DNA of 55,794 bases. Source: an uncultured Lutibacter sp. (GTDB lineage Bacteria > Bacteroidota > Bacteroidia > Flavobacteriales > Flavobacteriaceae). A model generated the notes under the pieces. The model saw only the letters and a list, made by a program, of their open reading frames with translations, made no database searches and was not told where the DNA came from. Positions 1-55,794 of the stretch are shown here, in pieces (position 1 is the first letter of the stretch; every line of letters starts with the position of its first letter). The stretch spans positions 1 to 55,794 of the forward strand of contig NZ_CALAEQ010000147.1 in NCBI RefSeq assembly GCF_937891065.1, read 5' to 3'. Made by a program: the position numbers and the translations under genes.

Positions 1-679
1 CTTTATCAAAAGGACGTGATGCAGTTGCAGGATCATCATTTCTTGTAGAAAGTGCCTGTAAAGCATTAAAACCACCAATTCCTGCAATTGTGATGGTAGC
101 TTCTGAGCCACCGGCCACCATTACATCAGCATATCCTAAGCGAATGTAATTTAAGGCATCAATAATTGCGTTTGATGAAGATGCACATGCTGATACTGTT
201 GCAAAGTTTGGACCTCTAAATCCATATTTAATAGAAATTTGTCCAGGTGCAATATCAGCAATCATTTTTGGAATAAAGAAAGGGTTAAATCTTGGTGTGC
301 CGTCACCTGAAGCAAAGTTTAAAACTTCAATTTGAAAAGTTTCTAATCCGCCAATTCCTGCACCCCAAATAACTCCAACTCTGTCTTTATCAATTTTTTC
401 TAAATCTAATTGTGAATCGAGAATGGCTTCATCAGTAGCTACCATAGCATACTGTGTGAATTTATCCATTTTACGAGCTTCTTTTCTGTCAATAAAATCA
501 GTGACATTAAAGTTTTTTAATTCACAAGCAAAACGAGTCTTGAACTTAGTGGCATCAAAATATGTAATTGGAGCAGCCCCGCTAACACCGTTAACAAGGC
601 CATTCCAATATTGTTCAATATTATTACCTATTGGCGTTAATGCACCAAGTCCAGTTACTACAACTCGTTTAATTTCCAT
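1..679 (-). CDS. fabF: 3-oxoacyl-ACP synthase II (KAS II), N-terminal part
   Basis: Elongating condensing enzyme of type II fatty acid synthesis in the cytoplasm; it condenses malonyl-ACP with acyl-ACP. The minus-strand frame starts MEIKRVVVTGLGALTPIGN, the usual FabF start, and includes VSACASSNA around the active-site cysteine. The gene runs off the left edge, so about 226 of some 415 residues are present and the catalytic histidines are outside. The start lies 7 bases after the acpP stop, so the two are very likely one operon, an order common in Bacteroidetes. Confidence 0.96.
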   Translation of the reverse strand, partial: MEIKRVVVTGLGALTPIGNNIEQYWNGLVNGVSGAAPITYFDATKFKTRFACELKNFNVTDFIDRKEARKMDKFTQYAMVATDEAILDSQLDLEKIDKDRVGVIWGAGIGGLETFQIEVLNFASGDGTPRFNPFFIPKMIADIAPGQISIKYGFRGPNFATVSACASSSNAIIDALNYIRLGYADVMVAGGSEATITIAGIGGFNALQALSTRNDDPATASRPFDK

Positions 680-686
680 ATATAGA

Positions 687-923
687 TTACTTTTTTGCGT
701 CCTCTATATAGCTAATTGCTTGACCAACAGTACCAATGTTTTCTGCTTGGTCATCTGGAATTTGAATATCAAATTCTTTTTCGAATTCCATAATCAATTC
801 AACAGTATCAAGTGAATCAGCTCCTAAATCATTAGTAAAGCTAGCTTCTATTGTTACTTCATTTTCGTCAACGCCTAATTTATCTACGATAATGGCTTTT
901 ACTCTTGATGCAATGTCTGACAT
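687..923 (-). CDS. acpP: Acyl carrier protein
   Basis: Small acidic carrier (78 residues) that holds growing acyl chains on a phosphopantetheine arm during fatty acid synthesis. The attachment serine is in [18 protein letters not shown], the classic DSL motif, at about residue 36. Length is normal for ACP. It is the first gene of an acpP-fabF operon, and a TATTTTTG -7 element lies 33 bases upstream of its ATG. It is divergent from purN. Confidence 0.98.
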
Positions 924-955
924 AATTTTTTATTATTTTAAATTTAATTACTGCG

Positions 956-963
956 CAAAAATA
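956..963 (-). promoter_or_regulatory. -7 promoter element for acpP-fabF
   Basis: Minus-strand TATTTTTG matches the Bacteroidetes -7 consensus TAnnTTTG and sits in the gap between acpP and the divergent purN. No clear -33 TTG was found at 19-20 bases spacing, so only the -7 box is called. Confidence 0.55.
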
Positions 964-1108
964 TAAAACTTTATTGAAATGAAAATCTTTTACGTAATAA
1001 AAGATACTTCATCAGTCTTAAAGTTATTAAAAATTTTTCTGTTTAACCAGTAAAAGTTGTTAATTATTTGTTTTATTTGTTGAATAAGAGAACTAAAAAT
1101 TGACACAA

Positions 1109-1678
1109 ATGAAACGTATTGTAATATTTGCTTCGGGTTCCGGAACTAATGCTGAAAATATTATAAGGTATTTTAAAAATAGCAATTTAATCTCTGTTGT
1201 TCAAGTGTATTCTAACAAGAAGGATGCCAAAGTATTGGAAAGAGCAAAACAACTAGAAGTGAGTTGTTTAAGTTTTGATAGAGATGAGTTTTATAACTCA
1301 GATAACATATTAAATTTACTTATATCGACTACTGATTATATTATTTTGGCAGGGTTTTTATGGAAAATTCCTACAAGTATTATTGAAGCATTCCCAAATA
1401 AAATTATCAATATTCATCCGGCATTATTACCTAAATATGGTGGAAAAGGAATGTATGGAATGCATGTGCATAATGCGGTTGTAAAAAATAATGAAAAAGA
1501 ATCAGGTATTACCATTCATTATGTAAATGATAATTATGATGAAGGTGCTATTATTTTTCAAAAGAGTTTTGAAGTGTTAGTATGTGATACCGCTGAAGAT
1601 GTTGCTAAAAAAATTCATATCTTAGAACAAGAAAATTTTCCAAAAGTTATTGAAAAAGTTATTTTAGAAAATGAGTAA
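1109..1678 (+). CDS. purN: Phosphoribosylglycinamide formyltransferase (GART)
   Basis: Third step of purine synthesis: transfers a formyl group from 10-formyl-THF to GAR. The N-terminus MKRIVIFASGSGTNAENII carries the phosphate-binding loop; the NIHPALLPKYGGKGMYG stretch holds the catalytic Asn and His, and the later Asp is in NYDEGAIIFQ. About 189 residues, normal for PurN. A TTG three codons upstream (1100) keeps the frame open, but the ATG at 1109 begins exactly where the family begins. The 3' end overlaps rnhA by 8 bases, so the two are probably co-transcribed. Confidence 0.94.
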   Translation: MKRIVIFASGSGTNAENIIRYFKNSNLISVVQVYSNKKDAKVLERAKQLEVSCLSFDRDEFYNSDNILNLLISTTDYIILAGFLWKIPTSIIEAFPNKIINIHPALLPKYGGKGMYGMHVHNAVVKNNEKESGITIHYVNDNYDEGAIIFQKSFEVLVCDTAEDVAKKIHILEQENFPKVIEKVILENE

Positions 1679-2303
1679 AAAAAAGTTTTATGTAATTTGG
1701 AAAGGTCACAAAACAGGCGTTTTTACATCTTGGAATGTGTGTAAAAAGCATATAACAGATTTTAAAGGAGCGCAATACAAAGCCTTTGCTTCAAAAGAGA
1801 GTGCAGATATTGCTTTTAAAGGGAATTATGAAGATTATGTTGGTAAAGACACTAAAAAAGTTCAGCTTTCTTCCGAAGAATTAAAACTTATTGGGAAACC
1901 AAATCTAGAATCTCTTTCAGTAGATGCCGCTTGTAGTGGGAATCCTGGTGAAATGGAATATAAAGGAGTAGATACTAAAACAAAAAAGCAACTATTTATT
2001 CAAGGGCCTTTTGAACAAGGAACCAATAATATAGGTGAGTTTTTAGCTTTAGTTCACGGATTGGGATATTTAAAAATAATAAACAGTAAAATTCCTATAT
2101 ATTCTGATTCTAAAATTGCAATAAGTTGGGTAAAAAAAGGTCAGTGTAGAACAAATTTACCTATTAGTAAGGAAAACAAAGTATTATTTGATTTGGTAAA
2201 AAGAGCTGAAATCTGGCTCAAAAACAACACGTATTCAACTGCTATTTTAAAATGGGAAACCAAAGCTTGGGGTGAAATTCCTGCAGATTTTGGAAGAAAA
2301 TAG
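1671..2303 (+). CDS. rnhA: Ribonuclease HI with N-terminal viroplasmin-like domain
   Basis: Cleaves the RNA strand of RNA-DNA hybrids. Residues 1-50 (KKFYVIWKGHKTGVFTSW) are the caulimovirus viroplasmin-type domain that binds hybrids, as in eukaryotic RNase H1. The catalytic domain follows, with the first acidic residue in SVDAACSGNPG, Glu in NNIGEFLALVHGL, Asp in IYSDSKIAISWV and the last Asp in ADFGRK at the C-terminus. 210 residues. It overlaps the end of purN by 8 bases. This two-domain form ending in ADFGRK is usual in Bacteroidetes. Confidence 0.9.
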   Translation: MSKKKFYVIWKGHKTGVFTSWNVCKKHITDFKGAQYKAFASKESADIAFKGNYEDYVGKDTKKVQLSSEELKLIGKPNLESLSVDAACSGNPGEMEYKGVDTKTKKQLFIQGPFEQGTNNIGEFLALVHGLGYLKIINSKIPIYSDSKIAISWVKKGQCRTNLPISKENKVLFDLVKRAEIWLKNNTYSTAILKWETKAWGEIPADFGRK

Positions 2304-2320
2304 GTTAATGTATCAAAAAT

Positions 2321-2734
2321 CTACTCTAAATCTAAATCATTAAAAAGAGTTTCAATTAAAGATTTTAATTCTTCTGGTGGATTTCCATGGTCAAAAGTTT
2401 GGGATTCATATATTTGGTTACCAATAGTGATGCTTAAAGTAGCATGTAATGCTGCATCAACATTTCTGTCACTTGTTGGGGGATTAAAATTTTCTATTTC
2501 GGAAAGGTTTATTTGTTCAACAATAGTTGTAATTTCTTCCCAAAATTTTGAAGTCGTTTTTGTCTCTATAGTGTTCTCAATGTCTTTATAATACAATTTA
2601 GAAGAAGTAACTTCATATTTAATTGAACTACCACGTGTGGCGGCATTATAATTAACAATCATAGTTTCTAAATTTGTTTGAGCTTTACAACTATGAAAAA
2701 TAACAATAAAAAATAAATATTTTAGGATTTTCAT
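2321..2734 (-). CDS. Hypothetical lipoprotein, about 137 residues
   Basis: I do not recognise the family. From the ATG at 2734 the protein begins with a hydrophobic segment followed by a Cys (IVIFHSCKAQ), a likely lipoprotein signal, then an acidic soluble domain of about 115 residues. The open frame extends upstream to 2806, but that extension would be translated through the hairpin terminator at 2763-2796, so the internal ATG is preferred. It converges with rnhA, with 17 bases between the two stop codons. Confidence 0.65.
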   Translation of the reverse strand: MKILKYLFFIVIFHSCKAQTNLETMIVNYNAATRGSSIKYEVTSSKLYYKDIENTIETKTTSKFWEEITTIVEQINLSEIENFNPPTSDRNVDAALHATLSITIGNQIYESQTFDHGNPPEELKSLIETLFNDLDLE

Positions 2735-2762
2735 CTCATTTAAATTTTGTAATTTAAAGATA

Positions 2763-2796
2763 TAAAAAAAAGGAGCTTTTAAGCTCCCTTTTTTTA
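2763..2796 (-). terminator. Rho-independent terminator after the M43 protease gene
   Basis: Seven-base-pair stem GGAGCTT/AAGCTCC with a two-base centre, flanked by A- and T-runs on both sides. It lies 20 bases past the stop of the minus-strand protease gene (ending 2816). Confidence 0.85.
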
Positions 2797-2815
2797 TCCT
2801 TTTCATGTAGTTGTT

Positions 2816-3880
2816 TTATTGTACAAAGCTTACTCTAGATCCTCCAGAAGCAAAAATTGTTCTCATTCTATCGTTTTGGCCATTACTAAACATATACATA
2901 CAGTTATCATCTGTATAATCCATATAATTCATAGTCATATCATTTGATTTACAGTTAACTGTAGGGTATGAAGGGCATCCGTAATTTGCGCCATCTGAAC
3001 TTGGTGTGTCAGCAACAAAATCATCTTGACGACATCTACCATCACCCCAAATGTGGCGTAAGTTTAACCAGTGTCCAACTTCGTGAGTTGCAGTTCTTCC
3101 GTGTCCATATTGACCACCAGCTGTATTTTCACCTAAAAAGTCTGAACCAATAACAACACCATCAGTTGCTAATGCTCCACCAGGAAATTGTGCATAACCT
3201 AAAATTCCACCACCAATTTCACAAACCCAAAGGTTTAAATTGTGCGCAGGGTCAGTAGCGTCTATTCCACCTTCGCTTGCTAGTTTCATGGCATCGTTTG
3301 TTCCCCATTCAGATTTACTTGAAGCTTTTCTGTTTACTGCAGCTAACGTAAAAGTAATTTCAGTGTCAGCAACTAAACTAGCAAATTCTAAAGGAACATT
3401 ACCAGTATTTGAGTTGTTGTTATTAAAGTCATCATTTAAAATAGCAATTTGAGAAACGATATGTGCTTGTGATACAGGATGGGCAGGATCTTCTAGAATA
3501 TTTACAACTACAGGAATAGTAATAGTACCTGTATAAGGAGTAGGTATAGGAGTAGGTGTATTACCACCACCATTACCACCGCCTGGGTTTTTTGGTTTTC
3601 CTTTAAAATAAATATAAGTACGTGTATGTTTTTCAATATCAAACATACGATTTTCCAATCCTGGATTTTCTTTTAATAGTCTGTTTAATACTTTCATACT
3701 TTGACATTTGTTGTTTTTTGCATCACTTGAATGTTTTTCTAAATCACTATCAGTGTACACATAAAAATCACTCATGTCAATTGTTGCAACTTCTTGATTT
3801 GGTACAACTTCGTCAGAATTTGGCTGGCAGGCAACTACAGCTAATGCTAATATTGCCAAGGAAAAGATTAGTTTTTTCAT
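2816..3880 (-). CDS. Secreted M43-family (pappalysin-like) zinc metalloprotease lipoprotein
   Basis: The N-terminus MKKLIFSLAILALAVVAC is a lipoprotein signal with the lipobox Cys at residue 18. A low-complexity Gly/Asn/Pro/Thr stretch at about residues 95-115 separates a short pro-region from the catalytic domain. The zinc site is HEVGHWLNLRHIWGD near residue 270, the metzincin pattern HExxHxx(G/N)xxH with Asn at the usual Gly position. The Met-turn is MNYMDY near residue 318. 354 residues, consistent with M43B cytophagalysin-type proteases. Function is probably extracellular or outer-surface proteolysis. It is followed by its own terminator and appears monocistronic. Confidence 0.85.
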   Translation of the reverse strand: MKKLIFSLAILALAVVACQPNSDEVVPNQEVATIDMSDFYVYTDSDLEKHSSDAKNNKCQSMKVLNRLLKENPGLENRMFDIEKHTRTYIYFKGKPKNPGGGNGGGNTPTPIPTPYTGTITIPVVVNILEDPAHPVSQAHIVSQIAILNDDFNNNNSNTGNVPLEFASLVADTEITFTLAAVNRKASSKSEWGTNDAMKLASEGGIDATDPAHNLNLWVCEIGGGILGYAQFPGGALATDGVVIGSDFLGENTAGGQYGHGRTATHEVGHWLNLRHIWGDGRCRQDDFVADTPSSDGANYGCPSYPTVNCKSNDMTMNYMDYTDDNCMYMFSNGQNDRMRTIFASGGSRVSFVQ

Positions 3881-4021
3881 CTTAAATTTAGATTATTTTG
3901 ATTAATAATTTTCTATTTTGGGATGAATATATTAAAGTTACGCTAAAAAATAATAATAGTAAAATAATATCTAAAAAAAATAATTATCAGAAACGATAAT
4001 ATACTGTGGTTTATTGAACAT

Positions 4022-5236
4022 TTAACAAAGCATTGATTTTGCTTTAACTAAGGCGTCATATAAAAGGTCTATTTCTTCAAAAGTATTGTAAAAAGAAAAA
4101 GATGCTCTTATGGTTCCAGGTATTTTATAAAAATCCATAATTGGTTGTGCACAGTGATGACCGGTTCTAACAGCAATCCCTAATTTATCAATAATTGTAC
4201 CTATATCATACGGGTGAATTTCACCAATATTAAATGAAATTACAGCTGTTTTATGTTGAGAAGTTCCATAAATTTTCAGACCTTCAATTTGAAGTAATTT
4301 TTTGGTAGCATATTGAAGTAATTCATTTTCATAAGAAGCAATGTTATCAAAACCTAGCTCATTCATATAGTCTATTGCAACTCCAAAAGCTATAACGCCT
4401 GCAATATTTGGTGTGCCGGCTTCAAATTTATGAGGCAAATCGGCATACGTAGTTTTTTCAAAAGTAACTTTTTTTATCATTTCACCTCCGCCTTGATAAG
4501 GAGGTAATTTATTTAGCCATTCCTCTTTTCCGTATAAAATACCAACACCAGTTGGTCCACAAATTTTATGAGCTGAAGCTACATAAAAATCAACATCCAA
4601 TGCTTGTAAATCAGGTTTAATATGTGGGCAACTTTGAGCTCCATCAATTAAAACTGCTGCGCCAATATTGTGTGCTTTATCTATAATTTCTTTAATAGGA
4701 TTTATGGTTCCTAACGCGTTTGAAACATGATTTACAAACACCAATTTTGTTTTTATTGAAAGTAATTTGTCATACTCACTCATTACCAATTCGCCTTCCA
4801 AATTCATAGGAATTACCTTTAAAATAGCTCCTGTACGTTCGCATAACATTTGCCAAGGCACTATATTTGAATGATGTTCTAAAGCGGAAACAATAATTTC
4901 ATCTCCTTCATTTAATAAAGAAGTAAAACCAGTAGCAACTATATTTATACTATGTGTTGTGCCTGCAGTTAATATAATTTCATAGCTTTTTTTAGCATTA
5001 AAATGATGTTGCAATTTAATCCGAGCTTCTTCATAGGCATTTGTAGCTAATTGACTTAAAGTATGAACGCCTCTATGAATATTAGCATTAAAAGTGGAGT
5101 AATAATTCACAATACTATCAATAACAACTTGTGGTTTTTGGTTGGTTGCTGCATTGTCTAAATAAACGAGTGGTTTTCCATTTACTTTTTGATTTAATAT
5201 TGGAAAATCAGCTCTTACTTTTTTAATATCTATCAT
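4022..5236 (-). CDS. sufS: Cysteine desulfurase, SufS type
   Basis: PLP enzyme that takes sulfur from cysteine for Fe-S cluster assembly. Seen: HRGVHTLSQLA near residue 55; the PLP contacts ALEHHSNIVPWQ and VLIDGAQS; the Schiff-base lysine in SAHKICGPTGVGILYGK; the persulfide cysteine in RTGHHCAQPIMDF near residue 365. 404 residues, typical group II length. The other suf genes (18.2-22.6 kb) are on the same strand but 13 kb away. Its promoter carries an inverted repeat resembling the one at sufA, which suggests shared control. Confidence 0.96.
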   Translation of the reverse strand: MIDIKKVRADFPILNQKVNGKPLVYLDNAATNQKPQVVIDSIVNYYSTFNANIHRGVHTLSQLATNAYEEARIKLQHHFNAKKSYEIILTAGTTHSINIVATGFTSLLNEGDEIIVSALEHHSNIVPWQMLCERTGAILKVIPMNLEGELVMSEYDKLLSIKTKLVFVNHVSNALGTINPIKEIIDKAHNIGAAVLIDGAQSCPHIKPDLQALDVDFYVASAHKICGPTGVGILYGKEEWLNKLPPYQGGGEMIKKVTFEKTTYADLPHKFEAGTPNIAGVIAFGVAIDYMNELGFDNIASYENELLQYATKKLLQIEGLKIYGTSQHKTAVISFNIGEIHPYDIGTIIDKLGIAVRTGHHCAQPIMDFYKIPGTIRASFSFYNTFEEIDLLYDALVKAKSMLC

Positions 5237-5244
5237 TTTCTTTT

Positions 5245-5261
5245 TTTAGAATGATTCTAAA
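5245..5261. promoter_or_regulatory. Inverted-repeat operator at the sufS promoter
   Basis: Perfect 8-1-8 inverted repeat TTTAGAAT-G-ATTCTAAA located between the sufS -7 box and its ATG. A degenerate copy, with the right half identical, sits at the same relative place in front of sufA (22601-22617). Size and AT-rich symmetry would fit a Fur-family or Rrf2-type repressor; the protein is not identified. Confidence 0.55.
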
Positions 5262-5263
5262 TA

Positions 5264-5271
5264 CAAAATTA
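5264..5271 (-). promoter_or_regulatory. -7 promoter element for sufS
   Basis: Minus-strand TAATTTTG fits TAnnTTTG, 28 bases upstream of the ATG and two bases from the inverted repeat at 5245-5261, so a bound protein would cover the transcription start. Confidence 0.5.
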
Positions 5272-5403
5272 CAAAATAGCTTTTATTTTAAAGGATGTAA
5301 AATTTAAAATCTTAACGTAAATTTTAAAATATAGCTGTATTATTAGCTAGTTAAACAGTTTTTTCAAAAACAACTTCGTTTAAAGGAAATGCTAAAGTTC
5401 TTT

Positions 5404-6261
5404 TTAAGGATGCGACAAACTACATAACTTACGTACTTCAGCCAAGACCAAAGCTTTTTGCTTCTCCGAAAAACTTAGGTGATTAAGTGACTCAGGCATT
5501 TTGGAAAGCTCTTTTACCAAAATAATATCTTTTTCTATGAGTTGAATTTTTTCCTTTTTGGTCAAAGATGTTAGGGTAGTTATGGGATATAAGCCATATT
5601 TATCAATATTATTTTTTATTCCGTTATTTTTAGGGTAATCCCAGCTTAGCAAAGTTAAGTCAACACACTTTGCATAATCTATTGCATCTTTTGTGAAACG
5701 TGTATTTGTAACCAGCCAACCTTGTTTTAAATGGGTTGTTTTACCTGAATTGTTCCATACTTTTTGAACATCAATAAATCTGGAGTTAATATATAGTGGA
5801 ATTTTTACATTATTTACATTAGTAGGGTTTTGATGAAATTTACATTCTATGGTATAAGTATTTCCATCTTTTTCAGCCAAAACATCTATCTCATGAGTAA
5901 TACATTCTCCGTGTAAAATTTCTCCAATTTTAGTTTTATAACCTTTTTGCCTTAAAAGCGCACTAATCAATCTTTCAAAAGGAAAACCAGTAGGACCTAA
6001 TTCGAAAATTGCTCTTTTTAAACTGTATTTTGAAGCACAAATTCGATTGTATTTTTTTAGGATGCGAAAGGCTTTTTTATAAATTAAGTTTGAAGAAATT
6101 CCGTCATAGAGTTCAGGCTTTACAGCATCTACAATTTTTTCAATTTCTTCTTCTGAAGCGCCACTATTTTTAAGAGATCTAGAGAGTTTTTGTATTGAGA
6201 AAGGTTCTAAATCTCCAGAAATCTTTTTAACAACTATTATTTTATCGTCCATATTTTTCAT
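5404..6261 (-). CDS. ATP-cone domain protein with Mrr-like (PD-(D/E)xK) nuclease domain
   Basis: Residues 1-90 read as an ATP-cone, the nucleotide-sensing domain of ribonucleotide reductases and NrdR (IVVKKISGDLEPFSIQKL, then SLKRAIFELGPTGFPFE). Residues 95-180 read as a restriction-endonuclease-like fold: HEIDVLAE with Asp126 and YTIECKFH with Glu139 and Lys141, the catalytic D...ExK set. The C-terminal 100 residues are not recognised. A cytoplasmic nuclease gated by ATP or dATP is an inference. It has its own -7 box, so it is probably not part of the neighbouring efflux operon. An ATG three codons downstream (6252) is an equally possible start. Confidence 0.75.
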   Translation of the reverse strand: MKNMDDKIIVVKKISGDLEPFSIQKLSRSLKNSGASEEEIEKIVDAVKPELYDGISSNLIYKKAFRILKKYNRICASKYSLKRAIFELGPTGFPFERLISALLRQKGYKTKIGEILHGECITHEIDVLAEKDGNTYTIECKFHQNPTNVNNVKIPLYINSRFIDVQKVWNNSGKTTHLKQGWLVTNTRFTKDAIDYAKCVDLTLLSWDYPKNNGIKNNIDKYGLYPITTLTSLTKKEKIQLIEKDIILVKELSKMPESLNHLSFSEKQKALVLAEVRKLCSLSHP

Positions 6262-6272
6262 AATTACCGAAT

Positions 6273-6280
6273 CAAATTTA
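6273..6280 (-). promoter_or_regulatory. -7 promoter element for the ATP-cone/nuclease gene
   Basis: Minus-strand TAAATTTG fits TAnnTTTG 12 bases upstream of the ATG at 6261. It separates this gene from the efflux operon ending at 6307. Confidence 0.45.
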
Positions 6281-6306
6281 TGCTAAATATTTTAAGTTGA
6301 CTCTAT

Positions 6307-7203
6307 TTAAAATCTTAATATTTCGGTCATTAACCCAAAACGAATGGTGTCAATTTGATGATTAAAGTAAATATTATAATAATCCATGCCATGATAAAAT
6401 TGGACAAACAATCCAATGTCTTCCAAAAATTTTGGATGATAATAAAATGTTAGACCAGCATTTAATCTATTTAAATCAAAAGTGTTCCAGTTGTTTACTG
6501 AGTCAAACATCCAAGTTGTTTCCAATTTTAATGAGACACTTGGTCTGCTTTCAGCCTCCAAATTGTTTCTCGGAAGCTTAAAAGCTGAAAATGTATTGTG
6601 CCAACGCAATGCGCTATATATACCTTGCATTTCATCCAGCATCCAACTTTTTGGATGAACTTCAAAGGAACTTTTAAAATTTTTTACAGTATTCAAATTT
6701 TTACTGTTTGAGGAATTAATTAATCCAAATTCGAGATAATTAGTAGCGAAGTTTCCTGATAGTAAATTAATATTTCCGTTTTCATCATAAAAATCTCCAT
6801 TTTGACCATTAGAGTGGTGTGCGATTCTACCAAAAAAGGTAATATAATTTTTTGATTTTTTGTCACCAACTAAATAATAGAATGAAATTTGAGGAATATA
6901 GCTTGGGGTATATATAGGATAAGAATCTTGGTTATACATTCTAATCATTATCTGAGGTGTTAGCACGCCCATTAATCTTGAATCTTTTCTTTTTCTTATA
7001 ATAAAACTCGGACTAATATTGGCTTCAAAAATTAAAGGGTCTAAATTCCCAATATCAATAGGAAATGTAACATAACTGTCGCTTTGGTTAGAAAGGGCTA
7101 TTTTAGTTAGGTCTAAATAAGCTAGGCTATCTTTTTTTTCTTGTGCGTTAGAAACAAGGATAAACAACGTAAGTAGAATCGATAAGTAAATAAATTTTTT
7201 CAT
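6307..7203 (-). CDS. Outer-membrane phospholipase A-like beta-barrel protein
   Basis: The signal peptide is MKKFIYLSILLTLFILVSNAQ, so the ATG at 7203 is chosen over the upstream ATG at 7221. The body has alternating amphipathic segments and ends in Phe, as barrels do. FFGRIAHHSNGQNG near residue 137 matches the H-x-S-N-G catalytic motif of OMPLA (His142 and Ser144 in E. coli PldA); the Asn of the triad may be in NFATNYLEFG further on. The protein would hydrolyse outer-membrane phospholipids if active. It is the last gene of the efflux operon, 27 bases after the DUF2141 gene. It could also be a non-enzymatic barrel that retains the motif. Confidence 0.6.
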   Translation of the reverse strand: MKKFIYLSILLTLFILVSNAQEKKDSLAYLDLTKIALSNQSDSYVTFPIDIGNLDPLIFEANISPSFIIRKRKDSRLMGVLTPQIMIRMYNQDSYPIYTPSYIPQISFYYLVGDKKSKNYITFFGRIAHHSNGQNGDFYDENGNINLLSGNFATNYLEFGLINSSNSKNLNTVKNFKSSFEVHPKSWMLDEMQGIYSALRWHNTFSAFKLPRNNLEAESRPSVSLKLETTWMFDSVNNWNTFDLNRLNAGLTFYYHPKFLEDIGLFVQFYHGMDYYNIYFNHQIDTIRFGLMTEILRF

Positions 7204-7230
7204 TTTGCTTATTTTAAACAAAACTATTTA

Positions 7231-7692
7231 CTACATGTAAATAAGCTTTATAGTTTTTTCAAGATTAGAATTCACCTCAAAGCTTGCTTTAGAAAATTTT
7301 GGCTTATTTGAGAGACCGATGGATTCATAATTTGAAAAACCAACACCTTCACTTGGTATAGGCAATAGGAATTTCTTGTCTATTTTGCCATTTTTATTTT
7401 CATCATGTAAAATATTTACGGCATAGTTTCCTTGGGATAAATTTGTAAAAATAAAATATGCCGAGCCTTCCTTGTTGATTTGTGATATTCCCTTTTTAAA
7501 ATATTTTTCATATTTCTCATCGGGAATGGAACCGTCTTTGTTGTATAATGCAATTATAACTTCTCCTTTAGAATTTCTACACCCTTCCGCTTTTACTGTT
7601 AATGAATAGGTTTCTTCGGGTGATGATTTATTGAAGGATAACAATGTAAATAATGCTATTAATATTGCTATTTTTTTGATTATTTTATTCAT
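7231..7692 (-). CDS. DUF2141 domain protein, exported
   Basis: Hydrophobic N-terminal segment (IIKKIAILIALFTLLSF) then a single domain with ILHDENKNGKIDKKFLLP and PSEGVGFSNYES, the signature stretches of DUF2141 proteins of Bacteroidetes and Proteobacteria. 153 residues, standard length. Function is unknown in the family. The start codon shares one base with the stop of the upstream permease (TAATG), so translation is probably coupled and the gene belongs to the efflux operon. Confidence 0.85.
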   Translation of the reverse strand: MNKIIKKIAILIALFTLLSFNKSSPEETYSLTVKAEGCRNSKGEVIIALYNKDGSIPDEKYEKYFKKGISQINKEGSAYFIFTNLSQGNYAVNILHDENKNGKIDKKFLLPIPSEGVGFSNYESIGLSNKPKFSKASFEVNSNLEKTIKLIYM

Positions 7693-8813
7693 TAACTTGT
7701 TTTTTTATAACTCCAAACAGCCAAACCATTCATAATAATTGCATACCCCAATGTTTTTAAAAACTGGGGTAAAATATCATTAAAATCAGCACCTTTTAAC
7801 ATCACCATTCGCATCACTTCTACAAAATATTTTATGGGATTAAATTCTGTTAAATTTTGAGCCCATTTTGGCATACTTTCTATAGGGGTAAAAAGACCAC
7901 TCATTAAAATAAAGATTACCACAAAAAACCAAGCAATAAACATGGCTTGCTGCTGTGTGTCTGTAAAATTAGATATAAACAATCCCATACCTAAAATAAC
8001 CAAAAGGTAAAAGGCTGTATAAAAATAAACTAAACCAAGATTCCCAATTATAGGTGTATTAAAAATAACTTTAGAAATAATAAGTCCAATGGTTAATAAT
8101 CCAAATCCAATAATCCAGAAAGGAAATAGTTTGCCAATTATAAATTCATGCTTTCTAATAGGAGTTACATTCATTTGCTCTAAAGTCCCAATTTCTTTTT
8201 CACGAACAATATTCATTCCTGATAAGAATAAAGTTATCATTGTTACTAATAAAACCAAAATACCAGGAACCATAAATGTTTTATAATTCAAAGTCTCATT
8301 ATACCAAAATGATGTAATACTTGAGATGTTTTTTGGCTGATTTATTAAATCTGATGGTTGTATTAATGTTGCCTGTGCATTCTTATTAAAACCTTGTACA
8401 ATTTGATTGATATAAACGTTTTCTACTCCAGCGGCAGCACCATCAATGGCATTTATAATAACTGATAAATCTGTTTTTTTATCTTTTAAAAGGTCGCGTT
8501 CAAAGTAGTGGGGAATTTCTAAAATAACATCAACTTCTCCTTTTAACATTGCTGAACTCGCTATTTTTTCAGAAGGAAAATTAGAAACAACATTAAAATA
8601 AGTGGAGGCTTCAAATTTATCAATCAATGCTCTGGAAAAGGAAGTATTGTCATTATCAATATAGGAGAATTTTATATTTTTTATTTCAAATGTTGCGGCA
8701 TTAGATAAAATAACCAATTGTAATAATGGTAAAATAAAAATAATAGGAAGCATTCCTTTATTTCTAAAAATTTGTTTGAATTCTTTTTGAATGATGTATC
8801 CTATGGTTTTCAT
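7692..8813 (-). CDS. ABC-2 type transport permease, second subunit
   Basis: 373 residues: an N-terminal membrane helix, a large extracytoplasmic domain of about 150 residues (SYIDNDNTSFSRALIDKFE), then about five helices with the cytoplasmic REKEIGTLEQMNVTPI loop typical of the YhhJ/YbhR/YbhS family. It pairs with the permease gene directly upstream (TAATG overlap). It forms half of the membrane channel of a drug or lipid exporter powered by the two ATPases of the same operon. Confidence 0.93.
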   Translation of the reverse strand: MKTIGYIIQKEFKQIFRNKGMLPIIFILPLLQLVILSNAATFEIKNIKFSYIDNDNTSFSRALIDKFEASTYFNVVSNFPSEKIASSAMLKGEVDVILEIPHYFERDLLKDKKTDLSVIINAIDGAAAGVENVYINQIVQGFNKNAQATLIQPSDLINQPKNISSITSFWYNETLNYKTFMVPGILVLLVTMITLFLSGMNIVREKEIGTLEQMNVTPIRKHEFIIGKLFPFWIIGFGLLTIGLIISKVIFNTPIIGNLGLVYFYTAFYLLVILGMGLFISNFTDTQQQAMFIAWFFVVIFILMSGLFTPIESMPKWAQNLTEFNPIKYFVEVMRMVMLKGADFNDILPQFLKTLGYAIIMNGLAVWSYKKTS

Positions 8814-9919
8814 TATTCTAATCGGATTTTATATTTTTTAATACTCAACACAATAAAAAATAGTGTCATACCAGCTAGAATTAATGTTTCCTTCCATATA
8901 AAAGTTAACCCAACGCCTTTCAACATGATTCCTTTTAAAATAATGATAAACCATTTTGCTGGAATAATGTTACTAATTACTTGTAAAGGCAAAGGCATAC
9001 TGGAAATTGGAAAAATGAATCCAGATAATAATATAGTTGGCAACATTAATCCCATTAAAGAAATCATCATAGCAGTTTGTTGGGTAGCAGATACTGTTGA
9101 AATTAAGATTCCTAAGGATAACGATGTTATTATGAATAAAATACTTTCAATTCCTAATAAAAATAAACTGCCTTGAACGGGCATTTTAAAGATAAAAATA
9201 CTAAGTAAAACAATAACTATGGCGTTAATTACAGATAAGAAAATATAGGGTACAACTTTACCTACAATTACCTGAAAAGGTTTTAAAGGTGATACTAAAA
9301 GGATTTCCATTGTGCCTAATTCTTTTTCGCGAGTAATAGAAATAGAAGTCATCATTGCTGAAACTAACATTAAAATAATGGTCATTACACCCGGAACAAA
9401 CATAAAAACACTTTTTAATTCAGGATTGTAAACCATTCTAGTCTTTGGAATAATTTGATAAGGAATTTTTATGTTTTTATTAATTTCTTGTTGGTATTTT
9501 TGAAGAATAGAATTTGTATAGTTACTAATGGTATTTGCGGTATTGGGGTCAGTTGCATCTGTAATTATTTGAATAGTTGCATTATTTTCTTTTGTTAGAT
9601 TTTTACTAAAATCTTTTTCAAAAATCAATACAGCTTTTACTTTTCCTTTTTTGAAAACAGCTTCAATTTCGGCTTCATTCTGTATTAGTTGTTTAATACT
9701 AAAATACTTTGAAGATGCTATTTTATTGATAATTTCTTGCGTAGTTACATCTTTAGAGTGATCAAGAATAGCAATATCTACATTGTTAATTTCATTAGTT
9801 ATTGCAAACCCAAAAAGCATAATTTGAGCTATTGGCATTCCAAAAAGAATGAATAATGAACGCCTATCTCTAAAGATATGGTAAAACTCTTTTTTTATAA
9901 AACCTACAAATCGCTTCAT
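8813..9919 (-). CDS. ABC-2 type transport permease, first subunit
   Basis: 368 residues with the same plan as its neighbour: one helix (SLFILFGMPIAQIMLFGFAI), an extracytoplasmic domain, the cytoplasmic motif TREKELGTMEILLVSPL, and further helices. It overlaps the upstream ATPase by four bases (ATGA) and the downstream permease by one. The two permeases are clearly homologous and probably form a heterodimer like YbhS-YbhR of E. coli. Confidence 0.93.
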   Translation of the reverse strand: MKRFVGFIKKEFYHIFRDRRSLFILFGMPIAQIMLFGFAITNEINNVDIAILDHSKDVTTQEIINKIASSKYFSIKQLIQNEAEIEAVFKKGKVKAVLIFEKDFSKNLTKENNATIQIITDATDPNTANTISNYTNSILQKYQQEINKNIKIPYQIIPKTRMVYNPELKSVFMFVPGVMTIILMLVSAMMTSISITREKELGTMEILLVSPLKPFQVIVGKVVPYIFLSVINAIVIVLLSIFIFKMPVQGSLFLLGIESILFIITSLSLGILISTVSATQQTAMMISLMGLMLPTILLSGFIFPISSMPLPLQVISNIIPAKWFIIILKGIMLKGVGLTFIWKETLILAGMTLFFIVLSIKKYKIRLE

Positions 9920-10644
9920 CCTCTTGCTAATTTTAGAAACACATCATTCATTGTATCAGCTTTAAATTGTTCTTTCAATTTAGTTGGAGTATCTAAAGCT
10001 TCAATTTTACCGTCAACCATTATTGAAACTCGGTCGCAATATTCTGCTTCATCCATATAATGTGTTGTTACAAAAACAGTGGTGCCATTGTTGGCGGTTT
10101 TATAGATCATTTCCCAAAATTGCCGTCTTGTAATTGGATCAACACCACCTGTTGGTTCATCTAAAAAAATAATTTTAGGATTGTGTAATAAAGCTACTGA
10201 GAATGAAATTTTTTGTTTCCAACCCAAAGGTAATGAGCCTACTAATTCATTTACAATATCTTGTAAGCCAAGTTCTTCAACTAATAAGCATCTTTTTTCT
10301 TCAATTTGTTTACGTGATAAACCATAAATTCCACCAAAAAAAGTAATATTTTCTTTCACCGTTAAATCGTCATATAAAGCAAATTTTTGACTCATATAAC
10401 CTATATTTTTTTTAATATCTTCAGGGTTTGTAAAAACATCAAAATCAGCAACTTGTGCACTTCCTGAGGTTGGTGTTGAAATGCCAATTAACATTTTCAT
10501 GGCGGTAGTTTTTCCAGCTCCATTTGCACCTAAAAAACCAAATATTTCTCCTTTTTTCACTTCAAATGATATGGAGTTTACAGCAGTAAAATCACCAAAT
10601 TTCTTGGTGAGATTTTCAACTTTTATGACGTTTTTATTGTTCAT
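9916..10644 (-). CDS. ABC transporter ATPase with degenerate signature motif
   Basis: 242 residues. Walker A is GANGAGKTT (about 39-47), Walker B IIFLDEP (about 158-164), and the switch His is present in VTTHYMDEA (His195). The signature motif is not LSGGQ but LPLGW (138-142). It corresponds to the second half of the fused E. coli YbhF ATPase. It overlaps the partner ATPase upstream by four bases. With the partner it should make one complete and one defective ATP site. Confidence 0.93.
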   Translation of the reverse strand: MNNKNVIKVENLTKKFGDFTAVNSISFEVKKGEIFGFLGANGAGKTTAMKMLIGISTPTSGSAQVADFDVFTNPEDIKKNIGYMSQKFALYDDLTVKENITFFGGIYGLSRKQIEEKRCLLVEELGLQDIVNELVGSLPLGWKQKISFSVALLHNPKIIFLDEPTGGVDPITRRQFWEMIYKTANNGTTVFVTTHYMDEAEYCDRVSIMVDGKIEALDTPTKLKEQFKADTMNDVFLKLARG

Positions 10645-11543
10645 TTTGCTAATTCCATGAAGGTATCTTCAATAGTTGTTTCAGTAGGTTGAATTATAAT
10701 ATTTACAGCATCCATTTCTTCTAAAAACCGATGTAGTTCATTTGGGTTGAAATCATCTCTTTTATCTGTATAATGTACAAATTCACCAAATGGATACACG
10801 CTATAATGATGCTCATAAGATTTTAAGCATTCAATAAGTTTGTACATATTATCGGTTTTTACATTGTATATTTTTTTGGGATAATGTTTTACAATTTCTT
10901 GAGGTGTATCAATTTCTAAAATTTTACCATCTTGAATTAGCGCAATTCTATCACACAAAGCGGCTTCATCCATATAAGGTGTTGAAACTAAAATGGTAAT
11001 TCCTTTTTTCTGCAGTCTTTTAAGCATTTCCCAAAATTCCTTTCTTGAAACTGGGTCAACTCCAGTAGTTGGTTCATCTAAAAATAACACTTTAGGTTTA
11101 TGGATTAATGCGCAACACAAAGCTAGTTTTTGCTTCATACCTCCTGATAATTTTCCGGCTCTACGCGTTTTAAAAGGTTCAATTTGAACGTAAATATCTT
11201 TTATTAAATCGTAATTTTTTTCAATAGTTGTTCCAAAAATAGTGGCAAAAAATTCTAAGTTTTCTTCAACTGTTAAATCTTGATACAAAGAAAATTTACC
11301 AGGCATATAACCAACATGGTTTCTAATGCTTTTATAATCTTTAATAACATCGTAATTAGCCACAATAGCCTCACCTTTGTCTGCAAACAATAACGTAGTT
11401 AAAATTCTAAAGATGGTTGTTTTCCCGGCTCCATCAGGGCCAATTAACCCAAATAATTCACCTTCTTTTACATCAAAAGAAATGTTATTAACGGCGGTTA
11501 CGTCTTTAAAGGTTTTACTGATATTATGTACTGAAATACTCAT
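10641..11543 (-). CDS. ABC transporter ATPase lacking the switch histidine
   Basis: 300 residues. Walker A GPDGAGKTT (about 35-43) and Walker B VLFLDEP (about 152-158) are intact and the signature LSGGM (132-136) is good, but the switch-loop His is replaced by Pro (VSTPYMDEA, Pro189). It matches the first half of YbhF-type fused ATPases. The C-terminal 80 residues are an extension found in this family. It starts 24 bases after the lipoprotein gene and overlaps the next ATPase by four bases. Confidence 0.93.
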   Translation of the reverse strand: MSISVHNISKTFKDVTAVNNISFDVKEGELFGLIGPDGAGKTTIFRILTTLLFADKGEAIVANYDVIKDYKSIRNHVGYMPGKFSLYQDLTVEENLEFFATIFGTTIEKNYDLIKDIYVQIEPFKTRRAGKLSGGMKQKLALCCALIHKPKVLFLDEPTTGVDPVSRKEFWEMLKRLQKKGITILVSTPYMDEAALCDRIALIQDGKILEIDTPQEIVKHYPKKIYNVKTDNMYKLIECLKSYEHHYSVYPFGEFVHYTDKRDDFNPNELHRFLEEMDAVNIIIQPTETTIEDTFMELAK

Positions 11544-11566
11544 TTTTTGATGCTACTTAATTTATT

Positions 11567-12028
11567 TTATTCAAAATAGTTTGAATAGTCTAACAGATGT
11601 TTATTCAATGAATTATAACTCTCTTTACACGTATTTAAGTCTGAAGATTCTAATCCTTTAAAAAGTGATTTCATTGGCATTAAAAAATTGTGTAATTGGT
11701 TATGAGACTCACCTTGCATAGAACATTTAGTGATTATTGTTCCAAATTCTTTTTCTAAATTTTGTTGGAGTAAATGATAACTTTCTAAACTTTCTTTCTC
11801 AGTAAAGGAATTCATTAAAGAAATCATATTTTTTATTCCTTGGGTAGTTTCAGTATTTGCAGACCATAAATTACCATTGTTTAATTGCAAAACGTCGTCA
11901 CTTTCGTGTTGTGTTTTTTCTGTTGGAGGAGTCTTAGATTCTTCTTCTTTTTTATCTTTTATTTCACCACAAGAAACAGTAAATATTAGAAGTGTAATTA
12001 CGAAAATTGACTGAGTTATTTTTTTCAT
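11567..12028 (-). CDS. Hypothetical lipoprotein with conserved-looking Cys/His segment
   Basis: The lipoprotein signal ends FTVSCGEIK; then comes an acidic Lys/Glu/Thr linker and a predicted helical domain. The segment ITKCSMQGESHNQLHNFL carries one Cys and two His spaced as in metal-binding or chaperone-like helices, but I cannot name the family. A four-base overlap with the upstream membrane protein gene and its place in the middle of the efflux operon suggest an accessory periplasmic component. Confidence 0.75.
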   Translation of the reverse strand: MKKITQSIFVITLLIFTVSCGEIKDKKEEESKTPPTEKTQHESDDVLQLNNGNLWSANTETTQGIKNMISLMNSFTEKESLESYHLLQQNLEKEFGTIITKCSMQGESHNQLHNFLMPMKSLFKGLESSDLNTCKESYNSLNKHLLDYSNYFE

Positions 12029-12390
12029 TTTGTTTGATTTTTATAGTTAAAAGTTAGAAGAAATATGACAATCCAAATACTTACTCTAAAGGTCATAGCT
12101 TTCATACTTTCAGCGGCAACAATTTCGCTAAAAAAGTATAAGTAGATAAGAATACTACTATGCAAAACTAAAATTGTAGGTATTAATGATTTTGATAATT
12201 TATTCTTTTTCCAAATTAAGTAGGACGCTACAATTGAAATAAAACCCAATATCACATTATAAAATACCAACCAGTTGAGTACATTGTATTCTTTTGTATC
12301 AATTCCTAAAAGCACTTTTGAACCTGCAAAAACAGACATAGCACCTATTAACAGCGCAAGTATTGAAGCTATTTTATATATGTTCTTCAT
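12025..12390 (-). CDS. Small four-helix membrane protein
   Basis: 121 residues, almost entirely hydrophobic, with four likely membrane helices: IASILALLIGAMSVFAG, LNWLVFYNVILGFISIVA, LIPTILVLHSSILIYLYF and FRVSIWIVIFLLTF. No catalytic motif is seen and no family is recognised. It lies between hlyD and the lipoprotein gene in the efflux operon, overlapping the latter by four bases. Confidence 0.75.
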   Translation of the reverse strand: MKNIYKIASILALLIGAMSVFAGSKVLLGIDTKEYNVLNWLVFYNVILGFISIVASYLIWKKNKLSKSLIPTILVLHSSILIYLYFFSEIVAAESMKAMTFRVSIWIVIFLLTFNYKNQTK

Positions 12391-12411
12391 TTCAGAATTT
12401 TTAAATTGTTG

Positions 12412-13308
12412 CTATTGAGCGTTGTTAATCCACATTTCAGCAGGCATTCCTATTTTAAGGCTTCCATCATTTTTTACATCAATTTTTACAGCGTATACTA
12501 GGTTTACACGTTCTTCTTTAGTTTGAATAATTTTAGGAGTAAATTCAGCTTCAGAAGCAATCCATGAAATAGTTCCTGTATAGTTTTTCATTGTTTCATT
12601 CGCGTCAATTTTTACGGTAACTTCTTGTCCAATTTTTATACTTGAAAGTTGTGTTTCACTCACATAAACACGTAATTGCATGGTACTTAAATCAGCTATT
12701 TTATACAAAGGTTTTCCAAACGAAGTAATTTCATTAGGCTCGGTATATTTCACTAAAACAGTTCCGTTTATAGGGTTTGTAATGATGCTTTTTTGAAGTT
12801 GATCTTCAACTTGTTTTAATTGTACGTCAATACTTTTTAATTCATTAACAACCGGAGAATTTTGAATTTCTACACTTCTAATTTGCTGATTTATAACATC
12901 AGTTTGTCCGTTAATATCATCCAATTGTTTTTGAGTTGCCGCATTTTCGTTTAATAGATTTTCAATTCTTTTTTTAGAAATCTCAGCAGTTTTTAATTGT
13001 GCTTTTAACACACTTATTTGCGATAAAACACCTTTTGATTTTGAAAATATGACACTTTTAGAAACAATTAATTGTTCTTTTTTTAAGGCCAACTGTATAG
13101 TGTCAATGTATCCTACATTTTCTCCTTTTTTCAATTTTTTTCCTTCTTCAACAATGAAATGTATTAATTTCCCGTTGCTTTCAGCAGAAATTGTAGTTTC
13201 TGTAGCTTCAAAATTTCCATATCCGTCAGCTTTATTATTATTGTTATTGCATGAGATTATTGTGCTTGCAACTACAAATATTCCTGTTAGTATTTTTATG
13301 ATTTTCAT
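12412..13308 (-). CDS. Periplasmic adaptor (membrane fusion) protein, HlyD/YbhG type
   Basis: Links the inner-membrane ABC pump to the TolC-like channel. A lipoprotein-type N-terminus (ASTIISCNNNNNK) is followed by the biotinyl-lipoyl half motif (NGKLIHFIVEEGKKLKKGENV), a long coiled-coil hairpin at about residues 75-175, and the second lipoyl half and barrel (INGTVLVKYTEPNEI). 298 residues, the expected length. It lies 58 bases downstream of the tolC homologue. Confidence 0.92.
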   Translation of the reverse strand: MKIIKILTGIFVVASTIISCNNNNNKADGYGNFEATETTISAESNGKLIHFIVEEGKKLKKGENVGYIDTIQLALKKEQLIVSKSVIFSKSKGVLSQISVLKAQLKTAEISKKRIENLLNENAATQKQLDDINGQTDVINQQIRSVEIQNSPVVNELKSIDVQLKQVEDQLQKSIITNPINGTVLVKYTEPNEITSFGKPLYKIADLSTMQLRVYVSETQLSSIKIGQEVTVKIDANETMKNYTGTISWIASEAEFTPKIIQTKEERVNLVYAVKIDVKNDGSLKIGMPAEMWINNAQ

Positions 13309-13366
13309 TTCTTTATAATTAGTGGTTTTGAGCCTTTATTCGTTTTTCTATTTTCTCAACTCTAAA

Positions 13367-14623
13367 TTAATTTCCTTTTACTGTTTTATAGTTTGTTTTT
13401 ACTAAAAGCAATTGTATTTTATGTGTGCTTAAATTACTTTCGGCTTCATATAAATTAGTTAATTCTGTAACATAAGCAGATGAGGTAATAATTCCGTTTT
13501 TTAATTGTGAACTAGCCGATTTTAATATCTTTTTTCTTAGTTCTATAATCGTTTTGTCAGATTCAATAAAACTTGATATTTTCTTTATTTCAGCTAATTG
13601 TTGGTTTAATTCAATAGTGGTGTTAAGCGTAAAAATTTCTTGTTGATTATCTACAAATTCCTTATTAATTTGTAATGATTTTCGTTCTTTTTTAGTTGCA
13701 TTCCAATCAAAAATATTCCAGTTTAGTTTTAAACCAGTCATATAATAAGTTTGAAATGAATTATCTAACATATTTAAACCTGGATTTCCATAACCACCAG
13801 TTGCAAAACCAACTAGTTTTGGTGAATTTTTCTTTGCAATAAGAAGTTCAGAAGCTTCAATTTGTTTTTTTTGAAGTTGAAACAAATCCAATTCTGGTCG
13901 TTTAAGTTCGGTTTCTAAATTGCTAGAAATTATTGGACTCTCTAAATGTATTTCGGTTGAAATGTGTTTTCCTATTAATTCAGAAAGTGTTTCAATTGAA
14001 CTCAATTTTTTTAGTTCAAGTTCATTAATTTGTTGTGTTATTTTTAGCAATTCAGCTTCTAACACACTATCAGATGTTGGTAATAACATTCCAAATTTAA
14101 CTCCTGCTTGTACTTCTTTTAAAGTTGTTTCTAATTGATTTTTTTTAGCAAATAATAAAGTGCTGTTTTCTTGTAGCAATAAAAATGAAAAATAGAATTG
14201 ATTTACTTGTTCTTTTAGTTGATATAAATTGACTTCAACTTGCTTTTGTCGTGTTTTTAAATCCGCTTTTTTCACTTCAGATGAAGCATTTATCAAACCA
14301 CCATCATAAATTAATTGATTCACTGAAACTGTTGCTTTGTACTGATCTTTGTTTGGAGGTTCAATAGTTGAACCTGGAATTACTATTGGAATTGAAGTAA
14401 CATCGGATTGATACGTTGCCTGTGCAGAAAAATCTAACTGAGGTAGTTTTTTAGTATTAATAACAGCTAAATCAAGTTCATTTTGTTTAGTTAATAACTG
14501 CTGTTGTTTAGCTAAAGGATAGTTTTTATTTACCAAAGTGTAGCATTGCTCTAAACTTAGTGTCTCTTGTGCTGAAACTGTTATGGAAAATAAAAACAGT
14601 AAGATTATAATTTGTTGTTTCAT
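13367..14623 (-). CDS. TolC-family outer-membrane efflux protein
   Basis: 418 residues with a signal peptide ending VSAQ, then the duplicated helix-strand pattern of outer-membrane efflux factors: SLEQCYTLVNKNYPLAKQQQ at the start, long coiled-coil helices, and a QLIYDGGLINASSEVKKAD strand-turn repeated in the second half as KLNWNIFDWNATKKE. It forms the outer-membrane exit duct. Its ATG shares one base with the tetR stop (TGATG), so it is translated with the regulator. Confidence 0.94.
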   Translation of the reverse strand: MKQQIIILLFLFSITVSAQETLSLEQCYTLVNKNYPLAKQQQLLTKQNELDLAVINTKKLPQLDFSAQATYQSDVTSIPIVIPGSTIEPPNKDQYKATVSVNQLIYDGGLINASSEVKKADLKTRQKQVEVNLYQLKEQVNQFYFSFLLLQENSTLLFAKKNQLETTLKEVQAGVKFGMLLPTSDSVLEAELLKITQQINELELKKLSSIETLSELIGKHISTEIHLESPIISSNLETELKRPELDLFQLQKKQIEASELLIAKKNSPKLVGFATGGYGNPGLNMLDNSFQTYYMTGLKLNWNIFDWNATKKERKSLQINKEFVDNQQEIFTLNTTIELNQQLAEIKKISSFIESDKTIIELRKKILKSASSQLKNGIITSSAYVTELTNLYEAESNLSTHKIQLLLVKTNYKTVKGN

Positions 14624-15237
14624 CAGTTAATTTTTATGGCGTTAATAATAAAATCAGCAACGGCAGTTTTGCGTTCTTCAATTAATTGGTTGTATTCTTT
14701 ATCTCCAATATTTATGAAACCTTTTAATAAAGGAGCGCCTACAAATGGAAAAATGTTTAAAGCCATAATGTTAATAAACAATTGCTCAGCTTTTATGTTT
14801 CTTATAGTTCCATCTGCAACTTTATCATTCACCTGCTTTTTAAATTTTGATATGTTTGGGAAGTTTTTTTCTTTTACTAAATTTTGAACAAAATCTTGAT
14901 TTCTATTCAGTTCTTGAAGTATAAAATTGGGTAAATAAGGATGTTTAATTACAAACGAAATATAATTATGGCTAAAATTTTTAATTTTTTCAAAAATTGA
15001 AGTCTCAGAATTTATTACTTCATTTAATTGAGGAGCAAGCATGGAGAAGGCTTTCTTAAAAACAGCTTCAAAAAGCAACTGCTTACTTCTAAAATAATAA
15101 TGAAGCAATGCCTTGTTTATGCCAGCTTCATCAGCAATTTCTTGCATACGAGCACCTACCATGCCTTTTTGCTGAAATATATTTTTTGCAGCATCTAAAA
15201 TGTTAGATTCAGTAGTTGTATCTTTTGTTTTATTCAT
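14623..15237 (-). CDS. TetR/AcrR-family transcriptional regulator of the efflux operon
   Basis: 204 residues. The N-terminal helix-turn-helix is clear (GARMQEIADEAGINKALLHY near residues 27-46, followed by YFRSKQLLFEAVF). The C-terminal ligand domain has no recognisable substrate signature. It is the first gene of an operon with tolC, hlyD and the ABC genes. A perfect palindrome abuts the -7 box of its own promoter, so it very probably represses the whole operon until an inducer binds. Confidence 0.94.
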   Translation of the reverse strand: MNKTKDTTTESNILDAAKNIFQQKGMVGARMQEIADEAGINKALLHYYFRSKQLLFEAVFKKAFSMLAPQLNEVINSETSIFEKIKNFSHNYISFVIKHPYLPNFILQELNRNQDFVQNLVKEKNFPNISKFKKQVNDKVADGTIRNIKAEQLFINIMALNIFPFVGAPLLKGFINIGDKEYNQLIEERKTAVADFIINAIKIN

Positions 15238-15252
15238 TTTTAACTAAATAGT

Positions 15253-15268
15253 TTAACCAAATGGTTAA
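15253..15268. promoter_or_regulatory. Likely TetR operator (perfect palindrome)
   Basis: TTAACCA-AA-TGGTTAA, a 7-2-7 inverted repeat without mismatches, directly downstream of the tetR -7 box and covering the expected transcription start. TetR-family operators usually have this size and position. Confidence 0.75.
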
Positions 15269-15300
15269 CAAATGTATATTCTTTTTTTGAACTGACAAAA
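15269..15300 (-). promoter_or_regulatory. Promoter of the tetR-tolC-hlyD-ABC operon
   Basis: On the minus strand TTTTG (15300-15296), 19 bases, then TACATTTG (15276-15269). This is a full match to the Bacteroidetes -33/-7 consensus TTG-N19-TAnnTTTG, the best promoter in the window. Confidence 0.75.
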
Positions 15301-15338
15301 TAAATGTTATTTTTACCACCTATAATAAATGAAATATC

Positions 15339-16688
15339 ATGAAAAAATTATTGAAATACAGTCTGTTACTACTAGTTTTAGCTATAATTTACGTTGTTTA
15401 TACAAATTACCCAAGGTTAAATATTATTTCAGGATATTCAGCAAAAAACATGAGTTCTTCAGTTTTTTTAGCTGAGAGAACATTGGAAATTACAGATATG
15501 CAGGATAATAATTTTTCACCTATAAATATTGCTGAAGACAAAGTTAATATTGAAGAGAAATATGCAACAGCTTCAGTATATGGTTTTATGAAAAGGAGAG
15601 CCATTTATAAAGAAGGTTTAGGAAGTATTTTAGTATTAGATGATTTTAATGAGGATACTAAATTTTTAATTCCAAACAGAATAAAATCAACTAGCAACTT
15701 GCCATACCCTTATGGAGATGCAGCACAAAAAGACACTATTTTTAATAACGTTGATTATATTAAATTACAAAATGCAATTTCAAATGCGTTTGATGTGAAC
15801 GATGAATCCATTAAAAAAACCAGAGCAGTTGTAGTACTTTATAAAGATCAAATTATAGCTGAAAAATATGCGGAAAGTTTTGATGAAAATTCAAAATTTT
15901 TAGGCTGGTCAATGACAAAAAGTATTACCAGTGCAGTTGTAGGAATTCTAGAAAAACAAGGTAGAATTGATGTAAATCAAACAAATTTATTTCCAGAATG
16001 GGAGAATGATGAACGTTCAAAAATTACCTTAAATAACTTATTGCAAATGAATAGTGGTTTGGAATGGAATGAAGATTACAATACAATGTCAGATGTTACT
16101 AAAATGTTGTTTTTAGCAAAAGATATGACACGAACTCAAATGGATAAGCCGTTAACTGGAGAGCCAAATAATAGTTGGAACTATTCTTCAGGAACTTCAA
16201 ATTTAGTGTCTGGGTATGTTAGAAATCAGTTTAAAACACATCAGGAATATTTAGATTTTTGGTATGCAGAGTTAATTGATAAAATTGGAATGAGTTCTAT
16301 GCTAATAGAAACAGATTTAAGTGGTAATTACGTAGGTTCTTCTTATGGTTGGGCAACACCACGAGATTGGGCAAAGTTTGGTTTATTGTATTTACACAAA
16401 GGAAATTGGAATGGAGAACAAATTATTAGTGAATCTTGGGTAAATTATACGGCAACACCAACCAATGATTCCAATGGAGAATACGGAGCTCATTTTTGGT
16501 TAAATGCTGGTGGTGTTTACCCGAATGCTCCAAAAGATTTGTTTTCTTGCAATGGATATCAAGGTCAGCGCATTTTTATAATTCCTTCAAAAGATATGGT
16601 AATTGTTAGAATGGGTTTGACGGAAGATTCAAATTTTGATTTTGATGTTTTTTTAAAGGAGGTATTGGAAACCGTTGAGTTTAAATAA
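15339..16688 (+). CDS. Membrane-anchored serine hydrolase, beta-lactamase class C fold
   Basis: 449 residues. An N-terminal uncleaved-looking helix (YSLLLLVLAIIYVVYTNY) anchors a periplasmic domain. The catalytic SxxK tetrad is in GWSMTKSITSAVVG near residue 193; the second motif is WNYSSGTSNL. The domain is of the beta-lactamase/penicillin-binding-protein-like family that also includes esterases and D-aminopeptidases. Resistance should not be assumed. It is divergent from tetR across the operator region but has no recognisable promoter of its own. Confidence 0.88.
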   Translation: MKKLLKYSLLLLVLAIIYVVYTNYPRLNIISGYSAKNMSSSVFLAERTLEITDMQDNNFSPINIAEDKVNIEEKYATASVYGFMKRRAIYKEGLGSILVLDDFNEDTKFLIPNRIKSTSNLPYPYGDAAQKDTIFNNVDYIKLQNAISNAFDVNDESIKKTRAVVVLYKDQIIAEKYAESFDENSKFLGWSMTKSITSAVVGILEKQGRIDVNQTNLFPEWENDERSKITLNNLLQMNSGLEWNEDYNTMSDVTKMLFLAKDMTRTQMDKPLTGEPNNSWNYSSGTSNLVSGYVRNQFKTHQEYLDFWYAELIDKIGMSSMLIETDLSGNYVGSSYGWATPRDWAKFGLLYLHKGNWNGEQIISESWVNYTATPTNDSNGEYGAHFWLNAGGVYPNAPKDLFSCNGYQGQRIFIIPSKDMVIVRMGLTEDSNFDFDVFLKEVLETVEFK

Positions 16689-16730
16689 TATTTTACTTAA
16701 AAATCACAAAACTTCATCTAATTGAGTTGA

Positions 16731-16964
16731 TTTGAATACCTGAGAGCACCAGATGCTTATAATTTTAAATTATCTGATAGACTTGCCCAATCATCATTAA
16801 ATTGGATTTTTGATAAAGGTATAGATCCATTTAGAATTATAGGAAAAGGATACGGAGAAACTCAATTAGTGAATAAATGTTCTAATGGTATACGATGTTC
16901 AGATTTAGAACATCAATTAAACAGAAGAACTGAATTTGTGATTATAAATCCAGAAGTTTTATAA
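16731..16964 (+). pseudogene. Decayed tandem copy of the OmpA C-terminal domain
   Basis: Translating 16731-16964 gives a 77-residue tail that aligns with the last 80-90 residues of the intact OmpA protein just downstream: GKGYGETQLVNKCSNG and EHQLNRRTEFVIIN against GKGFGETQLVNKCSNG and EHQLNRRTEFVIIN. There is no start codon, a TGA lies directly upstream, and the HTDSRADDS loop of the peptidoglycan-binding motif is lost. The following terminator is also a copy. A gene remnant left by a tandem duplication. Confidence 0.88.
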
Positions 16965-16983
16965 ATATTAAAATAACCTTTCA

Positions 16984-17010
16984 AAAGCCGCTATTAGCGG
17001 CTTTTTTTTG
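16984..17010 (+). terminator. Terminator after the OmpA remnant
   Basis: AAAGCCGCTA/TAGCGGCTTT stem with a minimal loop followed by a T-run. It is nearly the same hairpin as the one after the intact ompA-like gene (18192-18219). Confidence 0.85.
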
Positions 17011-17082
17011 TTTTAAAACTTAGTGATTAAATGTTTTTTAAAAAAAAATCACTAATTTTCATCTTTTAAAAAACTATTTAAT

Positions 17083-18183
17083 TTGAAATCGTTATTATCA
17101 ATTTTTTATATTTCATTAATAGGATTGCTATTTAATGAAAAGTTGGTAGCTCAAGACTTTCAAATGGTTAATGTAATTGGAATTGTATCAGGTTACGATA
17201 CAAATAATGCTTTATATAAAGCAAATTCCGGCACAATACGATCACTTAGATATATTAGAGCCCAAAGAATTGATGGGCCTCAAGACGGTAGATTTACACT
17301 TAAAGGAGATAATATTAGGTACACAGCAAAATCTACTGTTTCTGGAATTCCAGGGAACCGTAGTAGAATACGTTTTACATTTTTACAATCAGATAGAATA
17401 ACTCCAATACCATTAAGTAATTTTAGGTTTATAATTAATGATATTGATGGACCTAATAATGAAGCTTTAGCTACAAATTGCGATGCTAATTTAAGATTTT
17501 TAGGTACTGCAAACCCAACAAACTTAAATGTGGTTAATTTACCGCCAAATATTCTTGCAATTGGTGTTACTGAAGAAAATGATGGACCTACGAGTAGGGT
17601 AATGTTTGAATTTAATAGTGTTGCAGTAATTGAGCTTGATAATTATGCGAATGATGGTTATTTGAAAGATTTTGACATGAATAATGATTATCCAATTTCG
17701 AAACCAGTATATATAAAATGCAAATCAGTTAGTGGTAATATTTATACACCTAAGGATTCAATAAATATAAATATATCAAGTGAATTTAAAAGTGAAAAGG
17801 AATTATTGATGGTTAAAACACTGCCAATTTATTTTGATAAGGATAAATATAATATTAGAAATGATGCTGTTTTAGAATTAACTAAAGTAGTTAACATACT
17901 AAATAAATATCCTAAGTTAATTATTGAAGTAAGAGCACATACAGATTCCAGAGCAGACGATAGTTATAATTTAATATTATCTGACCAAAGGGCAATTTCA
18001 TCAGTTCAGTGGATACTTAATAAAGGAATTGATCAATCTAGAATTTCAGGTAAAGGATTTGGAGAGACTCAATTAGTAAATAAATGCTCTAATGGTATTA
18101 TATGTTTAGAAGAGGAGCATCAATTAAATAGAAGAACAGAATTTGTGATAATCAACTCTGAAATATTGAATGAAGAGCAGTAA
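17083..18183 (+). CDS. OmpA-family outer-membrane protein
   Basis: 366 residues. The only start that keeps the signal peptide (KSLLSIFYISLIGLLF...VAQ) is the TTG at 17083. Residues 25-240 form an unrecognised exported domain. Residues 250-360 are the OmpA peptidoglycan-binding domain: LPIYFDKDKYNIRNDAV, VRAHTDSRADDSYN and LSDQRAISSVQWILNKGID. It tethers the outer membrane to the cell wall. It follows a decayed copy of its own tail and is convergent with sufD. Confidence 0.9.
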   Translation: MKSLLSIFYISLIGLLFNEKLVAQDFQMVNVIGIVSGYDTNNALYKANSGTIRSLRYIRAQRIDGPQDGRFTLKGDNIRYTAKSTVSGIPGNRSRIRFTFLQSDRITPIPLSNFRFIINDIDGPNNEALATNCDANLRFLGTANPTNLNVVNLPPNILAIGVTEENDGPTSRVMFEFNSVAVIELDNYANDGYLKDFDMNNDYPISKPVYIKCKSVSGNIYTPKDSININISSEFKSEKELLMVKTLPIYFDKDKYNIRNDAVLELTKVVNILNKYPKLIIEVRAHTDSRADDSYNLILSDQRAISSVQWILNKGIDQSRISGKGFGETQLVNKCSNGIICLEEEHQLNRRTEFVIINSEILNEEQ

Positions 18184-18191
18184 ACAAACAA

Positions 18192-18219
18192 AAAACGCCG
18201 CATATAGCGGCATTTTTTG
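18192..18219. terminator. Terminator between ompA-like gene and sufD
   Basis: GCCGC-ATATA-GCGGC hairpin with an A-run before and a T-run after, so it can work for both convergent genes (stop codons at 18183 and 18237). Confidence 0.8.
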
Positions 18220-18236
18220 TTTATGAACAGTAATTT

Positions 18237-19559
18237 TTACAACTCAAACCCTAAATCAACGCCTAAATTTTTAGCAATTAACTTGGTAATTCTTGTTTTT
18301 AACTGTGGTATTTTAATTTTTTCAACTACATCATTTGCAAAGGCATATAATAATAAAGCTTTTGCTTCTTTCTTTGGAATACCTCTAGATTGCATGTAAA
18401 ATAAAGCACTTTCATCTAATTGACCAATGGTACAACCGTGTGAACATTTTACATCATCAGCAAAAATTTCTAATTGTGGTTTTGCGTTTATTGTTGCGCC
18501 ATCATCAATTAAAATACTATTATTTTGTTGAAAAGCATTTGTTTTTTGAGCAGCTTGTTGCACAATTACTTTTCCATTAAATACACCAACAGATTTATCA
18601 GCATAAATACCTTTATACAATTCATGACTTTCACAATTTGGAAATTTATGATTTACTAAGGTATGGTTATCAACGTGTTGTTTGTCACTTAAAATAGAAA
18701 TTCCATTTAAGTTAGAATTAATATGTTCTCCTTCTTGATAAAATTCTAAGTTGTTTCTGATTATTTTTCCTCCAAAAGAAAATGTACTAACTGAAGCTAC
18801 ACTTTGTTGTTTTTGTGACACAAAAGTACTGTCAATTAAAGAAGAATCATCAGTGTCATTTTGAATTTTATAGTAATCTATAATGGCTCTTTTGTGAACA
18901 AAAATTTCAGTTACAGAATTTGTAAGTGTTGTGTTTTTTGATAAATTTTGATGACGTTCAATAATTTGCACATGTGAATTTTCTCCAACAACCACTAAAT
19001 TCCTTGGTTGAAGCATCACTTCTTTTTCACTACCAGTAGAAAAATTAATTATTTGAATTGGTTTTGGTACTATGGTGTTTTTTGGAATATTTATAAAAGC
19101 ACCTTCAACTGCAAATGCAGTATTTAACTCAGCTAAACTATTGTTTCCTTTAGCAATGGTGTTGAAATAATTATCAACTATCATTTTATATTTTGGTCTT
19201 GTAAGAGCAGAAGATAACACACAAACATCACATTCATCGTGTGTAGTTGTTGATAAAAAGGAACTAAAAACACCATCAATAAAAATTAATTTATACGATT
19301 CAATTTCATTGATTAAATATTCTTCAATATTTTTAAATCCGACAGATTTCTCTCCTGAAGGGAAAAGACTAAAATCGTGTTTTAGTAAAGGTTTTAAGCT
19401 TGTATATTTCCATTCTTCATCTTTTTTTGAAGGAAATCCTTCATTTTCAAAATTTTGAATTGCTTTTAAACGAAGTGTATGTACGTTAGAATCTAAATCT
19501 AAACCACCTTTGTTTTCAAAAGCTAAAAATGAAGAGACTAATTTTTCTTTTAAATCCAT
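18237..19559 (-). CDS. sufD: Fe-S cluster assembly protein SufD
   Basis: Scaffold partner of SufB in the SufBC2D complex. About 440 residues with the SufBD fold; the C-terminal part shows KCSHGCTIGQLDESALFYMQSRGIP, the hallmark stretch. The frame is open to a TTG at 19580 that would overlap sufC, but the ATG at 19559 (MDLKEKLVSSF) lies 8 bases after sufC and is preferred. Last gene of the suf operon; in many relatives sufS follows here, but in this window it does not. Confidence 0.95.
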   Translation of the reverse strand: MDLKEKLVSSFLAFENKGGLDLDSNVHTLRLKAIQNFENEGFPSKKDEEWKYTSLKPLLKHDFSLFPSGEKSVGFKNIEEYLINEIESYKLIFIDGVFSSFLSTTTHDECDVCVLSSALTRPKYKMIVDNYFNTIAKGNNSLAELNTAFAVEGAFINIPKNTIVPKPIQIINFSTGSEKEVMLQPRNLVVVGENSHVQIIERHQNLSKNTTLTNSVTEIFVHKRAIIDYYKIQNDTDDSSLIDSTFVSQKQQSVASVSTFSFGGKIIRNNLEFYQEGEHINSNLNGISILSDKQHVDNHTLVNHKFPNCESHELYKGIYADKSVGVFNGKVIVQQAAQKTNAFQQNNSILIDDGATINAKPQLEIFADDVKCSHGCTIGQLDESALFYMQSRGIPKKEAKALLLYAFANDVVEKIKIPQLKTRITKLIAKNLGVDLGFEL

Positions 19560-19567
19560 AATTTTTT

Positions 19568-20305
19568 TTATTTCAGCCAATCGTATCCTTTTTCTTCTAA
19601 TTCTAAGGCTAATTCTTTCCCTCCAGATTTCACAATTTTTCCATTGTGTAAAACGTGCACAAAATCAGGTACAATATACTCTAGCAAGCGTTGATAATGA
19701 GTAATTACCAAAACAGCGTTATCTTTATTTTTTAGTTTGTTAACACCATTTGCAACAACTTTTAATGCGTCAATATCTAAACCAGAATCTGTTTCGTCAA
19801 GTATCGCTAGTTTAGGTTCCAACATGGCCATTTGAAAAATTTCATTACGTTTCTTTTCACCTCCTGAAAATCCTTCATTTAATGAACGCGATAAAAACTT
19901 TCTATCTATTTCTAACAAGTCAGCTTTTTCTCGAATTAGTTTCAACATTTCTTTAGCTGGTAATTCTTCTAATCCTCGCCCTTTTCTAGTCTCGTTTATT
20001 GCAGTCTTAATAAAATTGGTAACCGTAACTCCAGGAATTTCAACTGGATATTGAAAAGATAAGAAAACACCTTTATGTGCTCTTTCTTCAGGAGCAAAAT
20101 CAGATAAATCTTCACCATTTAAAATTACAGAACCTTCAGTAACTTCATATTCTTCTTTTCCTGCGATAACGGCTGAAAGTGTACTTTTTCCAGAACCATT
20201 AGGCCCCATAATAGCATGAACTTCTCCTGCTTTTATTTCAAGATTTATACCTTTTAAAATCTCTTTATCGTTGATACTTGCGTGTAAATTTTTTACTTGT
20301 AACAT
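19568..20305 (-). CDS. sufC: Fe-S cluster assembly ATPase SufC
   Basis: ABC-type ATPase of the SufBC2D scaffold, soluble and not a transporter. Walker A GPNGSGKST, signature FSGGEKKRNEI, Walker B LAILDETDSGLD, and the SufC-specific stretch ITHYQRLLEYIVPDFVHVL. 245 residues, standard. It lies between the flavin reductase gene and sufD with about 8-9 base gaps. Confidence 0.97.
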   Translation of the reverse strand: MLQVKNLHASINDKEILKGINLEIKAGEVHAIMGPNGSGKSTLSAVIAGKEEYEVTEGSVILNGEDLSDFAPEERAHKGVFLSFQYPVEIPGVTVTNFIKTAINETRKGRGLEELPAKEMLKLIREKADLLEIDRKFLSRSLNEGFSGGEKKRNEIFQMAMLEPKLAILDETDSGLDIDALKVVANGVNKLKNKDNAVLVITHYQRLLEYIVPDFVHVLHNGKIVKSGGKELALELEEKGYDWLK

Positions 20306-20314
20306 CTTAATTTT

Positions 20315-20803
20315 TTATATAAAATCTAATATTATTTTGTCCTCTATTTTTAATTTATCAGCATTTAAATGAATGCCTCCTATATAATTCATTCCTAAAT
20401 AATCTGCTGATTTTTGAAATGGAATGTAAAAAGTTTTATCAATACTATCGCTATGTGAATTTGAAATCACAGACATGTTTTTACCTTTTAATTTTCTTCC
20501 TGTTTCTTTTTCAACTCTAATTAAATCGGAAAAACGATCAAAAAAAACTTTCATAATTCCACTCATATTATACCAATATACAGGTGTTGCAAAAATGAGT
20601 GTGTCGTATTTTTCAATAATTGAGATTATAAGTGGTAAAAAATCATCATCTAAATTTTTACTTTCGTAGTCGTAATATGAAAAAGTATAATTGTTTAAAT
20701 CAATTACCTCAATATTATATTTTTCTGAAATAGCAGCAATGGATTTTGCTGTGTTTCCTGAACTTCGAGACGAACCTAGAATAATTACTTTTTTATTTTC
20801 CAT
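20315..20803 (-). CDS. NAD(P)H-dependent flavin reductase (flavodoxin-like fold) within the suf operon
   Basis: About 162 residues. LGSSRSSGNTAKSIAA at the N-terminus is the FMN-phosphate loop of the FMN_red/flavodoxin-2 family, and FATPVYWYNMSGIMKVFFDR is its second signature. No Cys cluster. The ATG at 20803 lies one base after the sufB stop; the frame reaches a TTG at 20812 that is less likely. It may deliver reduced flavin or electrons to the Suf scaffold (inference), since E. coli SufBC2D is reported to bind FADH2. I do not know this gene as a standard member of suf operons. Confidence 0.85.
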   Translation of the reverse strand: MENKKVIILGSSRSSGNTAKSIAAISEKYNIEVIDLNNYTFSYYDYESKNLDDDFLPLIISIIEKYDTLIFATPVYWYNMSGIMKVFFDRFSDLIRVEKETGRKLKGKNMSVISNSHSDSIDKTFYIPFQKSADYLGMNYIGGIHLNADKLKIEDKIILDFI

Positions 20804-20804
20804 T

Positions 20805-22253
20805 TTATCCAACGCTTCCTTCTAAACTAATTTCTAATAATTTTTGCGCTTCAACGGCAAATTCCATTGGTAATTTGTTGAGTACTTCTTTCCCAAAACC
20901 ATTCACAATTAATGCGATTGCTTTTTCAGTATTAATACCACGCTGATTGCAATAAAATAGTTGGTCTTCACCAATTTTACTAGTTGTTGCTTCGTGTTCT
21001 ATTTGAGCCGTTTTATTTTTACATTCAATATATGGAAATGTATGCGCTCCACATTGATCTCCCATTAATAAAGAATCACATTGTGAAAAGTTTCTTGCAT
21101 TTTTTGCTCTTGGACTAATTTGCACTAAACCTCTATATGAATTTTGCGATTTTCCAGCTGAAATACCTTTAGAAATAATAGTACTTTTGGTATTATTACC
21201 TAAGTGAATCATTTTTGTACCAGTATCAGCTTGTTGGAAATTATTTGTAACAGCGATTGAATAAAATTCTCCAACCGAGTTATCTCCTTTTAAAATACAG
21301 CTAGGATATTTCCAAGTAATAGCACTTCCAGTTTCAACTTGTGTCCAAGAAATTTTAGCATTCTTCTCACATAAACCACGTTTAGTTACAAAATTGTAAA
21401 CACCACCTTTTCCTTCTTTATCTCCTGGGTACCAATTTTGTACAGTGGAATATTTAATTTCAGCATCATCCAAAGCAATTAACTCCACAACCGCAGCGTG
21501 TAATTGATTTTCATCACGAGCTGGCGCTGTACAACCCTCCAAATAACTCACATAACTTCCTTTGTCAGCCACTACTAATGTGCGCTCAAATTGTCCAGTT
21601 CCACCTTCGTTAATTCTGAAATAAGTTGATAACTCCATTGGGCAAGTAACACCTTTTGGAATATAACAAAATGAACCATCAGAAAATACAGCGGAATTTA
21701 AAGCCGCATAAAAATTATCGGTTGTAGGAACGATAGTTCCTAAATATTTTTTTATCAATTCAGGATGTTCTTGAATAGCTTCTGAAATAGGCATAAAAAT
21801 GATACCTTTTTCATTCAATGTTTTTTTGAATGTAGTAGCTACAGAAACTGAATCTATAACAATATCAACCGCAACATTAGATAAACGCTTTTGTTCACCT
21901 ATTGAAATTCCAAGCTTTTCAAAAGTTTTTAATAATTCAGGATCAACCTGATCTAAACTATCTAATTTTGGCTTCTGTATTGGTGCTGAATAGTAACTAA
22001 TATCTTGAAATTTTGGTTTTTCATAATTTACATTAGCCCATTCTGGTTCTTCCATTTCTTTCCAGATTTTGAAAGCTTCTAAACGCCATTCAGTCATCCA
22101 TTCAGGTTCGTTTTTCTTTTTGGAAATTGCAATTACAACATCTTCATTTAAACCAACAGGAAATTTATCAGCTTCAATATCAGTATAAAAACCGTATTCG
22201 TACTCCTTAGTTTCGAGTTCTTTTTTTAAATCGTCTTCAGTAAATTTGCTCAT
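20805..22253 (-). CDS. sufB: Fe-S cluster assembly protein SufB
   Basis: Core scaffold on which the Fe-S cluster is built. 482 residues, typical. Diagnostic stretches: [12 protein letters not shown]-like [37 protein letters not shown], and NCQ-like [20 protein letters not shown] near residue 400. Follows sufA by 9 bases and precedes the flavin reductase gene. Confidence 0.97.
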
Positions 22254-22262
22254 TTTAAATTT

Positions 22263-22592
22263 TTAAAGTGAAAATGATTCTCCACACCCACAAGTACGTT
22301 GTGCATTAGGATTGTTAAAAACAAAACCAGTTCCATTTAAACCTCCAGAATATTCTAGAGTGGTACCAATTAAGTATAAAAAACTTTTTTTGTCAACAAT
22401 AATTTTAACGCCATTGTCTTCAAAAACCTTATCTTCTTCTTGCTTTTTCTTGTCGAATGTTAATTCATAAGAAAGACCTGAACAACCACCACTTTTAACG
22501 CCAACTCGAACAAAATCTTCAGTTGGATTAAAGCCATCATCACCCATAAGATCCAATACTTTCTTTTTTGCTATGTCTGAAACCTTTATCAT
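22263..22592 (-). CDS. sufA: HesB/IscA-family Fe-S assembly protein (A-type carrier)
   Basis: 109 residues. The three A-type cysteines are visible: GVKSGGCSGLSYEL and the C-terminal RTCGCGESF. It carries clusters from the SufBCD scaffold to target proteins. First gene of the suf operon, with a TATATTTG promoter element and an inverted repeat upstream. The symbol sufA is given on operon context; erpA-like naming is possible. Confidence 0.93.
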   Translation of the reverse strand: MIKVSDIAKKKVLDLMGDDGFNPTEDFVRVGVKSGGCSGLSYELTFDKKKQEEDKVFEDNGVKIIVDKKSFLYLIGTTLEYSGGLNGTGFVFNNPNAQRTCGCGESFSL

Positions 22593-22600
22593 ATCTCTTA

Positions 22601-22617
22601 AGTAGATTAATTCTAAA
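22601..22617. promoter_or_regulatory. Inverted-repeat operator at the sufA promoter
   Basis: AGTAGATT-A-ATTCTAAA. The right half is identical to the perfect repeat at sufS (5254-5261) and the core TAGATT/ATTCTA has one mismatch. It lies six bases downstream of the -7 box, over the expected transcription start. Confidence 0.5.
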
Positions 22618-22623
22618 TAAGTG

Positions 22624-22631
22624 CAAATATA
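22624..22631 (-). promoter_or_regulatory. -7 promoter element for the sufA operon
   Basis: Minus-strand TATATTTG fits TAnnTTTG, 32 bases upstream of the sufA ATG. No -33 TTG at normal spacing was seen. Confidence 0.55.
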
Positions 22632-22707
22632 GGCACAAATTATGGTTTTTAAAACCTTTTTTGTATGAATAAAATTAATAGTGTTATAGTTGTTACCTAT
22701 AAACTTT

Positions 22708-22715
22708 TATCTTTG
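22708..22715 (+). promoter_or_regulatory. -7 promoter element for thiL (leaderless start likely)
   Basis: TATCTTTG fits TAnnTTTG only four bases before the ATG at 22720, so transcription would begin at or next to the start codon. Confidence 0.55.
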
Positions 22716-22719
22716 CAAA

Positions 22720-23769
22720 ATGATAGAAGACAAAAATCAAGCTCGTACAAGTTTAACAGAATTAGGTGAATTTGGGTTGATAAAACATTTAACACAAAAT
22801 TTTAAAATTCAACATAAATCTACCATTAAAGGAGTGGGAGATGATGCTGCTGTGTTAGCGATAATGGATAAGAATATTTTAGTGACTACTGATTTGTTAA
22901 TTGAAGGTGTGCATTTTGATTTGAGTTATATGCCTTTAAAACATTTGGGTTATAAAGCCGTGATGGTAAATTTATCGGATGTATATGCAATGAATGGTGT
23001 CGCAACCCAAATAACGGTTTCAATAGCGGTTTCAAACCGTTTTTCTTTAGAAGCTATAGAAGAATTATATGAAGGAATTCATTTAGCATGTAAAAGTTAT
23101 AATATTGATTTAATTGGTGGAGATACCACTTCTTCAACAACAGGTTTGTTAATTAGTATTACTGCTATTGGTGAAGTTAATAAAGATGAGGTTGTTTATA
23201 GAAACACAGCAAAACCTACTGATTTATTAGTTGTTTCAGGAGATTTAGGCGCGTCATATCTGGGTTTACAGGTTTTAGAAAGGGAAAAACAAGTTTTTCA
23301 GGTAAATCCTAATTCTCAACCTGATTTAACAAATTATAGTTATTTAATTGAACGACAATTAAAACCTGAAGCAAGAAAAGATATTGTAAAATTATTGAAA
23401 GATTTAGAAGTTAAACCAACATCAATGATTGATATTTCTGACGGACTTTCTTCTGAGATATTGCACATTTGTACGCAATCTAAAGTAGGATGTAATTTGT
23501 ATGAAGACAAAATACCATTGGATCCTCAGGTAATTTCAACTTGTGAAGAATTTGATTTAAACAGCACAACTATTGCGTTAAGTGGAGGTGAAGATTATGA
23601 ATTGTTATTTACCATTTCTCAAGACGATTTTCTAAAGATAAAAGCCAATCCACATTTATCAATTATTGGTCACATTACTGAAGAAAGCGAAGGTGTAAAT
23701 TTAGTAACTAGAGCAAATCAATATATAAAATTAACGGCTCAAGGCTGGAATGCTTTACAAAAGGAATAA
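22720..23769 (+). CDS. thiL: Thiamine-monophosphate kinase
   Basis: Makes thiamine diphosphate from thiamine monophosphate and ATP. The family's metal and substrate motifs are present: KGVGDDAAVL, VTTDLLIEGVHFDLSYMP, VNLSDVYAMNG, DLIGGDTTSS, VSGDLGASYLG and SMIDISDGLSSE. About 349 residues. The frame opens at a TTG at 22690, but the ATG at 22720 starts MIEDKNQARTSLTELGEFGLI as in relatives. Divergent from the suf operon. Confidence 0.94.
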   Translation: MIEDKNQARTSLTELGEFGLIKHLTQNFKIQHKSTIKGVGDDAAVLAIMDKNILVTTDLLIEGVHFDLSYMPLKHLGYKAVMVNLSDVYAMNGVATQITVSIAVSNRFSLEAIEELYEGIHLACKSYNIDLIGGDTTSSTTGLLISITAIGEVNKDEVVYRNTAKPTDLLVVSGDLGASYLGLQVLEREKQVFQVNPNSQPDLTNYSYLIERQLKPEARKDIVKLLKDLEVKPTSMIDISDGLSSEILHICTQSKVGCNLYEDKIPLDPQVISTCEEFDLNSTTIALSGGEDYELLFTISQDDFLKIKANPHLSIIGHITEESEGVNLVTRANQYIKLTAQGWNALQKE

Positions 23770-23791
23770 GAGGTTATAAATAGAATTACAG

Positions 23792-23822
23792 AAACGCCTA
23801 TATTTTTGAAGTTTAGGCGTTT
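23792..23822 (+). terminator. Terminator after thiL
   Basis: AAACGCCTA/TAGGCGTTT stem with a 13-base loop, 22 bases after the thiL stop. It has no long T-run, so efficiency is uncertain. Confidence 0.6.
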
Positions 23823-23888
23823 TATAGTTTATAAAATGAGTTTTTTTCGGCATAATAATTGTTGACCTAATAAAAACTACATTTTTGT

Positions 23889-24701
23889 ATGAAACGTATT
23901 CTGTTAATTATTTTTTTAATTCCTACGTTGTTATTTTCCCAAGGGAAACTTAAAAAAGCAAAAGAAAGCTTATCAGAAAGCAGCACAACAAGTACAAGCA
24001 ATTCAACAACTAGAAATGATAGAGGAACAAGAACTTCTAGAAATAATCGTCTAAATTCTTCAAATAATAATGGGTTTTTCCAGGATTTTTTTGTTGAGCT
24101 TGGTTTTTATGCCTTTTACGGCACAGTTATAGGTCAATCAGAATATAGAAGTTTAACACCACACCCATATTATAAAAATACTTTTGGTGAATATTTAAAA
24201 GAAGATTCTATAAGCTCAAAAAATAGTATCTTTAAAATAAGTGCAATTCGTCATTTTAATATAAGGATTAATGGATTGGAAATAAACGCGAATTATAGGA
24301 TTTTACCAATTTTCGGACTTGAAGCGTCTTATATTCATTTTTCAGAAAGAACTATTGTTGGAAGCGATTTTTTAGAGATTTCTTCACTTATGGCCAATTA
24401 TTATAGAATACGAGAAAAAAATATTTCACTTTGGTGGGGTTTAGGGGCTTCATATGTTGGTAATGGAATTCAAAAAGTGGGTTTTGCATATAATATTGGA
24501 ACTGAAATTTATCCATTTAAACCAATAAGTTTACACGCTTCTTGGAAACAAAGTTTTATAAATAGTACAAGTATTGATGTTTTTAAAACTCAAATAAAAT
24601 ACCACATAAAAAACACAGCTATTTTTACGGGATATCACGATTTTAAATTAGGAAGTGAAAAAAATGGAGGTTTTATACTAGGTATGGAATATACATTTTA
24701 A
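23889..24701 (+). CDS. Hypothetical exported beta-barrel protein
   Basis: 270 residues. The signal peptide is MKRILLIIFLIPTLLFSQG. Residues 25-60 are a Ser/Thr/Asn/Arg-rich low-complexity linker. The rest alternates aromatic and polar residues in short strands and ends FILGMEYTF, like a small outer-membrane barrel. I do not recognise the family. It stands alone, convergent with the hydrolase gene (1-base gap between the stops). Confidence 0.7.
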   Translation: MKRILLIIFLIPTLLFSQGKLKKAKESLSESSTTSTSNSTTRNDRGTRTSRNNRLNSSNNNGFFQDFFVELGFYAFYGTVIGQSEYRSLTPHPYYKNTFGEYLKEDSISSKNSIFKISAIRHFNIRINGLEINANYRILPIFGLEASYIHFSERTIVGSDFLEISSLMANYYRIREKNISLWWGLGASYVGNGIQKVGFAYNIGTEIYPFKPISLHASWKQSFINSTSIDVFKTQIKYHIKNTAIFTGYHDFKLGSEKNGGFILGMEYTF

Positions 24702-24702
24702 C

Positions 24703-25482
24703 TTAACACAATTTCACAAACATAGTTAAGGCGTTAATTAATTCATCTTTATTTTCAACATGACTCATGTGTCCATCAGGGAATTCAATAACTTTTACGT
24801 TTGTATTTTTAGTTTGGTTTATTAAACTTAAATAATCTAAAGCTGGATCTTGTTTTCCAATAATCATTTGAATAGGAAAATTAGCATTTTTATAAATTGA
24901 AGTATGGTCTTTTCTAATTTTCATTCCTTCTAATGAAGCAATAATTCCTTGAGTTGAAATTTGCAAAGCTTCATTAGTAATTTGTTTAATTTCTGAAGTG
25001 AAAATAGTCCTGTTTTTTTCTGAAAAAAGCATTGGAATAGCAATTCGTACAAATGTTTTATGATTTTGCTTTACCGCTAGAATAGCTCGGTCTCTATTTA
25101 TTTTTTTTTCTTCAGAATCAGGTAAAGCGGTTGAATTCATTAAACACAATCCTTTTATGTTTTGAGGAAATAATTTTGAATAAGCAAGTGCAATATAACC
25201 ACCCATACTATGCCCAATAATTATATATTTTCGTAAGTGAAGATGATTTAAAACGGCCTTCACCATTTCAGCCTGATCTTCCATAGTGTGAATATAACCG
25301 TGATTTTCGGTTTTTCCATGTCCTAATAAATCAATACAAATAACTTTGTTTCTTTTTGAAAGAACTTTAGTAATTTCATTCCACATGGTATTATTTTCTA
25401 AAAAACCATGCAGTAAAACAATAGCACTTCCTTTACCCGAAATTGTAAAATGAACAGAAGTGTTTTTATAAAGAAAATTCAT
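24703..25482 (-). CDS. Alpha/beta hydrolase
   Basis: 259 residues with the oxyanion stretch LLHGFLENNTMW, nucleophile elbow IGHSMGGYIALAYS (Ser near 98), acid in IGKQDPALDY and the final His in FPDGHMSHVEN. No signal peptide, so cytoplasmic. The substrate cannot be told from the sequence; MhpC/BioH-like esterases are closest in plan. It lies 31 bases downstream of the ACT-like gene on the same strand and may share its transcript. Confidence 0.9.
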   Translation of the reverse strand: MNFLYKNTSVHFTISGKGSAIVLLHGFLENNTMWNEITKVLSKRNKVICIDLLGHGKTENHGYIHTMEDQAEMVKAVLNHLHLRKYIIIGHSMGGYIALAYSKLFPQNIKGLCLMNSTALPDSEEKKINRDRAILAVKQNHKTFVRIAIPMLFSEKNRTIFTSEIKQITNEALQISTQGIIASLEGMKIRKDHTSIYKNANFPIQMIIGKQDPALDYLSLINQTKNTNVKVIEFPDGHMSHVENKDELINALTMFVKLC

Positions 25483-25513
25483 AATTAAAAATTATGTGAG
25501 TTGTAATTATTTG

Positions 25514-26170
25514 CTAATTTTTTAATCCTTTAATCGCTGAAAAAGCTTTGTCAACATTTTCTTCTTCAACCAAAATTGTGAATTCATTTGTTGTAGATAC
25601 TACTTCATAAAGGGAAATTCCTTCCCAAGCTAAACGTTTAAAAAACTGATAATATAAACCTGCAATTTTTGTGTTTTCATTAGGTAAACCAATAGTTATT
25701 GCAGATAAATGGTCTTGAGAAGTAATACAAGTTTCATTTTTATAACTATCCTCAATTTGTTGTTTTAAAGAAGTGGTAATTAAAACATTACTTTCATGAA
25801 CACCACGAGTGAACGTATAGAAAATATGTGGATCTTCCTTCAATACTTCTAACATTTTTAAATGACTGTGAATTAGACTGCTAGAATTTTTAAAAGTATA
25901 ATCTGAAAGATTAGAACGAACCGTAATATCTCCTAAATTTTCCAAAACCTTATTTAGTTTAATTTTGTTCGCCATTTCTTTTGGCGGACTATACCTTCGA
26001 AGCGCCATCATAATAGCTCCAGCTTTTACAGGTTTGCGAAGCATTTTAGAAATGGGATCTCTTAATTCTTCTGATAAAGCGCTGTAATTTAAAATATTAC
26101 GAGTTAAAGCGTCTTCTAAAAACGGTTGAGAAACTAATATTTCTTCAACACAGGTAGCAATTGTTTTCAT
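25514..26170 (-). CDS. Stand-alone aspartokinase-like regulatory (ACT-type) protein
   Basis: 218 residues with no kinase motif. The C-terminal 90 residues (HLSAITIGLPNENTKIAG ... GISLYEVVSTTNEFTILVEE ... VDKAFSAIKGL) have the strand-helix layout and the EFTILV-type strand of ACT domains of aspartate kinases. The N-terminal half is helical and unrecognised. It is divergent from lysC across 124 bases. A role in modulating aspartate-family amino acid synthesis is inference. Confidence 0.65.
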   Translation of the reverse strand: MKTIATCVEEILVSQPFLEDALTRNILNYSALSEELRDPISKMLRKPVKAGAIMMALRRYSPPKEMANKIKLNKVLENLGDITVRSNLSDYTFKNSSSLIHSHLKMLEVLKEDPHIFYTFTRGVHESNVLITTSLKQQIEDSYKNETCITSQDHLSAITIGLPNENTKIAGLYYQFFKRLAWEGISLYEVVSTTNEFTILVEEENVDKAFSAIKGLKN

Positions 26171-26217
26171 CTGTTTGTTTTTTATTTGTCAAATTGTTAA
26201 ATAGTTAACAGTTTGTG

Positions 26218-26225
26218 CAAAATTA
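26218..26225 (-). promoter_or_regulatory. -7 promoter element for the ACT-like gene
   Basis: Minus-strand TAATTTTG fits TAnnTTTG in the lysC divergent region; a TTG lies 23 bases upstream (26251-26249), at the long end of accepted spacing. Confidence 0.45.
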
Positions 26226-26267
26226 GTGTATAATTTTCAAATAAGAACCAAATAATTAAAATCATTC

Positions 26268-26275
26268 TATTTTTG
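26268..26275 (+). promoter_or_regulatory. -7 promoter element for lysC
   Basis: TATTTTTG fits TAnnTTTG, 19 bases upstream of the lysC ATG. Confidence 0.55.
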
Positions 26276-26294
26276 CATCCTAAAATATGAAAAA

Positions 26295-27617
26295 ATGAAA
26301 GTTTTAAAATTTGGAGGAACGTCAGTTGGTTCAATTGAAAATATAAAATGTGTCAAAGATATTATTGCTGACGGGAATAAAAAAATTGTTGTTCTTTCGG
26401 CAATGTCTGGTACTACAAACGCTTTGGTTAATATATCTGATTTAATTAAAAACAACAATATTGATGAAGCATTACTAGATGTAGAAACTTTGTATAAAAA
26501 CTATAAGTTGGTTTTAGAGGAATTAATTGAAGAGCCTAATTTAAAAAAAGATGTAGAAAATTATATAAATACAGTTTTTGATTTTTTAAAAGATTGTACT
26601 TCAAAAAAACACTCAGAATTACTGTATAATAAAATAGTTTCTCAGGGGGAGTTGTTATCAACTTATTTTTTTACGAAATATTTGCATCAGGAAGGTGTAA
26701 ATGCACAGTTATTACCAGCGTTAGATTTTATGCGAATTGATAAGATGAACGAGCCTGACGATTTTTATATTCAGCAAAATTTAAAACGAATTATTAGTGA
26801 AGCATTACCAGCAGATATTTATATAACTCAGGGTTTTATATGTTTAAATGCATTTGGAAAAACGGCAAATTTACAACGTGGCGGGAGCGATTATACGGCT
26901 ACAATAATTGGAGCAGCAGTAAAAGCAGAAGAAGTTCAAATTTGGACAGATATTGATGGAATGCATAATAACGACCCAAGGTTTGTAGAAAACACACAAG
27001 CCATTTCAAATTTATCGTTTGATGAAGCTGCAGAACTTGCTTATTTTGGAGCTAAAATTTTACATCCACAAACAGTAATGCCAGCACGCGAAGCTAATAT
27101 TCCTGTTCGTTTAAAAAACACGATGGATCCAAAATCGTATGGTACGTTAATTTCAAAAGATTTTAAAGGAGAAGGAATTAAAGCGATAGCAGCAAAAGAT
27201 GGTATTACAGCTATTAAAATTAAATCGGCTCGAATGTTGTTGGCGCATGGTTTTTTAAAAAAAGTATTTGAAATTTTTGAAAAACATGAAACATCTATTG
27301 ATATGATTACTACTTCTGAAGTGGCAGTTTCATTAACTATTGATGATGATAAAAACCTAAAGGCAATTATTGAAGAATTAGAAAAATTTTCTACAGTTGA
27401 GGTTGATAATCAGCAAAGTATTATTTGTTTGGTTGGCCATTCAGTAGTAAGACATCATGAAACACATAGGCTGTTTCAAGTATTACAAGATATTTCAGTA
27501 CGTATGATTTCTTATGGAGGAAGCAATAATAATATTTCACTATTAGTAAATACAAATGATAAAATTACAGCCCTTAAACAATTAAATTCTTACGTTTTTG
27601 AATTTACAACCGCATAA
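26295..27617 (+). CDS. lysC: Aspartate kinase
   Basis: First step of lysine, methionine and threonine synthesis: phosphorylates aspartate. The N-terminus MKVLKFGGTSVGS is the kinase signature, and LQRGGSDYTATIIGAAV plus QIWTDIDGMHNNDPR hold the substrate and ATP sites. The C-terminal 140 residues carry paired ACT domains (IKSARMLLAHGFLKK, SYGGSNNNISLLV). 440 residues, a monofunctional enzyme without a homoserine dehydrogenase part. Followed by a strong terminator. Confidence 0.95.
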   Translation: MKVLKFGGTSVGSIENIKCVKDIIADGNKKIVVLSAMSGTTNALVNISDLIKNNNIDEALLDVETLYKNYKLVLEELIEEPNLKKDVENYINTVFDFLKDCTSKKHSELLYNKIVSQGELLSTYFFTKYLHQEGVNAQLLPALDFMRIDKMNEPDDFYIQQNLKRIISEALPADIYITQGFICLNAFGKTANLQRGGSDYTATIIGAAVKAEEVQIWTDIDGMHNNDPRFVENTQAISNLSFDEAAELAYFGAKILHPQTVMPAREANIPVRLKNTMDPKSYGTLISKDFKGEGIKAIAAKDGITAIKIKSARMLLAHGFLKKVFEIFEKHETSIDMITTSEVAVSLTIDDDKNLKAIIEELEKFSTVEVDNQQSIICLVGHSVVRHHETHRLFQVLQDISVRMISYGGSNNNISLLVNTNDKITALKQLNSYVFEFTTA

Positions 27618-27650
27618 ATTTCTATGAATAATAATTATTTGGTTAACGAA

Positions 27651-27682
27651 AAAACTCGAAGCATTTGCTTCGAGTTTTTTAT
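27651..27682. terminator. Terminator between lysC and pepP
   Basis: Twelve-base-pair stem AAACTCGAAGCA/TGCTTCGAGTTT with a T-run following and an A-run preceding, between convergent genes. Confidence 0.9.
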
Positions 27683-27701
27683 AGATTGAATATTATAAAA
27701 A

Positions 27702-28994
27702 TTAAGAATTCATTAAATCTTCAATTTCTTCAACTTCAATAGGAATATTTTTCATTAAGTTTATAGGTTCTCCTGTTTTTTGAACAACAACATCATCTTC
27801 AAGTCTAATTCCCATATTTTCTTCTGGGATATAAATTCCAGGTTCAACAGTGAAAACCATATTTGCTTTCATTGGTAATTTAAGTTGTCCATAATCATGT
27901 GTGTCTAATCCCATATGGTGAGAAGTTCCGTGCATAAAATATTTTTTATATGCTGGCCAATTAGGATCTTCATTTTGAACATCAACTTTGTCTATTAATC
28001 CTAAACCTAATAATTCAGAAGACATAATTTTACCAACTTCTTTTTGGTACTCAGCCCATAAAACACCAGGAGCTAGCATTTTTGTAGCTTCATTTTTCAC
28101 TCTTAAAACAGCATTGTAAATAGCTTTTTGTCTGTCAGAAAATCGTCCGTTTACAGGAATTGTTCGTGTCATATCACTAGAATAGTTAGCGTATTCAGCA
28201 CCAACATCCATTAACAACATATCACCATCTTTACATTCTTTATTGTTTTCTATATAATGTAAAACACAGGCACTATAACCTGAAGCAATTATTGGAGTAT
28301 AGGCAAATCCATCAGAGCGATTTCTTAAAAACTCGTGCATAAATTCAGCTTCAATTTCAAATTCCATAATCCCGGGTTTTACAAACGGCAAAATTCGTCT
28401 AAACCCTTTATTTGTAATATCACAAGCAGTTTGTAAGATTTCAATTTCTTCAGGTTCTTTTACACCTCTAATCTGTTGTAATATTTGATTACTTTTTTCC
28501 CATTTATGTGCAGGGAAATCGGCTTTACATTTTTTAATAAAACGGTCTTCTCGCGTTTCAATTGCTACAGCTTGGCGGTAGTGTTCGTTTGTATTGAAAT
28601 ATACAGATTCAGCTTCAGTCATTAAATCATAAAAGACTTTATCAAATTCTGAAAGCCAATAAATAGTTTTTAGACCAGAAACATCTTTAGCTTCTTCTTT
28701 AGAATATTTTGCGCCATACCAAATTTCAATATGCTTATTTGTTTCTGTTAAGAATAAAATTTCACGGTGGTTTGGATCTATAGCATCAGGGAAAAGTAAC
28801 AAAATACTTTCTTCTTGGTCAGCACCACTTAAATATAATAAATCACTACTTTGTTCAAAAGGTAGTGTGCTATCAGCTCCAGTTGTAAAAATATCATTGG
28901 AGTTAAATATTGCAATTGATTTTGATTTCATTTGAGCCGTAAACTTTGCTCTATTTTTAATAAAAAGTTGACTGTTAATTGGAAGGTATTTCAT
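27702..28994 (-). CDS. pepP: Aminopeptidase P family (Xaa-Pro) metallopeptidase
   Basis: Removes an N-terminal residue preceding proline. 430 residues: an N-terminal domain of about 170 residues and a C-terminal pita-bread fold. Metal ligands are visible as two Asp in LLMDVGAEYANYSSDMTRT, His in HGTSHHMGLDTHDYG, Glu in FTVEPGIYIPEE and Glu in GIRLEDDVVV. No signal peptide, so cytoplasmic. Monocistronic, divergent from the ChaN-like gene. Confidence 0.94.
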   Translation of the reverse strand: MKYLPINSQLFIKNRAKFTAQMKSKSIAIFNSNDIFTTGADSTLPFEQSSDLLYLSGADQEESILLLFPDAIDPNHREILFLTETNKHIEIWYGAKYSKEEAKDVSGLKTIYWLSEFDKVFYDLMTEAESVYFNTNEHYRQAVAIETREDRFIKKCKADFPAHKWEKSNQILQQIRGVKEPEEIEILQTACDITNKGFRRILPFVKPGIMEFEIEAEFMHEFLRNRSDGFAYTPIIASGYSACVLHYIENNKECKDGDMLLMDVGAEYANYSSDMTRTIPVNGRFSDRQKAIYNAVLRVKNEATKMLAPGVLWAEYQKEVGKIMSSELLGLGLIDKVDVQNEDPNWPAYKKYFMHGTSHHMGLDTHDYGQLKLPMKANMVFTVEPGIYIPEENMGIRLEDDVVVQKTGEPINLMKNIPIEVEEIEDLMNS

Positions 28995-29122
28995 TTGTTT
29001 AAGTTTTTATGTTATTGAAATTTTTCATTGAAAAACTTCTAAAATATTAAGTTAAGAATCGCAATCCTCGTTTACTAAATTCATTATTATTAAATTTAGT
29101 TTAAAATTAAAGAACAAAGTTA

Positions 29123-29130
29123 TAAATTTG
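29123..29130 (+). promoter_or_regulatory. -7 promoter element for the ChaN-like gene
   Basis: TAAATTTG fits TAnnTTTG, 34 bases upstream of the ATG. An imperfect inverted repeat lies just upstream (29074-29100). Confidence 0.5.
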
Positions 29131-29164
29131 TTGAAAACCAAACCTTAAAAACTCAATATTATTT

Positions 29165-30019
29165 ATGCAAAAATTAATAGTATTTCTACTCTTTGTGTCA
29201 TTTTCAACGTTAATGTTCTCACAAAACAAACCAGCTTACAAATTATACAATGAAAATGGAGGTAAAGTTTCCTATAAAAGTATGATTAAAAAGATGAAGA
29301 AAGCAGAGGTGATTTTATTTGGAGAACATCATAACAATCCAATTGTACATTGGTTACAATATGAAACCACGGTAGATTTAAGTAAACAGAGAAAACTAAT
29401 ATTGGGTGCTGAAATGTTGGAAGCTGATAATCAGACTCAATTAAATGAATATTTAGCTAGTGAAATTGATCAAAAAGCATTTGATACTGTTGCAAGATTA
29501 TGGAAAAATCATTCTACAGACTATAAACCATTAGTAGATTTTGCAAAAGAAAACAAGTTGAGATTTATTGCTGCAAATATTCCGAGGAGATTTGCAAGTA
29601 TTGTTTTTAAAGGTGGTTTTGAAGCTTTAGATACACTTTCTATTGAGGAAAAATCATGGATTGCACCATTACCAATTAAATATGACGCTACTTTACCAGG
29701 TTATGTTAAAATGAAAGAAATGATGGGAGGTCATGGAGGAGATAATTTACCAAAAGCTCAAGCAATAAAAGACGCCACTATGGCTTATTTTATTCTTAAA
29801 AATATGGAGAATAAAAAGTTGTTTATCCATTATAACGGTTCATATCATTCTGATGATTATGAGGGAATTAGCTGGTATTTAAAGCAAGGAGAACCTAACA
29901 TAAATATTGTGACAGTTAGTGTTGTAGAGCAAGAAAATTTAAAAAAGTTGGATAAAGAAAATAAGTCTAAAGCCAATTTTATTATTGTAGTTCCTCCAAC
30001 AATGACAAAAACGTATTAA
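29165..30019 (+). CDS. ChaN-family (Tiki-superfamily) exported protein
   Basis: 284 residues. A signal peptide MQKLIVFLLFVSFSTLMFSQ is followed by the ChaN/Tiki fold: VILFGEHHNNPIVHWLQYE (GEHH core), ILGAEMLEADNQTQLNEYL, and IHYNGSYHSDDYEGISWYL near the end. ChaN of Campylobacter binds heme pairs and is iron-regulated; related proteins may be metalloproteases. Which applies here is unknown. No lipoprotein Cys is present. Confidence 0.82.
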   Translation: MQKLIVFLLFVSFSTLMFSQNKPAYKLYNENGGKVSYKSMIKKMKKAEVILFGEHHNNPIVHWLQYETTVDLSKQRKLILGAEMLEADNQTQLNEYLASEIDQKAFDTVARLWKNHSTDYKPLVDFAKENKLRFIAANIPRRFASIVFKGGFEALDTLSIEEKSWIAPLPIKYDATLPGYVKMKEMMGGHGGDNLPKAQAIKDATMAYFILKNMENKKLFIHYNGSYHSDDYEGISWYLKQGEPNINIVTVSVVEQENLKKLDKENKSKANFIIVVPPTMTKTY

Positions 30020-30111
30020 GCTTTAATTATCTATTTTTTGTTTTAAATACGGTTATAGTTTGTATAATTTTTACTAATTTCGAAATTACTAATAACTAAA
30101 AAAAAATACCA

Positions 30112-31353
30112 TTGCCTAACTTATTTCATGAAAACGAATTCGTTTTTAATGTTCTATTTGAAGCAGTTTCAGAAGGTGTAATAGTTGTTGATGAAAATCA
30201 AACAATTGTTGCAACTAATGTTGCTGCAGAACAAATGTTTGGATACTCTAAAGACGAGTTAATATCACAGCATTTAAATATACTAATTCCACCAAATTAT
30301 CACACTGCACATTCTGCATATGGAGGGCATTATGAAACTTTTTATAAACAGTCTTCGGCAAGGCAAATGGGTCAGAATAGAGAGTTGTTTGGAGTTCGTA
30401 AAAATGCGAATAAATTTCCTGTTGAGGTTGGCTTAAACCCATTTAAAATAGAAAAAAAGAAATTTGTGATGTCTATAATTATAGATATTACAAATAGAAA
30501 AAAATCTGAGGCTAAAATTAATGAGTTAAATAATTTGTTAAAAGATAAAATATCTACAAGAACCATTGAACTTAATAATACAGTTTCTGACCTAAAAAAA
30601 GAAATAGAAAAGCGGGTAAAAGCAGAATCAAATTTAAAGATAGCTCTGAAAAAGGAAAAAGAACTCAACGAGCTAAAAACCAAATTTTTATCTTTAGTGT
30701 CTCACGAATTTAAAACACCATTAAGTGGCGTTTTAAATGCAGCTGTATTAATAGGGAAGTACACAAAATCTGAAATGCAAGATAAAAGAGATAAGCACTT
30801 GCTTACCATTAAAAATAAAGTGTATTATTTAAATGGAATTTTAAATGATTTTTTATCTATAGAGCGACTAGAATCTGGTAAAGTGAAATATAAACTTAGT
30901 AACTTTAAGTTAAGTAAAGTGGTAAATGAGGTCGTTTATAATGCGAATATGATGTTGAAAAGTGGGCAGCGAATTAATTACCCTTTAAATATTGATAATT
31001 TAAATATTTATCAAGATGAAAAAATAGTAGAACTAGTATTATCAAATTTATTACATAATGCTATTAAGTATTCACCAGAAAATACCATTATAGATTTTAA
31101 AATTAAGTTTAAATCAAATGAATTTATTTTTGAAATTAAAGATGAAGGAATTGGAATACCATATGAAGATCAAAAACATATATTTGAACGTTACTTTAGA
31201 GCAGAAAATGCCTTAACAAATGAAGGAACAGGTATTGGATTAAACATTGTAAAAGGTCATTTAGAAAGTCTAGGAGGTACTATAGAATTTAAAAGTGTTA
31301 GAAATCAAGGAACCACATTTATTGTTAAATTACCATTAATTAAAGAAAAATGA
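30112..31353 (+). CDS. PAS-domain sensor histidine kinase, FixL-like
   Basis: 413 residues, soluble, no membrane helices. The PAS domain spans about 15-130 and contains LIPPNYHTAHSAYGGHYETF, where His67 falls at the place of the heme-ligating His of FixL, then MGQNRELFGVRKNANKFPVE. A coiled coil (133-188) leads to the phospho-acceptor His198 in LVSHEFKTPLSGVLN. The ATPase has LLHNAIKYSP (N box), KDEGIGIPYED (G1) and GTGIGLNIVKGHL (G2). The start is a TTG at 30112; the next Met lies inside the PAS domain. It overlaps the receiver-Crp gene by four bases, so they are a pair. Heme binding is inference. Confidence 0.9.
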   Translation: MPNLFHENEFVFNVLFEAVSEGVIVVDENQTIVATNVAAEQMFGYSKDELISQHLNILIPPNYHTAHSAYGGHYETFYKQSSARQMGQNRELFGVRKNANKFPVEVGLNPFKIEKKKFVMSIIIDITNRKKSEAKINELNNLLKDKISTRTIELNNTVSDLKKEIEKRVKAESNLKIALKKEKELNELKTKFLSLVSHEFKTPLSGVLNAAVLIGKYTKSEMQDKRDKHLLTIKNKVYYLNGILNDFLSIERLESGKVKYKLSNFKLSKVVNEVVYNANMMLKSGQRINYPLNIDNLNIYQDEKIVELVLSNLLHNAIKYSPENTIIDFKIKFKSNEFIFEIKDEGIGIPYEDQKHIFERYFRAENALTNEGTGIGLNIVKGHLESLGGTIEFKSVRNQGTTFIVKLPLIKEK

Positions 31354-32408
31354 AAACAATATTAATTATTGAAGACGATATAGTTTTAAGAGAAACAACT
31401 GCCGAAATATTGGAACTTGAAAATTATAAGGTAATTACTGCTTCTAACGGTAAAAGAGGTGCTGAACAAGCAAAAATAATGCTTCCAGATTTAATATTAT
31501 GTGATATTATGATGCCGGAAATGGATGGTTATGATTTGCTAAAAATTCTTTCTAAAGATGAACAAACAAAACGAATTCCATTTATTTTTATGTCAGCTAA
31601 AACTGAAATAAAAGATGTTCGGAAAGGAATGGATTTGGGTGCCGATGATTATCTTACAAAGCCTGTAAGTGAAGAATTGTTATTAAGCGCAATTGAAAGC
31701 AGACTGGCAAAATTTGAGTTATTGAAAGAAGATGAAACTCTAAAAGAGATTCCAATAAAACAAGGAGAATCATTCAAAGAAATAGAGAATATTGATGATC
31801 TTAAAAATTACTTTTGTGATTTTGGTTTGTCAAAAATTTACAAAAAGGGTGAAGTCATTTATAAAGAAGGAGAATATTCTAACCATATTTATTTAGTTTA
31901 TAAAGGAAGTGTTAAAAGTTATAAAATTGACGAGTTAGGAAAGGAGTTAATTCTTAATATTCATAAAGGAGATGATTTTATAGGTTTATCTGCAATTATT
32001 GATAATTCGCATTATTATGAGTCTATATCAGCAATGGAAACTTCAGAAATTTTACAAGTGTCTAAATCTGTTCTATTAGAAATATTAGAAAACAACTATA
32101 AACTTTCATTAGAAATATTTCAATTAATAAATGAAAATTTAACAGAAGTTAAAGAACAATTATTACAAATGGCCTATGGATCTATGCGTAGAAAGACAGC
32201 CAAAACCATTTTAAAATTTGCTAAATTGATGAACCATAAACCATCAGATAGTATTAATATATCTCGTCGTGATTTGGCTGGTGTTGCAGGTATTGCAACA
32301 GAAAGTTTAATTAGAACGCTAACTGATTTTAAGAAGCATGGGATTCTTGAAATTGAAGGTAGAAATATAAAAATTCTTGACATCGAAAAATTAGAAGCTA
32401 TAAATTAA
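31350..32408 (+). CDS. Response regulator fused to a Crp/Fnr-type DNA-binding module
   Basis: 352 residues. The receiver domain is 1-120, with acidic pocket IIEDD, phospho-acceptor Asp52 in LILCDIMMPEMDG, FIFMSAKT and LTKP. The cyclic-nucleotide-binding fold is at about 145-265 (KKGEVIYKEGEYSNHIYLVY, GDDFIGLSAIID). The Crp-type winged helix follows (ISRRDLAGVAGIATESLIRT), with E and R at the places that read the TGA half-site in CRP and FNR. There is no FNR-type cysteine cluster (two scattered Cys in all). Probably activated by the kinase upstream. Matching TGA-N6-TCA sites lie before usp and the minus-strand sdh operon. Confidence 0.92.
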   Translation: MKTILIIEDDIVLRETTAEILELENYKVITASNGKRGAEQAKIMLPDLILCDIMMPEMDGYDLLKILSKDEQTKRIPFIFMSAKTEIKDVRKGMDLGADDYLTKPVSEELLLSAIESRLAKFELLKEDETLKEIPIKQGESFKEIENIDDLKNYFCDFGLSKIYKKGEVIYKEGEYSNHIYLVYKGSVKSYKIDELGKELILNIHKGDDFIGLSAIIDNSHYYESISAMETSEILQVSKSVLLEILENNYKLSLEIFQLINENLTEVKEQLLQMAYGSMRRKTAKTILKFAKLMNHKPSDSINISRRDLAGVAGIATESLIRTLTDFKKHGILEIEGRNIKILDIEKLEAIN

Positions 32409-32457
32409 ATTATTGTGATTTTCAGTATAAGCAACAGTTGGTTTTAAAAAAAATCGC

Positions 32458-32469
32458 TGACTTATGTCA
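32458..32469. promoter_or_regulatory. Crp/Fnr-type binding site upstream of usp
   Basis: TGAC-TTAT-GTCA, a perfect palindrome of the TGA-N6-TCA class. Its centre is 29.5 bases upstream of the TA of the -7 box, which puts it near -41 relative to the expected transcription start, the class II activator position. Confidence 0.65.
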
Positions 32470-32492
32470 TTTATTCTTAAAACGTCTTTGTT

Positions 32493-32500
32493 TAAGTTTG
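32493..32500 (+). promoter_or_regulatory. -7 promoter element for usp
   Basis: TAAGTTTG fits TAnnTTTG, 11 bases upstream of the usp ATG. There is no -33 TTG at normal spacing, as expected for an activator-dependent promoter. Confidence 0.6.
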
Positions 32501-32511
32501 TATGAAGAATA

Positions 32512-33366
32512 ATGGCAATGAAAAATATATTAATCTTAACAGATTTTTCTGAGAATTCTTGGAATTCAATAACTTATGTACTTGCACTGTCTCAAAATAG
32601 AAGCTGCAATTTTTACTTATTGAATGGAGTAAATTCCTATGAAAATGAATTTGAAGATCAATCAAGTAATCAGTTACTTCTTGTAAAAAATAAAAACGAA
32701 AAAGACTCAAAAAAAGAATTTGCTAAATTAAAAGATAAGATTAACAACTGTCCATTAAAAGGGAATCATAATTTTTTTCCAATTATAGCAGATACTAATA
32801 TTATAGATGCTGCTAGGGCTCAAATTATTGAAAAAAAAATAAACTTAGTTGTAATTGGAACTAATGGAATGTTATCTAATGGTAGACAAAATAATATAAG
32901 CCCAATTGCTGAAGACATTATCACAAAATTAAAATCTTCTATTTTAGTGGTGCCATTTGAAGCTCGTTTTAAAGGTATGAAAGAAATTGTTTTTCCAACT
33001 GATTATACAAATTTCAGCGAGGGAAAATTACTACAAAACCTTTCTAAGTTAATAAGTTACTATCAATCTTCAACTCGTTTTGTTTATATGGCAAAAAATA
33101 GTGGAGAATTAGATAAAGAACAACATTGGAATAAGGAAGCTTTACACGATTATTTTTTAGATATTCCTCATAGTTTTCACAGTGAAATTAATGAAAATTT
33201 CGAATTGTCAATTGAAAATTTTATTCAAAAAAACAATACGGATTTAATAGTAATGGCAGCAAAAAATTTAAATTTGTTTGAACAAATACTATTTAGACCT
33301 AAAATTAAAGACATTAAGTATTATTTTAAAACACCATTTTTAGTACTTCATCAGTTTAATTATTGA
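32512..33366 (+). CDS. Universal stress protein, tandem UspA domains
   Basis: 284 residues with two Usp domains. The first begins KNILILTDFSENSWNSITYVLAL and has the loop LVVIGTNGMLSNGRQN, resembling the GxxGxxxG nucleotide loop imperfectly. The second begins MKEIVFPTDYTNFSEGKLLQ and ends LIVMAAKNLNLFEQIL. The ATG at 32518 would also keep the whole domain. It lies directly downstream of the receiver-Crp/Fnr gene with its own promoter and a Crp/Fnr-type site, so it is a likely target of that regulator. Confidence 0.9.
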   Translation: MAMKNILILTDFSENSWNSITYVLALSQNRSCNFYLLNGVNSYENEFEDQSSNQLLLVKNKNEKDSKKEFAKLKDKINNCPLKGNHNFFPIIADTNIIDAARAQIIEKKINLVVIGTNGMLSNGRQNNISPIAEDIITKLKSSILVVPFEARFKGMKEIVFPTDYTNFSEGKLLQNLSKLISYYQSSTRFVYMAKNSGELDKEQHWNKEALHDYFLDIPHSFHSEINENFELSIENFIQKNNTDLIVMAAKNLNLFEQILFRPKIKDIKYYFKTPFLVLHQFNY

Positions 33367-33419
33367 AGTTGATTTTTAAAAATCAGTTAAAATCCCACCT
33401 TATTTAAGAAAAATTTATG

Positions 33420-33435
33420 AAGCTATTAATAGCTT
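33420..33435. promoter_or_regulatory. Perfect 16-base palindrome upstream of the first propeller gene
   Basis: AAGCTATTAATAGCTT, near the expected -33 position of the promoter whose -7 box is at 33453. It could be an operator or a small hairpin; no protein can be assigned. Confidence 0.3.
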
Positions 33436-33452
33436 AACAGATTATATTATAA

Positions 33453-33460
33453 TAAATTTG
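33453..33460 (+). promoter_or_regulatory. -7 promoter element for the 926-residue propeller gene
   Basis: TAAATTTG fits TAnnTTTG; the leader to the ATG at 33519 would be about 55 bases. Confidence 0.5.
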
Positions 33461-33518
33461 AGTTAATTGAATATTTATATAAAAAATATTTAATGCAACT
33501 AAACTCAAACTTTTTATA

Positions 33519-36299
33519 ATGAAAAAACTAGCCTATTTTTTTAGTTTTTTATTCCTTTCAATAGGAATAAATGCGCAAAATTCAATAGTTAAAAATGTTC
33601 CTTTTACCAATATTGGACCTTCAATTATGAGTGGTCGTATTGTTGATGTAGATGTCAACCCGAATAATCCAGTAGAATTTTATGCAGCATATGCTTCTGG
33701 CGGTTTATGGTATACTAACAATAATGGGACTTCTTTTACTTCAGTAGCAGACAATGCGCCTACTCAAAATATGGGTGATATTGCTGTAGATTGGAATAAT
33801 GGAACAATTTGGGTTGGAACAGGTGAGAGTAATTCTTCTCGATCTTCATATGCCGGAATTGGAATTTTAAAAAGTACCGATAAAGGGAAGTCTTGGCAAA
33901 ATGTTGGTTTGAATGATTCTCAACATATTGGACGTATTATCATCAATAAAAAAAATCCAGATGAGGTTATTGTTGGAGTAATTGGCCATTTATACACACC
34001 AAATATTGAACGTGGTATTTTTAAAACAACAGATGGTGGTAAAACTTGGAATAATGTATTATTTATTAATGAAAATACGGGAGTAATTGATATTAGTGCG
34101 TCACCAATAAATTCAAATGTATTATATGCAGCCTCTTGGGAACGCGATAGGAAAGCGTGGAATTTTGATGGAGATGGTGAAAATTCAGCAATTTATAAAA
34201 GTGTTAATGCTGGATCTACTTGGACTAAAATTACTTCAGAAAAAAGTGGTTTTCCAATAGGAAGTGGTATAGGAAGAATTGGTTTAGCTACATTTAATGA
34301 TGAGATTATTTATGCGCTATTAGATAATCAGTTTATGCGTCCAGAAAAAGAAAAGAAAAAAGAAATAGGCTTAACAAAAGATGATTTTAAAAATATAAGT
34401 GAAACAGGCTTTTTACAATTAAATGATGAAAAACTAAACACGTTTCTAAAAAATAATGGTTTTGATAAAAAATATACGGCTGAAAACGTAAAACAGTCAG
34501 TAAAAAAAGGAAAAATAAAACCTATTGATTTAGTAATTTATTTAGAGGATGCAAATTTTGTATTGCTAAACTCTGAAGTAATAGGTGCTGAGGTTTATAA
34601 ATCCGTAAATGGTGGTAAAACTTGGAATAAAACTCATGAAGATTATTTAGATGGAGTTTATAGTTCGTATGGTTATTATTTTGGAGTAATAGCTGTAAAT
34701 GAATCAAACGAAAATAAAATATACATTGGCGGTGTTCCATTGTTAACATCTGATGATAGCGGTAAAACATTTACTTCAATGAATAGAGAAAATGTACACG
34801 CAGATCATCAGGCATTATGGGTGAATTCTAAATTAGAGGGGCACATTATAAATGGGAATGATGGTGGACTTAATATTACCTATGATGATGGTGAAAATTG
34901 GATTAAAAACAATTCACCTTCGATTGGTCAGTTTTATGCGATAAATGTAGATAATCAAAAACCATATAATGTTTTTGGCGGTTTACAAGATAATGGCGTT
35001 TGGTATGGTCCAAGCAATTATAAAGCCTCAAAAAATTGGGAAAGTAGTGGAGATTACCCATATAAAATGATTGGCGGTGGAGATGGAATGCAAGTTCAAA
35101 TAGATAGTAGAGATAATAATATAGTATATTCTGGCTCTCAATTTGGGTATTATTATCGTGTAAATTTAAAAACAAATGAACGTATTGATATTCATCCTAC
35201 ACACGAATTAGGAGACTCGCCATATCGCTATAACTGGCAAACACCAATATTATTATCGCCTCATAATCAAGATATTTTATACATGGGAGCAAATAAACTG
35301 TTACGCTCTATGGATAAAGGTGAAACTTTTGAAGTGATTTCTGACGATTTAACAACAGGTGGTATTAAAGGAAATGTACCTTTTGGTACTTTATCGGCAG
35401 TTTCTGAAAGCCCTTTTCGGTTTGGATTAATTTATACGGGAAGTGATGACGGTTATGTAAATATAACTAAAAATGGTGGAGGAAGTTGGGCTAGAATTTC
35501 AGATAACTTACCTCAAAAATTATGGGTTTCTAGAATTGTGGCTTCACAACACGAAAGAGAGCGGGTTTATGTAACCTTAAATGGATATAGAAATGATGAT
35601 TTTAAACCATATATCTATGTAAGTGAAAACAATGGAGAAACTTGGGAAAACATTCAAGCTAATCTTCCAAATTCACCAATAAATGTTATAATTGAAGACC
35701 CAGCAGATGAAAATATTTTATATGTCGGTAATGATTCTGAACTGTTTATAAGCTTTAATAAAGGCGAAAATTGGCAAGTGTTTTCTCATGGTCTCCCAAA
35801 AGTTGCAGTTCATGATTTAGTGATTCAAAAAGAAGCGAAAGATTTGGTTGTAGGAACTCATGGGCGTTCTATTTATAAAACTAATATTGCTGCGCTACAA
35901 CGATTTAATACTATTAAAAATGATAAGGTAGCATTGTTTGAAATTCCTTCTATACATTTTTCTTCACGATGGGGAAGTTCTTGGAATAAATGGCTAAAAC
36001 CAAAAGAACCTAGCGTTACAATTTCTTATTATGTTTTAAATTCTGGAAAATATACAGTTGATATTTTGGCTGAAGACAAAACAAAATTAAAGAGTTTTAC
36101 TATTAATGCTTTTGAAGGGTATAATTGTTTTGAATATGATGTTTCAGTAAGTGAAAAAATTGTAGACACCTATTTTTCTAAAAACGAAATTTCAGTTAAA
36201 GAAGCAAAAAATAACAAATACTATTTACCAAAAGGGGAATATCTAATAAAAATCTCCGGAGCTAAAGAAAGCGCAGAACAAAAATTTACAGTTAAGTAA
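33519..36299 (+). CDS. Exported sortilin/BNR-type beta-propeller protein
   Basis: 926 residues with a signal peptide ending INAQ. Many Asp-box-like repeats (STDKGKSWQNVG, TTDGGKTWNNV, SDDSGKTFTSM, SENNGETWENI) make a double VPS10/BNR propeller. Homologues are often labelled glycosyl hydrolase, but no catalytic residues can be named. A Lys/Asn-rich insertion of roughly 80 residues (near 270-350) interrupts the first propeller. The final 140 residues are a possible Ig-like domain. It is paralogous to the convergent gene at 36353-39610. Confidence 0.88.
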   Translation: MKKLAYFFSFLFLSIGINAQNSIVKNVPFTNIGPSIMSGRIVDVDVNPNNPVEFYAAYASGGLWYTNNNGTSFTSVADNAPTQNMGDIAVDWNNGTIWVGTGESNSSRSSYAGIGILKSTDKGKSWQNVGLNDSQHIGRIIINKKNPDEVIVGVIGHLYTPNIERGIFKTTDGGKTWNNVLFINENTGVIDISASPINSNVLYAASWERDRKAWNFDGDGENSAIYKSVNAGSTWTKITSEKSGFPIGSGIGRIGLATFNDEIIYALLDNQFMRPEKEKKKEIGLTKDDFKNISETGFLQLNDEKLNTFLKNNGFDKKYTAENVKQSVKKGKIKPIDLVIYLEDANFVLLNSEVIGAEVYKSVNGGKTWNKTHEDYLDGVYSSYGYYFGVIAVNESNENKIYIGGVPLLTSDDSGKTFTSMNRENVHADHQALWVNSKLEGHIINGNDGGLNITYDDGENWIKNNSPSIGQFYAINVDNQKPYNVFGGLQDNGVWYGPSNYKASKNWESSGDYPYKMIGGGDGMQVQIDSRDNNIVYSGSQFGYYYRVNLKTNERIDIHPTHELGDSPYRYNWQTPILLSPHNQDILYMGANKLLRSMDKGETFEVISDDLTTGGIKGNVPFGTLSAVSESPFRFGLIYTGSDDGYVNITKNGGGSWARISDNLPQKLWVSRIVASQHERERVYVTLNGYRNDDFKPYIYVSENNGETWENIQANLPNSPINVIIEDPADENILYVGNDSELFISFNKGENWQVFSHGLPKVAVHDLVIQKEAKDLVVGTHGRSIYKTNIAALQRFNTIKNDKVALFEIPSIHFSSRWGSSWNKWLKPKEPSVTISYYVLNSGKYTVDILAEDKTKLKSFTINAFEGYNCFEYDVSVSEKIVDTYFSKNEISVKEAKNNKYYLPKGEYLIKISGAKESAEQKFTVK

Positions 36300-36311
36300 A
36301 ACATTGAAATA

Positions 36312-36347
36312 TTAGAAAAACGCCCAATTTTGAATTGGGCGTTTTTT
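36312..36347. terminator. Bidirectional terminator between the two propeller genes
   Basis: Fourteen-base-pair stem AAAAACGCCCAATT/AATTGGGCGTTTTT with a three-base loop; A- and T-runs on either side serve both convergent genes (stops at 36299 and 36353). Confidence 0.92.
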
Positions 36348-36352
36348 ACGTT

Positions 36353-39300
36353 TTAATACTCCAATTCTTCTAATTTTTTAAAAGGTGATAAATTTAATTG
36401 CTCAACAGTTTTTTGATAGTTAATCCAATCAGTATTATAAAACTTATTAATTTTTGAAATAACGGCACTTACTTTTTCGTCAGCATTTTTAACGAGCGTT
36501 AATTCAGTTTCTCCAGGTTTTTGAAGTAGAGAACCAACATATCTTCTAGCGGTATATAAATAAGAAACAGTGCTAGGAAATTCAGTATCAGTAATACCTT
36601 GTCGTTTATCTTCTTTTCCTAACATATCATCTAATAAGTCATTTATACTTTTTAATACAACATCATGAGATTTTAATAATTCTTCTTTGTTTTTTAATTC
36701 AGATTGATTTTTTATGCGTTTTTTATAATCTTCAATAATTTCTTTAGATTCTAACAAACGCTGAGTTGCTTCACCTGCAATTCCACTTTTATTTTCAAGT
36801 TGCTTTAATAAATCATATTTACTTTTTAAAACTTCAAAAGGCATTTCAACTCTAGGGTCGTAAGCAACTTTAATGTTTTCGCTAACGGTTTCATTTCCAA
36901 AATGGATTTTTAGGGTATAAGTTCCAGGCAATACGGTTAAACCTCTAGGCTCGTTTGCATCCTTTTTAACAATTCTTCTTGAAGGACCTCTTTTCCCTTT
37001 CTCATTCATTCCCCAATAAGTTCTGTGAATTCCATTTTCTTTTGGAGCTAAATTTTTAAGACTTCTTATCAATTCATTTTTATCATTATAAAATTCGAAG
37101 AAAATTGAATCAAATTTTACTGTAGGTTTTTTAGATTTTACTTCAGCAATTGCGACTTCTTTTTTAGATTTATTTTTCTTCTTTGTTGAAGGTTCTTCAG
37201 CTTTTTTAGTTTCAATTTCAGGTCTATTAATACTATAAGTTATCATTGCACCTCTTTTTCTATTTTCACCATTAAAAATTGAATTAGCTCCAAAACGTGT
37301 CCCAGTTGGTTGTTGGGTTTGAGTTATAAATGCTGAAGGTGGCGTATATAAATGAAGTGTTTTATCTACTATTTGTTTACCTTCTTTGGCAATTGCTCTT
37401 AATGGTCTAATATCATCTAATACGTAAGCCGCTCTACCAAAAGTACCTATTATTAAATCGTGTTCCCGTGGGTGAATTGCTAAATCCATAGTAGAAACTG
37501 TTGGAAAACCATTTGTCCATTTGGTCCAAGTAGTACCTTCGTCAATACTAATATGCAAGCCGTATTCAGTACCTAAAAACAGTAAGTTTGCCACTTCCAA
37601 ATCTTGAATTATTGAAAGTGTATAACCGAAATTTTCAGTTTTATTTTGAAGTAAACTCTCCCAAGTTTTTCCAAAATCACGAGTTCTAAATAAATAAGGT
37701 TTAAAATCAAATTGACGATAATTATTAACCACAGCATAGGCTTCACCTTTATTAAACTTAGAAGCTTTTATTTGTGCTACCCAACTTCCTTGTGGCATTC
37801 CTTTAATATTTTGTGATACATTATTCCAAGTTTTCCCTCCATCTTGAGTTAATTGAATGTTTCCATCATCAGTACCAACCCAAAGCAAATTTTCATCAAA
37901 TTTACTAGGTTCAATAACTAAAATAGTACAATGATTTTCAGCTCCTGTAGCGTCCATAGTAATACCACCACTTTCATGTTGTTTTTGCTTTTCTTTGTTA
38001 TTTGTTGTTAAATCAGGTGAAATTATGTCCCAAGTATATCCTTTATTAGTTGATTTGTGTACAAACTGACTTCCAAAATAAATAGTTTCATTATCTGTAG
38101 GGTTTATAGAAATTGCAGAATTCCAATTGAACCTTAGTTTCACATCAGGGTTTGGGTGTGTGGGTCTTATACCTTTTGCATAACCAGTTTCCCTATCGTA
38201 TCTAGCAACATTTCCTTCTTGAGACATTCCATAACCATATCTGGAGTTTTTAGGATCTGGAATTACATCGAAACCATCACCAAACATTAATTCTTGCCAA
38301 TAAGAATTTCTGATACCTTGATCTTTTAGTACATATGAAGGACCACTCCAAGATCCATTGTCTTGCATTCCTCCATAAATATTATAAGGAAACTCCATAT
38401 CTACATTTATATGATAAAATTGTGCCAACGGCAAATTTTCAACAAAACGCCAAGTTTTACCACGATCACGAGTAATATTTAAACCACCATCGTTACCGTC
38501 AATCATAAAATTAGAATCTGTTGGGTGAATCCACCAAGCATGATGATCTGGATGAACACCAACTGAAGTTCCATATGCAGGCATTAATTGTTTGAATGAT
38601 TTCCCACCATCTTGACTAACATTTATATAAGTAAAAACAGAATAAACTCTATTTTCATTAATAGGGTCTACAAATATATCTGAGTAATAAAAAGGTCTGT
38701 TACCAATTCCATCTGGACCTCTACCACTTGATTTGTCATTCACCATTTTCCATTTTACGCCACCATCTTCAGATTTATATAATCCATTTTTTTTAGCTTC
38801 AACAAGTGCATATATAAATTTAGGATTGCTTTGAGAAATAGCTATTCCAATTCTTCCTAAATTTCCTTCTGGTAATCCATCTTTATCCGTTAGTTTTTTC
38901 CAATTTTCACCACCATCATAAGTAATATACATTCCAGATCCTTCACCTCCTGAATTAAATGTCCATGGTTTTCTTTGATGTTCCCACATTGCAGCAATTA
39001 ATTTATTTGGGTTTGAAGGATCAACAACTAAATCAGCACAGCCAGTTTTATTATTTACAAACAAAGATTTTGTCCAAGTTTTTCCACCATCAGTAGTTTT
39101 AAAAACGCCTCGTTCAGGATGTTCACCCCAAGGTGAGCCTATAGCGCCAACATATACAGTATTAGGATTGTCTTTATCAATAATAATTTTGTGAATATTT
39201 CTTGTTTTTTCTAATCCAACAAGCTTCCAAGTTTGCCCTGCGTCTAAACTTTTATACAATCCATAACCACCAGTTAAACTATTTCTAGGGTTTCCTTCAC

Positions 39301-39610
39301 CTGTTCCTGCCCAAATAACATCAGGATTACTCTGTTGAATTGCAACAGATCCAATAGATGCAACTGCTTGATCATCAAAAATTGGTTTCCAATCAATTCC
39401 ACCACTTTCAGATTTCCATAATCCGCCAGAAGCAGTCCCTATATATATTATATCGGGTTCATTTGTTACCACATCAATAGCTGTAACTCTACCGCTCATC
39501 CCAGCAGGACCAATTGATCGAGGATTTAGGTTTTTTAATTTTTCTAAGTCTAATTGCTGAGAAATTACAATTGTTGAAATAAATAGTGCGAGTAAGGTAA
39601 GTTTCTTCAT
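36353..39610 (-). CDS. Exported sortilin/BNR-type beta-propeller protein, long form
   Basis: 1085 residues with signal peptide MKKLTLLALFISTIVISQ. It starts NPRSIGPAGMSGRVTAIDVV, parallel to FTNIGPSIMSGRIVDVDV in the convergent paralogue, and carries the same Asp-box repeats (TTDGGKTWTKS, TYDGGENWKKL, SEDGGVKWKMV, TQDGGKTWNNV). It lacks the paralogue's Lys-rich insertion but adds a Lys-rich linker near 800 and a helical C-terminal region of about 200 residues (LKSKYDLLKQLENKSGIAGE). Function unknown; an extracellular or periplasmic binding scaffold is likely. Confidence 0.88.
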   Translation of the reverse strand: MKKLTLLALFISTIVISQQLDLEKLKNLNPRSIGPAGMSGRVTAIDVVTNEPDIIYIGTASGGLWKSESGGIDWKPIFDDQAVASIGSVAIQQSNPDVIWAGTGEGNPRNSLTGGYGLYKSLDAGQTWKLVGLEKTRNIHKIIIDKDNPNTVYVGAIGSPWGEHPERGVFKTTDGGKTWTKSLFVNNKTGCADLVVDPSNPNKLIAAMWEHQRKPWTFNSGGEGSGMYITYDGGENWKKLTDKDGLPEGNLGRIGIAISQSNPKFIYALVEAKKNGLYKSEDGGVKWKMVNDKSSGRGPDGIGNRPFYYSDIFVDPINENRVYSVFTYINVSQDGGKSFKQLMPAYGTSVGVHPDHHAWWIHPTDSNFMIDGNDGGLNITRDRGKTWRFVENLPLAQFYHINVDMEFPYNIYGGMQDNGSWSGPSYVLKDQGIRNSYWQELMFGDGFDVIPDPKNSRYGYGMSQEGNVARYDRETGYAKGIRPTHPNPDVKLRFNWNSAISINPTDNETIYFGSQFVHKSTNKGYTWDIISPDLTTNNKEKQKQHESGGITMDATGAENHCTILVIEPSKFDENLLWVGTDDGNIQLTQDGGKTWNNVSQNIKGMPQGSWVAQIKASKFNKGEAYAVVNNYRQFDFKPYLFRTRDFGKTWESLLQNKTENFGYTLSIIQDLEVANLLFLGTEYGLHISIDEGTTWTKWTNGFPTVSTMDLAIHPREHDLIIGTFGRAAYVLDDIRPLRAIAKEGKQIVDKTLHLYTPPSAFITQTQQPTGTRFGANSIFNGENRKRGAMITYSINRPEIETKKAEEPSTKKKNKSKKEVAIAEVKSKKPTVKFDSIFFEFYNDKNELIRSLKNLAPKENGIHRTYWGMNEKGKRGPSRRIVKKDANEPRGLTVLPGTYTLKIHFGNETVSENIKVAYDPRVEMPFEVLKSKYDLLKQLENKSGIAGEATQRLLESKEIIEDYKKRIKNQSELKNKEELLKSHDVVLKSINDLLDDMLGKEDKRQGITDTEFPSTVSYLYTARRYVGSLLQKPGETELTLVKNADEKVSAVISKINKFYNTDWINYQKTVEQLNLSPFKKLEELEY

Positions 39611-39720
39611 TATTTATGAATTAGTTGAAATAATTTTAAATGTAGAGAATAGAAATGTAAGATATGTTAAAATTTTGATAAAATAGGGAAGTTTAAATTG
39701 CTTAATTGTTACATAAATAA

Positions 39721-39759
39721 AAAAAAACAGCCATCGGTTGATGGCTGTTTTTTTTTTAA
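39721..39759 (-). terminator. Terminator after the minus-strand sdh-like operon
   Basis: ACAGCCATC-GGTT-GATGGCTGT stem with long A- and T-runs on both sides, 19 bases past the sdhB-like stop at 39778. Confidence 0.9.
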
Positions 39760-39777
39760 AGTATTTTAAATCTTTTA

Positions 39778-40521
39778 TTAACTAATACATTTAGCTCTAT
39801 TATATTCAAAATTCATACGAGCAATATCTAATAATTGTACCTCTTGAGGACAAACCATAGCACAAGCACCTGTATTTGAACAATTCCCAAAACCTTCCTC
39901 ATCATGAGCATTTATCATCCATAACGCACGTTCAGTACGTTCAATTTGACCTTGAGGTAATTTAGCTAAGTGACCTATTTTGGCCGATACAAATAACGCT
40001 GCAGATGAGTTTTTACAAGTTGCAATACAAGCACCACAACCAATACAAGCTGCACTATCAAAAGCGCTTTCAGCGATGTCATGATGGATAGGGATTGTAT
40101 TTGCTTCAGGAGCCATACCTGTAAAAGATGAAATATAACCTCCTGCTTGAATAATGCGATCCATGGAGCCTCTGTCAACTTTTAAATCTCTAATAACTGG
40201 AAATGAATTAGCTCTAAAAGGTTCAATGGTAATTGTATCCCCATCGCTAAAAGAGCGTAAGTGCGTTTGGCAAGTTGTGTAATGTTCTTCTGGTCCGTGT
40301 GCTTTTCCATTGATAACTAGCGAACATTGGCCACATATTCCTTCTCTACAATCGTGATCAAATTCAACAGCCGGTTCTCCTTTTGAAGCAAGTTCTTCAT
40401 TAAGAACATCTAACATTTCTAAAAAAGATGTGTCCGAACTTAAATCTGATAATTTATAGGTTACTAATTTTCCTTTTGTTTTGGCGCTTTCTTGTCGCCA
40501 TATTTTAAGTGTCAGTTTCAT
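39778..40521 (-). CDS. Succinate dehydrogenase/fumarate reductase iron-sulfur subunit, copy 1
   Basis: Electron-transfer subunit, 247 residues. 2Fe-2S ligands in [17 protein letters not shown] and the later YTTCQTHL; 4Fe-4S in CIGCGACIATCKNSSA; 3Fe-4S in CSNTGACAMVCPQEV. It starts 8 bases after the flavoprotein gene, last in the minus-strand C-A-B operon. It is homologous to, but clearly diverged from, the copy at 46034-46777. Assignment to sdh or frd cannot be made from this subunit alone. Confidence 0.95.
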   Translation of the reverse strand: MKLTLKIWRQESAKTKGKLVTYKLSDLSSDTSFLEMLDVLNEELASKGEPAVEFDHDCREGICGQCSLVINGKAHGPEEHYTTCQTHLRSFSDGDTITIEPFRANSFPVIRDLKVDRGSMDRIIQAGGYISSFTGMAPEANTIPIHHDIAESAFDSAACIGCGACIATCKNSSAALFVSAKIGHLAKLPQGQIERTERALWMINAHDEEGFGNCSNTGACAMVCPQEVQLLDIARMNFEYNRAKCIS

Positions 40522-40529
40522 AATCTTTA

Positions 40530-42443
40530 TTATTTATATGAGCGAACTGTTGGTTTAACTTCCGTAAATTCTAATGGTTCTTTATGTAATTTCCAGCTTT
40601 CTCCATTTTGCCATTCCCAAGCAGAAGAGTACATATAATTTTCATCATCTCGCATTGCTTCGCCATCTTCAGTTTGGTAATCTTCTCGGAAATGGGCTCC
40701 ACAACTTTCTTTTCTATCTAAAGCATCAACAGTCATTAATTCAGCTATTTCTAAATAATCTGCTAAACGACCTGCTTTTTCTAATTCAGAATTAGGTCCA
40801 TTTTCATTTCCTGGTACTGCAGCATTTTCCCAAAATTCTTTACGTAATTTTTTAATTTCTTCAATAGCCCAAATCATCCCTTTTTCGTTTCGAGACATGG
40901 CTACTTCTTTAAACATAATTTTACCTAAACGTCTATGAATTTGGTCAACAGGCATTGTGCCTTTAATAGCTAATAATTTCGTTACTTGATCTTTTACTGC
41001 TTTTTCAGCTTCTTCAAATTCAGGAGTATCTGTTGAAATTTTACCCGTTTTAATATCATCAGCTAAATAATTTGAAATTGTATTAGGTAAAATAAAATTA
41101 CCATCAACTGATGCTTGTAAAAGAGAATTTGCTCCTAAACGATTTGCACCGTGATCAGCAAAATTAGCTTCACCAACAGCAAATAAACCAGGGATTGTTG
41201 TTTGTAATTCATAATCAACCCATAAACCTCCCATAGAAAAATGGGCAGCAGGTGATATTTTCATTGGTTCTTTATAGGCGTTAATCGCTGTAATTTTTTC
41301 ATACATGGTAAAAAGGTTACCATAACGTTCTTTAATGGTGTCTTCACCTAATTTTTCTATAGCTGTTTTGAAGTCAAGATATACGGCATTTTTTAATGGT
41401 CCAACTCCATGACCAGCATCTATTCTTTCTTTAGCTGCTCTTGAAGCAACATCTCGAGGAACTAAGTTTCCGAAAGCTGGATAACGTCGTTCTAAGTAAT
41501 AATCTCTTTCGTCATTTGGAATATCTCCAGGAGCACGATTTTCATCTTTATTTTTTGGTACCCAAATACGACCATCATTTCTAAGCGATTCAGACATCAA
41601 AGTTAATTTTGATTGATGTTCACCAGATTGTGGTAATGCTGTTGGGTGAATTTGAGTCCAAGATGGATTCGCAAAATAAGCACCTTTTTTATGAGCGCGC
41701 CAATTTGCTGAACCATTTGAATTCATTGCTAGCGTAGATAAATAAAATATTTTACCAAAACCACCAGTTCCAAAAACCAAGGCATGAGCCGAATGACGTT
41801 CAATTTCACCGGTATTTAAATTACGAGCAATAATACCTCGGGCTTTGCCATCAACTATTACAATATCAAGAATTTCATGACGATTGTATTGTGTTAATTT
41901 ACCAACTTTAATCTGCTTCATCATAGCTTGATAAGTTGCCAAAAGAAGTTGTTGACCAGTTTGACCACGAGCATAGAAAGTTCTTGATACTAAAACTCCA
42001 CCAAAAGAACGATTGCTTAAATATCCACCATATTCACGCCCAAAAGGAACTCCTTGAGCGACCATATGATCAATTAAATTTGCTGAAACTTCAGCCATTC
42101 TATAAACGTTAGCCTCACGAGATCGGAAATCACCACCTTTAATAGTGTCGTAAAACATTCGATACACGTTATCACCATCATTTTTATAGTTTTTTGCTGC
42201 GTTTACACCACCTTGTGCAGCAACTGAATGTGAGCGTCGTGCTGAATCTTGAAAAAAGAAAACTTTTACGTTGTATCCTAATTCAGCTAATGATGCAGCT
42301 GCACCTCCACCAGATAATCCACCACCAACAACAATTACATCTAATTTTTTGCGGTTTGCAGGATTAACAATTCGGGTTTTAGCAAGGTAGTTTTGCCATT
42401 TATCTTTTAAAGGTCCTTCTGGAATTTTTGCGTTAAGAGCCAT
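40530..42443 (-). CDS. Succinate dehydrogenase/fumarate reductase flavoprotein subunit, copy 1
   Basis: Catalytic FAD subunit, 637 residues. Dinucleotide fold [19 protein letters not shown]; covalent-FAD His in [17 protein letters not shown]; active-site stretch [15 protein letters not shown]; substrate Arg region [13 protein letters not shown]. Compared with the second copy it lacks about 30 residues near 300-390 and has [16 protein letters not shown] variants. The promoter of its operon carries a Crp/Fnr-type site. I infer a conditionally expressed enzyme, possibly a fumarate reductase. Confidence 0.95.
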
Positions 42444-42452
42444 AATTCTATG

Positions 42453-43139
42453 TTATTTTAAGTAAAGAATGATAGGAATGATGGCATATAATATTGCCAT
42501 AACTAAACTGAAGCATAGTGCTATATACTTAATAATGCTCATCACTTTTTTAGGGTATATTCCTAAAGAACGATGTGCACTTTCTATCCCATGTATTAAA
42601 TGGAAGCACATTGCAATTATTCCTATTTCATATATAAGTACAAACCACCAAACTTTAAAAGTAGCTAATACTAATTCGTATAAATCATGTTCTGTTCCAA
42701 GCACTTTATATTTTAGCCAAAACTGGGCCATATGTAAAACAATAAAGACACCTAAAATTGTTCCTAAAACACCCATGTTTCTCGAATACCAAGTGCTTGT
42801 AGAATTATCAGTTACTTGATATTTTTCTCCTCTAGATTTTCTGTTTTGAATTGTAATTAATAAGGCGTCAACTACATGAATAATCATTGCAGCATATAAC
42901 ACCCATGCTACAATTGTTACTGGCCAAAAGCTAACTAAGAAGTGAGAATATGCATTATACATATCATGTACGTTTTCTACGCCTCCCCAAAATTCTATTG
43001 GAAAAAATGAGTTTGGAATTATTAGAATTAGATTTCCTATAAGGTGAATTACAAGGAAAAAGATAATAAATAGCCCGGTTATAGCCATTAAGTTTTTACG
43101 CCCAACCGATGTTTTGAATAGTCCTTTTTTAACTGCCAT
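42453..43139 (-). CDS. Succinate dehydrogenase/fumarate reductase cytochrome b subunit, copy 1
   Basis: 228 residues, five membrane helices, b558 type. One His in each of four helices could ligate two hemes: FLVIHLIGNL, AAMIIHVVDALL, FIVLHMAQF and CFHLIHGIESAHRS. First gene of the minus-strand C-A-B operon, preceded by a TACTTTTG -7 box and a TGA-N6-TCA site at activator distance. Divergent from copy 2. Confidence 0.93.
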   Translation of the reverse strand: MAVKKGLFKTSVGRKNLMAITGLFIIFFLVIHLIGNLILIIPNSFFPIEFWGGVENVHDMYNAYSHFLVSFWPVTIVAWVLYAAMIIHVVDALLITIQNRKSRGEKYQVTDNSTSTWYSRNMGVLGTILGVFIVLHMAQFWLKYKVLGTEHDLYELVLATFKVWWFVLIYEIGIIAMCFHLIHGIESAHRSLGIYPKKVMSIIKYIALCFSLVMAILYAIIPIILYLK

Positions 43140-43165
43140 AAGGCTAATTTTTTAGAGTTTATGTG

Positions 43166-43173
43166 CAAAAGTA
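43166..43173 (-). promoter_or_regulatory. -7 promoter element of the minus-strand sdh-like operon
   Basis: Minus-strand TACTTTTG fits TAnnTTTG, 26 bases upstream of the ATG at 43139. There is no -33 TTG at normal spacing. Confidence 0.6.
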
Positions 43174-43196
43174 TAAGAGGATAAAGCTTTAGGTAA

Positions 43197-43208
43197 TGAT
43201 ATTTGTCA
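43197..43208. promoter_or_regulatory. Crp/Fnr-type binding site upstream of the minus-strand sdh-like operon
   Basis: Minus-strand TGAC-AAAT-ATCA (plus TGATATTTGTCA), TGA-N6-TCA class with one mismatch between arms. Its centre is 29.5 bases from the first base of the -7 box, the same spacing as at usp. Confidence 0.6.
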
Positions 43209-43295
43209 GATTTCACTTAAAGATGTGTTATTTATAATGAATCTAAATTAAGGGAATAAACAACAAGAGGTTTTAAAAACACAACTTCAAATGTA

Positions 43296-43303
43296 TATAT
43301 TTG
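43296..43303 (+). promoter_or_regulatory. -7 promoter element of the plus-strand sdhCAB operon
   Basis: TATATTTG fits TAnnTTTG, 24 bases upstream of the ATG at 43328. No Crp/Fnr-type site is found at the matching upstream distance. Confidence 0.55.
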
Positions 43304-43327
43304 GACTTTAAAAAAATCAATTAAAAA

Positions 43328-44008
43328 ATGAGCGAAATTTTATCATCATCAATTGCAAGGAAAGTAGCTATGGCGCTGTCAGCACTTTTCCTTATCATTT
43401 TCTTACTTATTCATTTAGCGGTTAATTTAACATCATTATTTAGTGCAGACGTTTTTAACCAAGCCTCGCACTTTATGGGAACTAATCCTTTAATACAGTT
43501 TGCAATGCAACCTATATTAATTTTTGGAGTTGTGTTTCATTTTGTAATGGGGTTTGTTTTAGAACTAAAGAACAAAAAGTCAAGAAATGTAAAGTATGTT
43601 AATTATAACGGAGCTGCTAATGCTTCTTGGATGTCAAGAAATATGGCTATTAGCGGAGGTGTAATTTTAATTTTTATTGTAATTCATTTTCTAGATTTCT
43701 GGATTCCAGAATTAAACACAAAGTATGTTTTAGGAGATATGTCTGGAATGCACGGTGGTGAATTTAGATATTTTGAAGAATTACAACACAAATTTATGAG
43801 TCCAGTGAAAGTTGGAGTTTATGTAATTGCATTTATATTATTAGCATTGCATTTAGCACACGGTTTTCAATCTGCATTTCAATCAATGGGTTTTAATAAC
43901 AAATACACAAAATTTGTAAAAAACTTAGGAACTATTTATTCAATAGTAATTCCATTAGGATTTATAATTATAGCACTGTATCACTATTTTATTCAAATTA
44001 ACCATTAA
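43328..44008 (+). CDS. sdhC: Succinate dehydrogenase cytochrome b subunit, copy 2
   Basis: 226 residues, five membrane helices. Candidate heme ligands: [31 protein letters not shown] and [15 protein letters not shown]. First gene of a C-A-B operon with gaps of about 10 bases. This copy looks like the standard SDH of Bacteroidetes. Confidence 0.93.
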
Positions 44009-44019
44009 TCTTAGAAAAT

Positions 44020-46023
44020 ATGACGACTTTAAATTCAAGAATACCAGAAGGTCCAATAAAAGATAAATGGACATTATATAAAGATCACATTGACTTAGTA
44101 AACCCTGCAAACAAGCGTAATATTGATATTATAGTTGTTGGAACAGGTTTAGCAGGAGGTTCAGCCGCTGCTACTTTAGCTGAGTTAGGATATAACGTAA
44201 AAGCATTTGCTTACCAAGATTCTCCACGTAGAGCGCATTCAATTGCAGCACAGGGAGGTATTAACGCAGCAAAAAATTATATGGGCGATGGAGATTCAAA
44301 CTATCGTTTATTTTATGACACTGTAAAAGGTGGAGATTACCGTTCACGTGAAGCAAACGTTCATCGTTTGGCTGAAGTTTCGGGAGCAATTATTGACCAA
44401 TGCGTTGCACAAGGTGTTCCTTTTGCACGTGATTATGGTGGATTGTTAGACAACCGTTCATTTGGTGGTGTATTAGTTTCTAGAACTTTTTACGCAAAAG
44501 GACAAACAGGACAACAATTATTATTAGGATGTTATTCAGCAATGAACCGTCAAATTGCTCGTGGAAAGATTGAAATGTTCAATCGTCACGAAATGTTAGA
44601 CGTTGTAAAAATTGATGGAAAAGCAAGAGGTATTATTGCACGTGATTTAATTACTGGTGAAATTGAGCGTCATTCAGCTCACGCGGTAGTTATTGCAACT
44701 GGTGGTTATGGAAATGTTTATTTCTTATCAACCAATGCTATGGGTTCTAATGCAACTGCAGCTTGGAAAATTCATAAAAAAGGAGCGTATTTCGCAAATC
44801 CTTGTTTTACACAAATTCACCCAACGTGTATTCCACGTTCAGGAGATTACCAATCTAAATTAACGTTAATGTCTGAATCATTACGTAATGATGGTAGAAT
44901 TTGGGTTCCTAAGAAAATAGAAGATGCGAAAGCAATTCAACAAGGCAACTTAAAACCAACTGCTATTGTTGAAGAAGATAGAGATTATTTCTTAGAAAGA
45001 AGATATCCTGCTTATGGGAATTTAGTTCCTAGAGATGTTGCTTCAAGAGCAGCTAAAGAGCGTTGTGACGCAGGTCACGGAGTTAATGCAACGGGAGAAG
45101 CTGTTTATTTAGATTTTGCTGCTGCCATTAATCGTTATGGTAGTACAAAAGCTAAAATTTCTGGAAATCAAAATCCTTCAAAAGAAGAAATTATAACATT
45201 AGGTGAAGCTGTTATTGAAGAAAAATACGGAAACTTATTCCAAATGTATGAGAAAATTATAGATGAAAATCCATACAAAACACCTATGATGATTTATCCT
45301 GCAACCCACTATACAATGGGTGGTGTTTGGGTTGATTATAACTTAATGACAACCGTTCCTGGTTTATACTGTATTGGTGAAGCAAACTTCTCTGATCACG
45401 GAGCAAACAGATTGGGAGCTTCTGCTTTAATGCAAGGTTTGGCCGATGGATATTTTGTACTGCCTTATACTATTGGTGATTATTTAGCCGATGATATTAG
45501 AACTGGAAAAATACCAACAGATTCTCCAGAATTTGATGAAGTTGAAAAATCTGTAAAAGATCAATTAGATTTCTTCATCAATAATGAAGGAACACATTCA
45601 GTAGATTATTTCCATAAAAAACTTGGTTTAGTGATGTGGAATAAAGTTGGAATGGCTCGTAATGAAAAAGGACTAAAAGAAGCGATTAAAGAAATTCAAG
45701 ATATACGTAAAGATTTCTGGAAAAACGTTAAAGTTCCTGGTGATTTGAATGAAATGAATCCTGAATTAGAAAAAGCAGGTAGAGTAGCAGATTTCTTGGA
45801 ATTAGGAGAATTATTTGCGAAAGATGCTTTAGAGCGTGAAGAATCTTGTGGAGGTCATTTCCGTGAAGAGCATATTACAGAAGATGGTGAAGCTAAACGT
45901 GATGACAAAAATTTTGCTTACGTTGCGGCTTGGGAATACACAGGAAAACCTAGTGAAGCAATTTTGCATAAAGAAGAATTAGAATTTAAAGATATCGAAT
46001 TAAAAACTCGTTCATACAAATAA
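44020..46023 (+). CDS. sdhA: Succinate dehydrogenase flavoprotein subunit, copy 2
   Basis: Oxidises succinate to fumarate in the TCA cycle. 667 residues: [16 protein letters not shown] (FAD fold), [19 protein letters not shown] (covalent FAD His), [29 protein letters not shown] (substrate Arg) and CGGHFREEH. Sequence and length fit the common Bacteroidetes SdhA, so this is taken as the housekeeping copy. Confidence 0.96.
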
Positions 46024-46033
46024 GAAAGACATT

Positions 46034-46777
46034 ATGAATTTAACGTTAAAAATTTGGAGACAAAAAGGACCTCAAGATAAGGGGCAAATGGTCGAATATA
46101 AAGTTACCGATATTTCAGAACACATGTCGTTCTTAGAAATGATGGATGTTTTAAATGAAAGTTTGGTAGCTAAAGATGAAGTGCCAATTGCATTTGATCA
46201 TGATTGTAGAGAAGGTATTTGTGGAATGTGTTCATTACACATAAACGGAGAACCTCACGGTCCAGATCGTGGAATTACAACGTGTCAGTTACATATGCGT
46301 ACTTTTAAAGACGGTGATACTATTTATATTGAACCTTGGAGAGCAAAAGCTTTTCCGGTAATTAAAGATTTAGTAGTAGACCGTATGGCTTTTGAACGTA
46401 TTCAACAAGCAGGTGGTTACATTTCAGTAAATACTTCTGGAAATACGCAAGATGCAAATGCAATTCCTATTTCTAAATACAATGCAGATTTATCTATGGA
46501 TGCTGCTGCTTGTATTGGTTGTGGAGCCTGTGTTGCTAGTTGTAAAAACTCTAGCGCCATGTTATTTGTTGCAGCAAAAGTTTCGCAATTTGCTTTGTTG
46601 CCACAAGGTAAAGTAGAAGCAAAAGACCGTGTACTTAATATGGTTGCACAAATGGATTTAGAAGGATTTGGTAACTGTACCAATACTGGAGCTTGTGAAG
46701 TTGAATGTCCAAAAAGTATTTCATTAGAAAATATTGCACGTATGAACCGTGAGTATTTAAAAGCAAGTATTATATAG
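46034..46777 (+). CDS. sdhB: Succinate dehydrogenase iron-sulfur subunit, copy 2
   Basis: 247 residues. Cluster ligands: [17 protein letters not shown] and TTCQLHM for 2Fe-2[17 protein letters not shown] for 4Fe-4[16 protein letters not shown] for 3Fe-4S. Same length as copy 1. Last gene of the plus-strand operon, followed by a GAAA-looped terminator. Confidence 0.96.
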
Positions 46778-46802
46778 TTATATATTAAGTGGTAAATTCA
46801 AT

Positions 46803-46837
46803 AAAAAAACCTGTTTCAGAAATGAGACAGGTTTTTT
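46803..46837 (+). terminator. Terminator after plus-strand sdhB
   Basis: ACCTGTTTCA-GAAA-TGAGACAGGT stem with one G-T pair, flanked by A- and T-runs. Confidence 0.9.
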
Positions 46838-46928
46838 GTTTACAAAAGATATTTAATAAAGCGAAGATTTAGTATTTTTAGAAACGATTTCATTACCACA
46901 GTATATTTTTAATTTAACTCAGAAATTA

Positions 46929-48086
46929 ATGCTTAATTTTAATAAAGTTTTTCAATCAAAATTACCAGAAATACCAACTTCAATATTTGCTATTATGAGC
47001 GGTTTGGCAACACAACATAATGCTCTTAATTTATCACAAGGTTTTCCTGATTTTGAAAGTGATGCAAAGCTTATTAAACTAGTAAATAGTGCAATGATGA
47101 ATGGAAAAAATCAATATGCGCCAATGCCTGGTATTATTAGTTTAAGAGAGCAAATAGCTCAGAAAACAGAAAGTTTATATAAAGTATCCTACAATCCAGA
47201 AACCGAAATTACTATTACAGCAGGCGCAACACAAGCGATTTTCACAGTAATTGCTGCTACAGTTTCAAAAGGTGATGAGGTTATTATTTTTAAACCTGCA
47301 TATGATTGTTATGAACCAACTATTGAACTTTTTGGAGGAAAAACAGTTGCAATTCAATTAGATCCAGAAGATTTTAAAATTAATTGGGAAGAAGTAAAAG
47401 GTTTAATTACGGATAAAACGAAGATGATTATCATTAATACACCACACAATCCTTCAGGAAGAATTTTGTCTAAAAAAGATATGTTGCAATTAGAAACTTT
47501 ACTACGAAACACCAACATTTTATTGTTAAGTGATGAGGTGTATGAACATATTATTTTTGATGGTGAACAACATCAATCTGCAGCGTTGTTTCCAGCATTA
47601 GCTGAAAGATCTTTTATAATAGCTTCCTTCGGAAAAACTTTTCATAACACAGGCTGGAAAATGGGGTATTGTATTGCTCCAGCACAGTTAACAAAAGAAT
47701 TTAGGAAAGTACACCAGTTTAATGTGTTTAGTGCAAATCATCCTATTCAAGTTGCATTAGCTGAATATTTAAAAACACCTAGTAATTATTTAGAGTTAGG
47801 AAATTTTTATCAGCAAAAAAGAGATTTGTTTTTAGATTTAATAAAAGATTCACGTTTTGAGTTTTCGCCTTCTAAAGGAACCTATTTTCAATTACTTAAT
47901 TTTAAAAATATAACTCAAGAAAGTGATTACGATTTTGCAGTAAGATTAACAAAAGAACAAAAAATAGCATCAATACCAATTTCGGTATTTAATAATGAAA
48001 ATTATGATACTAAAGTATTGCGTTTTTGCTTTGCTAAAACTGAAGAAACATTAAAAAGAGCAGCCGAAATATTAAACAAAATCTAG
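46929..48086 (+). CDS. PLP-dependent aminotransferase, methionine/glutamine (YbdL/KAT) type
   Basis: 385 residues, fold type I. Motifs: GFPDFESD near the N-terminus, NTPHNPSGRIL, LSDEVYEHIIFDG, and the PLP lysine in IIASFGKTFHNTGWKMGYC. The closest group by motif is the methionine aminotransferase / kynurenine aminotransferase family. A nitrilase-type omega-amidase is encoded nearby on the same strand, the partner that removes the keto-acid amides such transaminases make. Its end overlaps the convergent GNAT gene by 15 bases. Confidence 0.9.
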   Translation: MLNFNKVFQSKLPEIPTSIFAIMSGLATQHNALNLSQGFPDFESDAKLIKLVNSAMMNGKNQYAPMPGIISLREQIAQKTESLYKVSYNPETEITITAGATQAIFTVIAATVSKGDEVIIFKPAYDCYEPTIELFGGKTVAIQLDPEDFKINWEEVKGLITDKTKMIIINTPHNPSGRILSKKDMLQLETLLRNTNILLLSDEVYEHIIFDGEQHQSAALFPALAERSFIIASFGKTFHNTGWKMGYCIAPAQLTKEFRKVHQFNVFSANHPIQVALAEYLKTPSNYLELGNFYQQKRDLFLDLIKDSRFEFSPSKGTYFQLLNFKNITQESDYDFAVRLTKEQKIASIPISVFNNENYDTKVLRFCFAKTEETLKRAAEILNKI

Positions 48087-48590
48087 TTTCATTAGCCAAT
48101 CGGTTTGTTTGTCATTTCCAATATAGTAAAAATGAGTATCAAACTTTTTGAAATTATAACGCTCATAAAACCGAATTGCAGCTAAATTTTTTTCCCAAAC
48201 GCCGAGCCATAGAAAAGAAACTTGTTTAGTTTTTACAATTCTAATTATTTCTAATAAAATATGTTTTCCTAATTGTTTATTTTGGAATTTTTTTAAAACA
48301 TAAATACGTTCAAGTTCTATAGTTTTTTTATTAAATTTTTCTGTTTGAGCTTCGTTTTCATTTAATTTAAAATAACCAACAAGTTCATTTTTGAAATAAG
48401 TAAAATAAAAAGTAGAATTAGAATTTAAAAGCTCAGATTTTATTTTCTCTTGACTAAATGCAAAATCAATATAGCTATTAAAATCTAGTGGATTATTATC
48501 TTTTTCAAAAGCATTAATAAAAGTTGATTTTGATATTTCTACAAGTTTTACTAAATTTTCAAGGGTACATTTTTTAAAAGATAAATCCAT
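48072..48590 (-). CDS. GNAT-family N-acetyltransferase
   Basis: 172 residues. The acetyl-CoA loop is ERIYVLKKFQNKQLGKHILLE (R/Q-x-x-G/K variant), then FLWLGVWEKNLAAIRFYERY, the family's motif B. N-terminal strand-helix KKCTLENLVKLVEISKSTF. Substrate unknown. Convergent with the aminotransferase gene, sharing 15 bases at the 3' ends without a terminator, and divergent from the nitrilase gene. Confidence 0.88.
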   Translation of the reverse strand: MDLSFKKCTLENLVKLVEISKSTFINAFEKDNNPLDFNSYIDFAFSQEKIKSELLNSNSTFYFTYFKNELVGYFKLNENEAQTEKFNKKTIELERIYVLKKFQNKQLGKHILLEIIRIVKTKQVSFLWLGVWEKNLAAIRFYERYNFKKFDTHFYYIGNDKQTDWLMKLDFV

Positions 48591-48688
48591 TTTCCATAAA
48601 TTTTATTTCTTATGTTGGTTTGATATTTGAAAAATTAAATTACAAATTAAATTTTAAATCATTCACTGAAATAGTGTAATTTTATCAC

Positions 48689-49468
48689 ATGCAATCACAA
48701 CTTAAAATAGTATTGGTTCAGGCCAATTTAGTTTGGCATAACGCTGAACAAAACAGAATTCAATTTGCGAAAAAAATAAATGCAATTAAGGGAAATGTTG
48801 ATTTAATAGTCTTACCCGAAATGTTTACAACAGGTTTCAGTTTGCTTCCTAAAACAATTGCTGAATCTATGAAAGGTGAAACTGTTGAATGGATGCAAAA
48901 AATTGCTTCAGAAAATAACACTGCAATTGCGGGAAGTATTATTATTTTAGAAGAAGGAAATTATTATAACCGCTTTTTATTTGTGCATCCTTCAGGAGAA
49001 ATTAATACATACGACAAACGACATTTATTTACCTTGGCAGGAGAAGATAAAGTGTACACTTCTGGAAAAGAAAAAACAATAGTGAATTATAAAGGGTGGA
49101 AAATTTGTTTGCTTGTTTGTTATGATTTACGTTTTCCGGTTTGGGCAAGAAATGTTGAAGATTATGATGTATTGTTATATGTTGCAAACTGGCCAAAACC
49201 AAGAATTGCTGCTTGGGATGCTTTGTTAAAAGCACGTGCTATAGAAAATTTGAGTTATACAATAGGAGTAAATAGAGTAGGTGTTGACGAAAACAAACAT
49301 GAATACAGCGGTCATTCGGTAGCTTATGATGGTTTAGGTAAAAAATTAACTCATATTAAAACAAATATTGAAGATAAAGCAATTGTCACTTTAAACAAAA
49401 AGCACATAGCTGAGGTTAGAAATAAGTTCAATTTTTTGAACGATAAAGATACTTTTGAGATTAATTAA
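48689..49468 (+). CDS. Carbon-nitrogen hydrolase, omega-amidase (YafV/NIT2) type
   Basis: 259 residues. The catalytic triad is visible: Glu in VLPEMFTTGFS, Lys in YDKRHLFTLAGE and Cys in CLLVCYDLRFPVWARN. It hydrolyses alpha-ketoglutaramate or alpha-ketosuccinamate to the keto acid and ammonia. This fits a glutamine/methionine transaminase - omega-amidase salvage route with the aminotransferase gene at 46929. Followed by a long hairpin. Confidence 0.91.
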   Translation: MQSQLKIVLVQANLVWHNAEQNRIQFAKKINAIKGNVDLIVLPEMFTTGFSLLPKTIAESMKGETVEWMQKIASENNTAIAGSIIILEEGNYYNRFLFVHPSGEINTYDKRHLFTLAGEDKVYTSGKEKTIVNYKGWKICLLVCYDLRFPVWARNVEDYDVLLYVANWPKPRIAAWDALLKARAIENLSYTIGVNRVGVDENKHEYSGHSVAYDGLGKKLTHIKTNIEDKAIVTLNKKHIAEVRNKFNFLNDKDTFEIN

Positions 49469-49475
49469 GAATAGA

Positions 49476-49533
49476 CGTTTTGCTGAACTTAATTCTTATC
49501 TATATAAGATGTTGAATTAAGTTCAACAAAACG
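49476..49533. repeat. Long inverted repeat between omega-amidase and desaturase genes
   Basis: Twenty-base arms (49476-49495 and 49514-49533) pair with one mismatch (C49483 against A49526) around an 18-base AT-rich loop. It lies between convergent stops at 49468 and 49546. It has no T-run, so it is either a factor-assisted bidirectional terminator or a small mobile or palindromic repeat. Confidence 0.75.
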
Positions 49534-49545
49534 TTTGTTGCTAAT

Positions 49546-50544
49546 TTACAGAATGATAGGATTCAACCATTTAAATTCATACTTAGTATTAGGAACAACA
49601 ATACGCTCAGTAATACGATACATTCTATCTGGTAATTTCATTAAATAATCTCTTGCTTTTTCAGCTTCTGAAGTTAAGCCTGTAATTTTATCAATTTCCC
49701 AAATGGTATTTAGTTTTTTAATAATATCAACATAATCGAAGCCTGTATATACACCTGCTCTTTGAGCCACTATTGAAAATTGATCAAATAAACTGCCTTT
49801 TTCTTCTCCAGAATGTCTTAAATGCATCGCTGGCATCACAATTTTATGTTTCATCATATATTGAAAAGCCAACATCATTTCACTTGGATCATATTTAAAA
49901 ATTTGTTTCACAAATTCAGTATATGCTAAATGATGACGCATTTCATCTCCAGCAATAATTTTAGACATTTTAGCCAATAATTTATGACCGTTTTTTCGTG
50001 CAATTTTAGCAACATTATTATGTGAAATATAGGTTGCTAATTCTTGAAAACTGGTATAAACAAAGTTTTTATAAGGATCGCGAGCAGTTCCAATATCCAT
50101 TCCGTCAGCAATTAAATGTTGCGTGGTAATTTCAACTTCACGCATGTTTACTCTGCCAGATAGGTACAAATACTTGTTTAGCACATCACCGTGTCTATTT
50201 TCTTCACCAGTCCAAGCACGTATCCATTTTGCCCAACCATTATCTTTTTCTTCGTTTCTAGGTTTTGAAATACCATCAATATCCAACAGCCAAGATTCAT
50301 AGGTTGGAAGCGCTTCTTCAGTAATAGTGTCACCTACTAAAACAGTCCAAAAGTCATTATCTAAATCTTTAGATAATTCTCTTATTTCTTTTACTTCTTC
50401 TATAAAATTTTCGCTTTGTGAATTTGGAAGAAAATCGGTTGGTTGCCAAATTTTTTCTGGAGCAATTAAATATTCATCGACAAAAGTATCTATATTTTTT
50501 TCAAGGGTTAGCATTACCTCTAACCGGATATTGTTTAATGACAT
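49546..50544 (-). CDS. Acyl-ACP desaturase (stearoyl-ACP 9-desaturase type)
   Basis: 332 residues, soluble di-iron enzyme that puts a double bond into acyl-ACP. Iron ligands appear as WTGEENRHGDVL and IIAGDEMRHHLAYTEF, the two ExxH motifs, with an early Glu in LPTYESW. Plant-type FAB2 family. It sits just downstream of plsC (25-base gap), suggesting a membrane-lipid pair. Confidence 0.93.
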   Translation of the reverse strand: MSLNNIRLEVMLTLEKNIDTFVDEYLIAPEKIWQPTDFLPNSQSENFIEEVKEIRELSKDLDNDFWTVLVGDTITEEALPTYESWLLDIDGISKPRNEEKDNGWAKWIRAWTGEENRHGDVLNKYLYLSGRVNMREVEITTQHLIADGMDIGTARDPYKNFVYTSFQELATYISHNNVAKIARKNGHKLLAKMSKIIAGDEMRHHLAYTEFVKQIFKYDPSEMMLAFQYMMKHKIVMPAMHLRHSGEEKGSLFDQFSIVAQRAGVYTGFDYVDIIKKLNTIWEIDKITGLTSEAEKARDYLMKLPDRMYRITERIVVPNTKYEFKWLNPIIL

Positions 50545-50569
50545 GTTTTTGATTTAGTTTAGTAGTTTG

Positions 50570-51301
50570 CTAAATTATGGAATTTTTAATAGAAGTTTCA
50601 ACTTTTTCGAAAAGTTGAGCAAATTCCAAGGAGTCAGCTTTTATAGCTTCATGGAATTCAAAAGTGATTTTTACACCTATTTCTAACGGAAACATTCCTT
50701 TTCTATTAAGCTTCCAACAATTATTAATAGTTACAGGAATAACATAAGCAGACGGTATAAATTTGGTAAGCATTTTTAACCCATTTTCAGAAAAACGTTT
50801 GGGAGCACCATCTTTACTTCTGGTTCCTTCCGGAAAAATAACTGCTGCATACTTATTTTTTTCAATATATTTTCCAAATTCTTTAATGGCGGTTAAAGAC
50901 TGTCTAGGATCTTTTCTATCAATTAAAACAGAACCTCCATGTGTTAAATTATATGAAACCGCTGGGATTCCTTTTCCTAATTCAATTTTAGAAACAAATT
51001 TTGGGTGATGCTTCTTTAAATAACATGAAAGCGGACAAATATCATGCATGCTTTGATGATTGGAAACAATTATTAAAGGAACATTTTTAGGAATAAGATG
51101 TTTACTTATAAATTTAATTCGGGTGCCAAATAAATATAAGAGATATGTAAACGAGCAGTTCATAATATCTACAGCTATTTTATGACCTTTATACTTGAAA
51201 ATATTATAACCTAGCCATTGTAAACCATGGAAAATTAATAAAAGGATACCATAAAAAAGGTAAAAGATAGAAGATAATATATATGATAAAACTGTTTTCA
51301 T
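50570..51301 (-). CDS. plsC: 1-acyl-glycerol-3-phosphate acyltransferase
   Basis: 243 residues, N-terminal membrane segment (SYILSSIFYLFYGILLLIFH). The HxxxxD catalytic motif is VSNHQSMHDICPL and the phosphate-binding motif is IFPEGTRSKDGAPK. Makes phosphatidic acid in the inner membrane. Possibly co-transcribed with the desaturase gene. Confidence 0.92.
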   Translation of the reverse strand: MKTVLSYILSSIFYLFYGILLLIFHGLQWLGYNIFKYKGHKIAVDIMNCSFTYLLYLFGTRIKFISKHLIPKNVPLIIVSNHQSMHDICPLSCYLKKHHPKFVSKIELGKGIPAVSYNLTHGGSVLIDRKDPRQSLTAIKEFGKYIEKNKYAAVIFPEGTRSKDGAPKRFSENGLKMLTKFIPSAYVIPVTINNCWKLNRKGMFPLEIGVKITFEFHEAIKADSLEFAQLFEKVETSIKNSII

Positions 51302-51311
51302 ATTTATGAAA

Positions 51312-51345
51312 AGAAAATCCCAAGCTAAAAAGCTTAGGATTCTTA
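51312..51345 (-). terminator. Hairpin between the small membrane protein gene and plsC
   Basis: Minus-strand AATCCTAAGCT/AGCTTGGGATT stem (one G-T pair) followed by TTCTTTTC; it would end the 51350-51784 transcript before plsC. Confidence 0.65.
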
Positions 51346-51349
51346 TTTT

Positions 51350-51784
51350 TTAATTATTAAACCATAAACTCCAAGGAATCATTCCTAGAATTATCAGTAA
51401 CGCAATTCCATAAAAAATGGTGATTGTTTTAAATTTCCCTGCATCAGTTGTTTTCTTTTTGTGTTTAGAGAATCCAATTGTAATTAATGTAATAGCAATA
51501 ATAATCATTACAGGATGCTCTATTAAAGAGTTTCTTAACTCCTTATTTTTCATAACTTCTCCCATTCCCATAGCTCGCATACTTGTATAAAAAGTAGAAG
51601 TATAAAAAGCAATAAACCCAATAATTAATTGAATATGTGAAGCAATTAAAGCAAATAACGAGATTCGTAAATCTTTAGCATTAAATTCTTTTTTAGAGCT
51701 TAAACCAATTATAGCATTTACAACCGCTATAATTAGAATTAATAGTACAATGTAAGCCCAATAAGAATGAATCATTTTTGTCAT
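51350..51784 (-). CDS. Small four-helix membrane protein with intramembrane histidines
   Basis: 144 residues, four hydrophobic helices. A His lies in or next to each: MIHSYWAYIVLL, IASHIQLIIGFIAFY, LIEHPVMIIIAITLI and GFSKHKKK. This could bind heme b, and I recall Bacteroidetes homologues labelled cytochrome B-like, but no enzymatic role is known to me. It has its own promoter and terminator. Confidence 0.75.
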   Translation of the reverse strand: MTKMIHSYWAYIVLLILIIAVVNAIIGLSSKKEFNAKDLRISLFALIASHIQLIIGFIAFYTSTFYTSMRAMGMGEVMKNKELRNSLIEHPVMIIIAITLITIGFSKHKKKTTDAGKFKTITIFYGIALLIILGMIPWSLWFNN

Positions 51785-51807
51785 AATAGTTAGTTTTAAG
51801 TAGATAG

Positions 51808-51815
51808 CAAATGTA
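51808..51815 (-). promoter_or_regulatory. -7 promoter element for the small membrane protein gene
   Basis: Minus-strand TACATTTG fits TAnnTTTG, 23 bases upstream of the ATG at 51784. Confidence 0.5.
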
Positions 51816-51979
51816 ATAAAATAAAATTGGTTTTATTTTGAAAAAAAATGTTTAAAATTTATAATCATTCGCCATGATTTAATATTATTTCATTAGAAAT
51901 AACAAAATACATGATAAGTAGAAGTGAAAATAATAACAAAAAATTATTTTTCATTAGTGTTTTAAACTATATAAATCGC

Positions 51980-51991
51980 TGATAATTATCA
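51980..51991. promoter_or_regulatory. Possible Crp/Fnr-type site upstream of the TonB receptor
   Basis: Perfect palindrome TGATAATTATCA. It shares the ten-base run AAATCGCTGA with the site before usp (32451-32460). The distance to the receptor's putative -7 box is about 88 bases, so it is not at the class II position and is less secure than the other two sites. Confidence 0.4.
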
Positions 51992-52111
51992 TATTTCACT
52001 AATAAAAAAGAGTAATTAGTGCTCTATAAGCTGTTTTTTTTTCTCATTTTTTAAGATAATTAGAAAAAATGTGTATTTTGCGCTTCTAATAATCAATACT
52101 ATAAGGATATT

Positions 52112-54955
52112 ATGAAAAAATTATTAAGTGTGTTTTTTGCGCTTTTTGTGGGTACAGTTATGGTGGCACAAACCACAGTTTCTGGAACTATCACAGAAGC
52201 AACAACAGAGCAGCCAATTCCTGGTGCGAATATACAAGTTGTTGGAAGATCTTTGGGTACCACAACTGATTTTGACGGAAACTTTTCTTTGGTGGTAGAT
52301 CACGACCTTCCATTTAAAATAGAAGTTTCTCTTATTGGATTTTCAGTTACAACAGTTGAAATTACTCAAAATAATCAGATTGTAAATATAGAACTTGCTG
52401 AAGCCGCTACAGCTTTAGATGAAGTAGTTGTATCTGCTTCTAGAACACCAGAACGTGTTTTAGAATCGCCTGTTACAATTGAAAGAATGGACATTAGAGC
52501 TATTAAAAACACTTCATCTCCAACTTTTTACGATGGTTTAGAAAATTTAAAAGGAGTTGATGTTAATACAAATAGTTTAACATTTAAATCAATTAACACA
52601 AGGGGTTTTGCAACATTTGCCAATACACGTTTTATGCAATTGGTTGATGGTATGGATAACTCTTCACCAGCACTTAACTTTAATTTAGGGAACCTTTTAG
52701 GAATGTCTGAATTGGATGTTAACTCTGTTGAATTACTTCCTGGAGCTTCTTCTGCATTATATGGTGCAAATGCTTTTAATGGTGTTTTATTTATGACAAG
52801 TAAAAATCCGTTTACTTCTGAAGGTGTTAGTGTATATTTAAAAACAGGATTGACTTCACAAATAGCTGCAGGAGATAATAATTTTACGGATGTTGGAATT
52901 AGAATGGCACATAAATTTAGTGATAAATTTGCTGCCAAAGCATCATTTTCATTCTTAAAAGGAACTGAATGGTATGCAACAGATTATAATCAATATATTG
53001 ATACAGAAGCAGGAGAAGCTGATACGGTTATTTCAAGTTTAGGTAATCAAACAAGTTTTGACCAAGCAAATATATATGGTGACGAAGTAAAGACTCCAAT
53101 TAATTTTGAACAATTTGCTTTAGGAGCTGGTTTTCCTGCACCACTTGCGGCATCACTTGGTACACAAACAATTTCAAGAACAGGTTATAGAGAAAGTGAT
53201 TTAACAGATTATGTAGCTCAAAGTGCTAAAGTTGATATTTCTTTAAATTATAGACCATTTGCAAATGATTTAGAAGTGAGCTATAATGCAAAATTTGGTA
53301 ACGGTAATACTATTTATCAAGGATCTAATAGATATTCAATCAAAAATTTCTTTATGCAACAGCATAAATTAGAAGTCTCAGGTGATAATTTCTTTGTTAG
53401 AGGATATATGACTGATGAAGATGCAGGTGATTCTTACGATATGAGATTTACAGGTATAAATATGAATAAAATAGATGCTCCACAATGGTTTGGAGCTTAT
53501 ACTCAAGCATTTTTAGGAGCAATAGCCCAAGGAGCTTCACAAGACGCTGCTCATTCAGGAGCTAGACAGTTTGCTGATACAAATGTTACGTTACAACCTG
53601 GAACACCTGAATTTAAAGCAGCTTTTGATGCTGTTACTTCTGATCCAAGCTTACTTTCAGGCTCTAAATTTCAGGATAAATCAAAAATTTATCATGGAGA
53701 TGCTAATTATAATTTAAGAGACATTACCGATATTGCTGATATTCAAGTGGGTGGTTCTTGGAGGCAATATTCATTAAATTCTAGTGGAACTATTTATACG
53801 GATTTTGATGGATCAATAGATTATAATGAGTATGGTGTGTATACACAAATTCAAAAGAAATTTATTGATGATAGATTAAAGTTCACAGGGTCTTTACGTT
53901 ATGATAAAGCAAAGAATTTTGATGGTAATTACTCTCCAAGAGTTTCAGTTTCTTATTCTTTAGGAAAAGGAAAAACACGTAATTTAAGAGCGTCATTTCA
54001 AACAGGATTTAGAAATCCATCAACACAAGACCAATACATTGGTTTAGATTCTGGAGCAGGAATATTAGTTGGTTCTGCACCTGATAATTTGGATAGATAT
54101 ACATCAAACCCTTTGAGTGTTAGTGCTACGGGGCAAATGATAGTAAATAATTTAACTGCAGGATCCATTGGATCTACTGTAACGTTAACAGGTAGGGATG
54201 CTTATGAAAATGCTTTTTCAGCTAGTTCGATTGCTAATGGAACTTTTCAAAAAGCAAATTTTGATTATGTAAAACCTGAAAAAGTGACCGCTTATGAAAT
54301 AGGTTATAGAGCTGGTTTCGGTAATTTAGCATTAGACATGAGCGCATATTATAACAAATACGAAGATTTTATTGGAAATAAAAATGTTGCTGTTCCTTAT
54401 TATGGAAATCCAAACTTGTCTGATATAGTAGATTTAGCTCCAATTGGTGGTGGGCCAACACCATTAGCATTAGTAGCTTTAAGCCAAGGAGATTATATGG
54501 GTTTTCAGGTATATACAAACTCGGCAGCTGATATTTCATCTTATGGAGGTAGTATTGGAGTAACATCTAAAATATTTGGAAATTACAATGTTGGACTTAA
54601 TTATACTTTGGCTAGATTTGATTTTGACCAAGCTACTGACCCAGATTATGAAGCTGGATTTAATACTCCTGAGCATAAAGTTAAATTTTCATTTGGAAAT
54701 ACAGAACTTATTGAAAACTTAGGTTTCAATGTGAATTTAAGATGGAATGATGAATATTTATGGGAATCTACTTTTGCTGATGCAATAATTGAAGCACGTA
54801 CAGTTTTAGATGCTCAAATTAGTTATTCAGTACTATCTTTTAAATCAACATTTAAAATTGGTGCAGCAAATTTAGGAGGTAAAGAATATTTTACAGCTCC
54901 AGGGAATGCTCAAATTGGTTCACAGTACTATGTTTCTTGGACAATTAATCCATAA
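52112..54955 (+). CDS. TonB-dependent outer-membrane receptor
   Basis: 947 residues. A signal peptide ends VMVAQ; residues 22-105 are a CarboxypepD_reg (beta-sandwich) domain (TVSGTITEATTEQPIPGANI); a plug domain follows (EVVVSASRTPERVLESPVT, VELLPGASSALYGANAFNG). The rest is a 22-strand barrel ending near residue 947. No SusD partner gene is adjacent, so it is not a typical Sus polysaccharide locus. The substrate is unknown. It is followed by a terminator and then atpD. Confidence 0.93.
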   Translation: MKKLLSVFFALFVGTVMVAQTTVSGTITEATTEQPIPGANIQVVGRSLGTTTDFDGNFSLVVDHDLPFKIEVSLIGFSVTTVEITQNNQIVNIELAEAATALDEVVVSASRTPERVLESPVTIERMDIRAIKNTSSPTFYDGLENLKGVDVNTNSLTFKSINTRGFATFANTRFMQLVDGMDNSSPALNFNLGNLLGMSELDVNSVELLPGASSALYGANAFNGVLFMTSKNPFTSEGVSVYLKTGLTSQIAAGDNNFTDVGIRMAHKFSDKFAAKASFSFLKGTEWYATDYNQYIDTEAGEADTVISSLGNQTSFDQANIYGDEVKTPINFEQFALGAGFPAPLAASLGTQTISRTGYRESDLTDYVAQSAKVDISLNYRPFANDLEVSYNAKFGNGNTIYQGSNRYSIKNFFMQQHKLEVSGDNFFVRGYMTDEDAGDSYDMRFTGINMNKIDAPQWFGAYTQAFLGAIAQGASQDAAHSGARQFADTNVTLQPGTPEFKAAFDAVTSDPSLLSGSKFQDKSKIYHGDANYNLRDITDIADIQVGGSWRQYSLNSSGTIYTDFDGSIDYNEYGVYTQIQKKFIDDRLKFTGSLRYDKAKNFDGNYSPRVSVSYSLGKGKTRNLRASFQTGFRNPSTQDQYIGLDSGAGILVGSAPDNLDRYTSNPLSVSATGQMIVNNLTAGSIGSTVTLTGRDAYENAFSASSIANGTFQKANFDYVKPEKVTAYEIGYRAGFGNLALDMSAYYNKYEDFIGNKNVAVPYYGNPNLSDIVDLAPIGGGPTPLALVALSQGDYMGFQVYTNSAADISSYGGSIGVTSKIFGNYNVGLNYTLARFDFDQATDPDYEAGFNTPEHKVKFSFGNTELIENLGFNVNLRWNDEYLWESTFADAIIEARTVLDAQISYSVLSFKSTFKIGAANLGGKEYFTAPGNAQIGSQYYVSWTINP

Positions 54956-54979
54956 TAAACAATAATAGTTTATAAAGTA

Positions 54980-55013
54980 AAACGCCCTAAAAGTTTAGGG
55001 CGTTTCTTTTTTT
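54980..55013 (+). terminator. Terminator after the TonB receptor gene
   Basis: AAACGCCCTAAA/TTTAGGGCGTTT stem with a two-base centre followed by a T-rich run. Confidence 0.92.
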
Positions 55014-55054
55014 AAAAAAAAGCATAATATTTTTTAAAAATAAAATCAAAAAAC

Positions 55055-55062
55055 TATCTTTG
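55055..55062 (+). promoter_or_regulatory. -7 promoter element for atpD
   Basis: TATCTTTG fits TAnnTTTG, 62 bases upstream of the atpD ATG, just after the receptor's terminator. Confidence 0.55.
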
Positions 55063-55112
55063 CACCTTTAAAATTGAGGAGAACCTTAAAAGGTTAAATA
55101 TCTAAAAAATAA

Positions 55113-55794
<682 letters not shown>

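Follow-up and report, generated by a model that had tools for sequence, protein, structure and literature searches.

The window, the whole 55,794-nucleotide stretch of uncultured Lutibacter sp. DNA analysed here, carries one Crp/Fnr-type site before usp and another before an accessory sdh-like operon. We were particularly interested in whether the two sites belong to one regulon and in which protein would read them. The first-pass annotation had named as their likely regulator the receiver-Crp/Fnr response regulator encoded between a PAS kinase and usp (RR-Crp). We are fairly confident, from sequence comparison, that both are class II sites of a flavobacterial FNR-type regulon, in which an FNR-like protein would be the general activator and RR-Crp would share its box.

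Two promoters with one geometry

At both promoters (Table 1) the distance between the site centre and the first TAnnTTTG base is 29.5 nt, with 23 bases separating site from box, exactly the equal spacing reported in the first-pass annotation. The common CTGAC-N4-RTCAT that it named is present in both sites; the leading C does not extend to the wider site set. According to a study of F. psychrophilum (PMC9723704), the TAnnTTTG box occupies -12 to -5, and both centres are therefore placed at -41.5. With respect to the predicted starts this is the class II activator position, so the earlier class II reading holds, on a box position borrowed from F. psychrophilum.

Table 1. Features of the two promoter regions in the window
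Feature	Position	Strand	Remarks
PAS histidine kinase	30112..31353	+	Pfam PAS, HisKA, HATPase_c; TTG start uncertain
Receiver-cNMP-HTH_Crp response regulator (RR-Crp)	31350..32408	+	Pfam Response_reg, cNMP_binding, HTH_Crp_2
Crp/Fnr-type site TGACTTATGTCA	32458..32469	+	centre 32463.5; usp promoter, predicted -41.5
-7 box TAAGTTTG of usp	32493..32500	+	-12 to -5; predicted transcription start ~32505
usp	32512..33366	+	Pfam Usp
Accessory sdhB iron-sulphur subunit	39778..40521	-	Pfam Fer2_3 and Fer4 models
Accessory sdhA/frdA flavoprotein	40530..42443	-	NF005749 and TIGR01811 above cut-off
Accessory sdhC (b558 family)	42453..43139	-	TIGR02046 above cut-off
-7 box TACTTTTG of accessory sdh	43166..43173	-	predicted transcription start ~43161
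Crp/Fnr-type site TGACAAATATCA	43197..43208	-	centre 43202.5; accessory sdh promoter, predicted -41.5
Housekeeping sdhCAB	43328..46777	+	divergent from accessory operon; box 43296-43303 without site
Housekeeping iron-sulphur gene	46034-46777	+	named by position only

When the window was scanned for TAnnTTTG or TAnnTTTA boxes preceded, at a distance of 22-24 bases, by TGAYN4RTCA, the usp and accessory sdh pairs were the only two found. Within the window, TAnnTTTG was not enriched (95 matches vs 110 expected by shuffling) and the bare 12-mer pattern was not significant (5 matches vs 2.5 expected, with 15 of 100 shuffles reaching 5). A third palindrome, at 45066-45077, was discounted as lying inside the sdhA coding sequence. 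Bare TGACN4RTCA was also set aside as evidence, being unenriched in the window and only about twofold enriched in the genome (139 vs 67, palindromes counted on both strands).

Site plus spacing across genomes

The first-pass annotation had suggested a genome scan for site and box together. When gaps of 8-38 were allowed in the own Lutibacter genome, 21 pairs were found vs 1 in the reversed control, showing that such pairs are rare by chance; it is site plus spacing that is significant. The gap was 23 in 13 pairs, 22 in three, 24 in one and 25 in one, and the outlying gaps 16, 32 and 33 occurred once each (3 of 21). Across 38 Lutibacter genomes, 328 pairs were counted at gaps 18-28 vs 33 in the control, and 951 vs 9 in the reversed control at the fixed gap with RTCAT and TAnnTTTR. 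The fixed spacing gave 221 pairs vs 1 reversed in 119 Flavobacteriales genomes; these came from 54 genomes, the own genome included, and the other 65 had no match at this spacing. Genome G014 showed no enrichment at gaps 18-28 (2 vs 2), and 5 of 28 pairs in the scanned stretches, some at contig ends, had no gene within 260 bases.

Conservation and predicted targets

Conservation in relatives, which the first-pass annotation had named as a check, was observed at both promoters. Out of 476 stretches that matched, the best 80 were taken as named loci, two of them from Lutibacter oceani. The usp site was kept at gap 23, directly downstream of the RR-Crp gene, in 73 of these 80, and the other seven were without the exact spacing. 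In 72 of the 80 the start motif of usp served to identify that gene; ten of the RR-Crp loci are close orthologs (72-87%) and the rest stand at 51-60%. The usp relatives begin at the counterpart of the second ATG of usp, 32518.

Full-length relatives of the accessory sdhC, at 76% identity or more, occur in 8 other Lutibacter genomes, so that with the own genome 9 of 38 carry it. The accessory sdh site is kept in all nine genomes with the operon. The box is not TAnnTTTG in eight of these nine promoters, reading TAYCTTTA in seven and TATTTTAA in one. Upstream of the housekeeping sdh, TGAYN4RTCA was found within 260 bases in none of 17 relatives with a placeable start (21 loci tried, four dropped because the start could not be placed), and the TAnnTTTG box was kept in 16 of the 17; this box without a site is an internal negative control. 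The accessory and housekeeping flavoproteins match the same families best, and these matches do not distinguish a succinate dehydrogenase from a fumarate reductase for the accessory operon.

Two nosZ operons lie behind site-box pairs of the own genome. In a family search nosZ (twice), hemN, a fused ccoN-ccoO, hemA and the 2-oxoacid:acceptor oxidoreductase alpha subunit scored above NCBIfam cut-offs among the targets, and Pfam added nuoA-type, ferredoxin, pyruvate phosphate dikinase, flavodoxin-domain and cytochrome c plus COX1-type genes. The 12-mer before the accessory sdh operon recurs unchanged as the site upstream of a norC-like gene, as that upstream of a flavodoxin-domain gene and as that lying between the fnr-like and ccoI-like genes. 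The theme of a shared low-oxygen regulon, raised earlier, is supported by these targets, nosZ, ccoNO, hemN, hemA and nuoA included.

The FNR-like protein

In the own genome the gene for a 228-aa FNR-like protein (G000:C159) neighbours a ccoI-like gene, and the same box lies between the two. HTH_Crp_2 proteins occur in all 38 Lutibacter genomes; in 30 of the 38 a single locus was read, and every one of these loci contained the FNR-like protein. G000:C159 combines a Crp/Fnr sensor domain with HTH_Crp; HTH_Crp_2 is above cut-off and residues 4-224 match FNR. Cys4, Cys7, Cys53 and Cys106 were found in all 30, and Cys4, Cys7 and Cys106 align with FNR cysteines. The third N-terminal cysteine is absent and Cys53 is invariant; because only three of the four FNR ligand positions are occupied, the protein is named FNR-like and not FNR. 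Against the Fnr family it scores 90 bits over 211 of the 228 residues, below the 228-bit cut-off. It is probably an iron-sulphur oxygen sensor. Its recognition helix (ATESAIR) is almost identical in sequence to that of RR-Crp (ATESLIR). The FNR family recognises TTGAT-N4-ATCAA; for the FNR-like protein we infer ATGAY-N4-RTCAT as candidate box. A further Crp/Fnr-like gene, at C262, is a cut fragment of 65 aa with no Pfam match, and its name is a reading only.

RR-Crp, its kinase and the surrounding islands

Asp52, Ser82, Lys104, Glu318 and Arg322 of RR-Crp were present in 81 of 81 sequences; Asp52, the phosphoacceptor, Ser82 and Lys104 mark it as a response regulator. The PAS kinase is its likely partner. 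FixL or DosP made up 13 of 14 among the solved matches listed for the kinase PAS domain, counting yddU, which we take to be DosP. His67 was kept in 78 of 80 aligned kinases and Arg90 was kept in 62 (best 80 of 476 loci, one of which yielded no kinase; window kinase included). His67 aligns with the FixL haem ligand. A histidine so aligned is also present where a PAS domain is not known as a haem binder, and haem binding is not claimed from the kinase PAS alone.

A second RR-Crp of the own genome also has a site directly downstream; the contig ends there, which hides the gene behind the site. In six of 38 genomes, those with complete site listings, 34 of 199 sites lay near RR-Crp genes vs 5.3 expected (uniform placement as null, genome sizes rounded). 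Two islands around RR-Crp paralogs contain genes for Usp, BON, an S30AE hibernation factor, ribonucleotide reductase, a phosphoribosyltransferase, Hsp20 and ferritin/Dps; some of the island genes lack a site.

Which protein reads the sites

No match to RR-Crp at E<=1e-60 was found in six of the 38 Lutibacter genomes, and they still hold 90 site-box pairs vs 5. Completeness is 62-88% in four of them and 99% in the other two, G007 and G009, which have 16 pairs vs 1 and 16 vs 2; G007 is the cleanest case because in G009 a 404-aa frame gives a match that is partial, at 34%. These counts speak against RR-Crp as regulator of the whole regulon, and from sequence the FNR-like protein is most likely the better general regulator.

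It might even use all the sites, with RR-Crp binding elsewhere and its place before usp a matter of coincidence or history. An FNR-like protein in each of the 30 Lutibacter loci that were read, out of 38 genomes, and a regulon in genomes without RR-Crp would fit, but RR-Crp gene and site adjoin in 73 loci out of 80 (best 80 of 476), the second RR-Crp repeats the arrangement, sites cluster around RR-Crp paralogs, and the recognition residues are common to both proteins. We regard so exclusive a role as unlikely.

That RR-Crp alone regulates both usp and sdh has a still smaller chance of being correct. The same 73 of 80 loci (best 80 of 476) and the enrichment of sites near RR-Crp genes favour it, as do the location of both window sites less than 11 kb from its gene, fewer sites per Mb in the six RR-Crp-less genomes, and a lower promoter-side GTCA share there (mean 0.18 vs 0.34; Mann-Whitney p 0.004, pooled Fisher p 0.02, relatedness uncorrected). 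Against it stand the 90 vs 5 pairs in those six genomes, four of them incomplete, and an accessory sdh site that is intact in G001, G002 and G024, where RR-Crp is represented by a 53-54% paralog and not an ortholog; in G019 a distance of ~140 kb separates the sdh operon from the RR-Crp gene. RR-Crp stays a good candidate at usp, and the first proposal, in which it controls both promoters, is only partly supported. Promoter-side GTCA was also seen in 38 of 73 usp sites vs 24 of 90 in RR-Crp-less genomes (Fisher p 0.001). Half-site preference was set aside as a test of the regulator and is taken only as a hint, because relatedness is uncorrected and the genomes are few (six, four of them incomplete).

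Chance palindromes beside AT-rich promoter-like words, a reading that would suit the unenriched 12-mer and TAnnTTTG of the window, are already refuted at the sequence level by the reversed controls (21 vs 1, 221 vs 1, 951 vs 9) and by site conservation (73 of the best 80 of 476 usp loci, 9 of 9 sdh), and have virtually no probability left.

Proposed mechanism

From the positions, spacing, genome-wide enrichment, conservation and gene content observed here, we infer how the sites would be bound, how transcription would be activated and respond to oxygen, and how the FNR-like protein and RR-Crp may divide the work. A Crp/Fnr-family dimer would bind ATGAY-N4-RTCAT centred at -41.5, sit beside the housekeeping sigma factor at TAnnTTTG and recruit RNA polymerase as oxygen drops. 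The general activator would most likely be the 228-aa FNR-like protein encoded beside the ccoI-like gene. RR-Crp probably reads the same box, its input being phosphorylation by the PAS kinase encoded just before it, and probably acts on usp and the stress-gene islands. Probably usp would be under both proteins and the accessory sdhCAB mainly under the FNR-like protein.

Comparison with known systems

In one source (PMC1274295), HcpR sites are given as TTGACnnnnGTCAA and HcpR2 of Bacteroides and others is reported with GTAACnnnnGTTAC. The HcpR sites share the TGAC-N4-GTCA core with the Lutibacter sites; TTGAC is not required in Lutibacter, whose targets are respiratory genes, whereas HcpR targets hcp and frdX. 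A wastewater study (PMC8510549) used a MalR matrix from Bacteroides to scan its bins of Ignavibacteria, Flavobacteriales and Saprospiraceae, and its paragraph on these groups reports no evidence that Crp/Fnr proteins control denitrification. The Lutibacter box would be a better query. In the open-licence literature no title or abstract was found on the box or on the receiver-Crp/usp pair, which is weak evidence of absence. TGAY-N4-RTCAT, 22 bases, TAnnTTTG offers a testable promoter code for low-oxygen and N2O-reduction genes in Flavobacteriales, and a widespread receiver-Crp/Fnr protein is now tied to a conserved target promoter.

The FNR, FixK and ANR regulons of Proteobacteria use class II promoters with a 4-base-spacer palindrome centred at -41.5 and cco, nos and hemN as targets. 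The Lutibacter regulon resembles them in its Crp/Fnr proteins, palindrome, predicted centre and targets, and in a regulator gene beside a ccoI-like gene. It differs in the half-site (ATGAY here, TTGAT there), in working with the Bacteroidota box TAnnTTTG and, from FNR, in a protein that lacks the third N-terminal cysteine and has an invariant Cys53.

In FixL-FixJ-FixK a PAS kinase, a receiver and a Crp/Fnr output form a cascade. The Lutibacter locus has a FixL-resembling PAS kinase, a receiver and a Crp/Fnr output as well, but receiver and output are one protein. Tentatively, the FixJ and FixK steps may have been fused in the RR-Crp of Flavobacteriaceae, with the box shared with the FNR-like protein and paralogs running dormancy-like islands. 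If so, a FixL-like PAS kinase would phosphorylate a receiver-Crp/Fnr activator, and one promoter element would integrate the kinase signal and direct oxygen sensing, because RR-Crp would share the -41.5 box with an iron-sulphur FNR-like protein. The islands around RR-Crp paralogs, with Usp, hibernation factor, Hsp20, ferritin/Dps and ribonucleotide reductase, would then be comparable to the DosR regulon and reached independently. The regulator of DosR-type dormancy regulons is of the NarL type, whereas that of Lutibacter is a receiver-Crp protein.

Position of the sites relative to the promoters

The window sequence confirmed both Crp/Fnr-type sites (TGAYN4RTCA form), both boxes and both distances precisely as the first-pass annotation had given them. 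The site centre lies 29.5 bases before the first base of the box, and the F. psychrophilum sigma-A box TAnnTTTG is described as occupying -12 to -5 (PMC9723704); the centre is therefore at -41.5, which is the class II activator position. The earlier reading of class II Crp/Fnr sites was well supported.

Features of the window around the two sites
Feature	Coordinates	Strand	Remarks
PAS histidine kinase	30112-31353	+	
RR-Crp (receiver-cNMP-HTH_Crp response regulator)	31350-32408	+	
usp site	32458-32469	+	box 32493-32500; predicted start near 32505
usp	32512-33366	+	
Two large sortilin/VPS10-like BNR-repeat proteins	33519-36299; 36353-39610		between usp and the accessory sdh operon
Back-to-back sdhCAB operons	39778-46777		site before the accessory operon only
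Accessory sdhC-sdhA-sdhB operon		-	points away from the second sdhCAB operon
Accessory sdh site	43208-43197	-	box 43173-43166; predicted start near 43161
Second (housekeeping) sdhCAB operon		+	

Enrichment and conservation of the site-box pair

The 12-mer by itself has no significance in the window, but together with the box it is significant. The counts given here are of site-box pairs, with reversed-pattern counts as control. The own genome gave 21 matches against 1 at gaps (bases between site and box) of 8-38, 13 of them at gap 23. Across 38 Lutibacter genomes, gaps of 18-28 gave 328 against 33, and 37 genomes exceeded their own control; G014 showed no enrichment in this range (2 against 2). 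At the fixed gap the counts were 951 against 9 in Lutibacter and 221 against 1 in 119 Flavobacteriales genomes, 54 of which held at least one pair; the small genomes mostly held none.

Downstream of the receiver-Crp gene, TGAYN4RTCA and TAnnTTTR at exactly 23 bases were found in 73 of 80 named loci, which by label are mostly Flavobacteriaceae or its genera, with a few Bacteroidetes bins; the other seven are L170 (gap 24), L193, L199, L200, L204, L205 and L206. The usp gene could be identified from its start motif at 72 of the 80 loci. The accessory sdh operon (by sdhC) was present in 9/38 Lutibacter genomes, adjoining the housekeeping sdhC every time, and all nine kept the site at gap 23. The box reads TAYCTTTA in seven of them; the window has TACTTTTG and the remaining genome TATTTTAA. 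The housekeeping sdh promoter is an internal control: among the 17 cases with a placeable start, the site was absent from all and the TAnnTTTG box was present in 16.

Probable targets of the regulon

Microaerobic respiration and the reduction of N2O and NO are what the regulon's targets have in common. Own-genome targets above NCBIfam cut-offs were nosZ (two operons), hemN, a fused ccoN-ccoO, hemA and the 2-oxoacid:acceptor oxidoreductase alpha subunit. Pfam added a nuoA-type subunit, a flavodoxin-domain protein (read as hemG-like), ferredoxin, pyruvate phosphate dikinase, and a cytochrome c followed by a COX1-family protein, a pair read as norC-norB. Further putative targets, read from sequence only, include a porin and a rhodanese-like protein. 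Five of the 28 site-box pairs in fetched stretches, all fetched for holding matches, had no gene within 260 bases downstream. At L002 (G000:C4:12061-12102) two divergent genes share one palindrome, which lies at gap 23 for the 2-oxoacid:acceptor oxidoreductase alpha gene and at gap 22 for a ferredoxin gene; similar gap-22 pairs occur in several other Lutibacter genomes.

Divergent from the fnr-like gene is a heavy-metal P-type ATPase with an ATPase-cat_bd domain, which scores below the general ATPase model cut-offs and is read as ccoI-like. A single box lies between these two genes (L260, G000:C159:35000-48000), and a second between the ccoI-like and ccoN-like genes. Behind a box at L096 (G000:C262:7733) begins a frame reading like another Crp/Fnr-family protein; the fetched stretch ends 65 aa into this frame, and the piece had no Pfam match.

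Which regulator acts at the sites

The receiver-Crp protein had been named as the likely regulator of both promoters, a claim that was partly supported: well for usp, but weakly for sdh. RR-Crp proteins were found in 32/38 Lutibacter genomes (E<=1e-60). The six without a match still held 90 site-box pairs against 5 in the control; completeness reaches 90% in just two of these genomes, G007 (16 against 1) and G009 (16 against 2, with a 404-aa frame partially matching RR-Crp at 34%). RR-Crp is therefore not needed for the regulon. G001, G002 and G024 have the accessory sdh site and only a 53-54% paralog of RR-Crp, so the sdh site is independent of this RR-Crp ortholog, and the paralog may be the regulator there.

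The own genome also encodes a 228-aa FNR-like protein (G000:C159), whose recognition helix is nearly equal to that of RR-Crp, where Glu318 and Arg322 are invariant. Cys4, Cys7, Cys53 and Cys106 were invariant in 30 loci from 30/38 Lutibacter genomes, taken as best HTH_Crp_2 matches (left out: G002, G004, G009, G017, G021, G022, G041, G044). In the alignment with FNR, Cys4, Cys7 and Cys106 match FNR cysteines and the third N-terminal FNR cysteine is absent; with Cys53 invariant, a rearranged cluster ligand is possible (L063, L052-L081). Phosphorylation should be the input of RR-Crp: its receiver residues were invariant in 81/81, whereas no cysteine of its sensor domain is. Of interest are the promoter code that emerges for Flavobacteriales and a single box probably common to the FNR-like and receiver-Crp proteins; no literature match for either was found at title or abstract level.

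Islands around RR-Crp genes and resemblance to known systems

In six Lutibacter genomes with complete site listings, 34 of 199 sites lay no more than 20 kb from an RR-Crp gene, where 5.3 would be expected, and 26 were left once the 8 at <=150 bases were removed. The own genome's second RR-Crp gene has a site directly downstream, at a contig end. Many boxes and dormancy-like genes were seen in islands around receiver-Crp paralogs (L261, L257, L258, L259); at L258 and L259 (G023:C22) several boxes around one paralog have the GC-richer sequence TGACCTAGGTCA or differ little from it, which may be a form specific to that paralog.

Among the solved matches listed for the kinase PAS domain, 13 of 14 were FixL or DosP. 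The His aligned with the FixL ligand was kept in 78/80 and the Arg in 62/80; this points towards oxygen sensing but does not prove it. By Pfam (20 proteins given, four without a match), two RR-Crp islands encode Usp, BON, an S30AE hibernation factor, ribonucleotide reductase, phosphoribosyltransferase and Hsp20, together with ferritin/Dps and LigD-type primase genes, and in this they resemble the DosR dormancy regulon.
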